This document shows positions 1 through 46,512 of a DNA stretch of 46,512 bases, piece by piece; positions within the stretch are counted from its first letter, which is position 1, and every line of letters starts with the position of its first letter. The stretch spans positions 1 through 46,512 of the forward strand of contig JASHOG010000078.1 in the NCBI GenBank assembly GCA_030041225.1, read 5' to 3'. Below the pieces are notes generated by a model. It saw only the letters and a list, made by a program, of their open reading frames with translations, did not search any database and was not told where the DNA came from. The position numbers and the translations under genes are program-made. This stretch comes from Vulcanimicrobiota bacterium (GTDB lineage: Bacteria > Vulcanimicrobiota > Vulcanimicrobiia > Vulcanimicrobiales > Vulcanimicrobiaceae).

Positions 1-461
1 AAATCCGGCTGTAGATCGCCCGACGACTGGAAATACCGATACGCGAGGTCGTCGAATCCGCCCGCCGCAACCGATTCTCCCGTACTGACCGTGCTCGCAA
101 TCGTCAATGTTGGAAATGGCCCGGTTGGAACGCTCAGGAGCGCGAGATCGCGATCGCGGTCCACGACGACGACCGTCGCGACGAACGATGCCCGGTACCC
201 AGCGCGCGCGTACACTTTGACGCTCTTCTTCGCGCCGATGACGTGCTGCGCGGTAAGGATGATGGAGCGTGTGCTCGTCGAGTACACGAAGAAACCGGTT
301 CCGATGTCGGTTCCGGCATCGATGAGAACGATGCTCTTGGCAATCTGATCGTAGGAGACGTCGCCGAGTGAAGTCGTGCGGTTGATCAGCAACGCGGAGC
401 AGGCGAGCGCACAAACGCACATCGCCGTGACAACGCGACGGCATTGCCGAGAAAGGTTCAT
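1..461 (-). CDS. Trypsin-like serine peptidase, secreted (3' end cut off by the window)
   Basis: The minus strand is open from an ATG at 459-461 to the window edge, giving 153 codons of an incomplete gene. The product begins with a short basic region and a hydrophobic stretch (VVTAMCVCALACSALLI), a signal peptide or membrane anchor. It continues with the trypsin-like pattern GTGFFV followed by ILTAQHVIG, where H would be the catalytic histidine, and then DRDRDLALL, which carries the aspartate of the triad. The serine region (GNSGGP in this family) lies beyond the window. The arrangement is that of HtrA/DegP-type or S1C proteases that act on the outer side of the membrane. Family membership is seen from the motifs; substrate and presence of PDZ domains cannot be judged. 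Confidence 0.8.
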   Translation of the reverse strand, partial: MNLSRQCRRVVTAMCVCALACSALLINRTTSLGDVSYDQIAKSIVLIDAGTDIGTGFFVYSTSTRSIILTAQHVIGAKKSVKVYARAGYRASFVATVVVVDRDRDLALLSVPTGPFPTLTIASTVSTGESVAAGGFDDLAYRYFQSSGDLQPD

Positions 462-508
462 AGCAGATCTAGCAGGCAAACCTTCTCCTAACAGGAAAGC
501 ATTTAGAC

Positions 509-724
509 GTGCGCATCCTCTGCAACCTGCTTTTGGTGCTTGCAGTCATCGCTGCGAGCCCGCATCCGATGGGAACCCGCACGTCGGCTCCGGCTCGCGC
601 GACGAGGCCGCCTGGTCCTCCGATTACGAATCAAAAAGCGAAGAAGAAGAGAGGCCCTTCGGCGCCCACCGTGCATACAGGCAATCTAACAAAGCCGACG
701 CCGAAACCTAAGCCGTCTGTTTGA
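509..724 (+). CDS. Small putative secreted Pro/Lys-rich protein
   Basis: This 71-residue reading frame starts at ATG 509 behind an AGGAAAG sequence at a plausible ribosome-binding distance. Residues 1-17 form a hydrophobic signal-like segment (ILCNLLLVLAVIAA) and the remainder is rich in proline, lysine and threonine with no recognisable domain. It lies between the divergent protease and the convergent TetR gene, overlapping the end of the latter by 17 bases. I do not recognise a family. The signal-like start and upstream AGGAAAG are the only positive evidence, so it could also be a chance frame in GC-rich DNA. Confidence 0.35.
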   Translation: MRILCNLLLVLAVIAASPHPMGTRTSAPARATRPPGPPITNQKAKKKRGPSAPTVHTGNLTKPTPKPKPSV

Positions 725-1259
725 CGCCGTCGACGAGAATGCCGACGATGTTCTCGACGATCGGAGTAGCCGGCGACTTCGGCGCTTGATGGCGCCAGTT
801 CATCGCCGCGCTAACGAGCGCCGAGGCGATGAGCATCGCGGTGCAATGTCCGAACTTTGGCGAGAGAAATTCGGTAAGCCCCTCCTCCATGCTGCGTTGG
901 AGTTGGGGTTCAAAGTCGCGATCGATGCGGCATTTCCGGTGCATTCCGACAAAGCCGAAGACGCTCTCGCCTACGGCCAGCAGAAGCCTGCGCGTGTCGG
1001 ATATGCCCTGCGGATCGTCCTGCGATAGATAGCCTTCGAGATCTTCGCGAATCATCGCGTCGAGAAGTGCGAACTTGTCGGTAAAGTGCGCGTAGAACGT
1101 CGCACGGTTTACCGTGGCGCGCTCGGCGATGTCCTGCACGGTGACCGACTCGAAATTCTTCTCCGCAAGTAGCGCAACGAGCGCCTCACGGATGAGCTTG
1201 CGTGTGCGCGTGATGCGCGGATCGACGCGCGGCTGACGCTCGGCGACTGCGCTAACCAT
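708..1259 (-). CDS. TetR/AcrR family transcriptional regulator
   Basis: A 183-residue protein of typical TetR length. The N-terminal helix-turn-helix is clear: the stretch around residues 38-66 contains VTVQDIAERATVNRATFYAHF, the usual three-helix DNA-binding pattern with the conserved FYAHF of the recognition helix. The C-terminal ligand-binding part (about 70-183) is not diagnostic; it includes the repeat-free segment ending in VENIVGILVDGVKQTA. The gene is divergent from the yceI-like gene, with 142 bases between them holding repeated TGTCGG half-sites, so it most likely represses itself and that neighbour. The inducer is unknown. Confidence 0.9.
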   Translation of the reverse strand: MVSAVAERQPRVDPRITRTRKLIREALVALLAEKNFESVTVQDIAERATVNRATFYAHFTDKFALLDAMIREDLEGYLSQDDPQGISDTRRLLLAVGESVFGFVGMHRKCRIDRDFEPQLQRSMEEGLTEFLSPKFGHCTAMLIASALVSAAMNWRHQAPKSPATPIVENIVGILVDGVKQTA

Positions 1260-1300
1260 CAGTTCTCCGTTCTTGTCGGATAAGCGACACTTTCGCCGTT

Positions 1301-1327
1301 TTGTCGGTTGACCGGCGTTCCCGACAA
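1301..1327. promoter_or_regulatory. Probable TetR operator (TTGTCGG-N13-CCGACAA)
   Basis: A perfect 7-base inverted repeat, TTGTCGG at 1301-1307 and CCGACAA at 1321-1327, separated by 13 bases. It covers the -35 box of the yceI promoter. Further copies of the TGTCGG half-site occur at 1274-1279 (forming TGTCG-N6-CGACA at 1274-1289) and, inverted, at 1339-1344. A cluster of like half-sites between tetR and its divergent neighbour is the expected layout for an autoregulated TetR operator. Binding itself is inferred. Confidence 0.6.
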
Positions 1328-1336
1328 CTGTATGAT
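1308..1336 (+). promoter_or_regulatory. Sigma-70-like promoter of the yceI-like gene
   Basis: TTGACC at 1308-1313 and TATGAT at 1331-1336 are separated by exactly 17 bases, a close match to the housekeeping consensus. The coding sequence starts 65 bases downstream, preceded by GAAAGGGAG. The promoter spacer coincides with the TTGTCGG inverted repeat, so repressor binding would block polymerase. Confidence 0.6.
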
Positions 1337-1401
1337 ATCCGACACACGGCGATTATACAACAAAAGTCGCCTAACCTGCAAGCCCAGAAAGGGAGAAACC
1401 G

Positions 1402-1950
1402 ATGACCGCCCAGCTCCAAGAGAAGACGACTTACACCCTGGACCGCGCCCACACGACGGTGGAGTTCGTGGTCCGCCACCTCATGATCACGAAGGTCCGC
1501 GGCCGCTTCACGGCGTTCGACGGGCAGATCGAGCTGGAGCCGGATAGCGACCTGCCCCGCTCGGTCATCGCTACCATCGACGCGTCCTCCATCGACACGC
1601 GCGAAGAGCAACGCGACGCGCACCTGCGCTCTGCCGATTTTTTCGAAGTGGAGAAGTATCCGCACCTGACGTTCGAGAGCACGCGAATCGAAGGAACGCC
1701 TGACGAGCTCACGATCTACGGCAAGCTTACGATTCATGGCATCACGCGCGATGTGGAGCTCACCGGCAGCTTCGAAGGACGCATCGCCGATCCATGGGGC
1801 GGTACCCGAGTCGGCTACACCGCGCACACGACGATCAATCGCAAAGATTTCGGACTCGGATGGAATGCGGCGCTAGAAACTGGCGGCGTCGTCGTTGGTG
1901 ACGAAGTCCGCATCGAGCTGAACGTCGAGGCCCTGCTAGCGGGCTCTTAA
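1402..1950 (+). CDS. YceI family protein
   Basis: A 182-residue YceI-like lipid-binding fold protein. Diagnostic stretches are YTLDRAHTTVEFVVRHL near the N-terminus, then DASSIDTREEQRDAHLRSADFF, YPHLTFEST and the later LTIHGITRDVELT, which together match the YceI beta-barrel family known to bind isoprenoids and fatty amides. There is no signal peptide, so this copy should be cytoplasmic, unlike E. coli YceI. The start is supported by AGAAAGGGAG at 1387-1396. It is divergent from a TetR gene with an operator-like repeat over its promoter, which suggests induction by the TetR ligand. The ligand is unknown. Confidence 0.93.
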   Translation: MTAQLQEKTTYTLDRAHTTVEFVVRHLMITKVRGRFTAFDGQIELEPDSDLPRSVIATIDASSIDTREEQRDAHLRSADFFEVEKYPHLTFESTRIEGTPDELTIYGKLTIHGITRDVELTGSFEGRIADPWGGTRVGYTAHTTINRKDFGLGWNAALETGGVVVGDEVRIELNVEALLAGS

Positions 1951-3611
1951 CGTGCGATGACCTGATGAACGAACGAGACGGAAATCGAGCCCTCTCCAAC
2001 CGCCGATGCGACGCGCTTGACGCTGCCGCCACGGACGTCGCCGACGGCGAAGACACCCGGCAGGCTCGTCTCAAGGAGATACGGCAGGCGTTCGAGCGGC
2101 CAGCGCGCGGCCGCTAAATCGTCCGGCACGAGCTCGGCGCCGGTTTTGACAAAGCCCTTGTCGTCGAGCGCGACGCAACCGTCGAGCCATGCTGTGTTCG
2201 GGGCGGCGCCGGTCATCATGAAGACATGGCGGATCGCCTTTTCTTCCGTTTCGCCGGTCTGATTGTTACGCCAGCGAACCCGTTCCAGGTGACTATCACC
2301 GAGGAGTGCGACAACTTCCGTGTGCGTGCGCAGCTCAATATTCGGTGTCTCCTCGATGCGTCGGCTGAGATAGCGCGACATCGTCTGAGCGAGCCCACCG
2401 GAGCGCACGAGCACATAGACGCGAGCAGCGGCATTCGCAAGGAATACCGCGGCTTGACCCGCGGAGTTACCGCCGCCGACAACGATGACGTCCTCGCCCG
2501 CGCACAACTGCCCTTCGATGAAGGTCGCGCCGTAATAGACGCCGACACCTTGAAACCGCTCCAGATTCTCAAGCGCGGGCTTTCTGTATTGCACACCCGC
2601 GGCAATGACAATCGTCTTTGCAGAAACATCCGAGCCGCTTTCGAGGCTCACTGCGTATGGTTGGCGGTCGCAGTGTAAGCGTATGGCCTTATCGATTAAG
2701 AGGTCGGCTCCGAACTTCTCGGCTTGCGTGTAGGCACGCGCGGCCAGCTCTTGACCGGAGACCCCCGCCGGAAACCCGAGATAGTTTTCGATACGCGAGC
2801 TGGATCCGGCTTGTCCGCCCGGCGCATTCGTCTCGATAACGAGCACGTCGAGGCCTTCCGAGGCAGCATAGACTGCGGCGGCCAAACCTGACGGCCCGGC
2901 GCCGATGACGATCAGGTCGCGCACACGCGTCCGGTCAATCGACTCGTTGAATCCGAGACAGTCGGCAATCGCGCGGTTCGACGGATTGCGTAAGACGCTC
3001 TGGCCGCGACAAATGATGACGGGGACGTCGTTCACTGCAATGTTGAACGTCGCCATGAGCCGCTCGGCTTCCGAATCTTGGTCGAGGTCGAGATACGCGT
3101 ACGGGTGCCCGTTGCGCATGAGGAACTCTTTAAGCCGCAAGGTGTCGGCGGAGTGCGCAGAGCCGACCAACACGACGTCGCTGACGCCGGCTGTCGTGAA
3201 GCTGACGCGCCGCAGGATGAATGCGCGCATGAGCATCTCACCGATTTCCGCGTCGGTCTGCACGAGTGCGATCATCTCCGGATGGTCCAGTTCGATCAGC
3301 TCTCCATCCCCGGGCGCTTGAAGTCGAAATATCGCGCTACGGCCGGAGAGGTTGTTGATCTCCCCGCTGAACTGACCGCGTCCGGTCAGGGTCACGATGC
3401 TCTTTCCCAGTTGCGTCGGCAAAACGGCTTCCAGCGCCCCGGACAGGATGACGAAGAGCGGGATGGTTGCGGCGCCCTGCTCGACAAGGACTTCGCCCGC
3501 TTTGACGATGCGGCGGCGTCCGTGACGCGCGACGCGCTCGATCTGCGCGTCGGACAGCGAAGGGAAGACTTCCTCTCGCAGCGCCGGTAAGGGGAGGTCG
3601 GTAGAGCTCAC
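1947..3611 (-). CDS. cNMP-binding / thioredoxin-reductase-like flavoprotein fusion
   Basis: The protein of 554 residues has three parts. Residues about 1-130 are a cyclic-nucleotide-binding (CRP-like) domain (GEVLVEQGAATIPLFVILSG). Residues about 150-225 look like a glutaredoxin/thioredoxin fold (VVLVGSAHSADTLRLKEFL, VNDVPVIIC). The rest is a thioredoxin-reductase-like FAD/NAD(P) unit with GAGPSGLAAAVYAASEG, GGQAGSSSRIENYLGFP, VVGGGNSAGQAA and GVFAVGDVRGGS. The redox CxxC of true thioredoxin reductase is replaced by YGATFIEGQLC. GTG 3611 is preferred: it overlaps the stop of the upstream gene as GTGA and has GCGAGGAC ahead of it. A longer frame from 3662 would run into that gene. Function as an NAD(P)H-dependent reductase under ligand control is inferred. 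Confidence 0.9.
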   Translation of the reverse strand: MSSTDLPLPALREEVFPSLSDAQIERVARHGRRRIVKAGEVLVEQGAATIPLFVILSGALEAVLPTQLGKSIVTLTGRGQFSGEINNLSGRSAIFRLQAPGDGELIELDHPEMIALVQTDAEIGEMLMRAFILRRVSFTTAGVSDVVLVGSAHSADTLRLKEFLMRNGHPYAYLDLDQDSEAERLMATFNIAVNDVPVIICRGQSVLRNPSNRAIADCLGFNESIDRTRVRDLIVIGAGPSGLAAAVYAASEGLDVLVIETNAPGGQAGSSSRIENYLGFPAGVSGQELAARAYTQAEKFGADLLIDKAIRLHCDRQPYAVSLESGSDVSAKTIVIAAGVQYRKPALENLERFQGVGVYYGATFIEGQLCAGEDVIVVGGGNSAGQAAVFLANAAARVYVLVRSGGLAQTMSRYLSRRIEETPNIELRTHTEVVALLGDSHLERVRWRNNQTGETEEKAIRHVFMMTGAAPNTAWLDGCVALDDKGFVKTGAELVPDDLAAARWPLERLPYLLETSLPGVFAVGDVRGGSVKRVASAVGEGSISVSFVHQVIAR

Positions 3612-4513
3612 GTCCTCGCGCGCCGGTGCGGTGTGTCGTAGCTCAGCGCAGCGCGGTCCCACCCCGCCTTGGTAAAGCAGAGCTCGTAGATGGAATCGAT
3701 GAAGGCGACGAGCGTTGCTTCGGGGTCCTTCGACGTGCGCACGACGTCATAGGGCAGGATCCATTCACTCAGCTGCATCGACCACGACGCTTGCGCCGGC
3801 TGCAGCTTCAGGTTCTCCGCACCGTGCGGCTGCGGATAGACGTAGCCGAAGAAGAAGGGCGCGTTCTTCTCGTCTCCGAGGTAGAGGCCGACGTTCATCA
3901 GCTCGGCGTCGAGATCGTACTTCATGAGATAACCGCGATCGCTCGGCGGCTTCACGTGCTTTCCGCTGAACAGGATGAGCGCGACGTCGAAGGCTCCCCA
4001 CCATACTTGTATACCGGAGCGTCCGAAGAAACGAGACCGCCACCGTTCGTACACCGCTGCCGTCGCGGTAAACCCGTGCAGCCATCGTTGAGCCTCAGTC
4101 GGCACGTACTCACTTGGACGCCGGTCCGTGTCCAGCGGCGTCGTGTCGGGCACTTCTTGTGGAACCGGCGACACGAAGCAGGCGACGTTCAGCTCTTTCA
4201 GCGCCGCCGTCACCGTAGCGTAAACGTCCGCAACGGTGCGGACCGGAAGAAGGGCAATGCGCCGCTGTTTGCCGTCGCTATGGTCCAGGACGATCGCACT
4301 GTCGTACACGTCGATGCGCGCCTCCAGCGACGAGAGCTCGCAAGGCACTATACCGGTCGTGAGGCCACGAGCGGTCAGGTAGAGCGCCGTATTCATCCAG
4401 TTCGGCTGCGGGGGCGAGAGTGCGAGGCGGATCTTGCCGAGCATCTGCGCGTACAGATGCAGGCTGCGCTTCGTTCCCGCCCAGTTGGCGACGTTGAGAT
4501 CAGGCCAGCTCAC
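3608..4513 (-). CDS. DUF5996 family protein
   Basis: A 301-residue soluble protein matching the DUF5996 family: it starts WPDLNVANWAGTKRSLHLYAQMLGKIRL and has the family hallmarks WMNTALYLTARGLTT, IQVWWGAFDVALILFSG, FFFGYVYPQP and WILPYDVV. The family has no assigned activity; members are usually single-domain cytoplasmic proteins. Its stop codon overlaps the GTG start of the cNMP/flavoprotein gene (GTGA), so the two are translationally coupled on the minus strand. It is divergent from the TMEM175 gene with 35 bases between. Confidence 0.85.
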   Translation of the reverse strand: MSWPDLNVANWAGTKRSLHLYAQMLGKIRLALSPPQPNWMNTALYLTARGLTTGIVPCELSSLEARIDVYDSAIVLDHSDGKQRRIALLPVRTVADVYATVTAALKELNVACFVSPVPQEVPDTTPLDTDRRPSEYVPTEAQRWLHGFTATAAVYERWRSRFFGRSGIQVWWGAFDVALILFSGKHVKPPSDRGYLMKYDLDAELMNVGLYLGDEKNAPFFFGYVYPQPHGAENLKLQPAQASWSMQLSEWILPYDVVRTSKDPEATLVAFIDSIYELCFTKAGWDRAALSYDTPHRRART

Positions 4514-4548
4514 GGGAACCTCTTACTCCACGGCGTAGAACGCTCCTC

Positions 4549-5148
4549 GTGCGGAAATTCTCGACGGAGACGAACCGGGTCGAAGCCTTCAGTGACGGGG
4601 TGCTCGCGGTCATCATTACGATCATGGTTCTCGAGCTGCGGCCGCCGCGCGGCTTCGGCTTTCAGTCACTCGTGCCGAGCCTACCCGCGATGGCGGCGTA
4701 CGCTTTGAGTTTTGTCTTCATCGGAATTTACTGGAACAATCATCACCACATGTTGCGGGCAAGCCGCGGCATCGACGGCAGGGCGATGTGGGCCAACTTG
4801 CATCTGCTCTTCTGGCTCTCTCTCGTCCCCTTCGTGACAGCATGGCTCGGAAGCAACCTCACCGCCGTCGGCCCGACGGTGACCTACAGCGTCATCCTTC
4901 TCCTCTGCGCGGTTGCGTACGCACTCCTGCAGCGCGCCCTGCTCGAGGTGAACGGCCGCGATGCGCCGTTCGCAAAGGCGGTCGCGATGGATGTCAAGGG
5001 ACGCGTCTCGGTGGCGCTCTACGTTCTGGCGATTGGGCTTGCTTTCGTCTCGACGCTCATCTCAGACGTCATCTTCGTGGTCGTTGCTGCGCTGTGGCTC
5101 GTCCCCGATCGACGCTTCGAACCATTGATCAACATCGAACGTTCGTGA
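4549..5148 (+). CDS. TMEM175-type potassium channel family (DUF1211)
   Basis: A 199-residue membrane protein starting at GTG 4549. The first helix carries the signature RVEAFSDGVLAVIITIMVLEL, which in characterised TMEM175 channels forms the pore-lining helix. Further hydrophobic segments lie around residues 40-60, 75-95, 100-125 and 155-185, giving six predicted membrane segments in all. Bacterial members have one six-helix unit and assemble as tetramers to conduct K+; this length fits. The next gene starts 16 bases after the stop, so the two may be co-transcribed. Ion selectivity has not been tested for this sequence. Confidence 0.88.
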   Translation: MRKFSTETNRVEAFSDGVLAVIITIMVLELRPPRGFGFQSLVPSLPAMAAYALSFVFIGIYWNNHHHMLRASRGIDGRAMWANLHLLFWLSLVPFVTAWLGSNLTAVGPTVTYSVILLLCAVAYALLQRALLEVNGRDAPFAKAVAMDVKGRVSVALYVLAIGLAFVSTLISDVIFVVVAALWLVPDRRFEPLINIERS

Positions 5149-5164
5149 CAAGAACGGAGCATTT

Positions 5165-5503
5165 ATGAAAGGAATTAATCCGGCGACCCCGCCATCCGGA
5201 ACCGGCTGCGTCGAGTGCCTGGCGGAGCACGGCTGGTGGTTTCACCTGCGGCGATGCACGGAATGCGGCCACATCGGTTGCTGCGACACCTCCCCGAAGC
5301 AGCACGCGACCGCACACTTCCATCACACGGGGCATCCCATCATTGCGAGCTTTGAGCCCGGCGAGGATTGGTTCTACGACTACACGACGGAGGAGATGAC
5401 GCGCGGCCCGCATCTCGCGCAGCCACGCTGGCATCCGAAGGAGCAGCCGGTGCCCGGCCCTGCCGGCGCTGTTCCCAGGGACTGGGAGTCAAAGCTCAAC
5501 TAG
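5165..5503 (+). CDS. UBP-type zinc finger protein
   Basis: A 112-residue protein almost entirely made of a ZnF-UBP domain. Metal ligands are visible as CVEC (residues 15-18), CTECGHIGCC (32-41) and the histidine-rich run HATAHFHHTGHPI (47-59). The tail EDWFYDYTTEEM is the usual end of these bacterial single-domain proteins. In eukaryotes the domain binds the free C-terminus of ubiquitin; in bacteria the partner is not known. A ribosome-binding site (GAACGGAG) stands ahead of ATG 5165. The 3' end overlaps the convergent GNAT gene by 15 bases. Confidence 0.9.
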   Translation: MKGINPATPPSGTGCVECLAEHGWWFHLRRCTECGHIGCCDTSPKQHATAHFHHTGHPIIASFEPGEDWFYDYTTEEMTRGPHLAQPRWHPKEQPVPGPAGAVPRDWESKLN

Positions 5504-6094
5504 CGTCTTGCATAATCGCACGTGATCCGCTGAAACGACGTCGCGCACGAAGTCGAGCGACGTAAAGAAACCTTCCGCGCCGCGCTCTCCGAGCATCGTC
5601 CACGTGTGATAGCCGGCAGGCGTCGGCCGCAACGCCTCCTCGAATGCTTTGACGAGCAGCGCTCCGATGCCCTGACCACGCGCGTTCGGGTCAACCGCAA
5701 TGAACCGCAGCTGATACTCGAAGTACGGAGCCGCCACGAACGACCTCATCGGGCGCAACCGCATGAGCAACAGACGAAAGAGCGAGCGGCTCCGGGTCGA
5801 GTTCGACGCGATACGCAAGGCATGCTTACGAATGAACTCGACGCGCGTGCGATCGAGCGTGACGGTACGCCCTCCTATGAGAAATCCGACGTCCTTCAGT
5901 GACTGGCGCTCCCGCGCGACGAGAACGGTCGAGCTTCTTGCGTAGGCACCGAGAAAGGCGCGCGCAAGCACAACGTCGACTTGTGAGACGGGGTGGCGTG
6001 GGAAGGAGCTCCTGAAGAGCTCGATGATGCTCTCGCTCGGCGCAGCCGTAAGTCGCACGACCGTAACGGTATCGCCGCCGGGCTCCTGCTCCAT
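5489..6094 (-). CDS. GNAT family N-acetyltransferase
   Basis: A 201-residue GNAT protein. The acetyl-CoA-binding motif is clear at about residues 135-155: LRFIAVDPNARGQGIGALLV, containing the R/QxxGxG/A loop (RGQGIG). The C-terminal GYHTWTMLGERGAEGFFTSLDF fits the last strand and helix of the fold. A longer frame to 6187 exists, but it overlaps the SDR gene and lacks a ribosome-binding site. ATG 6094 has AAGGAAGG at the right distance, so it is chosen. The gene follows the SDR gene on the same strand by 11 bases, so both are probably one transcript. Substrate unknown. Confidence 0.88.
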   Translation of the reverse strand: MEQEPGGDTVTVVRLTAAPSESIIELFRSSFPRHPVSQVDVVLARAFLGAYARSSTVLVARERQSLKDVGFLIGGRTVTLDRTRVEFIRKHALRIASNSTRSRSLFRLLLMRLRPMRSFVAAPYFEYQLRFIAVDPNARGQGIGALLVKAFEEALRPTPAGYHTWTMLGERGAEGFFTSLDFVRDVVSADHVRLCKTLVEL

Positions 6095-6105
6095 CTGTGC
6101 CTTCC

Positions 6106-6837
6106 TTATAGCTGCGCCAGGCGGCCGCCATCGACGAGCAGCGTCGCGCCATTGACGAACGCGGCGTCGCTCGAGGCGATGAAGCAAATCGCTGCGGCTA
6201 GATCCTCGGGTCTCCCGACGGCGCCGGTGATCTTCTCGGCGCCGCTCTTCACGTTGGGGTTGTTCCAGAGCATCGGCGTGTCGACCGCTCCCGGCGCTAC
6301 CGCGTTGACGCGGATCTTTCGCGCGGCGAGCTCGAGGCTCAGGCCGCGTGTGAAGGCCTCGATCGCGCCCTTTGAGGCAGCGTACGGCACGACGTTCTGC
6401 GTCGTGCGGTGGGCATGCACCGAGCTGATATTGACGATCGCGCCGCCATCGTTCATGTGCGGCACGCCGTACTTCGCGAAGAGAAAGACCGAGCCGAGAT
6501 TCGTCGCGATCACCTTGAAGAAATCGGCCTCCGCGATCTCGACGATCGGCGTGAAGGTCATCATCGCCGCGTCGTTCACGATGACGTCGACTGAGCCGTA
6601 GGCCTTGACCGCAGCGGCAACTACCGCTTGCACGTGCGTCGAGTCGCCGACGTCACAGGCAACCGCGAGACCCTCTCCACCCGCCGAGTGAATCTGATCG
6701 ACGGTCGCTTGCGCGCTCTCGAGACGAAGGTCGGCGGCGACCAGCCGCCCGCCCTCGACTGCCATCTGCAGGGCAGTCGCGCGTCCGATCCCGGAGCCTG
6801 CGCCCGTGACGATACAGGTCTTGCCGGTGAATCGCAT
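6106..6837 (-). CDS. SDR family NAD(P)-dependent oxidoreductase
   Basis: A classical short-chain dehydrogenase of 243 residues. It shows the cofactor loop TGAGSGIG (residues 10-17), an acidic residue in VAADL after strand 2 (suggesting NAD preference), NDAA in place of the usual NNAG, the catalytic serine in ISSVHAH and the active-site YAASK. The C-terminal NGATLLVDGGR is typical. It would oxidise or reduce an alcohol/ketone in the cytoplasm; the substrate cannot be read from sequence. It is divergent from the GH1 gene with only 11 bases between the starts. Confidence 0.93.
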   Translation of the reverse strand: MRFTGKTCIVTGAGSGIGRATALQMAVEGGRLVAADLRLESAQATVDQIHSAGGEGLAVACDVGDSTHVQAVVAAAVKAYGSVDVIVNDAAMMTFTPIVEIAEADFFKVIATNLGSVFLFAKYGVPHMNDGGAIVNISSVHAHRTTQNVVPYAASKGAIEAFTRGLSLELAARKIRVNAVAPGAVDTPMLWNNPNVKSGAEKITGAVGRPEDLAAAICFIASSDAAFVNGATLLVDGGRLAQL

Positions 6838-6848
6838 TTATTCAGCGT

Positions 6849-8609
6849 ATGCTCCCACGCATGCGTCCTTTCCCTCCCGGCTTCCGTTTCGGCGTTGCGA
6901 CGGCCGATCACCAGTGCGAGGCATATGACGGACGCGATGACATCCGCGACGTGTGGGAACGCGAGCGCAAGCTGACGCCGCGCGGACGCGCAACCGATTT
7001 CTGGAACCGGTTCCGAGAGGACGTCGACCTCGCCCGCGGCCTCGGTTGCACTGCCTTTCGCCTTTCACTCTCATGGGCGCGGCTGGAGCCCTCGCCCGAA
7101 ACGTGGGACGACGCCGCCTTTGCGCACTATCGCGACGTCTTGCAGTACATGCGCGACGCGGGCATTGCGACGATCGTCACGCTGCACCACAACACGTGGC
7201 CGCTGCACGTGCAGCAGGTTGGAAACGGCGCCGGCATGCTCGATCCCAGCTTCCCCGATCGCTTCGCGCAGTACGCGAAGGTCGTTGCGGAGCGGCTCGG
7301 CGATCTCATCGACTGGTACGTGACGCTCAACGAACCGAATCAGTTGCTCTACGGCTACGTGAAGCTCTGGTGCATGCGCAACTATGCGGTGCCGCCGGGG
7401 CTCGGCGACGCATCCTCAGCGGAACAAATGGAGGCGTTGCTCAAGCTCATTCCAAATCTCTTTCTCGCGCACGCGCGTGCACGCGCCGCAATTCATCGTA
7501 GCCGTCCGCACGCGCTCGTCGGCGCGAACCCGCTCGTGCTCGGGCTTCCGCGCTGGCTGCAACGCTGGGTTGACCGTGCGGCGACGCACCTCAAGAGCCC
7601 AGACGACCTGCGCGCGCAGGCACGGCACATCTCCCAAGCGGCGATTCTCGACTGCGGGCGCGTGGACGTCTCGATCGCGCAGATCGAGATGACGCACGAG
7701 CGCATGGAGCACGTGCTCTTCTCGCAGCCGTATGAGAACATGTACGCCGTCGCGATGGCCTTCGGAAGCCACGCGCTGCTCGATGCCGTCAACGCAGTCA
7801 TTCGCGGCGCGCCTGGTACGCACATACGGGAGAACGATAGATCGCTCGAGGCGATTCGCCGCCGCGGCGTGCTGCGCGTCGGCGTCCAGCCCAATCCGTC
7901 GCAGCCCGAGCTCGACCTCGCGCGCTCCGTCGCGCAGCGGATCCTCGGCGACGGATCGAGGATCGAGTTTGTGACGCTGCGCGACGAGGACCGCGTCGAT
8001 GCGACGCGTTCGTGGCTGCGCGCCTTCGACGCCTTTCGCAAGACGCTCTCAATGTTTGCGACGATGCTCGGGACGAACTGGTGGAATCTCGGCATGTCCG
8101 GCCGGCTCGCGCCTTTTCTCTGCCCACAGGAATGCGTCGGCGCGCTCGACTACGTCGGGCTCGACTATTACTGGGGCGTGCCGTCGATACGCCCCTCGCA
8201 GCTCGAGCGGTTGCTCTCGGCGGCAGAGTGCCGTTACGGAAATGCACCGGTCTGGCCGGGCGTTCTCTATGACATCCTGCGGGAGCAGCAAAGGGACTTT
8301 CCCGGGAAGCCGATCATCGTCATCGAGAACGGCTGCGTAACCACTGCCGACCGAGTTGCGCGCTATCAATACATCAAGCGTCATCTCGAGAGCGTGCAGC
8401 GCGCCGCCGCCGACGGCATTCCGGTTCAGGCCTATATTTGCTGGAGCATCACGTCGAATCGCGAGTGGGGGCTACCCTTCAACGATGCCAGCGACTTCGG
8501 CCTCTACCATATCGACCTTGACACGGATCCGGCTCTCACGCGCGTTCCCACCGCCGCGTCTGCGCGCTACAAAGAGATCATTGCAGCGCGCAGTGCCGAC
8601 GTCCCCTGA
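6849..8609 (+). CDS. Glycoside hydrolase family 1 enzyme with an embedded solute-binding-protein-like insertion
   Basis: A 586-residue GH1 protein, about 100 longer than usual. GH1 hallmarks occur in order: FRFGVATADHQCEA, FRLSLSWARLEPS, TLHHNTWPLH, the acid/base motif TLNEPNQ, DYVGLDYYWG, the nucleophile motif IENG, and WSITSNREWG. Between the fourth and fifth barrel units, residues about 266-385 do not look like GH1. They contain GRVDVSIAQIEMTHERMEHV, LFSQPY, LLDAVNAVI and then IRRRGVLRVGVQ, LDLARSVAQRILG and IEFVTLRDEDRVDA, all hallmarks of family-3 solute-binding proteins but with the C-terminal elements before the N-terminal ones. No signal peptide, so cytoplasmic. ATG 6849 or 6861 may be the start; neither has a clear ribosome-binding site. 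The stop overlaps the next gene (TGATG). Confidence 0.92.
   Translation: MLPRMRPFPPGFRFGVATADHQCEAYDGRDDIRDVWERERKLTPRGRATDFWNRFREDVDLARGLGCTAFRLSLSWARLEPSPETWDDAAFAHYRDVLQYMRDAGIATIVTLHHNTWPLHVQQVGNGAGMLDPSFPDRFAQYAKVVAERLGDLIDWYVTLNEPNQLLYGYVKLWCMRNYAVPPGLGDASSAEQMEALLKLIPNLFLAHARARAAIHRSRPHALVGANPLVLGLPRWLQRWVDRAATHLKSPDDLRAQARHISQAAILDCGRVDVSIAQIEMTHERMEHVLFSQPYENMYAVAMAFGSHALLDAVNAVIRGAPGTHIRENDRSLEAIRRRGVLRVGVQPNPSQPELDLARSVAQRILGDGSRIEFVTLRDEDRVDATRSWLRAFDAFRKTLSMFATMLGTNWWNLGMSGRLAPFLCPQECVGALDYVGLDYYWGVPSIRPSQLERLLSAAECRYGNAPVWPGVLYDILREQQRDFPGKPIIVIENGCVTTADRVARYQYIKRHLESVQRAAADGIPVQAYICWSITSNREWGLPFNDASDFGLYHIDLDTDPALTRVPTAASARYKEIIAARSADVP
7644..8010 (+). other. Region of the GH1 gene encoding a permuted SBP-family-3-like lobe
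   Basis: Codons for residues about 266-385 of the GH1 protein. The first half encodes the segment that in amino-acid-binding proteins precedes lobe 2 (VDVSIAQ, THERMEHVLFSQPY) joined directly to the C-terminal helix segment (GSHALLDAVNAVI). The second half encodes the N-terminal segment (RRRGVLRVGV, DLARSVAQRILG, FVTLRDEDRV). Lobe 2 is absent. Boundaries are estimated by eye from where GH1 similarity stops and resumes. Confidence 0.6.
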
Positions 8610-9445
8610 TGCATCGCGGCATCTATGCGGCGGTATTGACGCCGATCACGAGCAGCTTCGAGCCCGACGCGCAGAAAGCCGTCGCGTACTATCGCGACCT
8701 GCTCGCGAGCGGCTGTGACGGGCTCAACCTGCTCGGAACGACGGGTGAGGCGATGTCGTTCAGCGCCAACCAGCGGTTGCGTTTTATGGAGGCAATCGCT
8801 CGGAGTGGCCTCCCGATGGAGCGGATCTTCTGCGGCACCGGCGCCGCCTCGCTCGATGATGCGATCCTTCTGACCCGGGCCGCCGCTGCGCTCGGCTTTG
8901 CTGCGGCGCTGGTTATGCCGCCGTTTTTCTATCGTGAGGTGGGCGATGACGGCATCGTCGCGTTCTTTGATGCGCTCCTCGCTCGCATGTCGGAGCATCA
9001 AGCGTTGCGCATACTCCTCTACAACTTTCCCCGCATGAGTGGGATCACGTTCGACGCAGAGCTCGTCGAGCGTCTGCTGCGCGAGTTTCCGGGCATCGTC
9101 GTCGGCATGAAGGACAGCTCGAACGATCGCGACCTGCAGCGGTCGCTGCTCGCTTCGCACAAAAGCTTCGCGATGTTTCCCGGCTCTGAAGAGTACCTTG
9201 CGGAGGCGAAGGGCTACGGCGTTACAGGATGTATCTCCGGCAGCGTCTGCCTCTGGCCCCGGCTGGCGCAGGATGTCTTTCGCAGCGGCGATCCGGAGCG
9301 TGCGCGCGAGCTCGCCACGTTGCGTGCCGGCCTCGCCGGCGCTCCCTTCATTCCCGCGGTGCGCCGTCTCGTCGCGCGCGAGCGCAACGACCCCGCCTGG
9401 GAGGCCCCCATGCCCCCGCTCGCATCAGGCGAGCATGTACTCTAA
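8609..9445 (+). CDS. Dihydrodipicolinate synthase/N-acetylneuraminate lyase family aldolase
   Basis: A 278-residue class I aldolase of the DapA/NanA superfamily. Seen are GTTGEAMSF (the pyruvate-carboxylate-binding loop), YNFPRMSG with the catalytic tyrosine, and VGMKDSS with the Schiff-base lysine. The fold is a TIM barrel that condenses or cleaves pyruvate with an aldehyde. Its start overlaps the GH1 stop as TGATG, so the two are translationally coupled. That context argues for sugar-acid or sialic-acid-type breakdown rather than lysine synthesis, though the substrate is an inference. The 3' end overlaps the convergent flavoenzyme gene by 21 bases. Confidence 0.88.
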   Translation: MHRGIYAAVLTPITSSFEPDAQKAVAYYRDLLASGCDGLNLLGTTGEAMSFSANQRLRFMEAIARSGLPMERIFCGTGAASLDDAILLTRAAAALGFAAALVMPPFFYREVGDDGIVAFFDALLARMSEHQALRILLYNFPRMSGITFDAELVERLLREFPGIVVGMKDSSNDRDLQRSLLASHKSFAMFPGSEEYLAEAKGYGVTGCISGSVCLWPRLAQDVFRSGDPERARELATLRAGLAGAPFIPAVRRLVARERNDPAWEAPMPPLASGEHVL

Positions 9446-10774
9446 ATCGGACGACCCTGTCGGATAGGCGAAGAGCGTCGACACGAGCGCGTCTGCGTTG
9501 ACGCCGCTGCGTATCGCGGCTGCGAGAACGTTGATCTGCTCCTCGGCGTGCGGTCCGAGGATCGCCGCGCCGAGAATCGCGCGCGTGCCTTTCTCGAGGA
9601 TCATCTTGTAAAAGGCGCCGCGCCCAGCGACGTGCCGCGTTCCGTACCACGACGTCATGTCGCCGGAGCGCACGTCGATGTCGAGATTGCGCTCACGCGC
9701 CTGCTCTTCGCTCAAGCCCACCACCCCGAGCGCAGGCATGGAATAGACCATCGACGCGAGCCCGCTCCAGTCGAGAGTGTGCGTATTTCCATCGAGGATG
9801 TTCTTTGCGACGATCTCACCCTCGTATCCGGCGACGGGAGTCAGCGGAAGGCCTCCGCCGTCGGCCGCGTCACCGGCGGCGTAGACGCACGGATTGCTCG
9901 TGCTCTGGAGGTGCGCATTCACTTTGACGCCGTGCGCGCTGCGTTCGACGTTGCCGGCTTCGAGCGCGAGTGCGTCGAGATCGGCGACGCGTCCCGCTGC
10001 GAGAACGCCGGCCTCCGCGCGAAACTCGCGCAGCTGTCCTGCGACGCGTGCGTGCACGATGACGCCGTTTGCAGCGCGCTCTACCGATTCCACCGTAGCT
10101 TCGAGCTGCACCTCGATACCGGCCTCGCGCGTGAGACGCAGAAGAAACGCGACCGCATCGGCATCGAAGCCTTCGAGCGGTTGCGCGCCGCGATGCAGGA
10201 TCGTCGCCTTCGCGCCTGCGCGCGCCGCGAGGTTCGCGAACTCGAACGCGATATAGCCGCCGCCGACGAAGATGAGCGATACGGGCAGATGCTCGAGGTC
10301 GAGAAACTGTTCGCTGTCGACCAGCGCCTCATCGCCCGTCGCGACGTGCCGCGGCGCCGCTCCGCTCGCGATCACGACATTTCCCGCACGTACGAGTTCG
10401 TCGTCGATCCTCAGCGTTTGCGGATCTTCGAAGCATGCGCTACCGTGCAATGCGACGGCGCCGGCCTCTTCGAGCTCGCGCACGCGTTGCGCCGGCATGG
10501 GGTCGGTGAAGGTATGCTTGAAGTGCATGAGCGCATCCCACTGCAAAAGCGGCACGCTATCGAGAATGCCGAGCGCAGCGTAGCGCTGCGCGTCGTCGAT
10601 CACCCGCGCAGCTGCGACGAGGACCTTCTTCGGATCGCAGCCGCGCAGCACGCAGGTTCCCCCGAATGGCCGCTGGTCGACCACCGCGACGGAACGCCCG
10701 TGGGCTCGGAGGGCCGTCGCTGCCGACGTTCCCGCGCTTCCGCTCCCGATGACGACCACGTCAAACTCTCGCAT
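9425..10774 (-). CDS. Class I pyridine nucleotide-disulfide oxidoreductase (glutathione reductase-like)
   Basis: A 449-residue flavoprotein. It has the FAD motif VVIGSGSAGTSAA, the redox-active pair in GGTCVLRGCDPKKV (CxxxxC), a second nucleotide-binding motif FVGGGYIAFEFANLAARAG, the FAD-contacting VYAAGDAAD, and a dimerisation domain with GPHAEEQIN. The terminal HPT motif of glutathione and dihydrolipoyl reductases, whose histidine is the acid-base catalyst, reads AYPTGSSDLEYML, with tyrosine for histidine. ATG 10774 is preferred because MREFDVVVIGSG then begins the fold at once and AAAGG precedes it; an in-frame extension to 10870 exists. It is divergent from padR. Substrate disulfide unknown. 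Confidence 0.87.
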   Translation of the reverse strand: MREFDVVVIGSGSAGTSAATALRAHGRSVAVVDQRPFGGTCVLRGCDPKKVLVAAARVIDDAQRYAALGILDSVPLLQWDALMHFKHTFTDPMPAQRVRELEEAGAVALHGSACFEDPQTLRIDDELVRAGNVVIASGAAPRHVATGDEALVDSEQFLDLEHLPVSLIFVGGGYIAFEFANLAARAGAKATILHRGAQPLEGFDADAVAFLLRLTREAGIEVQLEATVESVERAANGVIVHARVAGQLREFRAEAGVLAAGRVADLDALALEAGNVERSAHGVKVNAHLQSTSNPCVYAAGDAADGGGLPLTPVAGYEGEIVAKNILDGNTHTLDWSGLASMVYSMPALGVVGLSEEQARERNLDIDVRSGDMTSWYGTRHVAGRGAFYKMILEKGTRAILGAAILGPHAEEQINVLAAAIRSGVNADALVSTLFAYPTGSSDLEYMLA

Positions 10775-10824
10775 GCGCCTTTGATTGCCCGTTTCGCGGG
10801 TGCTCTCATCCGCCGAGGAGCCGC

Positions 10825-10853
10825 TTGACATTATTCGATATATCAAGTAAGTT
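10825..10853 (+). promoter_or_regulatory. padR promoter overlapped by a 20-bp palindrome
   Basis: TTGACA (10825-10830), a 17-base spacer and TAAGTT (10848-10853) form a sigma-70-like promoter facing padR. The spacer holds TTATTCGATATATCAAGTAA at 10831-10850, a palindrome with only two mismatched pairs and a perfect GATATATC core at 10837-10844. AT-rich palindromes of this kind between padR and its divergent neighbour are the usual autoregulatory operators of the family. Repression of both directions is inferred. Confidence 0.65.
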
Positions 10854-10913
10854 ACTCGTAAGAACGGCATGCTCGCGAACGCGGCAGCCTAACCCCACTC
10901 ATAAGGAACACGA

Positions 10914-11426
10914 ATGCGCAAACACTTTCACTTTGGAGAGGGTCACCACGGCGGTGGCCGGCGCCGGCATCACGGCTGGCACCGTAGCCATACACGCGGT
11001 CGTGGCGACCTCAAATACGAGATCCTCGAATCATTGCTCGACGGACCGCGCCACGGGTACGATATCATGCTCGCGATCGAAGAACGCAGCGGACTTCGTC
11101 CGAGCCCCGGATCGGTCTATCCGGCCCTGCAAATGCTCGAGGACGGAGACTTCGTGCACGGGAGCGAGCGCGACGGGAAGCGCGTCTACGAGATCGACGA
11201 AAAGGGACGCGAGCTGCTTGCGCAGCGCGAACCCAGCGAAGAGGGACCGCTCGACGTCGAGTCATTCATCGATCTTCACGGAGAAGGCATACGTCAGCTG
11301 TACGCGCTCAAGGAAGCGGCGAAACAAATCGTGCGTAGCCGCGACAAAGATCTGTATAAGAAAGCCATCGCCGTGCTCGACCGCGCGCGTCGCGAGCTCT
11401 TCGCGCTGCTCGCGGACCACATCTAG
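10914..11426 (+). CDS. PadR family transcriptional regulator
   Basis: A 170-residue PadR protein with a His/Gly/Arg-rich N-terminal tail (residues 1-30, for example GGGRRRHHGWHRSH) followed by the winged helix: LKYEILESLLDGPRHGYDIM, PSPGSVYPALQMLEDGDFV and the wing DGKRVYEIDEKGREL. The C-terminal helix (LYKKAIAVLDRARRELFALL) is the dimerisation element of the family. The His-rich tail could bind metal, but such tails also occur in PadR proteins sensing other ligands. AAGGA precedes the ATG. A strong promoter with a palindrome lies just upstream. The multicopper oxidase gene follows 46 bases downstream and may share the transcript. Confidence 0.93.
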   Translation: MRKHFHFGEGHHGGGRRRHHGWHRSHTRGRGDLKYEILESLLDGPRHGYDIMLAIEERSGLRPSPGSVYPALQMLEDGDFVHGSERDGKRVYEIDEKGRELLAQREPSEEGPLDVESFIDLHGEGIRQLYALKEAAKQIVRSRDKDLYKKAIAVLDRARRELFALLADHI

Positions 11427-11472
11427 CGAAAACAGGACACAGGTTGGCTGTCCGTGAATCGGGCAATCAACG

Positions 11473-13389
11473 ATGCCACGACGTGAGGTCTTCAGCACTC
11501 GCGCTCTTCCCGTGTGCCTCATCTTTGTCGTCGCATTCGGCGCCATTACGTGGGCGCCGAACGCGGCACAAGGCGCGCAGGCGGCAGCACATGTGAGTCC
11601 GTGCGGACCACTTGAGACGTCACACGAAATCGTCGAGCCGCCCGACGTCGAGATGTGGAACGCGCCCGTCGACGCGTCCGGTCTACACGAGTTGATTCTC
11701 GGCGTCCACCGCGACCACGATCGGTTCTGCTATCGCTACGCATGGCGGGGAGACGTGTATACTGTTTCTCCGGCGATTCGCGTCCACCGCGGTGAACGCT
11801 TCGCCCTTCGCATCGCTGACGACATAGTCTCCCGAGCCCGGGGCGAGAGCGTGCCGTCGACGGCACTGCCGGCATGCATGCCCATGACCATGCCGCGCCC
11901 GCCCGCCGAACACTGGGTCGGCTACCTCAACCATGTTATCGACGACCGTTACTTCTCGATGCCTGCCGTCAACACGAACCTGCACTTGCACGGCTTCGAA
12001 GGGCCGGCATCGATGGAGAATGTTTTTCTCTCGGCGTTGAGCACGCCGATGCACGCATGCGAGTACGACATTACCATTCCGTCCACGCAACCGCCGGGCA
12101 CGTACCTCTATCATCCGCACGCCCACGGTGCCTCAGACGTCGAGCTATTCGGCGGCCTCTCCGGCGTCTGGATCGTCGAGCCCGACACGCCGCAAATTCC
12201 GCGCTCCGACGAGCATGTGATCGTTCTCCGCTATCGCATGCCGTACGAGCCGGATAATACCTTCGCGCCCGATGAGTACGCGCTCGGGCCCGCCGCAGAA
12301 GCGCACGAAGCAGCCCTGCCGTTTGCCGCGCCGGTCCGGTACGATCCGTTCCATCCTCCGCCGTGGCCCGTGAGCTATCCGATGCGCGTGGGCAGCCTCA
12401 CCCTAGACCCGACCGGCTGCGACGGCCTTGCCTCCGAAGCGGTCATGGCAGTCAATGGATCCGACACGCCGGCATTTCTGCGCATTCCCGCGGGGCGGAC
12501 GCAGTTGTTGCGCATCGTGAACGCGACGTCGGATTCGGCGAAACTCCTCGTGCTTCGCGACGCCGCCGGCGCGCCACAGCAGCTTCGCATCGTCGGGCTC
12601 GACGGCGTTCCCGTGTCAGGCGACATGATGCATCCGCTTGCGCAGTATCTTCCGCTCGACGACGTCATGCTCTCCCCGATGTCGCGCGCCGACATTCTGC
12701 TCACGGCGCCGGTAGGGGCGACGTACACGCTATGGAGCGAGCACTACTGTCAGGGTAAGGACGGGTTTTATCAGATGCGGCGCGCGTTGCTGCAGATCGC
12801 AGCGACGCAGAGCGACGATCCGGCGACGATGGTTTTAACGCCGGTGGATCAGACTGATACACCCGCCGCGCGGCTCGTCGCATTCGCGCGGAAGCACCCA
12901 TCGCTCATCCACCGCCGCGCGATCACGTTCACGGAGTACGATTTTCCAAAGAGAGGACGCGTACCGGAGCACGGGGCCTACTACATCACGGATACGACCA
13001 ATCCGAACTTCCACGAGCATCCGTTCTGGCCGGTCTACCACCCAGGCGCGATGTTCCCATCCAATCCGGACATCGTCGTGAAGCAAGGGACGATCGAAGA
13101 GTGGTACGTCATCAACGCGACGATGGAGACGCACGCGTTCCACATCCACCAAATGGCCTTCGTCGAGGAACGCAGCTTTATGGGGCCGCCCGTGACCGTC
13201 GACACCATCTTCGTCCCCGTAGGGAAGCTGCTACCGGATCGCCGCTATCCGAACTATCCGCTCATCAAGCCCAGCATCACGCGGATCCTCCTCGACTTCC
13301 GCCACGTTCCGAAGGGCGAGTTCGTCTTTCACTGCCACATGCTCTTTCATGAAGATCATGGGATGATGGGAGTCATCCGCGTCGAGTAA
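11473..13389 (+). CDS. Secreted multicopper oxidase
   Basis: A 638-residue exported oxidase. Residues 1-35 form a signal peptide ending near NAAQGAQA. All four copper-ligand motifs are present: LHLHGF (His 171 and 173), YHPHAHG (214, 216, 218), THAFHIHQM (554, 557, 559) and FHCHMLFHEDHGMM (620-626 plus the methionine as axial type 1 ligand). This is a full set of type 1, 2 and 3 copper sites, so it should couple substrate oxidation to reduction of O2 to water. It is long and lacks an obvious methionine-rich CueO-type insert, so the substrate (metal ion, phenol or other) is open. It follows padR and is convergent with an outer-membrane protein gene. Confidence 0.92.
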   Translation: MPRREVFSTRALPVCLIFVVAFGAITWAPNAAQGAQAAAHVSPCGPLETSHEIVEPPDVEMWNAPVDASGLHELILGVHRDHDRFCYRYAWRGDVYTVSPAIRVHRGERFALRIADDIVSRARGESVPSTALPACMPMTMPRPPAEHWVGYLNHVIDDRYFSMPAVNTNLHLHGFEGPASMENVFLSALSTPMHACEYDITIPSTQPPGTYLYHPHAHGASDVELFGGLSGVWIVEPDTPQIPRSDEHVIVLRYRMPYEPDNTFAPDEYALGPAAEAHEAALPFAAPVRYDPFHPPPWPVSYPMRVGSLTLDPTGCDGLASEAVMAVNGSDTPAFLRIPAGRTQLLRIVNATSDSAKLLVLRDAAGAPQQLRIVGLDGVPVSGDMMHPLAQYLPLDDVMLSPMSRADILLTAPVGATYTLWSEHYCQGKDGFYQMRRALLQIAATQSDDPATMVLTPVDQTDTPAARLVAFARKHPSLIHRRAITFTEYDFPKRGRVPEHGAYYITDTTNPNFHEHPFWPVYHPGAMFPSNPDIVVKQGTIEEWYVINATMETHAFHIHQMAFVEERSFMGPPVTVDTIFVPVGKLLPDRRYPNYPLIKPSITRILLDFRHVPKGEFVFHCHMLFHEDHGMMGVIRVE

Positions 13390-13407
13390 GCCTTAGAAGT
13401 GTAAGGC
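13390..13407. other. Short hairpin between convergent genes
   Basis: GCCTTA (13390-13395) and TAAGGC (13402-13407) can pair around a 6-base loop. It sits exactly between the convergent oxidase and outer-membrane genes, where a two-way terminator would be useful. No T-rich tract follows on either strand, so a role as an intrinsic terminator is weakly supported. Confidence 0.25.
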
Positions 13408-14106
13408 GTAGAGGGCGGTAGCGAAGAGGCCGGCGACGTGGTTCGCGTCGGCGAAGGACCCGTCCGGAAACGTTGCGGTCATGTTCATATAACGTGCGCC
13501 GAACTTGATGCGCCAGTGGCCCGTTGCTCGTACGAAGGCCACTTGCGCGTCGACCTGAGCCTCTCGCTCCGGTACGGGCGCGGTCACGTAGCCCGGCTCG
13601 TTGTACGCGTACGAGAGTTCCGCGTGTATTGCGGGACTCGTGGCGAGGATGCTCTCGATCGCGTTACCGCTGCCCAATGGAATCCGATTGGCGATCTCGT
13701 AACGCGCGCCGGCACCACGGGAAGCGTCGTACTGATGAGGAGCGCCGAGGTACTCCGTCTGCTGATTCCATAGGGTCTCCCCGATGCCAAGCGCCCACCG
13801 ATCTCCCGGCAGCCAGTAGCGCACGGACCCATCGAAGTAGCTGAGGGTGATGCTATGAATCCCCGTGGGCGCACTCGAGATCGGAATCGACGGCAGCGGC
13901 ACGAGCTCGCCGGAGATTTCCACGTGAGCGAACGTTACGTCTGCGACGCCAAATGGAACCGGGTAGTTAACGCGTGCGTTGTTGCCGGGCTCAACATGGC
14001 CCTCGTTGCCGAAGAGCGCCTGGAGTCCCAAGTCGAACTCACCTGCCTGCGCTTGCCCGGTGCTCGATAGCAGCGCAACAGCAAAGACGAACAGTGCGCG
14101 TCTCAA
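13393..14106 (-). CDS. Putative outer-membrane beta-barrel protein
   Basis: A 237-residue exported protein that I cannot assign to a named family. It begins at TTG 14106, which follows an in-frame TAG directly, so no longer form is possible. Residues 1-21 are a signal peptide ending QAQA. The mature part alternates polar and hydrophobic residues in short strands (GARYEIANRIPLG, HAELSYAYNE, KFGARYMNM) and ends ATALYALHF; a C-terminal phenylalanine is the assembly signal of many outer-membrane barrels. It lies 54 bases downstream of the oxidase-ZIP fusion on the same strand and probably belongs with it. A role in metal or copper passage would be guesswork. Confidence 0.7.
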   Translation of the reverse strand: MRRALFVFAVALLSSTGQAQAGEFDLGLQALFGNEGHVEPGNNARVNYPVPFGVADVTFAHVEISGELVPLPSIPISSAPTGIHSITLSYFDGSVRYWLPGDRWALGIGETLWNQQTEYLGAPHQYDASRGAGARYEIANRIPLGSGNAIESILATSPAIHAELSYAYNEPGYVTAPVPEREAQVDAQVAFVRATGHWRIKFGARYMNMTATFPDGSFADANHVAGLFATALYALHF

Positions 14107-14116
14107 CTACGGCTTC

Positions 14117-14134
14117 TTAGGCCAATTGGGCTAG
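14117..14134. promoter_or_regulatory. Imperfect palindrome ahead of the outer-membrane gene
   Basis: TTAGGCCAATTGGGCTAG at 14117-14134 contains a perfect CCAATTGG core and outer arms that pair except for two positions. It lies 11 bases upstream of the TTG start of the outer-membrane gene. Its TTAGGC half resembles the palindrome at the start of the oxidase-ZIP fusion. Whether it is an operator is uncertain. Confidence 0.3.
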
Positions 14135-14159
14135 GCTCCTGCGCCCGTAGCCCGTCGAG

Positions 14160-16022
14160 CTATCCCCCGTTGATATCCAGATAGAGCTCCGTGGCGAACG
14201 CGAGGAGGAAGCCGAGCGTCATCATGCACGTTGCGGCGGCGCCGAGGCCGGTGCGACGGAGCACCGACCACATTTCACCGATCACGAAGACGAGAGCGCC
14301 GATGGCGATCGCAAGGAAGAAGACGGAGAGGAGCGGCGAGCTGAAGGCGTAGCCGACGACCGTCCCGAGAAACGTCGGCCCACCGGCGACGAGCCCCGCG
14401 ATGCCGATCTGCGTCCACGTCGGCACCACGCGTCCAACCATCGGTGCTGCGACGCCGAAGCCTTCGGTTGCGTTGTGCAACCCGAAGCCGATGATGAGCG
14501 CGATCGCGATGCCGGTCGCGCCGGATGCCGCGGAGGCGCCGATGGCAAGTCCTTCTCCGAAATTGTGCGCGCCGACGCCGATTGCAATGAGCGAGGCCAT
14601 AACAATGGGATGATCGGTCGTCGTTGCCGCTGCAGCGCGAAATGCCATCTTCTGAGCACCGCTGCCTAAGCCGACGAGCCCGAGCAACAACCCGCCGACG
14701 AAAACGGCAATGATCGCGACCGGGAAGGTGCCTCCGGACGCATGCCACGCGTTCACCTCGGTCACGATGGGCGCGATCGCGTTCTGCGCGATCTCGATCA
14801 CGAGATAGAGCAGGATCCCGATCGCCAGGGCGTTGAGCAGCGCGACGGTCGAGGGTTGCAAGCGCTGCGCGCGCGCGACGGGAAGGCCGAGAAAGATCGT
14901 AAACCCGGCGATCGCGCCGAGTAGCACGGTCATCCAGAAGGAAAGGCCGCGCGGGTGTTGCGCCTGCATGGCGGGCATCATTGCCGCGTACATCGTCGTC
15001 AGCGTGTCCGGCGTGCCGATGTAGTGAATCGCGGTGATGAGCCCGGCAGGCATACCGCTCGCGTCTTCGGTGTGATCGGCGACGTGACAGTGCACGAGCC
15101 ATGTTCCCGGTTGCGCGTTCGCGTCGACGACGACGTCAACACGCTGCCCAGGCGAGATGAGCACCGTATCCTCGACGTCGCGATAGGTCAGCGGCTCCGC
15201 ATCGCGCGCGATGATCTGCTGGTAGTGCCCATGCGTATGCATGGTGTGGAACTCTTCGCCGGAGATGTTGATCCAGCGAATCCGGAAACGCTCGCCTCGA
15301 CGAACGTTCATCGCTTGCGTCGCCGGGTATTCCTTGCCGTTGATGGTAAAGACGTTCTCGCTCGCGCTCTGAATCATCCACGACGAAAGAACCTCGAGAA
15401 AGTCATCGCCTAGGCCACGCTCGACGGGCAGCGGATGTGTGGGCAGAACGATGATCGCACCGTAGAGCCCGGAGTCGAGCATCGCCTCGTTGTCGTGCGT
15501 GTGGTAGATGAACGTTCCAGGCTGGTCCGCGACGAAGCGATAGACGAAGTGACCGCCGGTTGTTACGAGCGGCTGCGATATTCCGGGAACGCCGTCCATC
15601 GAGAGCGGAATGTCGTGGATTCCGTGCAGGTGAACGGTATCCGGCGTACTGTCGTCGTTCGTGTAGTTGATGACGACGCTGTCGCCTTGGTGCACGACGA
15701 TGGCGGGCCCCGGAACCACGCCGTTGTAGGTGTTCGCCAAGACGGTGAGCCCAGGTTTGATCGTCCACGGTGCCGCGCGCTCGACGATGTGAAAGACCTT
15801 CGTCCGTCCGCGACTCTGCGGGATCGCCTGATAGGCCCCGTCTGCACGGCGGAATACGCGCGACTCACCGGGAGCGGGAGTTGCGGCGGGAAGCGGTCCG
15901 CTTATGGGCTGTAGACCCGCGCTGCTCGGTGAGGTCACGGTGACCTCGTCCGCATCGGCAAGCACACGCGTCGGAAGAAGCGCCGACGCGAGGAGAAGAA
16001 GCGCGGTAAGATATTTAGGCAC
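14160..16022 (-). CDS. Two-domain multicopper oxidase fused to a ZIP metal transporter
   Basis: A 620-residue fusion. Residues 1-22 are a signal peptide. Residues about 70-335 form a two-cupredoxin oxidase with all copper motifs: HLH (131-133), HTH (174-176), HTMHTHGH (259-266) and HCHVADH (311-317) with Met 324. A linker rich in methionine follows (MYAAMMPAM, 344-352). From residue 360 eight hydrophobic segments make a ZIP transporter, with the metal-site motifs HNFGEG (486-491) and HNATEG (516-521). The oxidase would face the periplasm with ZIP in the inner membrane. By analogy with yeast Fet3-Ftr1 it may couple metal oxidation to transport; ferrous iron, manganese or copper are all possible. 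The gene starts at GTG 16022, 25 bases after the phosphatase gene. Confidence 0.9.
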   Translation of the reverse strand: MPKYLTALLLLASALLPTRVLADADEVTVTSPSSAGLQPISGPLPAATPAPGESRVFRRADGAYQAIPQSRGRTKVFHIVERAAPWTIKPGLTVLANTYNGVVPGPAIVVHQGDSVVINYTNDDSTPDTVHLHGIHDIPLSMDGVPGISQPLVTTGGHFVYRFVADQPGTFIYHTHDNEAMLDSGLYGAIIVLPTHPLPVERGLGDDFLEVLSSWMIQSASENVFTINGKEYPATQAMNVRRGERFRIRWINISGEEFHTMHTHGHYQQIIARDAEPLTYRDVEDTVLISPGQRVDVVVDANAQPGTWLVHCHVADHTEDASGMPAGLITAIHYIGTPDTLTTMYAAMMPAMQAQHPRGLSFWMTVLLGAIAGFTIFLGLPVARAQRLQPSTVALLNALAIGILLYLVIEIAQNAIAPIVTEVNAWHASGGTFPVAIIAVFVGGLLLGLVGLGSGAQKMAFRAAAATTTDHPIVMASLIAIGVGAHNFGEGLAIGASAASGATGIAIALIIGFGLHNATEGFGVAAPMVGRVVPTWTQIGIAGLVAGGPTFLGTVVGYAFSSPLLSVFFLAIAIGALVFVIGEMWSVLRRTGLGAAATCMMTLGFLLAFATELYLDINGG

Positions 16023-16028
16023 GCCTAA
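16015..16028. promoter_or_regulatory. DtxR/MntR-like palindrome over the start of the oxidase-ZIP gene
   Basis: TTAGGC-AC-GCCTAA is a perfect inverted repeat apart from its 2-base centre. It covers codons 1-3 of the fusion gene. TTAGG/CCTAA arms are typical of metal-dependent DtxR/IdeR/MntR repressor sites, which would suit a metal transporter. The match to a specific regulator's box is from memory and the regulator is not in this window. Confidence 0.45.
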
Positions 16029-16047
16029 CGCGTGTTCTCAGCGCGCC

Positions 16048-18084
16048 TTACTCAACCTGCCTCAGCCGATGAAGGCGCAGAGCCGCGGTAACGTGGTTAC
16101 CGTAGGCGCCGATATGTTCCACCGCGAGCCGATTGCTGAGTTGCCGAGCGATGAAGAGGCCGCGTCCGCCCTCGCTCAGGAGATCGCTCGGCAATCCACC
16201 GATCGACGCAAAGGCAGGACCGCGGTCGATGACGTGCAGCAGCGCTCCCTCGCCACACCACTCGAGCTGCACGTCGATTGCGCCGCGAGCGTGGCGTACG
16301 ACGTTGCCGATCAGCTCTCCGAAGACGAGCTCCGCCGCCTCGATAGCGTCTCGGTCGCCTGCGTTCGCGCGCAGGTATCTCACGAAGTCACCACGAGCGT
16401 CGTTAGCCGCCTGTGCGTTCTCAGCCGTGAACGCCCAACCCGTCGGCGCGTCGAAGCGCACTGTAAGAATGGCGACATCATCGCTGCGGCCCTCCAACAC
16501 GCAGGAGTCGCGGATGAACTCGGCGGGCGCGTGCGTATGGAGGATCGCATCGCTGCGCATCGCCTCGTGCAGCCGCTCCTCGCCGCCGCGAATGGCGGTG
16601 CGACACTCGACGAGCCCGTCGGTGTAGAGCACGAGAAGATCCATCCCTTCGAGCTTCGCTGTCGCGGTCTCGGACGGTCCCGCGTCGCGGACACCGAGCG
16701 GCAATCCTGTCGACTTCAGCTCGATGATCTCGCCGGAACGCCGCATGAGCGGTGGGCGATGCCCCGCGTTTGCATACCTCAGCAGCGTGCGATTCGCGTC
16801 GATGATCCCGCAGAATGCGGTGACGAGCAGATCCGGAACCGCTTGTCGCACGAGCTCGTCGACGGTAGCAAGAATGCGCGACGGGTCCGGCTCGTAAAGC
16901 GCTGCGACCGAGATCATTTGGCGGATGCGCGCCATGATCGAGGCTGCCTGCAGTCCACGCCCCATGACGTCGCCGATACCCACTAAGAGCGATCCATCAC
17001 GCAGAAGCACCGTGTCGTACCAATCGCCGCCGATCTCGACCTCATCGGAGCCGGCCTGGAAGATCGCATCGACGTGCATGCCTACAGGCTGCGCCAGTAC
17101 GAGCGGTAGCGCTGCTCGCTGAAATGTTTCGGCGATCCGGCGCTCGCGCTCGAAGCTGCGAGCGTTTTCGATTGCGATCGACGCTCGCCGCGCGGCGTCG
17201 CGGAGCAGGGGAACGTCGCGTGGGTCGAATGCCGTCGTGCCGTAGAAGATGTAGAGGCCGCCCAACGTCGCACCGCGGGACTCCAAAGGAATGGTGACCG
17301 ATGCATGCGCGCGCATCGGCGCGATCGCGGAGGCGAGGTACGGCCAAAGCTGCTTGCGGCCGGCCTCGACGTCGAAGTGACGAATGACGCGTGGTCGTCC
17401 GTCGCGTAATCGCAGCCACTCGCGCTGTTCCGCCTCGGGCGTCAGGATACGCTGGCCGCGCATTCCCGCGAGGACCGCAGCGCTCTGCGGATCCCGATGC
17501 GCTGTCGCAACCGGGCGCAGCGAGCCGTCGACGTCGGCGAGTGCGACAATCGCGACGTCCGCAAGCTCTGAGACGATGAGCGAACAAAAATCCGCGAACG
17601 TCCTCTTCAGATCGAACGAAGTAAAGAGCGCCTCGTCTGCACGCGCGGTGAAGGCGAGGCCTTCGCGCGCGCGTCGCTGCTCGTCGACGTCCGTGCAGGT
17701 TCCCACCCACCGAACGATTGCGCCGCGCTCGTCACGCACGGGAGCTGCGCGCGCGATGAACCAGCGATACGACTCTGTTCCCGCTCGGCGGAGCCGATAC
17801 TCGCACTCGTAGTTTTGCCCGCTCGCCAAGGCGCCGCTCCAGCGCTCCCACATACCAGGGAGGTCATCGGGGTGCACGACGCCCTTCGAGGCGCCATAGG
17901 CCGCATTCGCGGATTCGACGGTGAGGCCGGTGTACTCGTTCCACCGCCGGTTGAAGTACTCAAATCTACCGTCGGGACGAGCAAGCCAGACGAGCTGCGG
18001 CATCGCATCGGCGATCAACGCAAAGCGCTCGACGCTCTCTTCGAGAGCGTCACGAAGGGAGCCGAGGTTGTTACTATCGGTCAC
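16048..18084 (-). CDS. PAS-GAF-PP2C phosphatase with C-terminal anti-sigma-type kinase domain
   Basis: A 678-residue cytoplasmic signalling protein. Order: PAS domain (about 15-140; WLARPDGRFEYFNRRW, GVVHPDDLPGMWE), GAF domain (about 155-320), SpoIIE-type PP2C phosphatase (about 325-535; GGDWYDTVLL, GIGDVMGRG, YANAGHRPPL, VLYTDGLVE, GRSDDVAI) and an RsbW-like HATPase domain (about 545-675; ELVFGELIGNVVRHA, DRGPAF, GGRGLFIARQL). Such proteins act at both ends of a partner switch: the phosphatase activates an anti-anti-sigma factor, the kinase inactivates it. No sigma factor or STAS protein is next to it. GTG 18084 is preferred to an ATG at 18144 because it has GAGAGA ahead and leaves room for a promoter between the divergent genes. 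Confidence 0.87.
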   Translation of the reverse strand: MTDSNNLGSLRDALEESVERFALIADAMPQLVWLARPDGRFEYFNRRWNEYTGLTVESANAAYGASKGVVHPDDLPGMWERWSGALASGQNYECEYRLRRAGTESYRWFIARAAPVRDERGAIVRWVGTCTDVDEQRRAREGLAFTARADEALFTSFDLKRTFADFCSLIVSELADVAIVALADVDGSLRPVATAHRDPQSAAVLAGMRGQRILTPEAEQREWLRLRDGRPRVIRHFDVEAGRKQLWPYLASAIAPMRAHASVTIPLESRGATLGGLYIFYGTTAFDPRDVPLLRDAARRASIAIENARSFERERRIAETFQRAALPLVLAQPVGMHVDAIFQAGSDEVEIGGDWYDTVLLRDGSLLVGIGDVMGRGLQAASIMARIRQMISVAALYEPDPSRILATVDELVRQAVPDLLVTAFCGIIDANRTLLRYANAGHRPPLMRRSGEIIELKSTGLPLGVRDAGPSETATAKLEGMDLLVLYTDGLVECRTAIRGGEERLHEAMRSDAILHTHAPAEFIRDSCVLEGRSDDVAILTVRFDAPTGWAFTAENAQAANDARGDFVRYLRANAGDRDAIEAAELVFGELIGNVVRHARGAIDVQLEWCGEGALLHVIDRGPAFASIGGLPSDLLSEGGRGLFIARQLSNRLAVEHIGAYGNHVTAALRLHRLRQVE

Positions 18085-18195
18085 TTCTCTCGCCACCCTG
18101 GGGCTGTGGGGTACCGATGACTCTATTCCCCGCCACCGGTCCAACCAAACGCGCGGGTGCCAGGTCGGGCTTCCGCAAGGAGGGAAGCACTTGCC

Positions 18196-19788
18196 GTGTT
18201 GGGAGTGCAGGTGCCGCGTTCCGCCGTTACGCGCGTTCTGCTGCGCACGTCGCTCATTACGATCGCGTTACTGCTGATCACCTTCGCCGTGGCAACGGTC
18301 GCCGAGCAGCTGACGGCGCGACGCATGGTCACGCAGGAAGAAGCGGTCAGGCGTGCTCAGATGGAGGGCTCGCTCGTTCTCCGCCTCCAGCTTGACGAGG
18401 AGACCGGCGTTCGCGGCTACGCTCTCACCGGAGAGCGTACTTTCCTCACGCCGTACATGCGGGCGCGCGGGAAGATGGGAGCCGCGCTGCAGACGTTCGC
18501 CTCGCAAGCCGGCAGCATCGACGCGAGCATGGTCCCGCTCGAACGCGGGCTGCGTGCGATCAACAGTCGCTGGCTTACGCGCGTCGCCTCACCTCTCATC
18601 GCGAATCGAGTACGAGGCGATCGCGGTGCGCGTGAGATCGAGGGAAAGATGCTCATCGATCGCTTCAGATCCCTCTGGAACCGCGCCTATCTTTCGTTGA
18701 ACGCGGTCGCGCAGATCGACGATCGCGATGCGAGCAACACGTTGCGGCGGATCCTCGACGGCAGCGTGCTCTTCGGCGTCGCACTCGCGCTCGGATTGTT
18801 TTTCTATGCAGGCGTTCAAGCGCGCCTTGCGCACGAGATCGCGACTCGGGGACAAGAGTACGAACGGCTCCGGCGCATGACCGCGACGATGCAGGAGGCG
18901 TTTCTCGCCGAACCTCTGCCGCAGGTGCGGACGCTGACATTCGACGCCGTCTACGCCCCAGCGCTCGAGGAGGCGCGAGTGGGCGGTGATTGGTACGGCG
19001 TGTTCGCGCTTCCCGACGGCCGCGTCTACTTTTCAATGGGCGACGTTGCGGGTCACGGTATCGCCGCCTCGGTCCTGATGGCGCGCATTCGCCAGACGGT
19101 CCTTTCGCTTGCGATGCACGAGAGAGACCCCGCCGTCGTGCTCTCGCGAGCGAACGACGTGCTACGCTTGAGCACCGATACGTTCGTCACCGCACTCTGC
19201 GGCTTCGTCGATCCGCGTACGTTCGAGATTGCGTACGCTACCGCGGGGCATTGGCCGCCGCTGCTCATCGGTCCCGACGGCGAGGGAATCTTCCTTCCGT
19301 ACACGGGCACGCCGCTCGGCGTCGCACCGGATCCTGGGACGCGTACATTCGTCCGGCAAGCATTGCCGGGCTCGATGCTCGTCCTCTACACCGACGGCAT
19401 CACGGAGTTCGACCATGACGTCATAGCGGGGGAGCGCCGCTTGCGCGAAGTCGCCAGAACCGTTTGGCGGGAGAACGGCGAGCATCCCGCAAGTGCCATT
19501 CTCGGAGGGACCCTGCACCTAGCGAAACAGTCGGACGACATCGCGTTACTCGTCATTCGCTTCAACGCTCAACCTGTTGCCGTAGGCGCCGGCTCCGTAC
19601 GGAGCGAAACCGAGGAGGGTGAAAGCCCCTCGCGTCGTCGCGGCGATCCTGATTCTCGCAGTGATCGCGTTCATCGTCTGGTTCTTCCTTTTACGTCCGA
19701 CCCCGCAACCCGGAACGCTCACGATCTACTACACGAATCTGGATGGGAACTCCCTGGGGACGTGGACGATCACGAGGAGACCGGCTGA
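18196..19788 (+). CDS. CHASE3-like sensor with SpoIIE-type PP2C phosphatase
   Basis: A membrane sensor of about 530 residues starting at GTG 18196, chosen because AAGGAGGG lies 11 bases upstream. A first membrane helix (SLITIALLLITFAVATVA) is followed by an extracytoplasmic CHASE3-type helical domain (EETGVRGYALTGERTFLTPY), a second helix near residue 205 (VLFGVALALGLFFYAGV) and a PP2C domain with GGDWYGVFALPDG, GDVAGHG, TAGHWPPLL, VLYTDGITEF and QSDDIALL. It should dephosphorylate an anti-anti-sigma factor in response to an outside signal. The last 56 codons run in a different frame over the start of the GerM gene and have no PP2C character, so the natural end may lie near 19585 with a lost stop or a frameshift. 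Confidence 0.82.
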   Translation: MLGVQVPRSAVTRVLLRTSLITIALLLITFAVATVAEQLTARRMVTQEEAVRRAQMEGSLVLRLQLDEETGVRGYALTGERTFLTPYMRARGKMGAALQTFASQAGSIDASMVPLERGLRAINSRWLTRVASPLIANRVRGDRGAREIEGKMLIDRFRSLWNRAYLSLNAVAQIDDRDASNTLRRILDGSVLFGVALALGLFFYAGVQARLAHEIATRGQEYERLRRMTATMQEAFLAEPLPQVRTLTFDAVYAPALEEARVGGDWYGVFALPDGRVYFSMGDVAGHGIAASVLMARIRQTVLSLAMHERDPAVVLSRANDVLRLSTDTFVTALCGFVDPRTFEIAYATAGHWPPLLIGPDGEGIFLPYTGTPLGVAPDPGTRTFVRQALPGSMLVLYTDGITEFDHDVIAGERRLREVARTVWRENGEHPASAILGGTLHLAKQSDDIALLVIRFNAQPVAVGAGSVRSETEEGESPSRRRGDPDSRSDRVHRLVLPFTSDPATRNAHDLLHESGWELPGDVDDHEETG

Positions 19789-20134
19789 GCAGAATGAAGG
19801 CTCCGCAGCGTACCTTCAATATGAAGTGCGCTACGCAGCGGTGCAGAATGTCGCAGGGCCGCCGAGCGGCCGACACGTGATTCGCTTTCCGCCTGGGACA
19901 CGCGTGGACAGTGCCTCAATCGATGGCTCAACCGCCGATATCGACCTCTCCAACGATGTAACGCAGCAGAGCGGCACGTTCGGCGAGAACGGCGAGTTCA
20001 AGGCGCTCGTCTACACACTCACGGCGATTCCCGGCATCGATGCGGTGCAGATCACCATCGCCGGCCGGCGTCTCCAAACACTCCCCCACGGAAACCTTGA
20101 GCTCGACACCCCGCTCCGTCGCTCTGACTGGTAG
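19619..20134 (+). CDS. GerM domain lipoprotein-like membrane-anchored protein
   Basis: A 171-residue protein with an N-terminal membrane anchor (VVAAILILAVIAFIVWFFLL, residues 6-25) and a GerM domain over the rest, recognisable by the starting strand TLTIYYTNLDGNSL, the segment FPPGTRVDSASIDGSTADIDLS and the closing VYTLTAIPGIDAVQITIAG. GerM domains occur in sporulation and cell-wall proteins and are often next to amidases, as here. The start GTG 19619 lies inside the preceding gene's final frame, an overlap of 170 bases. The amidase gene overlaps its 3' end, so GerM, amidase and racemase form one operon. Confidence 0.85.
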   Translation: MKAPRVVAAILILAVIAFIVWFFLLRPTPQPGTLTIYYTNLDGNSLGTWTITRRPAEQNEGSAAYLQYEVRYAAVQNVAGPPSGRHVIRFPPGTRVDSASIDGSTADIDLSNDVTQQSGTFGENGEFKALVYTLTAIPGIDAVQITIAGRRLQTLPHGNLELDTPLRRSDW

Positions 20135-21941
20135 CGTGCTCCTCGCCGCTGTCATCCTGAGCGTAGCGAGCTTTCGCGAGGCGAAGGCGAGCGAGGCCGA
20201 AGGAGCGCCTCTGACCATCGTTAACGCGCAATTCGTCAGCGTCAACGATCCGTCGCTGCGGACGCTGCTGCGGGACCTCGGCGACACGATCGCCTGGCGA
20301 CACGGCGAGCGCGACGTCCTCATCACAACCGCGAACCATACGGTCGTGACCTTCACCGTCGGTGACCGGCGATACGAGATCGGCCCCTTTGGCGCTCAAG
20401 CGCGCTACGCGCCCTACACGAAAAACGGCATACCGTATCTTCCTTTGAAGGAGCTGCTTGCGACGCTCTGGGTCGCGCCGGTCCAGTCGGGGCGCGATCT
20501 CGTGCTCGAGCCGCAGCTGGCCTCCATCGATGTGCGCAGCACGACCACGGGAACGACGCTGGTTGCGCGCGCCGCGGTGCCCCTACGTCCGCGCATCGTG
20601 CAGCGCAGCAGCACGCGGGTGGTCTATCAGTTTTCGGGTATCGGCTCAGCCGTCGGCGGTACGCGCACGCTCAACGGTGGCGGCATTCGCGACTTCGTCA
20701 TCCGCACGACGGGCACGCTTGCAACGGCGCAGACGTTCCTCACGGTCGATCTGCTGGCAGGAGCGACGCTCTCGCAACCGGGCAGCGACGATGGCCGCGA
20801 CTTCGCGCTCTTCGTTCGCGCGAAGAGCGTTGCTGCCGTCTCCGCGACGCCACAGAGCGGCGCCACGCAGGTGCCGCGCGAGGCTCAGGTCACCGGCGTC
20901 GACGTCATTCCGACACAGGAGAGTTTCACCGTAGCGATCGTCGTGAGCGGCGATGCAGCCTACACATGGCACCGGCTCGCAGCGCCCGACAATCGCTTCT
21001 GGATCGACGTGGACGGCGCGCATCTTGCAGTGCCGTCGCGAGACGATCGATGGAACGGGCATGTCACCGGCGTACGCGTCGACCAAGACACGCCCTCCAA
21101 CGTACGCGTTGCCCTTTCTTTGGCGCAGCCTCTGCTCATCACCGTTGTTCCGTCGGGTAGCGGCCTGCGTATCATCGTAGCAAACGACGTTGCGCTGAAC
21201 CCATCGCGCAGCGGCTATGGAAGCATCGGCTCCATCGTCTCATCCGCACAAGAATCGCCGCCGCCGACGCCGGCGCCTGAGCCCACGGAGCTCCTGACAC
21301 CGGTGCCGCTCGGCGCACAGCAGTTCGCGCCGAGGGAGTACATTCCGACGAATCCGCGGCTCATCGTCATCGATCCGGGGCACGGCGGTAACGACCCCGG
21401 AACGATCTATCGCGGCGTCGAGGAGAAGACGTTAACGCTCGACATGGCGCTGCGTTTGCGCAGCATTCTCCTCGCACACGGCTGGCAAGTGCGGATGACG
21501 CGTACGACGGACACGGCGGTAGATCCCGACGCGCAGACCGACCACGATGAGCTGCAAGCGCGCGATGACGTCGCCAACGAGAACGGCGCACGCCTCTTCA
21601 TCGCTATTCATGTCAATGCGTATGGGGGCTCCTCGATTCCGAAAGGCACGACAAGTTACTACTCAAAATCCGACGACGTGCCCCTCGCGCGAGACGTCGA
21701 GGACGCGATTGCGCGCGAGGCGGGAACGCAGGACGACGGCATCGTGAAGAGCAGGCTCTACGTGACGCTTCACGCACTCATGCCGGCGGTTCTGGTCGAG
21801 ACCGCCTTCCTCACGAACCAGAGCGATTTCGCGAAGCTGGAATCTCCTGCATGGCGGCAGCGCATTGCGCAGGCAATGGCTGACGGCATCGAAACGTACG
21901 CGCGCGACTTCCCTGCTCCAACGCCCTCGCCCGGCGGATGA
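20097..21941 (+). CDS. N-acetylmuramoyl-L-alanine amidase with stalk and AMIN domains
   Basis: A periplasmic zinc amidase of about 614 residues that cuts the peptide side chain from peptidoglycan. After the signal peptide come a copper-amine-oxidase-N-type stalk domain (residues about 35-140), two AMIN-like domains for envelope localisation (about 145-210 and 260-355), a Pro-rich linker (PPPTPAPEPTELLTP) and the amidase_3 domain (about 420-605). Zinc and catalytic residues are seen in DPGHGGNDPG, GVEEKTLTLD, AIHVNAYGG and VETAFLTNQ. The start is uncertain: TTG 20097 gives a good signal peptide, GTG 20136 is an alternative directly after the GerM stop. The stop overlaps murI as ATGA. A repeat-like element forms part of the signal region. 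Confidence 0.87.
   Translation: MSSTPRSVALTGSVLLAAVILSVASFREAKASEAEGAPLTIVNAQFVSVNDPSLRTLLRDLGDTIAWRHGERDVLITTANHTVVTFTVGDRRYEIGPFGAQARYAPYTKNGIPYLPLKELLATLWVAPVQSGRDLVLEPQLASIDVRSTTTGTTLVARAAVPLRPRIVQRSSTRVVYQFSGIGSAVGGTRTLNGGGIRDFVIRTTGTLATAQTFLTVDLLAGATLSQPGSDDGRDFALFVRAKSVAAVSATPQSGATQVPREAQVTGVDVIPTQESFTVAIVVSGDAAYTWHRLAAPDNRFWIDVDGAHLAVPSRDDRWNGHVTGVRVDQDTPSNVRVALSLAQPLLITVVPSGSGLRIIVANDVALNPSRSGYGSIGSIVSSAQESPPPTPAPEPTELLTPVPLGAQQFAPREYIPTNPRLIVIDPGHGGNDPGTIYRGVEEKTLTLDMALRLRSILLAHGWQVRMTRTTDTAVDPDAQTDHDELQARDDVANENGARLFIAIHVNAYGGSSIPKGTTSYYSKSDDVPLARDVEDAIAREAGTQDDGIVKSRLYVTLHALMPAVLVETAFLTNQSDFAKLESPAWRQRIAQAMADGIETYARDFPAPTPSPGG
20151..20209 (+). repeat. Dispersed-repeat-like element, copy 1
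   Basis: The stretch begins GTCATCCTGAGCGTAGCGAG and ends GAGGCCGAAGGAGCGCC. A sequence of the type TGTCATCCTGAGC...GTCGAAGGA is a common short dispersed element in bacterial genomes. A second, related copy lies at 35366-35443. Here it is read through as part of the amidase signal region (VILSVASFREAKASEAEGA). Confidence 0.5.
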
Positions 21942-22717
21942 TCGGGCTCTTCGACTCAGGCCTGGGCGGGCTCACCGTACTGCGCCGGCTGCGCGAGCGC
22001 TTGCCGGAGGCCGACATCCTCTACTACGCGGATCAGGCAAACGTTCCGTACGGCGACAAGAGTCCCGACGAGCTCCTGCCCCTCCTGCACGCGAACATCA
22101 CGTGGCTCAACGACCATGGTGCAGATGCGATCGTCATGGCGTGCAATACGAGTTGCTCGATCGCGAGCCTCTACGGCTGGCCTCCCTCACGCGCGCCGAT
22201 CTTCGATCTCATCGAGGCTGCGGCCGAGGCGGTGGCAGAAAGAGCCTATCAGCGCATTGCCGTGATCGCGACGATTGCGACGGTTCGCTCCGGCGCGTAC
22301 GGCCGCGCGATCGGTGCAAGGAATCCAAGCGCGCGCGTTTTCGAGATCGCCGCGCCGGCGCTCGTGCCGCTCATCGAATCTCAAGCGGCGACGGCGGACG
22401 TCGAAGCGGCGGTCGCCGAGCTCTGCGCACAGATTCCGAAGAATATCGATGCGCTCGTCTACGGCTGCACGCACTATCCGCTTATCGACGATCTCTTCGC
22501 GCTTCACCTCGACCCGCGTATTGCGCGCATCGACCCCGCGGTCGCGCAAGCCGCGCGCGTCTATCGGGCCGCGCAAACAGCGCAGTTCGCGAACGGTCGA
22601 GGCGCGACGCGCTACGTCACGACGGGCGAGCCTGACTCCTTTTTCCTATCGGCGCCGAGCCAGCGATCGGGGAGGGACTCGCGAGTAAACGTGCGCGGCA
22701 GCGTTCCGCGCGGATGA
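21938..22717 (+). CDS. murI: Glutamate racemase
   Basis: A 259-residue glutamate racemase, converting L- to D-glutamate for peptidoglycan in the cytoplasm. The family motifs are complete: FDSGLGGLTVLR at the start with the aspartate/serine pair, YYADQANVPYGDKS, the first catalytic cysteine in VMACNTSCSIA and the second in YGCTHYPLI. The length is standard. Its ATG overlaps the amidase stop (ATGA), which fits a cell-wall operon with GerM and the amidase. The last 30 residues (SRVNVRGSVPRG) are variable. Confidence 0.95.
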   Translation: MIGLFDSGLGGLTVLRRLRERLPEADILYYADQANVPYGDKSPDELLPLLHANITWLNDHGADAIVMACNTSCSIASLYGWPPSRAPIFDLIEAAAEAVAERAYQRIAVIATIATVRSGAYGRAIGARNPSARVFEIAAPALVPLIESQAATADVEAAVAELCAQIPKNIDALVYGCTHYPLIDDLFALHLDPRIARIDPAVAQAARVYRAAQTAQFANGRGATRYVTTGEPDSFFLSAPSQRSGRDSRVNVRGSVPRG

Positions 22718-22843
22718 CTATCGGTCCAGCGCGCCGCCTGCGCCGCGAGATACTCGCAACTGCACGAGCGCGGCAATTGCGCTCGCGCCGATGACGATAA
22801 AGGTCCAGAGCGCAGCGACGGCGCTTAATGTTTCGGCGTTCAT
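22718..22843 (-). CDS. Small single-pass membrane protein (41 residues)
   Basis: A short frame from ATG 22843 to TAG 22718. Residues 11-30 are a clean hydrophobic helix (LWTFIVIGASAIAALVQL) after a short polar start (MNAETLSAV), and the tail is basic (RVSRGAGGALDR), giving an N-out/C-in topology by the positive-inside rule. GGAG stands 9 bases before the ATG. The gene begins 18 bases after the stop of the cyclase/NB-ARC regulator on the same strand, so it is probably co-transcribed. The helix resembles the start of larger DUF4760-type membrane proteins; function unknown. Confidence 0.6.
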   Translation of the reverse strand: MNAETLSAVAALWTFIVIGASAIAALVQLRVSRGAGGALDR

Positions 22844-22861
22844 GTCGCGTTGCTCCGCTTC

Positions 22862-25654
22862 CTAGACCATCATCGCTTCGGAACAGGCTTGGTCCTCGCT
22901 CCAACCGCCGCCTTCTTGCATGAGCTTGGCGAGCATCTCCGCGCCGAGTGAATCTCGCAGTGCCGGCAGCAACTTGTCATATTCTTGCTGCTCCGTGTAT
23001 TCCCGCATGGCGTCGAGTGAGGCGACGCGTGCGTCGACGTAGCCGATCAGCCGTGCGGCGCGGACTTTGCCTGCGTTGCTCGCATCGCTGTCGGGGAGGA
23101 ATACAGCGATCGCGGCGAGATGCTGCAAGGAAAAAATGGTCCAAACCTCCGCTTGCGCGTCACGGCTGACGGCGAGCGCCTCGCGCGCGCGGGAACGTGC
23201 CTCGCCATAGCGCTGCAGCGTGATCAGATATGCCGCCATGTTACAGAGCGTGATTGCGAGGTGCCTCGCGTCGCTGCCGACGGCGCGATAACCGTCGATC
23301 GCGCTGCCCGCAGTTTGCAGAGCGACCGCTGCATGGCCGGCTTTGAACTCGCTCTCCGCAAGGTTTCCTAACGCGATGGAGACGCCAACCTGATCACCGG
23401 CCGAACGCGCGGAAGCCGTCGCCTCAGCGTAGGCAGCCCGCGCTCCCTCCAAGTCGCCGTTGTACGCTCGTAGATTCGCGAGGCTGGTCAAGGCACGGCG
23501 CTTGACCAGGTGGAGGCCGAGCCGCTCTGCGCCGGCAAGCGCACTGGAAAGAAGCGCCTCGCTCTCAGCTGCAGATCCAAAGAGAAAAAGCGCAGAGCCT
23601 GCGATGGATTGTGCCTCCGCGATGCCCCGGGAATCGCCGAGTCTTTCGAAGCGCTCCAACGCGCGAGCAGCCTCTTCATAGCTCAGCTTTCGCTGTGCGA
23701 GAGCATTGTCGACGTGCGCTTCGGCGAGCTCCAGGTTTGCGAGTACGAGCTCGGGCGTTTGGTCGGTCGTCGTCCCAACCGCGGAGCGCAGCCATCGCCG
23801 CCCCTCGCCCGGGTCGAGCAAGACCCACATGGGGCGCATCACCCCCGCGAGCCGCTGTCCAAGCTCGACGTCGCCCCGCTCTATGAGTGTCCACTCGAGC
23901 GCCGCCCGCCAGTTCTCCATCTCCGGTTCCGCTTGGAGCGTCCACGCGCGTCGCGCCGTCGTGTCGCACGTCCTATAGAGGTCCTCGGCAAGGGCGAGAA
24001 ATGCGATGGCGTGAGCGTGTGCAATGCGGGCGTATTCGCCTCCCTCCTTGAGCCGCTCGCGCGCATACTGCCGCATCGACTCGAGCAGCCGGTAGCGCGT
24101 TCCGTTTCCGGCTGGTTCGGCGTGAACGAGCGATTTATCGACTAAGGACGCGAGCAGATCGAGGACGGCGATTTCGTCGATTTCTCCGTCGCTACAAACG
24201 GCGCTCGCACTCTCGAGCGTAAACCCGCCGGCAAAGATTCCGAGTTTGCGAAAGAGCGTGCGTTCGTTCTCCGAGAGGAGATCGTAGCTCCAGTCGACGA
24301 GCGCGCGCATCGTTTGTTGACGGGGCAGTGCGCTTCGGCTCCCACCCGTGAGTACGCGAAAGCGCTCGTTGAGTTTTTGTGCGAGTTCTTTTGGCGCGAG
24401 CACTTTTACGCGCGCCGCCGCGAGCTCGATTGCGAGTGGTATGCCGTCGAGCCGACGACAGATCTCTGCGACATAGGGCGCGTTCTCGTCGGAGAACGTA
24501 AAGCGCGCATCCGAGCTCACGGCGCGATCGACGAAGAGCGCGATAGCACCGTATTGGAGCTCGGCGACGGATGCGACGCTCTCCCCCAGGCGGGGGACCG
24601 GCAGCGAAGGCATGCGATAGACACGCTCACCTGCGATGTTGAGGCCCTCTCGGCTCGTGGCGAGAATGCGGATGTCCGGACAGCCGAGGAGGATTGCGTT
24701 TGCGACATTGCGTGCTTCGTCGATGACGTGTTCGCAGTTATCGAGAATCAGAAGAAGCCGCTTTCTCTTGAGAAAGGTCACGATGGTCTCGAGAACCGGG
24801 CGATTCGCTTCACCGCGGACATTCAGCGCCTGGGCGACGACACCGGCCACGAGGGACGCGTCCGAAATCGGTGCGAGTTCCGCGAGCCAAACGCCGTCTC
24901 CCGAGCCGTCGAGGAGATCGCCGCCGACTTGAATCGCGCACCGTGTCTTCCCTGCGCCTCCGGTTCCGACGAGCGTGACGAAGCGGTGCTCCTCGAGCAG
25001 CTCTTTGATCTCCGCAACCTCTTTTTCGCGTCCGACGAAGGACGTGAGCTGCGGAGGCAGGTTATTGGGCAGTTGGTCAAGGGATCGCAGCGCTGGAAAA
25101 GCCTGCGGCAAATCGGGAGCGATGAGCTGGTAGACTTGCTCGGGCTGAGCCAAGTCTTTGAGGCGATGTGTCCCGAGGTCGCGCAGGCTGCTCTGCGGCG
25201 GCATCACGCCTTGCAGCAAATCCGTCGCAGTGCCTGAAACGAGAACTTGGCCGCCATGGCCGATCGCTAAGAGCCGGGCAACGCGATTGACGGCCGGCCC
25301 GAAGTAATCGCCGTCGCGCTCGCTCGCGCTTCCGGTATGGAGCGCCATCCGCACGCGCACACCGTCGACGGCGGAGAAATCCTCGTGCGCGAGTGCGCGC
25401 TGCGCCTCGAGAGCCGCGGCGACTGCGTGTTCCGGGCGAGCAAAGGCCGCGCAAAAGGCGTCGCCCATCGTTTTGAAGACGTAGGCGTCGCGCGCTTCGA
25501 GCGCTGTGCGAAGAAGCGCGTCGTGCCGTGCCATCGCAGTGGCCATCGCCTCACGGTCCCGCTCCCAGCGCTCCGTGCTTCCTTCGACGTCCGAGAACAG
25601 AAAAGTGACCGTCCCCGTAGGACGAGCCGCGGAAGGTCTTGCCTCCGTTGCCAT
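22862..25654 (-). CDS. Adenylate/guanylate cyclase - NB-ARC ATPase - TPR regulator
   Basis: A 930-residue STAND-type protein. Residues about 15-185 are a class III cyclase domain: FLFSDVEGSTERWERD carries the metal aspartate, KTMGDAFCAAF the second aspartate, and VRVRMALHTG follows. The ATPase (about 200-480) has TSFVGREKEVAEI, the Walker A loop VGTGGAGKTR, the Walker B strand LLLILDNCEHV and ILATSREGLNI. The remainder (about 560-920) is made of TPR-like helix pairs. Proteins of this layout are common in soil bacteria and thought to be signal integrators; no DNA-binding domain is present. ATG 25654 starts the fold properly; an in-frame TTG at 25681 is possible. Cyclase activity is likely but untested. 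Confidence 0.88.
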   Translation of the reverse strand: MATEARPSAARPTGTVTFLFSDVEGSTERWERDREAMATAMARHDALLRTALEARDAYVFKTMGDAFCAAFARPEHAVAAALEAQRALAHEDFSAVDGVRVRMALHTGSASERDGDYFGPAVNRVARLLAIGHGGQVLVSGTATDLLQGVMPPQSSLRDLGTHRLKDLAQPEQVYQLIAPDLPQAFPALRSLDQLPNNLPPQLTSFVGREKEVAEIKELLEEHRFVTLVGTGGAGKTRCAIQVGGDLLDGSGDGVWLAELAPISDASLVAGVVAQALNVRGEANRPVLETIVTFLKRKRLLLILDNCEHVIDEARNVANAILLGCPDIRILATSREGLNIAGERVYRMPSLPVPRLGESVASVAELQYGAIALFVDRAVSSDARFTFSDENAPYVAEICRRLDGIPLAIELAAARVKVLAPKELAQKLNERFRVLTGGSRSALPRQQTMRALVDWSYDLLSENERTLFRKLGIFAGGFTLESASAVCSDGEIDEIAVLDLLASLVDKSLVHAEPAGNGTRYRLLESMRQYARERLKEGGEYARIAHAHAIAFLALAEDLYRTCDTTARRAWTLQAEPEMENWRAALEWTLIERGDVELGQRLAGVMRPMWVLLDPGEGRRWLRSAVGTTTDQTPELVLANLELAEAHVDNALAQRKLSYEEAARALERFERLGDSRGIAEAQSIAGSALFLFGSAAESEALLSSALAGAERLGLHLVKRRALTSLANLRAYNGDLEGARAAYAEATASARSAGDQVGVSIALGNLAESEFKAGHAAVALQTAGSAIDGYRAVGSDARHLAITLCNMAAYLITLQRYGEARSRAREALAVSRDAQAEVWTIFSLQHLAAIAVFLPDSDASNAGKVRAARLIGYVDARVASLDAMREYTEQQEYDKLLPALRDSLGAEMLAKLMQEGGGWSEDQACSEAMMV

Positions 25655-25716
25655 GTTTTGAGAGTTTCGCGCACTCCTCAAAGGGCTCCGCCTTACCCCG
25701 GAGGTATGGCTGCACG

Positions 25717-26826
25717 ATGAAGCGCGTTCGCGCGCGCGCGCCAGGGCGCGTCAACCTCATCGGCGAGCACACGGATTATAACGACGGTTTCGTTCTGCCG
25801 GTCTCGATCGCTCTGCAGGTGCTGGTGGACGGCGTCGAGCGAGACGATCGTGTGCTCGTGCTCCGCTCCGCGAAGATTGAGGGTGAGCGCCGGTTCAATC
25901 TCGACGCGCTCGAGCCCGGACCACGCGGCGACTGGAGCGACTATGTTCGCGGTATCGCCTACGATCTGCAACGAGCGGACATTCAACTGCGTGGTGCGGA
26001 GCTCGACGTATCGGGCGACCTCCCGATCGGCTCGGGACTCAGCTCCTCGGCGGCATTCGAGATCGGCTGTGCGATGAGTCTTCTCGCCCTCGCGAGCACG
26101 GGCATGGACCCGCTCGAGCTCGCAAGGACTGCGCAGCGATCGGACAACGCGCACACCGGCGCGCGTTGCGGAATCATGGACCAGCTCGCGTGCACGAGCG
26201 GCCGACGCGCTAACGCGCTCCTTCTTGATACGCGCAGTTTGGCGATCGAGCATGTTCCATTGCCGAGGGAGGCTGCGATCGTCGCCTGCAATACGATGGT
26301 GCGCCACGAGAACGCCGCCGGCGCGTACAACGAGCGCCGAGCCGAATGCGAGCGCGCCGCCGAGCTCCTCGCACGGCGCTTCCGTCACGCTGCTTCGTTG
26401 CGTGAGGCGACCTCGGCCGAGCTCGAGGATGCACGCTCGGCCCTCGGTGACGTGCTCTACGGGCGTGCGCGCCACGTCGTGAGCGAGAACGCACGTGTAC
26501 TCGAGTACGTGGCGGCGCTTACGATGGGCGATCTGGAAGTTGCCGGCGCGCTCATGCTCGCTTCGCATGCAAGCCTACGCGACGACTTCGACGTCAGCTG
26601 TGCCGAGCTCGATCTCATGGTGGAGCTCGCGATGGGCTGCGACGGCGTGTACGGAGCGCGAATGACGGGAGGCGGGTTTGGCGGATGCGCGATCGCGCTC
26701 GTTGCGCGCGATCACGCGGAAGCGTTCCATCGCCGCATCGCTCGCGATTACCATGCGGCAACCGGTGTCGTTCCGGAAATCTATCCGATCGAGAGTGCCG
26801 ACGGCGCAGAGGTGCGCCTGCTGTGA
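25717..26826 (+). CDS. galK: Galactokinase
   Basis: A 369-residue GHMP kinase that phosphorylates galactose at C1 in the Leloir pathway. It starts RARAPGRVNLIGEHTDYNDG, the galactokinase signature that binds the sugar, followed by the ATP loop LPIGSGLSSSAAFEIG and the third GHMP motif MTGGGFGGCAIALV. ATG 25717 follows GGAGG by 12 bases; an in-frame extension to 25639 would overlap the divergent regulator and is rejected. The stop overlaps galT as GTGA, so the two are translationally coupled. No galE or galM is in the window. Confidence 0.95.
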   Translation: MKRVRARAPGRVNLIGEHTDYNDGFVLPVSIALQVLVDGVERDDRVLVLRSAKIEGERRFNLDALEPGPRGDWSDYVRGIAYDLQRADIQLRGAELDVSGDLPIGSGLSSSAAFEIGCAMSLLALASTGMDPLELARTAQRSDNAHTGARCGIMDQLACTSGRRANALLLDTRSLAIEHVPLPREAAIVACNTMVRHENAAGAYNERRAECERAAELLARRFRHAASLREATSAELEDARSALGDVLYGRARHVVSENARVLEYVAALTMGDLEVAGALMLASHASLRDDFDVSCAELDLMVELAMGCDGVYGARMTGGGFGGCAIALVARDHAEAFHRRIARDYHAATGVVPEIYPIESADGAEVRLL

Positions 26827-27836
26827 GAACGCCCGGGTCGCCGCATCGCCGTTACAACCCGCTCACCGATGAGTGGGTACTTGTCTCGCCGCAGCGCACG
26901 CAACGTCCCTGGCGCGGCGAGTTTGAGCTCGTGCAGCTTGAGCCGGTGCCGGAATACGACCCGCAGTGTTTCCTCTGTCCGGGGAACCTGCGCGCGAACG
27001 GCCTGCGCAATCCACGTTACGAAGGCGTCCATGTCTTTGAGAATGATTACCCGTCGTTCTCCGCGGATTCGGGGGAGGAAGCAGTCGCGAGCGATGACCT
27101 TTTTCTCGCCGGCAGCGAGCGCGGAATTTGCAAGGTCGTGTCCTTCTCGCCGCGCCACGATCTCTCGTTCGGGCAGATGGAGAGCTCGCAGCGCGAGGCC
27201 GTCGTCGATGCGTGGGCGCAAGAGTACGCGCGCATCGGCGCACTCCCGTTCATCACGTGGGTGCAGATCTTCGAGAACCGCGGTGCGATGATGGGCGCGA
27301 GCGACCCGCACCCGCACGGGCAACTCTGGGCACAGTCTTCGCTTCCGACGCAGGCGCGCAAGGAGCAGGAGATGCAACAGCGTTACCGCGAGCGCTCAAG
27401 CTCGTGCTTGCTCTGCACGTACGTGGCGCGAGAGCTCGAACTGGGCGAGCGGCTCATCTACGCCAACGACGCCTTTGTGACGCTCGTACCGTTTTGGGCG
27501 GCGTGGCCCTTCGAGGCGCTCCTCATTGCTCGACGCCACGCGCGAGACCTTGCGGAGCTCACTGCGGTAGAGCGCTTAGCGCTCGCCGACGCCATCGGCG
27601 TGCTCACGCAACACTACGACGCGCTCTTCTCAACGCCGCTTCCGTACTCGATGGGCTTCCACGCGCGCCCGACCGACGGTGAGGAGCACGACGAATGGCA
27701 TCTCCACGCGCACTACTATCCGCCGCTGCTACGCTCGGCACAGGTGCGTAAGTTCATGGTTGGATATGAGATGCTCGCCGAGCCGCAGCGCGACCTCACG
27801 CCGGAGGAGGCCGCGGCGCGCCTGCGCGAAACGTAA
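26823..27836 (+). CDS. galT: Galactose-1-phosphate uridylyltransferase
   Basis: A 337-residue enzyme that swaps galactose-1-phosphate for the glucose-1-phosphate of UDP-glucose. Seen are RRYNPLTDEWVLVSPQR, the zinc pair in CFLCPGN, FENDYPSF, and the catalytic ASDPHPHGQLWA, where the second histidine of HPH becomes uridylylated. The C-terminal domain contains WHLHAHYYPPLLR, the second metal-binding part. The start GTG 26823 overlaps the galK stop (GTGA) and is in frame with a longer open frame that starts inside galK and is not real. Serine hydrolase follows 22 bases downstream. Confidence 0.95.
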   Translation: MRTPGSPHRRYNPLTDEWVLVSPQRTQRPWRGEFELVQLEPVPEYDPQCFLCPGNLRANGLRNPRYEGVHVFENDYPSFSADSGEEAVASDDLFLAGSERGICKVVSFSPRHDLSFGQMESSQREAVVDAWAQEYARIGALPFITWVQIFENRGAMMGASDPHPHGQLWAQSSLPTQARKEQEMQQRYRERSSSCLLCTYVARELELGERLIYANDAFVTLVPFWAAWPFEALLIARRHARDLAELTAVERLALADAIGVLTQHYDALFSTPLPYSMGFHARPTDGEEHDEWHLHAHYYPPLLRSAQVRKFMVGYEMLAEPQRDLTPEEAAARLRET

Positions 27837-27858
27837 TGCGTTAAGGAGCAGTACGCAC

Positions 27859-29253
27859 ATGCAGTTTCGTCTCACATCCCTCGTCGCTGCGCTCGCGCTT
27901 ATTGCGGCGGTTCCGAATCCTTCCGCCATCATGCAAAGTCAAGACGCTCCGGGTTTGCAGCTGGTCGTCGTCGATCACGGGAGCATCGTTACCGATCGTG
28001 CCTATGGGGTACGCAACATCGACACCCAAGAGCCGGTCGACGTTCATACTCGCTTCGAGATCGGCTCGATAACCAAGCAGTTTACCGCCGCAGCGATTCT
28101 GCAACTCAAAGAGAAGGGGCTGCTCTCGCTTGACGATCGGCTCGGCGCATACGTGCCCCAGTACGCCGCCGCGCGCAACGTGACTCTGCGGCAGCTTCTC
28201 TTGCAGGTCAGCGGTATTCCCAACTTCACCAGTACCAAGGCATTCACGCGCCTCGTCGCGGTGCGAGGAACATCGGTCGTACTCTCACGCCCAGGCAGCT
28301 TCGACGCGATTCTTGCGATGATCGATCGCAAGCCCTTGGAGTTCAAGCCTGGGACGAAATGGAAATACAGCAACACGAACTACGTCCTGCTCGGTCGCGT
28401 GGTCGAGATCGTCTCGCACATGCCATGGGAAGCGTACATCCGCACCCACATGTTTGCGCGGGCGCGCATGACGGACTCCTCATTCATGGAGAACGAGTCA
28501 TCGACGGGCGACATGGCGACCGGTTACGTTCGGTATCACGGGCAGCTCCGACCGGCGCCGAGCATGAACGGCTGGGCAGGCGGCGCGGGCGCGATCGTTT
28601 CGACCGCGACCGATCTCGCGAAATGGGATGCCGCGCTCTTCGGCGGGAAAATTATCAGCGCTGCGGATCTCCGTCTGATGCTCACTCCCGGCGCGCTTCC
28701 CGCAGGTCTGCCTGGTGCGCACTATGCATTCGGATGGGTGGACGATAGGTACGATGGGCAGGCGCGCTTCTGGCACAATGGGGGAACACTCGGTTTCCGC
28801 GCGAGCAATCAAATTTACCCGCGCTTGGGTCAGCGGATCATCGTGCTCGCTAATAACAGCGGCTCAGACGCGGATGCGATCGCGGACGCGATGTTCGATC
28901 AGTTGCACCCGCAGCTCGCACGGCGTCAAACGATCAACGCAGCGGGCGAGAACCCGGCGATCACGGCCCTTGCAAAGCGGATCTTCGGCGAGTTCGTGAG
29001 CGGGTCGTTGGACCGCTCGCAGCTCGACGACGATATGAATCGCGCGATGACTCCCGCGTTGATCGCGAGCGCGAAGGCCCAGTTCTCGCAGGTCGGTACA
29101 CCGGAGCTTTGGGTCTATCAGGGCAAGCGCATCAAGAACGGCACGACCTTGTACGAGTATCGCGTGACCTTTACGTCGGGAGTGAAGCTCAACGTCTACA
29201 TCGGCATCGACGCGCAAGGGAAGGTCGCGGGCTACCTACTCTCGGGCATCTGA
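27859..29253 (+). CDS. Secreted serine hydrolase, class C beta-lactamase/penicillin-binding fold
   Basis: A 464-residue exported protein. Residues 1-22 form a signal peptide. Active-site motifs of the family are present: SITK (SxxK, in FEIGSITKQFTAAA), the tyrosine motif YSN (WKYSNTNYVLLG) and HNGG in place of KTG (FWHNGGTLGF). About 110 C-terminal residues form a separate small domain ending VKLNVYIGIDAQGKVAGYLL, often attached to such hydrolases. These proteins are mostly D-amino-acid peptidases or esterases; few are true beta-lactamases. AAGGAG precedes ATG 27859. It follows galT by 22 bases and is convergent with the outer-membrane gene. Confidence 0.9.
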   Translation: MQFRLTSLVAALALIAAVPNPSAIMQSQDAPGLQLVVVDHGSIVTDRAYGVRNIDTQEPVDVHTRFEIGSITKQFTAAAILQLKEKGLLSLDDRLGAYVPQYAAARNVTLRQLLLQVSGIPNFTSTKAFTRLVAVRGTSVVLSRPGSFDAILAMIDRKPLEFKPGTKWKYSNTNYVLLGRVVEIVSHMPWEAYIRTHMFARARMTDSSFMENESSTGDMATGYVRYHGQLRPAPSMNGWAGGAGAIVSTATDLAKWDAALFGGKIISAADLRLMLTPGALPAGLPGAHYAFGWVDDRYDGQARFWHNGGTLGFRASNQIYPRLGQRIIVLANNSGSDADAIADAMFDQLHPQLARRQTINAAGENPAITALAKRIFGEFVSGSLDRSQLDDDMNRAMTPALIASAKAQFSQVGTPELWVYQGKRIKNGTTLYEYRVTFTSGVKLNVYIGIDAQGKVAGYLLSGI

Positions 29254-29985
29254 CGGCCCAAGGCGCCATTCGTACCCGAGGTACGCATGCGCCGCGGCCG
29301 AGATGCCGAGTGAGGGCCCTCCGGAGAACACGATGGCGTGATACGCGCCGATGTCGCCGATGTATCCGACGCCGATATCGGTGTGCGCGGGAATGAAGGC
29401 ATATGCGCCTGAGTGATAGATCTCGATACCGACGTTCGTCGCCGCGCTCACGTCTCGTGTGATCGCAAGACCGTCTTGCCATGCCGACGCGGGTTGCCCT
29501 GGCTGGCGATCAAAAATGACGCCGCCGCCGCCGAAGAACGTCCACGGCCCGATCGACTTCTGCGCCCAGAGCGGAAGGAGAAGCGTCCCGTGCCCTTCTC
29601 CCAGGCCCGCCATCGGGTTGCCCGTCGCTAGCGTTATCTGGGGATAGAAGGAGATCTGCGGCGACGTCTGCGTCTCTTGGATGAAGCGATACTTCAAACC
29701 GATCCCGATGTCGCCGAGCCCATAGCCCGATCCGATCGTTCCGGCAGCGAAAACCGTGGGGAGCGAAACGCTGAACTGCGTGTTAGGGAAGAGGCCGTAG
29801 TTGACCTCGAGCGTTCCCACGTCACCCTGGATTGCCTGCCCCACACGGTAATAGTCCACGTGAAAATAGGTCTCGTAGTTCCGGTAATCGGTGGGTGCGG
29901 GATCGTCCGTCTCGTAAGGCGGTCCGGCGAGGGCGACTCCTCGGACGGTGCAGAGCAGCGCCAGAGTAACGAGCGCTCTACGCAC
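29236..29985 (-). CDS. MetA-type outer-membrane transporter-like protein
   Basis: A 249-residue exported barrel protein similar to the phenol_MetA_deg family. GTG 29985 gives a clean signal peptide (RRALVTLALLCTVRGVALA) and has AAGGA at the right distance; the longer frame to 30171 overlaps the glycosyltransferase gene and is rejected. The mature start PPYETDDPAPTDYRNYETYF is typical of the family, followed by beta strands such as LGDIGIGLKYRF, PQISFYPQITLATG and FFGGGGVIFD. The name comes from a gene cluster for phenol degradation; the actual cargo of most members is unknown. It lies 46 bases behind the glycosyltransferase gene in the same direction. Confidence 0.8.
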   Translation of the reverse strand: MRRALVTLALLCTVRGVALAGPPYETDDPAPTDYRNYETYFHVDYYRVGQAIQGDVGTLEVNYGLFPNTQFSVSLPTVFAAGTIGSGYGLGDIGIGLKYRFIQETQTSPQISFYPQITLATGNPMAGLGEGHGTLLLPLWAQKSIGPWTFFGGGGVIFDRQPGQPASAWQDGLAITRDVSAATNVGIEIYHSGAYAFIPAHTDIGVGYIGDIGAYHAIVFSGGPSLGISAAAHAYLGYEWRLGPSDARE

Positions 29986-30031
29986 TCGGGTCCTTAGCCA
30001 CGTGGTTCTTGGTGACGCTCGCCGTAGGACA

Positions 30032-31555
30032 CTAAGGAGGAGCGACGCCGAGGTTGTTGATCCCGTAAACCTTGAAACGAGGCCAGAGCTGCGACAACGG
30101 CGGGTGCATGCCGCGGCAGAGCACGATCGGGCGATGTCGCTCGTACGGCATCGCGTACGGCGACGTTCCAAAGTAGGCGACGACCCTCGCCGAGGTACAG
30201 AACGCTGCCCACGCCGCCGGATCGACGTTCACCGCGAGCACGACGGAGCCGTCGTAACCGCGAGGGCCCCACAGGTAGTATTGATTGTTCCCGCTGATCA
30301 TCGGCGGAAGACCGCGCCCAAGGACGTCGATCGCTGCGGCATCGCCGTAGTTCTCGGCGAAGATGGCTGCCTTCGAGCGATCTGAAGCAGGGAGCGCGGA
30401 GTACACGCTCTCGACGGTTCGGGCGAGGTCACGCCAGCCAAACTCGTCGGAGAAGACCTCCATGAGCGGAGCCCCGATTCCGGCAACCTCTACCGGTTTG
30501 GGTCGCAACGCCAGGTGGTTCATCATCCTCTGTAAGACTGCAGGCTTGTCAACCGGTAGGACGAGCGGCAACGTGAGCGCGCCGTTCACCGCGCCGAGTA
30601 ACGCCCAGATGGCCACGAGCGCGCGCGGCAGCATCGTACAGACCGCGGCACCGAGAGCGAATACCGTCGGATAGGCGCCTGCGAGATAATAGTTCTTGCC
30701 GTGGGTGCCGAAGACGAGGAGTGCCGTCACGACGAAGGTGATCGCGAGGAAGCGATACCGCGAGACGCGCGCCGACGCGAACGGTCCGATGATACCCGCG
30801 ATCCAAAGAGGCGCAAACAGCAGGTTCACCGAGATCACCTGGTCGATCGTGAACGCGACTGGCGTACCGGTGAGATTGCCGGCATTATCGTTGTGGACGA
30901 GCTCCAGGAACGGGAGGCCGTGCGCAACCTGCCAGATCACGTTCGGCAGCGCGATGAGCACGGCGATCCCGGCGCCGATCCAGGCATCGCGCGAGCGCAA
31001 CGCACCGCGCGGACCCGCGAGAATGAGTCCGAGCGCGAGGCCGATTGTCCACATCACGATACCATAGCGCGCCTCGAAGGCGAGCCCGGCGATGAGCCCC
31101 GCCCACCAGTAGGCGCGTGGCTCGTCGCGCACGATCGCGCGCGTCACATAGTATGCGACGGCGGTGAACGCCAGCGCCTCGAAGCTCGTGGTCATCAGTG
31201 TCGCGCTGAGCGCTATGATGAGCGGCGCGGTTGCAGCGGCAACGGCAGCAAGCCAGGCTCCGCGCGTCGAGGCTCCGAGCAGCTGCGCAAAGGCAACGGT
31301 CAGTGGAATAAGAGCGACGGAGACGATGACGTCGGGAAGACGCAAGAGCCAGACGTGCAGGCCGCCAAGCTGCGTCGCAGCGGCGATGAGCGGGACGAGC
31401 GGCGGTTGGTCGACGTAGCCGAATGCCGGGTGCCGGCCGCAGACGATGAAGTAGAGCTCGTTTCTAAAGAAGTCGTACTTGCCCGCGGTGAGGAGATGAA
31501 CGATCGCCACGACGCCGGCGACGCTCCACGCGGCAACCTTCGCTCCTTTGCTCAT
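30032..31555 (-). CDS. GT39/ArnT-type membrane glycosyltransferase
   Basis: A 507-residue multi-spanning protein of the dolichyl-phosphate-mannose/ArnT class that transfers sugars from lipid carriers on the outer side of the inner membrane. After the first helix the loop [25 protein letters not shown] shows the acidic catalytic region and the YVDQPPL motif of the family. About ten further hydrophobic segments follow up to residue 370, then a soluble periplasmic domain of about 130 residues ([16 protein letters not shown]). The start [10 protein letters not shown] at 31555 is preferred over an upstream frame to 31828 that overlaps the divergent reductase gene. Acceptor unknown. Confidence 0.85.
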
Positions 31556-31578
31556 CGCCCTGTCATACGGGTGCCCAC

Positions 31579-31600
31579 GGGGCGGGGTTTCGCACGCCCC
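31579..31600. other. GC inverted repeat in the divergent intergenic region
   Basis: GGGGCG (31579-31584) and CGCCCC (31595-31600) can pair across 10 bases between the divergent glycosyltransferase and aldo/keto reductase genes. An extended -10-like TGGTATAAG (31623-31631) lies just ahead of the reductase start. An operator role is possible but only weakly supported. Confidence 0.25.
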
Positions 31601-31640
31601 TCGATTTGTCATCCCAGTCGGGTGGTATAAGGGAAGAGCT

Positions 31641-32480
31641 ATGAATACGGAACGGCTTGATGCCGGTGCGGCCGGCACTATTTCGCTCGGTGATCTCACC
31701 GTCAACCGGCTCGGGTTCGGCGCGATGCGCATTACCGGTCCCGGCATCTGGGGGCCGCCGAAGGATCGAGCGAACGCGCTCGCTGTGCTTCGGCACACGC
31801 TCGAGCTGGGCGTCGACTTCATCGACACTGCAGACTCCTACGGTCCGAACGTCAGTGAAGAGCTCATCGCGGAGGCGCTCTATCCATATCCCGAGCAACT
31901 CGTCATCGCGACGAAAGGCGGCTTGACGCGCAGCGGACCCAACCAATGGGCGCCCGACTGCCGTCCGGAGCGTCTGCGCACGTGCCTCGAAGGAAGCCTG
32001 CAGCGCCTGCGCCTCGAGCGCATCGACGTCTACCAACTGCACAGGATTGACCCAAAAGTGTCGTGGAGCGATCAAGTCGGCGCGCTCGCCGAAATGCAAC
32101 GTGAAGGAAAGATCCGTCACGTTGGACTCTGCAACGTCGACGTCGCGCACCTCGAGAAGGCGCGCGGCATCGTCGACATCGTTTCGGTGCAAAACCGCTA
32201 CAATGTACGTGATCGCGAGAGCGAGCCCGTGCTCGAATACTGCGAGCGAGAAAACATCGCGTTCCTACCGTGGTTTCCGCTCAACGCGGGTGATATCCAC
32301 CGGATCGGAGCACAGGTCGCACTCGCATGGCTCTTGCAGCGCTCGCCGATGATGTTGCCGATTCCAGGAACGCAGTCGGTCGAGCACCTCGAGGAGAACG
32401 TTGCGGCCGCGGCCGTTCGTCTGACTCCCCAGCGGTACGCCGAACTCGATAGCCTGGCGGGCGGCGGGAAGCCCGGCTAG
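31641..32480 (+). CDS. Aldo/keto reductase
   Basis: A 279-residue NADPH-dependent aldo/keto reductase with a TIM-barrel fold. The catalytic tetrad is visible: Asp and Tyr in [11 protein letters not shown], Lys in VIATKGG and His in VYQLHRID. The NADP-binding end is present ([17 protein letters not shown]). It has ATG 31641 with GGGAAGAG before it; the longer frame from 31548 has no support. It faces the same way as the hopanoid genes and ends 24 bases before the prenyl synthase, so it may be the first gene of that operon. Substrate unknown. Confidence 0.92.
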
Positions 32481-32504
32481 GAGATAGGGCTGTCCTGCCG
32501 CGAG

Positions 32505-33554
32505 ATGGAACGCGGTCGGGTGCCCCTCGTCCAGCAGCCGATCGACGCACTGCCGTCGATGTTGAGCGTCTATCCCGAGCGCATTGCGAAGGCGATGCGC
32601 GAGGCTGCATTGCGTCCGACGACGGTGACGGGGCGGATGTCGGGCTATCACATGGGATGGCTCGACGAACGTGGTAATCCGCGCGCGCGTCCCACCGGGA
32701 AACTCATTCGTCCGAGCCTGTGCCTCTGGGCGTGCGAGGCGTGCGGCGGAGACGCCGACGCGGCAATCGGCGCCGCGACTGCGGTCGAGTGGGTGCACAA
32801 CTTTACACTCGTCCACGATGATATTCAAGACGGGGACCGCAATCGCCACGGGAGAGCGACCGTGTGGGCCGTGTGGGGTGTTGCACAAGGTATCAACGCG
32901 GGGGATGCTTTGCACGCACTTGCCTTTCGCGCGCTGGCAGAAGGCATGGCGGAACCGGAGCGTACGATGCGCGCAGTCTCTGCACTTTCGACGGCGACGC
33001 TCGAGGTCGTCGAGGGGCAGTGTCTCGATCTTTCGCTCGAGGGACGCGTGCAGATCCCGCTGCGCGCGTACCTTCGCATGGTGCGCGCAAAGACGGGTGC
33101 GCTGCTCAGTGTGGGGCTCGTGATGGGTGCCATTGCCGCCGGTGCTCCGGAGCGCATCGTGCAGCGATTTCGCCGAGCCGGGTATCTCTTAGGGCTTGCC
33201 TTCCAAATGCGCGATGACTGGCTCGGCACGTGGGGCGACCCTACGCTTACGGGAAAATCGAGCGCAGGTGACGTCGGGCGCCGCAAAGCCTCCTTTCCGC
33301 TCGTCGCAGCCTACCATGCTTTGCCGTCGCAGAAGCAGCGGCGGCTCCTCGAGGCATTCGCCGAGCGAACGGACGAAGCGACGCAAGAGATTCGCACGCT
33401 CCTGCACGAGGCAGGAGGCGCGGAGCTTACGCTCTCGGCGCCGCTGCGTTTCGCGGAAAAGTCCATCGACGTCGTCTCATCCTGCGGCGTGCGCGCACCG
33501 TTCCTCGATGCTTATCGTGAGATGGCCACCTATGTTGCAAGCCGATCGCGTTGA
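32505..33554 (+). CDS. Polyprenyl (probably farnesyl) diphosphate synthase
   Basis: A 349-residue trans-prenyltransferase that joins IPP to allylic diphosphates. The two aspartate motifs are complete: FTLVHDDIQD (first) and FQMRDDWLGTWGD (second), with the following lysine in LTGKSSAGDVGRRKASFP. The first motif is the short DDxxD form with phenylalanine five residues before it, like archaeal geranylgeranyl synthases rather than E. coli IspA. Placement directly before fni and hpnCDE indicates it supplies the C15 substrate for squalene; product length should be treated as inferred. The fni start lies 23 bases inside its 3' end. Confidence 0.9.
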   Translation: MERGRVPLVQQPIDALPSMLSVYPERIAKAMREAALRPTTVTGRMSGYHMGWLDERGNPRARPTGKLIRPSLCLWACEACGGDADAAIGAATAVEWVHNFTLVHDDIQDGDRNRHGRATVWAVWGVAQGINAGDALHALAFRALAEGMAEPERTMRAVSALSTATLEVVEGQCLDLSLEGRVQIPLRAYLRMVRAKTGALLSVGLVMGAIAAGAPERIVQRFRRAGYLLGLAFQMRDDWLGTWGDPTLTGKSSAGDVGRRKASFPLVAAYHALPSQKQRRLLEAFAERTDEATQEIRTLLHEAGGAELTLSAPLRFAEKSIDVVSSCGVRAPFLDAYREMATYVASRSR

Positions 33555-34578
33555 TGTGACGACGGAGCGCAAGGCCGATCACTTGCGCGTCAACATCGAG
33601 GAGGACGTCGCGGCGAAAGGCGTCACGAGCGGCTTCGAGTCGTGGCGGTTTATTCATCGTGCGCTACCCGAGATCGATCTCGATGATGTCGATTGCACGA
33701 CCTCGTTCCTCGACCGTACGCTGCGCGCGCCGCTCCTCATCTCCTGCATGACGGGAGGAACGCCGGAGGCACAGCGCATCAATCGTCGCCTCGCACGCGT
33801 CGCGCAACGTTGCGGAGCTGCGATGGGCGTCGGCTCAGGGCGCGTGCTGCTCGAGCGCCCTGAGCTCCTCTCCACCTTCGACGTGCGCGACGAAATGCCC
33901 GACGTTCCGCTGCTCGCGAACATCGGCGCCGTGCAGCTGAACCGCGGTTACGGCGCAACGGAGTGTATGCGTCTCGTGCAATCGTTGCGCGCCGATGCAC
34001 TCGTGCTGCACCTCAACGCCGTGCAGGAGGCCGTGCAAGTCGAAGGCGACACGTGCTTCGCGGGTTTGCTCGAGAGGATTGCGCGGCTCTGCAGCGAGCT
34101 GGGGACTCCGGTGATCGTGAAGGAAGTGGGCTGGGGCATCGCACCAAAGATCGTGACAAAGCTCCTGCGTGCGGGCGTTGCCGCCGTTGATCTCGCGGGC
34201 GCGGGCGGAACATCGTGGAGCGAGGTCGAGTCAAAGCGTCTTCAGGAGCCACGCCGGTCCCGCGTCGCGCGAGCCTTTGCCGATTGGGGTATCCCGACCG
34301 CCGAGTGCATCGTCGAGGCGCGCAGGGCCGAACCGAGCGCCTATCTCATCGCGAGCGGCGGTGTTCACGACGGAATCGACGTCGCAAAGGCAATTGCACT
34401 CGGTGCCGATCTCGTCGGGATTGCGGGAGCATTCTTGCGCTGCGCCGCAGAGAGTGAGGAGCGTGCGGAGGAGCTTGCGTGGGAGCTCGCGACGACGCTA
34501 CGCATCGCGATGTTCGCAACCGGCACGCGTACGCTCAAGGAGCTCAGAGGAACCCCGAGGATTCGTCGGTATGAGTGA
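33532..34578 (+). CDS. fni: Type 2 isopentenyl-diphosphate delta-isomerase
   Basis: A 348-residue FMN-dependent isomerase that interconverts IPP and DMAPP. Recognisable are TERKADHLRV near the start, LISCMTGGTPE, MGVGSGRVLLE, LHLNAVQEAVQVEGDTCF with the Mg-binding glutamate, VKEVGWGIAPK and DLAGAGGTSWSEVE. Normally the fourth motif reads HLNPLQE-QPEGD; the P to A and P to V changes are modest. ATG 33532 is used; GTG 33556, directly after the synthase stop, is an alternative. The stop overlaps the hpnC start by 8 bases. It feeds the prenyl synthase before it. Confidence 0.92.
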   Translation: MLQADRVDVTTERKADHLRVNIEEDVAAKGVTSGFESWRFIHRALPEIDLDDVDCTTSFLDRTLRAPLLISCMTGGTPEAQRINRRLARVAQRCGAAMGVGSGRVLLERPELLSTFDVRDEMPDVPLLANIGAVQLNRGYGATECMRLVQSLRADALVLHLNAVQEAVQVEGDTCFAGLLERIARLCSELGTPVIVKEVGWGIAPKIVTKLLRAGVAAVDLAGAGGTSWSEVESKRLQEPRRSRVARAFADWGIPTAECIVEARRAEPSAYLIASGGVHDGIDVAKAIALGADLVGIAGAFLRCAAESEERAEELAWELATTLRIAMFATGTRTLKELRGTPRIRRYE

Positions 34579-35452
34579 ATACACGGAGCTCGAGGCCGCC
34601 GATGCGTATTGCCGGTTGCTGACGCGCAAGCACTACGAGAACTTTCTCATCGTGTCGGGGCTACCGCGTACGAGTCGCCTGCGCGTCGATCTCATGCGCA
34701 TCTATGCGTACTGTCGCACGACCGACGACTTCGGCGACGAGAGCGCCGGCGCCGCACGCACGCGCTTGGCTCGCTGGCAGGCGCAGGTGCGCGCGCTCTT
34801 CGCGGGAGAGGCACCCGTGCACCCGGTGCTCGTTGCCCTGCGCGACACGGTGACACACCACGGTATCTCGTCGAAGCCGTTTGAAGACCTGATCGAGGCG
34901 AACGTGCGCGATCAGGATGGGAAGCGTTACGAAACCTGGGACGAGTTGCGCGAGTACTGCACGTACTCGGCGGCGCCCGTCGGGCGTATGGTGCTCGCGG
35001 TCTTCGGCATCTCGAACGACCAAACGGAGAAGCTCTCCGACGACGTCTGCATCGGCTTGCAGCTTGCGAACTTTGCTCAAGACGTCACATGGGACGAGCG
35101 GAAGGGGCGCAGCTACCTCGTTCAGACGGAGCTTCGCGCACAGGGAGTGGCCGGCGCAGTGCGCGCTCACTGCGAGCGCGCCAAGGCGTTGCTCGCATCG
35201 GGTTGCGAGCTCGAGAGGATCGCGCCGCGCGGGCTACGGCGCCAGCTCTCGCTCTATCGCCTGGGCGGTCTCGCAATCGTGCGCGCCGTCGAGCGAGCGC
35301 ACTACCGTAGCGACCTCGCGCGCCCTCGCGTCTCGATCTACCAGAAGGTAGCGTTGCTGAGCTTTGTCATCCTGAGCACTTCGTCTGCGCTTCGCGCGCT
35401 CAGCACAGGCTCCGGCGCAAAGCGCCGAGGTCGAAGGACTGCCCATGTTTGA
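34571..35452 (+). CDS. hpnC: Squalene synthase-like HpnC
   Basis: A 293-residue member of the squalene/phytoene synthase fold, the HpnC branch, which turns presqualene diphosphate into hydroxysqualene. The acidic motifs are visible as RIYAYCRTTDDFGDE (near residue 42-56) and LQLANFAQDVTWDERKGRSYL (residues about 155-178). ATG 34571 overlaps the fni stop and is followed by MSEYTELEAADAYCR, the usual start of HpnC. The last 30 residues (VILSTSSALRALSTG and beyond) are encoded by a dispersed repeat and do not look like the family. The stop overlaps hpnD by 8 bases. Confidence 0.92.
   Translation: MSEYTELEAADAYCRLLTRKHYENFLIVSGLPRTSRLRVDLMRIYAYCRTTDDFGDESAGAARTRLARWQAQVRALFAGEAPVHPVLVALRDTVTHHGISSKPFEDLIEANVRDQDGKRYETWDELREYCTYSAAPVGRMVLAVFGISNDQTEKLSDDVCIGLQLANFAQDVTWDERKGRSYLVQTELRAQGVAGAVRAHCERAKALLASGCELERIAPRGLRRQLSLYRLGGLAIVRAVERAHYRSDLARPRVSIYQKVALLSFVILSTSSALRALSTGSGAKRRGRRTAHV
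35366..35443 (+). repeat. Dispersed-repeat-like element, copy 2
   Basis: Begins TGTCATCCTGAGC and ends GAGGTCGAAGGACTGCC, directly ahead of the hpnD ATG at 35445. The ends match the element at 20151-20209 (GTCATCCTGAGC and CGAAGGA), while the middle differs, holding CTTCGCGCGCTCAGCACAGG and GCGCAAAGCGCC. It forms the C-terminal tail of HpnC. Confidence 0.5.
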
Positions 35453-36338
35453 AGAGCGCAGCTACGATCTCATCGGGAACGAGAACGGGCTCGACATCGA
35501 GCTTTCCGAGAGCTACTGTGCCGCCGTCACGCGCGCCGAAGCGAAGAACTTCTATTGGGGCTTCATCTCGCTGCCCTCTGAGCAGCGCATCGCCGTCTAT
35601 GCGCTCTATGCCTTCGCACGCGAGATCGACGATGAGGTTGACGATCAACGCCGCTCGCGTGAGAATCTCGCCGCGCGCCTCGCCGCGCAGCGCGAACGCG
35701 TACACCGGTGCATGCGCGGTGACTACGAAGATCCCGTGATGCACGTGCTCTCGCGCGCCGTCGAGCGCTTCGGCATCCCGGAAGTCGAGCTGCAGGGCCT
35801 GATCGACGGTGTCGAGATGGACGTCGAGCCGCGCGAGTACGCGACGTGGGAGGAGCTCCGTTCATATTGCTACCTCGTGGCGGCGATTATCGGCCGGATG
35901 TGCGTGCGCATTTTCGGCTACAGCGATCCGCTCGCGCTCGAGCGAGCCGAGGAGCTCGGCGTCTCGCTCCAACTCATCAACGTGCTTCGCGACGTTCGAG
36001 AAGATGCCGGGATGGGGCGTGTCTATCTCCCGCGCGAGGACCGCGACCGCTTCGGTGTGACGCGCGAGGCGCTGCAGGCGGGTAACGCGGGGAACGGCTG
36101 GCGCGAGCTCGTGGACTTCGAGGCAGCGCGTGCGCTCGAGCTCTATTCCTCAGGGTTGCACGTCGTGCACTATATTCCGCGACGCGCCGGCGTCTGCGTC
36201 CGTTCGATGGCAGGCATCTATCGCGGCATTCTCGATCGGATCGTTGAGGATCCGGCGCGGCCGCTGCGCGAACGCGTCTCGCTCTCCGCACGAGAGAAAC
36301 TTCGCGTCGTGCTGCAATCCTGGCTTGCCGTCAGGTAA
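35445..36338 (+). CDS. hpnD: Presqualene diphosphate synthase HpnD
   Basis: A 297-residue squalene/phytoene synthase-fold enzyme that condenses two farnesyl diphosphates to presqualene diphosphate. Both acidic motifs are seen: YAFAREIDDEVDD (about 55-67) and LQLINVLRDVREDAGMGRVYLP (about 175-196). NFYWGFISLPSEQR is the usual N-terminal stretch. The start ATG 35445 overlaps the end of hpnC by 8 bases, and the hpnE frame begins before its stop. The tight order hpnC-hpnD-hpnE is the standard one for making squalene in hopanoid-producing bacteria. Confidence 0.94.
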   Translation: MFEERSYDLIGNENGLDIELSESYCAAVTRAEAKNFYWGFISLPSEQRIAVYALYAFAREIDDEVDDQRRSRENLAARLAAQRERVHRCMRGDYEDPVMHVLSRAVERFGIPEVELQGLIDGVEMDVEPREYATWEELRSYCYLVAAIIGRMCVRIFGYSDPLALERAEELGVSLQLINVLRDVREDAGMGRVYLPREDRDRFGVTREALQAGNAGNGWRELVDFEAARALELYSSGLHVVHYIPRRAGVCVRSMAGIYRGILDRIVEDPARPLRERVSLSAREKLRVVLQSWLAVR

Positions 36339-37614
36339 GGCGCTGAAGATCGCGATTGTCGGCGGCGGCCTCGCCGGGCTCGCCGCGGGTTTCGAGCTTG
36401 CCGAAGCGGGTCACGAGGTCGAGCTCTTCGAGCGCAGCCGTCTTCTCGGCGGCCGAGCGACGAGCTTCGAGATCGACGGTATCGAGGTCGACAACGGACA
36501 GCATGTTTTCCTCGGATGTTGTACGGAGTTTCAGCGCTTCGTGGAGCGCGCCGGCATGGGGAAGAATCTCTACCTCCAGAGACGCTTCGAGGCGCGCGTT
36601 ATCGCGCGCGACGGCACCGTCTCTGTGCTCCGCGCGGCGCCGCTTCCCGCGCCATGGCACCTGCTCGGTTCATTTCTACGCTTCAGTCATCTGGGGATGC
36701 GCTCGAAGGTCGAGATCGCCCGTGCCCTCGCGGCGGCGTCGCGCGACGGCATCGCCGACGGCACATCTTTCGCGCAGTGGTTGAGGCGTGAAGGACAAGG
36801 AGAGGAGGCGGTCCGCGTCTTCTGGCGGCCGTTCTTCGTTCCCGCCCTGAACGTCTGCCTCGAGGAGATGGACGCACGTGAGGCCCTCTTCACGCTGCGC
36901 ACGGCATTCTTGAGCGGCGCCGAAGCCGCGCGTTTCGGCTACGCGACTGTGCCGCTCGCGCAAATCTCCGAAGCTGCCGCGCAACGCCTTGCGCGCGTGC
37001 ACCGCGCCACGTCCGTCGCCTCGCTCGAGCTCGACGGGAGCACGCAGCGGTTGCGAGCGCTCACGACAACCTCCGGCGAGCGGCACGAGTACGACGCGTT
37101 CGTTCTCGCGCTGACGCCGCCGCAGCTGCAACGGCTGCTCGGGAACCCAGCGCGGTATGCGCTCCCGCCGCTCGACGCATTCACCCCTCACCCCATTATC
37201 GACGTGCACCTCCGGTACTTTAAGAACGACCTCCAAGACTTCGACTTCGCCGCGCTCATCGACTCGCCGGTGCAATGGATCTTTCGCAAAGGCGTATCGT
37301 ATCTGTGTTGTAGCATGAGCGCTGCGGACGAGTACCTGCGCCGCACCACCGACGAGTTGATACGACTCGCGTGGGAAGAAATACGCGCGGCGCTGCCGCC
37401 TCTGCGTGACGCGTTGCTCGAACATTCGGCCGTGACCCGGAACGTTGAAGCAACCTTCTCGGCGCCTGCGACGCTGCAACGTCCCGGTCCACAAACATCA
37501 TTCGCAAACGTCGCGATTGCCGGCGCGTGGACCGCGACGGGGTGGCCCGACACGATGGAGTCAGCCGTGCGCAGCGGTCTCGCTGCAGCGCGATACCTCA
37601 TCAAGGAACCTTAG
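36325..37614 (+). CDS. hpnE: Hydroxysqualene dehydroxylase HpnE
   Basis: An FAD-dependent amine-oxidase-fold enzyme of about 429 residues that reduces hydroxysqualene to squalene. The N-terminal FAD motif is IAIVGGGLAGLAAGFELAEAG, followed by ERSRLLGGRATSFEIDG and DNGQHVFLGCCTEF, typical of HpnE. The C-terminal FAD motif NVAIAGAWTATGWPDTMESAVRSG is complete. The start codon is unclear: no ATG or GTG lies near the fold start. TTG 36325, which overlaps the end of hpnD by 14 bases, is used here; CTG 36343 is another option. It lies between hpnD and the PDZ-7TM-GAF gene. Confidence 0.9.
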   Translation: MPSGKALKIAIVGGGLAGLAAGFELAEAGHEVELFERSRLLGGRATSFEIDGIEVDNGQHVFLGCCTEFQRFVERAGMGKNLYLQRRFEARVIARDGTVSVLRAAPLPAPWHLLGSFLRFSHLGMRSKVEIARALAAASRDGIADGTSFAQWLRREGQGEEAVRVFWRPFFVPALNVCLEEMDAREALFTLRTAFLSGAEAARFGYATVPLAQISEAAAQRLARVHRATSVASLELDGSTQRLRALTTTSGERHEYDAFVLALTPPQLQRLLGNPARYALPPLDAFTPHPIIDVHLRYFKNDLQDFDFAALIDSPVQWIFRKGVSYLCCSMSAADEYLRRTTDELIRLAWEEIRAALPPLRDALLEHSAVTRNVEATFSAPATLQRPGPQTSFANVAIAGAWTATGWPDTMESAVRSGLAAARYLIKEP

Positions 37615-37638
37615 CCGCACGCAACCAAGATTTGCCGG

Positions 37639-39381
37639 GTGAGCCTTCGTAACGTCGCGCTTGCAAGCGCCGTTGTCGGCGTTCCTTTGTGCTTGGCGAT
37701 TTTGTTCGCGCCGTTCACATGGGGTTACGCCGGGTATTGGGTAAGCCCGTACGGGCCACAGTGGCACTTCATCTACGTGGATCCGGGAAGCCAAGCATAT
37801 CGCGAAGGGGTGCGAGTCGGGGAGCCACTCGAGCCGCTCGAGGGGTACAACAACGTTTTGGACGCCGCGGGGCCGACCGGCTCAGTTGTCCACCTCGACG
37901 TGATCCGCAACGGTCGCTCTCATTCAATCGCGGTCACATTCACGCCCTTTCCTCCCGCGCTCATGGTGCAGGAGAGGATCAGCAAGGTCGTTACGGCGCT
38001 GACTGCACTCGCCGCCTTCGTCGTAACGCTCCTCGTCGGGTTTCGCGCTCGGAACCGCCAGCTCGGAGCGCGTGCCGTCGGCGTCGTCGCCTGCGTCGCG
38101 TGGCTGGCAGCAACCGGCGCCGGGAAATTCGTCGCGCCAAGTGTATGGGTTGCGCTTTCTGCCAACGTCTTGGAGGGTTTCTTCGCCGTCTGTGCGCTCT
38201 GCAACGCGTTGGCGCTGCTTGCTGCTTTCCCGCCGAATCCGGACAAGCTGCGCAGGACGCTCGCTCGCATTGCGCCGTGGCTGCTGCTTGGCGGCGTCCT
38301 TCTCACGATTTCGACCTTCATGGGTCAGTGGAACAGCCACCCGCACTTCGGCCTGTATTTCGAGCAGGGAGAGCTGGCTCGTTGGATCCTTACGCTCCTG
38401 TTGGCGGCCACGGTAGCGGTCTCAAGCGTCGACGCGATGCTAACGGTCGACGAAGCGCATCGCACGCCTGCGCGCTGGCTGGGAGGATGCTGGCTCATCG
38501 GTGCGCTGCTCGCGGTGGCCTGGAATTTCTCGGCCGTCACCGGCATCGGTGCTCTCGTGACGCATACCGGCGACATCCTCTACGATGCCGTCATCGTGCT
38601 CTTTGCTTTTGGCGTCGGCTACCCGGTGTTGCGGCACCGGCTCGTCGATCTCAACGTCGTGATCAGCCGCGCCTCCACGTTCGCCGCCGTGTCCTTGGCT
38701 ATTCTCGCCTTGTTCATTATCGCAGAGTGGTTCGTCAGTGTGCTCTTCGGCCGAGTCTTCGGCGCCGCGTACGCGAACGGCACGACACAGCAAACATTGA
38801 CGCTCTTGATCGTGCTCGTGCTCGGGATATCGGCGAGGTCGATCCATCAAGTGATAGAAAACTGGCTGGGACGATTCTTCTTTCGCAAGAAATTGCAAGG
38901 TATAGCAGACATTCGACGCGTGGCGCGCGAGGCCGACGCCTCAACCGACGCCTCCGCCGTGGCGCAGCTCGCCTGCGAGACCGCGGCGTCCGGTTTAGAG
39001 CCGCTCGGCGTCGCGTGTTACCTGCGCCGTGGCGACGGCTATACCCTAAAGACGTCGAGTGGAACGATGCCGTTCCAGCCAATGTACGGCTTCAATGACG
39101 CGGTGCCGTTGCGATTGCGCCGTTGGCAAGAGCCGTTCGAGCTCGACGATACCTCCGAACAGCACAATCATGTGCTCTTTCTTCCGATGACGCTACACAG
39201 CGAGTTGCTCGGCTTCTTGTGCTGCGGGCCGAAGCCGGACCGCACGCACTACCTGAAAGACGAAGTGGAAGCACTGGCGCTACTCGCACATCAAGTTGGA
39301 ATCGCAACAGCATGGCTCGAGCCGCTCGCGATGAGCGCGCGGCCCGTCGCGTCCGTCTATCCGGTGGCATCGTCTCCGTGA
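37639..39381 (+). CDS. PDZ - multi-pass membrane - GAF protein within the hopanoid operon
   Basis: A 580-residue membrane protein, start GTG 37639. Residue 7-25 is a membrane helix. Residues about 35-105 form a PDZ-like outer domain (FIYVDPGSQAYREGVRVGEPL, VVHLDVIRNGRSHSIAVTF). Seven or eight membrane helices fill about 115-410 (for example VVTALTALAAFVVTLLVGF, WLGGCWLIGALLAVAWNF). The cytoplasmic end (about 420-560) is a GAF-like domain (CETAASGLEPLGVACYLRR, VEALALLAHQVGIATAWLEP). The layout matches the input half of ComP-like histidine kinases, but no kinase domain follows: the protein stops after GAF. It is 25 bases after hpnE and 44 before shc. No function is known; a role in sensing or organising hopanoid membrane is a guess from position. 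Confidence 0.75.
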   Translation: MSLRNVALASAVVGVPLCLAILFAPFTWGYAGYWVSPYGPQWHFIYVDPGSQAYREGVRVGEPLEPLEGYNNVLDAAGPTGSVVHLDVIRNGRSHSIAVTFTPFPPALMVQERISKVVTALTALAAFVVTLLVGFRARNRQLGARAVGVVACVAWLAATGAGKFVAPSVWVALSANVLEGFFAVCALCNALALLAAFPPNPDKLRRTLARIAPWLLLGGVLLTISTFMGQWNSHPHFGLYFEQGELARWILTLLLAATVAVSSVDAMLTVDEAHRTPARWLGGCWLIGALLAVAWNFSAVTGIGALVTHTGDILYDAVIVLFAFGVGYPVLRHRLVDLNVVISRASTFAAVSLAILALFIIAEWFVSVLFGRVFGAAYANGTTQQTLTLLIVLVLGISARSIHQVIENWLGRFFFRKKLQGIADIRRVAREADASTDASAVAQLACETAASGLEPLGVACYLRRGDGYTLKTSSGTMPFQPMYGFNDAVPLRLRRWQEPFELDDTSEQHNHVLFLPMTLHSELLGFLCCGPKPDRTHYLKDEVEALALLAHQVGIATAWLEPLAMSARPVASVYPVASSP

Positions 39382-39424
39382 TGATCCGGCAGCTGAAGGC
39401 TATGAGCGAAGGGAGGCGAAAGGC

Positions 39425-41335
39425 GTGCGTCCCGATATGGAGGCTACGAAGAGCCGGGGGACGGTAACCCAAGCCGTGGACTGGCTTCTTGAGCGGCAGA
39501 ATCCCGACGGCTGGTGGTTCGGCGAGCTCGAAACGAACGTGACAATGACCGCGGAGCACGTGTTACTCATGCGCTTCTTGGGGGTTTCCGTTGAGCCGAT
39601 CCGGGAGGGCGCGATCTCGCATATCCTACGCAATCAACGCGAGGACGGTTCCTGGGCGCTCTACTACGAAGCGCCTGCGGACCTCAGCACGACGATCGAG
39701 GCGTACGCTGCGTTAAAGGTGCTCGGCATGAGCCCCGAGGCGGAGCCGATGCACAAGGCTCTGCGCGTCATTCAACATCTCGGCGGCGCGGCGCGCGCGC
39801 GCGTCTTCACAAAGATTTGGCTCGCACTCTTCGGCAAGTATCCGTGGGACGGTATTCCGACGATGCCGCCGGAGATGGTCTTCTTGCCGCCCTCGATTCC
39901 CTTCAACCTCTACGACTACGCGTGTTGGGCTCGAGGCACGGTTGCGCCGCTTGCGATCGTCATCTCGCATCGCCCGCTGCGCGATCTCGGCGTCCCGCTG
40001 AATGAGATCGTCGTCGAAGGGACCGAGGCCGAGATGCATCGCGTGCAGGGCTCGGGATTCTTCTGGTGGCTCGATAGGCTCTTGAAGCTCTACGAGCACT
40101 CGCCGATCAAGCCCGCGCGAGAGAAGGCGCGCAAGAAGCTCGCACAATGGATTGTCGATCGTCAAGAGGCCGACGGCGGATGGGGCGGCATTCAGCCGCC
40201 GTGGGTCTATTCGCTCATCGCGCTCAATCTCGAAGGAATGTCGATCGAGCATCCTGTGATGCACAAGGGCATCATGGGACTCGACGGCTTCGCGCTGCGG
40301 GACGAGGGGAACGGTTGGCGTTTGCAGGCATGCATGTCGCCCGTCTGGGACACCGCGTGGGCGATTCTCGCGCTACGCGCCGCAGGCGTACCGCGCTCGC
40401 ATCCGGCGATTCGCGCAGCTGTAAAGTGGTTGCTCGACGAGCAGATCTCCGGTGGAGGCGATTGGCAGATTCGTTGCCCGGGAGTCACCGAGTGCGGCGG
40501 CTGGGCGTTCGAGTTTCAGAACGACATCTATCCCGACATCGACGACACCGCGCTCGTGGTGCTCGCGCTGTTGAGCGGCGGGGAGGAAGACGACGTACGC
40601 GACGCCGTCGAGCGCGCGCGTGCATGGGTGCTCGCGATGCGTTCCTCCAACGGGGCGTGGGCGGCCTTCGATCGTGATAACTATCGCGAGCTGCTCTATC
40701 GTCTACCTTTCGCGGACTTTGGCGCTTTCATCGATCCGCCGACCGAAGACGTCACCGCGCACGTGCTCGAGATGCTCGCCGGACTCGGGAGCGACGAGCG
40801 CGACCCTGCGGTTGCGAGCGGCCTCGCCTATCTGCGCGCAATGCAGAAGAGGGGAGGGAACTGGTTCGGGCGCTGGGGCGTCAACCACATCTACGGGACC
40901 TGGTGTACGATCATGGCGCTCGCCGCGCTGCACACCGGCGACGATATGGTCGCGCGAGCAATCGACTGGCTTGTTACGCGGCAGAACCGCGACGGCGGAT
41001 GGGGCGAGACCTGCCATACGTACGTCGACGAGACGTTCGCCGGCGTCGGAAACAGCACGCCCTCACAAACCGCGTGGGCCGTTCTCTCATTCCAGGTTGC
41101 AGGTCTGCACGCTCACCCCGCCTGTGTGCGTGGCGTACGGTATTTGCGCGAGCATCAGAACGATGACGGAACATGGCCGGAGCCGTTTTATACGGGAACC
41201 GGGTTCCCGCGCGACTTCTATATCAACTACCATCTGTATCGTCATCTCTTTCCGATGATGGCGCTCGGGAACGACGAGGCATTCCACACGCGCGCCGTTA
41301 CCGAGCCAAGCCTCAGCCTCTCGTCCCGGGCATAG
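39425..41335 (+). CDS. shc: Squalene-hopene cyclase
   Basis: A 636-residue class II triterpene cyclase, membrane-associated on the cytoplasmic side, that cyclises squalene to hopene/hopanol. The catalytic acid motif is DIDDTA (in YPDIDDTALVVLAL, about residue 375). QW-type repeats are spread throughout: QNPDGWWFGELE, QREDGSWALY, QEADGGWGGIQ, SNGAWAAFD, NRDGGWGETC and QNDDGTWPE. GTG 39425 has GGAGG eight bases upstream and is well supported. It is the key step of the preceding hpnCDE pathway. The following secreted-protein gene starts 5 bases after the stop. Confidence 0.96.
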   Translation: MRPDMEATKSRGTVTQAVDWLLERQNPDGWWFGELETNVTMTAEHVLLMRFLGVSVEPIREGAISHILRNQREDGSWALYYEAPADLSTTIEAYAALKVLGMSPEAEPMHKALRVIQHLGGAARARVFTKIWLALFGKYPWDGIPTMPPEMVFLPPSIPFNLYDYACWARGTVAPLAIVISHRPLRDLGVPLNEIVVEGTEAEMHRVQGSGFFWWLDRLLKLYEHSPIKPAREKARKKLAQWIVDRQEADGGWGGIQPPWVYSLIALNLEGMSIEHPVMHKGIMGLDGFALRDEGNGWRLQACMSPVWDTAWAILALRAAGVPRSHPAIRAAVKWLLDEQISGGGDWQIRCPGVTECGGWAFEFQNDIYPDIDDTALVVLALLSGGEEDDVRDAVERARAWVLAMRSSNGAWAAFDRDNYRELLYRLPFADFGAFIDPPTEDVTAHVLEMLAGLGSDERDPAVASGLAYLRAMQKRGGNWFGRWGVNHIYGTWCTIMALAALHTGDDMVARAIDWLVTRQNRDGGWGETCHTYVDETFAGVGNSTPSQTAWAVLSFQVAGLHAHPACVRGVRYLREHQNDDGTWPEPFYTGTGFPRDFYINYHLYRHLFPMMALGNDEAFHTRAVTEPSLSLSSRA

Positions 41336-41340
41336 CGCGC

Positions 41341-41706
41341 ATGAGGACGTTGTTCGCGCTGCTCGCTGTTGTGGCACTAACGGCGGAGACGCCGCAGCTC
41401 GATCGCTGGGTCGTCAATGCCGCAGGTCTCACGGCTCCAAAGAATGCGGACGGGAGCGACGCAGTGTACGAGATTGTCGGCGTAACGAACACCGACGCGG
41501 ACGCGAACACAACCTGCGACCTGCACATCGATAACCACGGCAACGCCGCCGACGGCGCGACGATCACTATGACTGACCCCGCGACCCCGTTCGCCGTCCG
41601 GAGCGGCGACACGCTCACTGCCACGGGCAACGCCGCTTGTGTCCTCGTGCTGACGGTCCTCTCAGGTTACGCGATCGGCGTGCACCCCGCGCCTCAGCAG
41701 ACATAA
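41341..41706 (+). CDS. Small secreted protein of unknown function
   Basis: A 121-residue protein from ATG 41341, six bases after the shc stop, so it belongs to the same transcript. Residues 1-15 are a short signal peptide (RTLFALLAVVALTA). The mature part is Asp/Ala/Thr-rich with strands suggestive of a beta sandwich (AVYEIVGVTNTDADANTTC, NAACVLVLTVLSGYAIGV) and two cysteines (TTCDLHI and AACVLV) that could form a disulfide. I do not recognise a family. Position right behind shc suggests an envelope role but nothing more can be said. Confidence 0.65.
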   Translation: MRTLFALLAVVALTAETPQLDRWVVNAAGLTAPKNADGSDAVYEIVGVTNTDADANTTCDLHIDNHGNAADGATITMTDPATPFAVRSGDTLTATGNAACVLVLTVLSGYAIGVHPAPQQT

Positions 41707-41712
41707 CCACTT

Positions 41713-42660
41713 GTGTATCCTGACATAGAGCCCTACGAGCAAGGGCTCCTCGACGTGGGCGACGGTAACCTCGTCTATTGGGAGTGCTGCGGCAACCCGA
41801 ATGGTACGCCCGCCGTGTACTTCCATGGCGGACCGGGCTCGGGGTGCACGCCGCGAGCGCGTTCCTTCTTCGATCCGGATAGGTACAGAATCGTCTTGTT
41901 TGACCAGCGAGGATGCGGGCGCAGCCGTCCGCTCGTGGATCGGCGCTCCCATTTGAGGGCGAACACGACGCAGCATCTCCTCCGAGATATCGAGTTCATT
42001 CGTGCTCACCTTGCAGTCGAACGCTGGACCGTGCTCGGGCTCTCCTGGGGCAGCACGTTAGCGCTCGCATATGCGCAGACGCATCCTGAACGCGTCGCGC
42101 GCTTGATTCTCGCGAGCGTGACGACGACGTCGCGGCGAGAAGTGGAATGGGTCACCGAGGGTGTCGGGCGGATCTTCCCGCAGCAGTGGGAGCGATTCGT
42201 CTCGCATATCCCCGCATCGCTTCGCAGCCTGCCTATCGTCGACGCATACGCCGAGCTCTTCTTCGACGACGATCCATCAGTCAGCGCAGCTGCGGCTGCC
42301 GAGTGGTGCGCGTGGGAGGACGCTCACGTTTCGCTCGCTCCGAGCTACACCCCAAACCGCCGCTTCCTCGATCCTGACTTTCGCCTCCGTTTTGCGCGAA
42401 TCGTCACGCATTACTGGAGGAACGCGGCGTTTCTCGAGGACGGAGAGCTCCTGCGCAACGCCCCTTCCCTAGAAGGAGTTCCGGGCATCCTCATACACGG
42501 GCGATACGACGTCAGCAGCCCGCCGGACGTCCCGTGGGAGCTGCACAAGCGCTGGCCGGGAAGCGAACTACGGATACTGGACGACGCCGGTCATGGCGGC
42601 GGCTCGTTCCCGGAACACGTCGTGAGCGTTCTGAACGAGCATAGAGCAGCGATCTCTTAG
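41713..42660 (+). CDS. pip: Proline iminopeptidase (alpha/beta hydrolase)
   Basis: A 315-residue S33-family peptidase that removes N-terminal proline from peptides in the cytoplasm. It begins YPDIEPYEQGLLDVGDGN, like the family, and shows the oxyanion loop HGGPGSG, FDQRGCGRSRP, the nucleophile elbow GLSWGSTLAL, the acid in HGRYDVSSPP and the histidine in DDAGHGG. GTG 41713 is 6 bases after the preceding stop. The 3' end overlaps the convergent vapC by 4 bases. It ends the plus-strand hopanoid run but has no known link to hopanoids. Confidence 0.92.
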   Translation: MYPDIEPYEQGLLDVGDGNLVYWECCGNPNGTPAVYFHGGPGSGCTPRARSFFDPDRYRIVLFDQRGCGRSRPLVDRRSHLRANTTQHLLRDIEFIRAHLAVERWTVLGLSWGSTLALAYAQTHPERVARLILASVTTTSRREVEWVTEGVGRIFPQQWERFVSHIPASLRSLPIVDAYAELFFDDDPSVSAAAAAEWCAWEDAHVSLAPSYTPNRRFLDPDFRLRFARIVTHYWRNAAFLEDGELLRNAPSLEGVPGILIHGRYDVSSPPDVPWELHKRWPGSELRILDDAGHGGGSFPEHVVSVLNEHRAAIS

Positions 42661-43064
42661 CGAACTGCGACAATCTCGACGAGATCCTCTAAGCCCTCGA
42701 AGTCGGAAGGATTGCGCGTATAGAGCGGCAAGCCGGCCGCGCGAGCCGTCGCCGCGATCATGAAGTCTAACGCGCGTCGGCGACGCGCTTTTCGCCCGGC
42801 AGCCGTCGCGGCTGCGCAAAGCGTGCCGAACTCCCTAGCGGCGGCCGCGTCAAATGGTAGCGGGTCAAACGTCGACTCTACCTCTTGGAGGCGGCGCTGC
42901 CGCCTTGCACGCTCGCGCTCGTTGGAAGAGGCGTAAGGTCCAACCGTCAATTCGACGAGCGTTATGGCGCTGATGCTCTGCTCTTTCGGAAGTTGTTCCG
43001 GCGACAGCTCCGCGACGTCGATGATGACGGAGGTATCGAGAATACCTCTCACGTCACCAGTCAC
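42657..43064 (-). CDS. VapC-type PIN domain toxin
   Basis: A 135-residue PIN ribonuclease. The acidic active-site residues are in place: GILDTSVIIDV (Asp near residue 10), ITLVELTVG (Glu near 38) and RALDFMIAATA (Asp near 99), followed by LYTRNPSDF. Such toxins cleave RNA, commonly tRNA or rRNA, when freed from the antitoxin. It starts 11 bases inside the end of the antitoxin gene and is translationally coupled to it. The pair sits convergent to pip, between the hopanoid operon and hpnH. Confidence 0.9.
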   Translation of the reverse strand: MTGDVRGILDTSVIIDVAELSPEQLPKEQSISAITLVELTVGPYASSNERERARRQRRLQEVESTFDPLPFDAAAAREFGTLCAAATAAGRKARRRRALDFMIAATARAAGLPLYTRNPSDFEGLEDLVEIVAVR

Positions 43065-43305
43065 GCGGAGATGGGTCCATAAACGCGTCGATATCCGCGC
43101 GGAAACGCTTGAAATCGATGGGCTCGAGTCCTTTGAACCGCTCGAGAAGCTCCTCTTTTGGAACGAATCGCCGCTTTCGTATCGGCGTCAGCTCGCCCAC
43201 GGGTACGCCGTTGCGCGTGACGAGAAAGGAGACGCCCGCCTCGACCGCACGCATGATCTCAGCGCTGTTGTTTCTGAGCTCGCGTTGGCTGATTCTTCGC
43301 TGCAC
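43054..43305 (-). CDS. Phd/YefM-type antitoxin
   Basis: An 83-residue antitoxin. RRISQRELRNNSAEIMRAVE and SFLVTRNGVPVGELTPIRKR are the Phd/YefM DNA-binding fold, and the C-terminal part (KEELLERFKGLEPIDFKRF) is the toxin-binding tail. GTG 43305 is chosen: a longer frame from ATG 43323 would put the start codon inside the 16-bp palindrome that is the likely operator. Antitoxin and toxin together should bind that palindrome and repress their own transcription. The toxin gene overlaps by 11 bases. Confidence 0.9.
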   Translation of the reverse strand: MQRRISQRELRNNSAEIMRAVEAGVSFLVTRNGVPVGELTPIRKRRFVPKEELLERFKGLEPIDFKRFRADIDAFMDPSPRDW

Positions 43306-43314
43306 GCAGCCACT

Positions 43315-43330
43315 GTAGCACATGTGCTAC
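43315..43330. promoter_or_regulatory. Perfect 16-bp palindrome, probable toxin-antitoxin operator
   Basis: GTAGCACATGTGCTAC is its own reverse complement. It lies 10 bases upstream of the antitoxin GTG on the minus strand and 70 bases upstream of hpnH on the plus strand. Perfect palindromes centred on a core such as GCACATGTGC are typical Phd-type operators. Control of hpnH from the same site is possible but only inferred. Confidence 0.75.
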
Positions 43331-43399
43331 GGCCCAGGCAAGCCCGGCTCCGGCAGCTCGGGCGAGGTTTCCGGGACATTTAGGGGCAACAACGGCAGC

Positions 43400-44407
43400 A
43401 TGAGCATGCCGCTGAAGCAAAAACTTGCGGTCGGAAAGTACATTCTCGGGAAGCGCCTGCGAGGTATCGAGAAGTACCCGATCGTCCTCGAGCTCGAGCC
43501 GCTCTTGCAGTGCAATCTTGCCTGTGCCGGATGCGGTAAGATTCAGCATCCGAACGACATCCTCCGCAAGCGGCTTTCGGTTGAGCAGTGTATTGCCGCG
43601 GTGGAGGAGTGTGGTGCGCCGATGGTCTCGATCGCCGGCGGAGAGCCGCTCGTGCACGAGCAGATGCCCGAAATCGTCGAGGCACTCGTCAAACGGGGCA
43701 AGTTCGTCATCCTCTGCACGAACGCGCTGCTCTTAAAGAAGAAGATCGATCAGTTCAAGCCGAGCGCGCACTTTGTCTGGATGATCCACATGGATGGCCT
43801 GCGCGAACGGCACGATCAGTCGGTATGCCGCGAGGGCGTCTTCGACAAGGCCGTCGAGGCAATCAAGATCGCCAAGGAGCGCGGCTTCCGCGTCTTCACG
43901 AACACGACGTTCTTTACTCAAGATGACGCGAAATCGATTCGCGCCGTGCTCGACTATCTCAACGATGAGCTCAAGGTCGACATGATGCAGATCTCGCCGG
44001 CATACGCCTACGAGAAGGCGCCCGACCAAGAGCACTTCCTCGGCGTCGAGCAGACGCGCAAGATCTTCCGCGAAGCGTTTTCAGATGGTAAGCGCAAGAA
44101 GTGGCGGCTCAACCATAGCCCCGTTTACCTCGACTTTCTGGAAGGGAAGGTCGATTTCGAGTGCACGCCGTGGGGTATACCGCTCTACACGGTCTTCGGT
44201 TGGCAGCGCCCCTGCTATCTCATGAGCGATGCACCGTACGCGAAGACGTACAAAGAGCTGCTCGAGGAGACGGATTGGTCTCACTTCGGACGCGGGCGCA
44301 ACGACAAGTGCGAGAACTGCATGGCGCACTGCGGCTACGAGCCGACGGCCGTCGCTCGCACGACGAGCTCGATCAAAGAGTCGATTCGCGCGGCATTCGC
44401 GCACTAA
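43400..44407 (+). CDS. hpnH: Adenosylhopane synthase HpnH (radical SAM)
   Basis: A 335-residue radical SAM enzyme that joins 5'-deoxyadenosine to diploptene, the first step to extended hopanoids. The cluster motif is CNLACAGC (C-x3-C-x2-C) inside LEPLLQCNLACAGCGKIQHP, typical of HpnH. SIAGGEPLVHEQM follows as the SAM-binding strand, and the C-terminal cysteines CENCMAHCGYEPTAV are the family's SPASM-like end. ATG 43400 (MSMPLKQKLAVGKYILG) is the family start; an in-frame start at 43322 falls in the palindrome and is rejected. It is separated from the main hopanoid operon by pip and vapBC and overlaps the convergent regulator by 35 bases. Confidence 0.95.
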   Translation: MSMPLKQKLAVGKYILGKRLRGIEKYPIVLELEPLLQCNLACAGCGKIQHPNDILRKRLSVEQCIAAVEECGAPMVSIAGGEPLVHEQMPEIVEALVKRGKFVILCTNALLLKKKIDQFKPSAHFVWMIHMDGLRERHDQSVCREGVFDKAVEAIKIAKERGFRVFTNTTFFTQDDAKSIRAVLDYLNDELKVDMMQISPAYAYEKAPDQEHFLGVEQTRKIFREAFSDGKRKKWRLNHSPVYLDFLEGKVDFECTPWGIPLYTVFGWQRPCYLMSDAPYAKTYKELLEETDWSHFGRGRNDKCENCMAHCGYEPTAVARTTSSIKESIRAAFAH

Positions 44408-46512
44408 GAAGCACAGCAACCTCAGCGCGGTTGCTCGCACCGAGCTTTGCTAAGATCGAAGCGACGTGCGTTTCGACGGTGCGCTCGCCGACGACGAGCG
44501 TGTCCGCGATCGCGCGATTCGATTTTCCCTCCGCCAGGAGCTTTGCGACGTCTTGCTCGCGTGCGGTAAGCGCGGTCTTCGGCCGACCGCGCCGATTCAC
44601 CGGTGTAAGAGCGCGTTCGAGGCGGCGCGCCTCGTGCACGTCGCCGATGTCGCGGTAGAGGTCGAGCGCCTCGCGGCGTTTCCCCGCAATCTCGAGTGCA
44701 CATGCTTGGCGTGGCTTCACGGACCGCTCGGCAAAGAGCGTGGCCGCCTCGAACGCGAGCGCCTCGCGGGCCTGCGCGTCGCCCGTGCGCTCTCGCGTCA
44801 GTGCCTTGACGAGGCGGACGTGCGCACCGATATCCCCGCGTACCGACGACGCGGCGACACGCGCGAAGAGTTCTTGCGCCTGCGCCGTGATCGCAGCGTC
44901 GCCAATGCGGGCCGCCTGCACAAAGATCCAAGGATCGTTCACCGGTACCAGCGCCATCCGGGAGATCGCATCGATCGATCGCGCGAGAATGCGACGTGCA
45001 GCGCCGGCGTCGCCGCGGTGCTCCATCAAGCGCGTAAACGCACTGCCGAGACGCCCGGCGAGCGAGGCGTAGAACTCATGCCGCTGAGGCTCTAGTGCAA
45101 ACACCGACTCGAGGAGGTCGAGGTCTGCGTAGCGCTCCACGAGCTCCCAGTCCTCGAGAGCGATGCCGATCGGTAACGCCGTCGCCGCGAGCAAGGCGTT
45201 GAAGGAAAGGGTCGACGGAAGCATCGGCAGGTCGCCGAGCGCCGCTCGCGCAGCGCGCAGCTCCCCGAAATAAAAGGCCGACTCCGCGTACTGCAGCAGC
45301 AGCCACCCGTACAACGCGCCGCCCGCCGGGCTCGCGCGAAAGCCCTTCAGCGCTTCATCAAATGCGGCGCGCGAGAGCTCCCGCTCGCCGCTGTCGCGCA
45401 TAAGGTCGCCGAAGTTTCCGAGCCAACGGCACGCGCCGAGCTTGTCGCCCTCATTTCGCGCGATCTCCACCGCTCGCGTGCAGTCGAGTTCGCTCTCTCG
45501 GACCTTGCCGCGCATACCGTGCGCCACGCAGCGCCAGCCGTAGAATGTTTCCTCGCTCGCACGCTCGCGCTCGCCCGTGAGGCGCTCGGCGCGATCGAGA
45601 TAGCCGAATGCCTCGTCGACACGCCCTACGAGCGCCGACATGCCGCCGAGCGTCGCGAGAACCGTGAAATGTAATGGGCCATCGCGCATGTGCGCCTCGC
45701 AGGTCTCGAGGGCGCGACGCAGTTGTTCGAACGTCGTGGCGCTCTCGCCGAGAGCATAGGAGTCACGCGCATAAGCTACCCGCACGCGCGCGGCGCTCTC
45801 GGCCTGGTCCACCGCTTCGAAGAGCCGTATCGCCTCTTCGTATGCCGCTCTCGCGCGCTCCGCCCAACCGCGCTGGTAGAGTGTGTGCGCCAGCCGTTCG
45901 TAGACTGGGGCGCGTTGTTCGGAGCCCTGGATTCCTTCGAGCGCACGCTCGTAGCAACGCGCCGCATCGTCGTAGGCGCCCAGCTGCGCAGCAGCGTCGG
46001 CTGCGATGGCGTTGTACAGAGACGCTTTTTCGAAGTTTCGAGCCTCGTAATAGTGGTAGGCGAGATCGGCATCGCGCTCGCGGGATTGCGAGGAGGTCTC
46101 GACAATCTGCGCGATCTTCGCGTGGAGCGCTCGCTGTTCGGCAGCGAGAAGCTCGCTCCGCAGCACCTCACGAGTGATCGCGTGGCGAAAAGCGTAGCGA
46201 ACGTCGCCGCGCGCGTCCTCAACGAGGAGCTGTAGTCCAATCGCGCGCTTGATGGCGGTGAGCACTTCCTGCTCGGTGCGCTCTGCGACGCGAGCGAGAA
46301 ACCCGGGGGTAAAGCCTCGATCGAGGAGCGAGGCGCAATCGAGGATGTAGCGGTCGCTCTCAGCGAGCCCGGCCGCTCGCTCTACCACGGCTTGGGTGAC
46401 CGAGAGCGGAAGCTCGCTCGCTCCGCGCGCAGAGGCATCGAGGGCGTTCTTGAGGATCTCCTCCGCGAAAAACGGATTTCCATCCGCGAGGCGGCAGACG
46501 GAGTCGGCGACC
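44373..46512 (-). CDS. LuxR family regulator with STAND ATPase and TPR-like repeats (5' end cut off)
   Basis: The minus-strand frame runs from a stop at 44373 to the window edge, so the N-terminus is missing; the visible part is about 710 residues. It begins in the ATPase region (RLADGNPFFAEEILKNAL and LSVTQAVVERAAGL), continues through a long helical TPR-like region and ends with a LuxR helix-turn-helix (TALTAREQDVAKLLAEGKSNRAIA, ERTVETHVASILAKLGA). A P-loop should lie outside the window. Such LAL-type regulators activate target genes upon ligand binding. The frame internally reaches GTG 46388, but similarity continues upstream, so that is not the start. It overlaps hpnH convergently. Confidence 0.88.
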   Translation of the reverse strand, partial: VADSVCRLADGNPFFAEEILKNALDASARGASELPLSVTQAVVERAAGLAESDRYILDCASLLDRGFTPGFLARVAERTEQEVLTAIKRAIGLQLLVEDARGDVRYAFRHAITREVLRSELLAAEQRALHAKIAQIVETSSQSRERDADLAYHYYEARNFEKASLYNAIAADAAAQLGAYDDAARCYERALEGIQGSEQRAPVYERLAHTLYQRGWAERARAAYEEAIRLFEAVDQAESAARVRVAYARDSYALGESATTFEQLRRALETCEAHMRDGPLHFTVLATLGGMSALVGRVDEAFGYLDRAERLTGERERASEETFYGWRCVAHGMRGKVRESELDCTRAVEIARNEGDKLGACRWLGNFGDLMRDSGERELSRAAFDEALKGFRASPAGGALYGWLLLQYAESAFYFGELRAARAALGDLPMLPSTLSFNALLAATALPIGIALEDWELVERYADLDLLESVFALEPQRHEFYASLAGRLGSAFTRLMEHRGDAGAARRILARSIDAISRMALVPVNDPWIFVQAARIGDAAITAQAQELFARVAASSVRGDIGAHVRLVKALTRERTGDAQAREALAFEAATLFAERSVKPRQACALEIAGKRREALDLYRDIGDVHEARRLERALTPVNRRGRPKTALTAREQDVAKLLAEGKSNRAIADTLVVGERTVETHVASILAKLGASNRAEVAVLLSARMPRESTL

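Follow-up and report, generated by a model that had tools for sequence, protein, structure and literature searches.

In a TIM barrel, the β–α connections make up the catalytic face. The solved GH1 β-glycosidases closest to the protein described here (4r27, BGL167; 8kap, SGR_2426; 8in1) have the same barrel and catalytic glutamates, and the Gln and Glu of their sugar site are likewise common to its family; no solved GH1 carries its insert, which derives from a solute-binding protein (SBP). MltF is a lytic transglycosylase whose regulatory domain we take to be SBP-like, in keeping with a PDB match, 6hqh, that is named MltF. Engagement of this N-terminal domain by muropeptides switches the enzyme (PMC10746161). 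Natural circular permutation is represented by TpMglB-2 (type Ic), an SBP that retained ligand binding (PMC4990184), and domain insertion by engineered xylanase–xylose-binding-protein switches, in which ligand binding alters catalysis (PMC4536891, PMC4896006). In M. tuberculosis GlnH, Ser164, Arg169 and Asp250 hold the amine and carboxyl groups of the ligand, and Arg147, Trp232 and Thr162 hold the side chain of ligand Asp (PMC6069109).

Here we describe a GH1 glycosidase encoded in a 46,512-nucleotide stretch of DNA (the window) whose insert is, with certainty, one lobe of a family-3 SBP, circularly permuted and anchored at both ends in a single barrel loop. The features of the gene, in window positions, are as follows:

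6849–8609, + strand: gene for the GH1 glycosidase that contains the permuted SBP lobe; 586 aa, without signal peptide
6849–7622, + strand: N-terminal part of the GH1 barrel (β1–β5 and the helices that follow β5); residues 1–258, PF00232 match 7–226
7332–7334, + strand: GH1 acid/base Glu162 (TLNEP); E in 53/53 aligned GH1s
7623–8015, + strand: whole insert, between barrel strands β5 and β6; residues ~259–389, absent in L041–L043
7638–7808, + strand: SBP segment found C-terminally in ordinary SBPs; residues 264–320 (PF00497 positions 54–95, 5eyf 73–116)
7731–7745, + strand: junction left by deletion of lobe 2, between Tyr295 and Tyr299, from alignment with L068, L009 and L027
7806–7841, + strand: linker from the old SBP C-terminus to the old N-terminus; residues 320–331, pLDDT 48
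7839–8015, + strand: SBP segment found N-terminally in ordinary SBPs; residues 331–389 (5eyf 42–72)
8016–8606, + strand: remainder of the GH1 barrel, C-terminal to the insert, from helix α5 to the end; residues 390–586, second PF00232 stretch
8325–8327, + strand: GH1 nucleophile Glu493 (IENG); E in 53/53 aligned GH1s

Profile PF00232 matched the protein with E = 2.7e-47 (161.7 bits, cut-off 22.6) in two stretches flanking the interruption, the better of which covers residues 7–226, and the barrel motif FGVATADHQ begins at residue 14. AlphaFold2 modelling of the whole protein, from an alignment of 34 rows, gave a mean pLDDT of 82 and a pTM of 0.82. In the model, the strands of the N-terminal barrel part run from residues 13–17 through β5 (223–232), and the elements of the C-terminal part from strand 436–443 through helix 569–582. 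Since helix α5 spans residues 390–404 and strand 436–443 is β6, the model places the insert in the β5-to-α5 connection. Foldseek comparison of the model with the PDB matched the barrel fold to GH1 only, among the best 50 matches listed. The catalytic Glu pair, in its NEP and ENG motifs, is intact, and the protein is predicted to be a cytoplasmic GH1 β-glycosidase with catalytic activity.

The insert was delimited by aligning the protein to GH1s from its clade that lack it (L041–L043), giving 7623–8015; the sequence-only reading had placed the insert at 7644–8010, so its location stood and its edges moved outward. Within the protein, residues 267–308 matched positions 54–95 of 132 of the PF00497 (SBP_bac_3) profile, with E = 8e-6 and 26.1 bits for the whole protein (cut-off 26.4) and 29.9 bits as a fragment. 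Alignment to 5eyf revealed a swapped order, insert residues 16–58 falling on 5eyf 73–116 and insert residues 104–134 on 5eyf 42–72, and residues 294–320 of the protein matched 4ymx 217–243. The first segment (264–320) supplies β3, the TxxR loop, the FSxPY hinge strand, the return strand YAVAM and the last lobe-1 helix; the second (331–389) supplies RRRGVLRVGV, helix 1, strand 2 and the start of helix 2. All motifs cited in the earlier reading are present and follow the order claimed. The linker between the segments is much shorter than in full-length relatives (L068, L009 and L027). On its own, the window sequence gives modest SBP statistics; SBP origin and permutation are settled because relatives hold the complete insert, and a chance similarity was ruled out by these homologues (E = 2.6e-25 to 1.3e-9).

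In the AlphaFold2 model, the insert comprises strand 274–280, helix 283–286, strand 299–303 and helix 308–319, then the low-confidence linker, followed by helix 331–339, strand 342–346, helix 352–366, strand 372–376 and helix 379–385. As modelled, these elements are those of SBP lobe 1 in permuted order, and they rule out ordinary GH1 helices across residues 259–389; structure prediction, which had been proposed as a check, thus came out on the side of the SBP lobe. Folded by itself, the lobe adopted the same secondary elements as within the whole model. A Foldseek comparison of the isolated lobe with the PDB, which depends on chain order, gave no significant match (best E 0.07), and a Venus-flytrap protein was returned for this small permuted lobe at probability 0.23. 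The swapped order against 5eyf, the model and the homologues together confirm that a permuted SBP lobe is inserted in this GH1.

Scanning one genome for each species yielded 46 related loci. An insert of ~265–290 aa occupies the same GH1 site in most Eremiobacterota, in Nostocales, in Cyanosarcina and in some Chloroflexota, and PF00497 matched five of these full-length inserts with E-values of 2.6e-25 (L027), 1.3e-24 (L037), 3.9e-18 (L040), 5.6e-14 (L009) and 1.3e-9 (L014), at 38 to 89 bits and with the C-terminal part of the profile coming first. The canonical segment order was found in none of the full-length relatives; re-linearising the insert of L027, the protein of Chlorogloeopsis fritschii PCC 6912, yielded a single continuous match to positions 1–131 of 132. 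Against 5eyf, L027 aligned with E = 8.7e-38 (query 17–183 to 73–239, query 219–285 to 9–75), and against M. tuberculosis GlnH (6h1u) with 5e-34, again in swapped order. These inserts are complete two-lobed SBPs, circularly permuted, cut in helix α2 and with the old ends linked. The search for homologues sharing the insertion, which had been proposed as a check, thus found them, mostly with a complete SBP in place of a single lobe. Most members reach the barrel a few residues after their start codon and have neither signal peptide nor lipobox, and the SBP module is therefore cytoplasmic.

The family is present in 52/149 Eremiobacterota genomes in a search of that phylum and is rare elsewhere, with 4/386 in a sample of cyanobacteria and 8/400 in a sample of Chloroflexota, the latter counted with or without the insert; no full-length relative was found on plasmid records. 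One member, L037, comes from a metagenome-assembled genome labelled Proteobacteria that sits among genomes of the Chloroflexota search, and its record name may be wrong. In two Eremiobacterota members (L077, L078), the β1–α1 region of the embedded SBP is longer by ~50–60 residues rich in Ala, Arg and Thr. Chloroflexota also have related GH1s that lack the insert (L041–L043, L099–L101, L103). The β5–α5 loop is 56–81 residues long in L100, L101 and L103, as against 34–38 in L041 and L099, and, judged from those three, this loop seems prone to expansion.

We looked to gene neighbourhood for hints of function, but it is not conserved in the family, and we therefore leave the substrate uninferred. 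Upstream of the full-length gene in some cyanobacteria and one Chloroflexota (L035 3–4825, L040 1203–4136, L027 499–4844) lie genes for a GMC oxidoreductase, a 3β-HSD-like epimerase, an α/β hydrolase, a P450 or a RoxA-like cytochrome, from which a lipid-like or terpenoid glycoside is conceivable as substrate. In the window, the final base of the GH1 stop codon is also the first base of a DHDPS-family aldolase gene (8609–9445; overlap TGATG), which may therefore be translationally coupled to the GH1 gene; this neighbour was not seen at the other loci examined. Also encoded in the window, at 5165–5503, is a protein of 112 aa that, although bacterial, bears a zf-UBP domain (ubiquitin-hydrolase zinc finger).

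Comparison with GlnH located the ligand site. The equivalents of Thr164, Arg169 and Asp250, together with the lobe-2 Thr, are all kept in 16/16 cyanobacterial inserts, position 250 being aligned to GlnH by motif (TDD versus ADD) from sequence alone. A Thr or Ser occupies position 164 in those 16/16 and in 4/4 Chloroflexota inserts, and in 0/9 truncated forms, which have Glu, Pro, Ala or Gly there. Full-length Eremiobacterota inserts retain Arg169 in 39/39, Asp250 in 35/39 and Thr164 in 26/39, and have mostly lost the lobe-2 Thr, which persists in the deep-branching L087, L088 and L089. This pattern suggests that, in Eremiobacterota, erosion of the pocket would have come first and excision of lobe 2 later in several lines. 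Specificity for Asp or Glu, to which the invariant Arg147 equivalent might point, was considered, but given Tyr, His or Phe at position 232 and Thr or Asn at position 162 in cyanobacteria, we limit the claim to an α-amino acid type. In the window protein, Glu280 stands at position 164, Arg285 is kept at 169, Arg382 is retained as the GlnH Arg147 equivalent, and Asp250 is gone with lobe 2, so that the contact set of Ser/Thr164, Arg169 and Asp250 is broken. With lobe 2 and the Thr/Ser lost, the window protein is probably not an amino-acid sensor, and the suggestion of an allosteric ligand-binding module, made from the window alone, is not supported for it.

That lobe 2 is missing, as had been noticed in the sequence, was corroborated both by alignment with relatives and by the AlphaFold2 model: the window protein lacks everything between FSQPY and YAVAM, which are the two SBP hinge crossings, and has no two-lobed cleft. 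The deleted stretch amounts to ~95–100 residues in relatives, and about a dozen residues of the β1–α1 region, after strand β1, are gone as well. Within the window genus, six genomes have the reduced form, G110 (L068) retains lobe 2, and in one more the contig breaks off short of the insert; further reduced forms were found in G086 and in two genomes from a different family (L074–L076). We mapped the loss on a tree built from the GH1 part alone. Truncation requires four changes on this tree (4–4 across the bootstrap range), and its starred branches force three. Holding all truncated rows together was rejected (AU p = 0.0003), and holding L002 with the window clade was not (p = 0.25); three independent losses of lobe 2 in Eremiobacterota are therefore well supported and four are likely. 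The ancestral insert was thus a complete two-lobed SBP from which the window clade lost lobe 2 secondarily. The single permuted lobe described earlier is correct for this protein, as a permuted lobe 1; the two-lobed original state of the module had not been foreseen.

Selection was estimated as dN/dS by the Nei–Gojobori method. Cyanobacterial pairs gave 0.10–0.15 for lobe 1, 0.07–0.20 for lobe 2 and 0.01–0.09 for the barrel; three pairs of the window clade gave 0.36–0.51 for lobe 1 versus 0.12–0.16 for the barrel, and two other pairs 0.12–0.21 for lobe 1, all of these values being rough owing to high dS in several pairs. Full-length forms show purifying selection on both lobes; in the remnant lobe 1 the constraint is relaxed and dN/dS is still below 1.

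We consider it likely that in the window protein, which descends from an ancestral two-lobed SBP insertion and whose lineage excised lobe 2, lobe 1 now serves as a structural loop, not as a sensor. The β5–α5 loop of the ancestor took up a whole family-3 SBP of the amino-acid type in circularly permuted form, cut in helix α2 beside the ligand pocket, the cut ends forming the barrel connections and the old N- and C-termini being joined through a linker. In the two-lobed form, binding of an amino acid would most likely close the lobes, and the closure may be passed through the cut helix α2, continuous with barrel helix α5, to the catalytic face; Arg147 and the 162–169 loop flank both SBP–barrel joints, and a ligand would therefore act at the joint. 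In the window lineage, lobe 2 was removed exactly at both hinge crossings, leaving lobe 1 as a structural barrel loop that has presumably lost sensing; the lobe is probably a remnant scaffold for the barrel loop. The full-length relatives, above all the cyanobacterial ones, are plausible candidates for allosteric, cytoplasmic, amino-acid-sensing glycosidases because they keep the amino-acid-binding residues and the catalytic pair and have no signal peptide. That they are in fact natural amino-acid-gated glycosidases of the cytoplasm, and that sensing was repeatedly lost by excising one lobe, we put forward tentatively, at a little under even chances.

Lobe 1 alone could still be regulatory in the window protein, with Arg285 and Arg382 binding an amino acid, or some other acid, so as to modulate the barrel, or with a site formed between two subunits. 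Equivalents of these residues are retained in 8/9 and 9/9 truncated forms, respectively, and lobe 1 is under purifying selection, but the invariant arginines may be structural, constraint on the lobe is relaxed relative to the barrel, the Thr/Ser at 164 is missing from every truncated form, the β1–α1 residues have gone and, without lobe 2, there is no amine-binding Asp; we hold such regulation to be improbable. Somewhat less unlikely, though still disfavoured, is that the insert was never allosteric and in all members shapes the aglycone site as a lid or as a dimer interface, its SBP ancestry being incidental. The insert does sit in a β–α loop of the catalytic face, the insert-less L100, L101 and L103 have other short expansions there, and pockets are degraded in many Eremiobacterota inserts. 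A conserved amino-acid pocket would be superfluous in a simple lid, however, and Thr164, Arg169, the lobe-2 Thr and Asp250 persist throughout the cyanobacterial inserts, with both lobes under strong purifying selection. A fusion of GH1 and SBP genes by misassembly or frameshift might be suspected where, as in Eremiobacterota, genomes are mostly metagenome-assembled; one open frame spans the gene in dozens of independent genomes from three phyla, cultured cyanobacteria included, and the truncated form recurs in several genomes of the window genus, which makes an artefact vanishingly improbable. The excision of lobe 2 from a two-lobed ancestral insert remains our preferred account.

We found no description of a GH1 with a permuted SBP insert in the open-licence literature, although one may exist elsewhere; a 2026 survey of domain insertions mentions neither partner, and a search of the PDB with the family profile returned no chain covering both the GH1 and the SBP parts. 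The earlier reading, too, knew of no such GH1. Components and principle are known; their natural combination is so far not known. The family displays a series of states, from no insert through a bilobed SBP with an intact pocket and then an eroded one to forms from which one lobe was cut out, repeatedly, at the hinges, and its natural pairs with and without lobe 2 in a single genus offer a handle on the gain and loss of allostery. It also suggests a possible coupling of glycoside cleavage to the amino-acid pool in some soil bacteria and in Nostocales.

Among known systems, 5eyf and GlnH (6h1u, 6h20) resemble the full-length relatives in sequence across the whole bilobed fold, and the relatives share the GlnH ligand triad of Ser/Thr164, Arg169 and Asp250 (PMC6069109); the present SBP differs in being permuted at helix α2, embedded in an enzyme and without a signal peptide, and the window protein further lacks lobe 2. 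TpMglB-2, by comparison, is a type I, sugar-binding, free-standing exported lipoprotein (PMC4990184). In MltF, the SBP-like domain is unpermuted and placed in tandem at the N-terminus of an enzyme of another catalytic fold in the cell envelope, whereas here it lies within a barrel loop. The engineered switches are laboratory-made, and in one of them the enzyme was placed inside the SBP (PMC4536891), whereas here a permuted SBP lies inside the enzyme. In joining an amino-acid SBP to a GH1 barrel, evolution has seemingly done as engineers do, permuting one partner and inserting it in the other.
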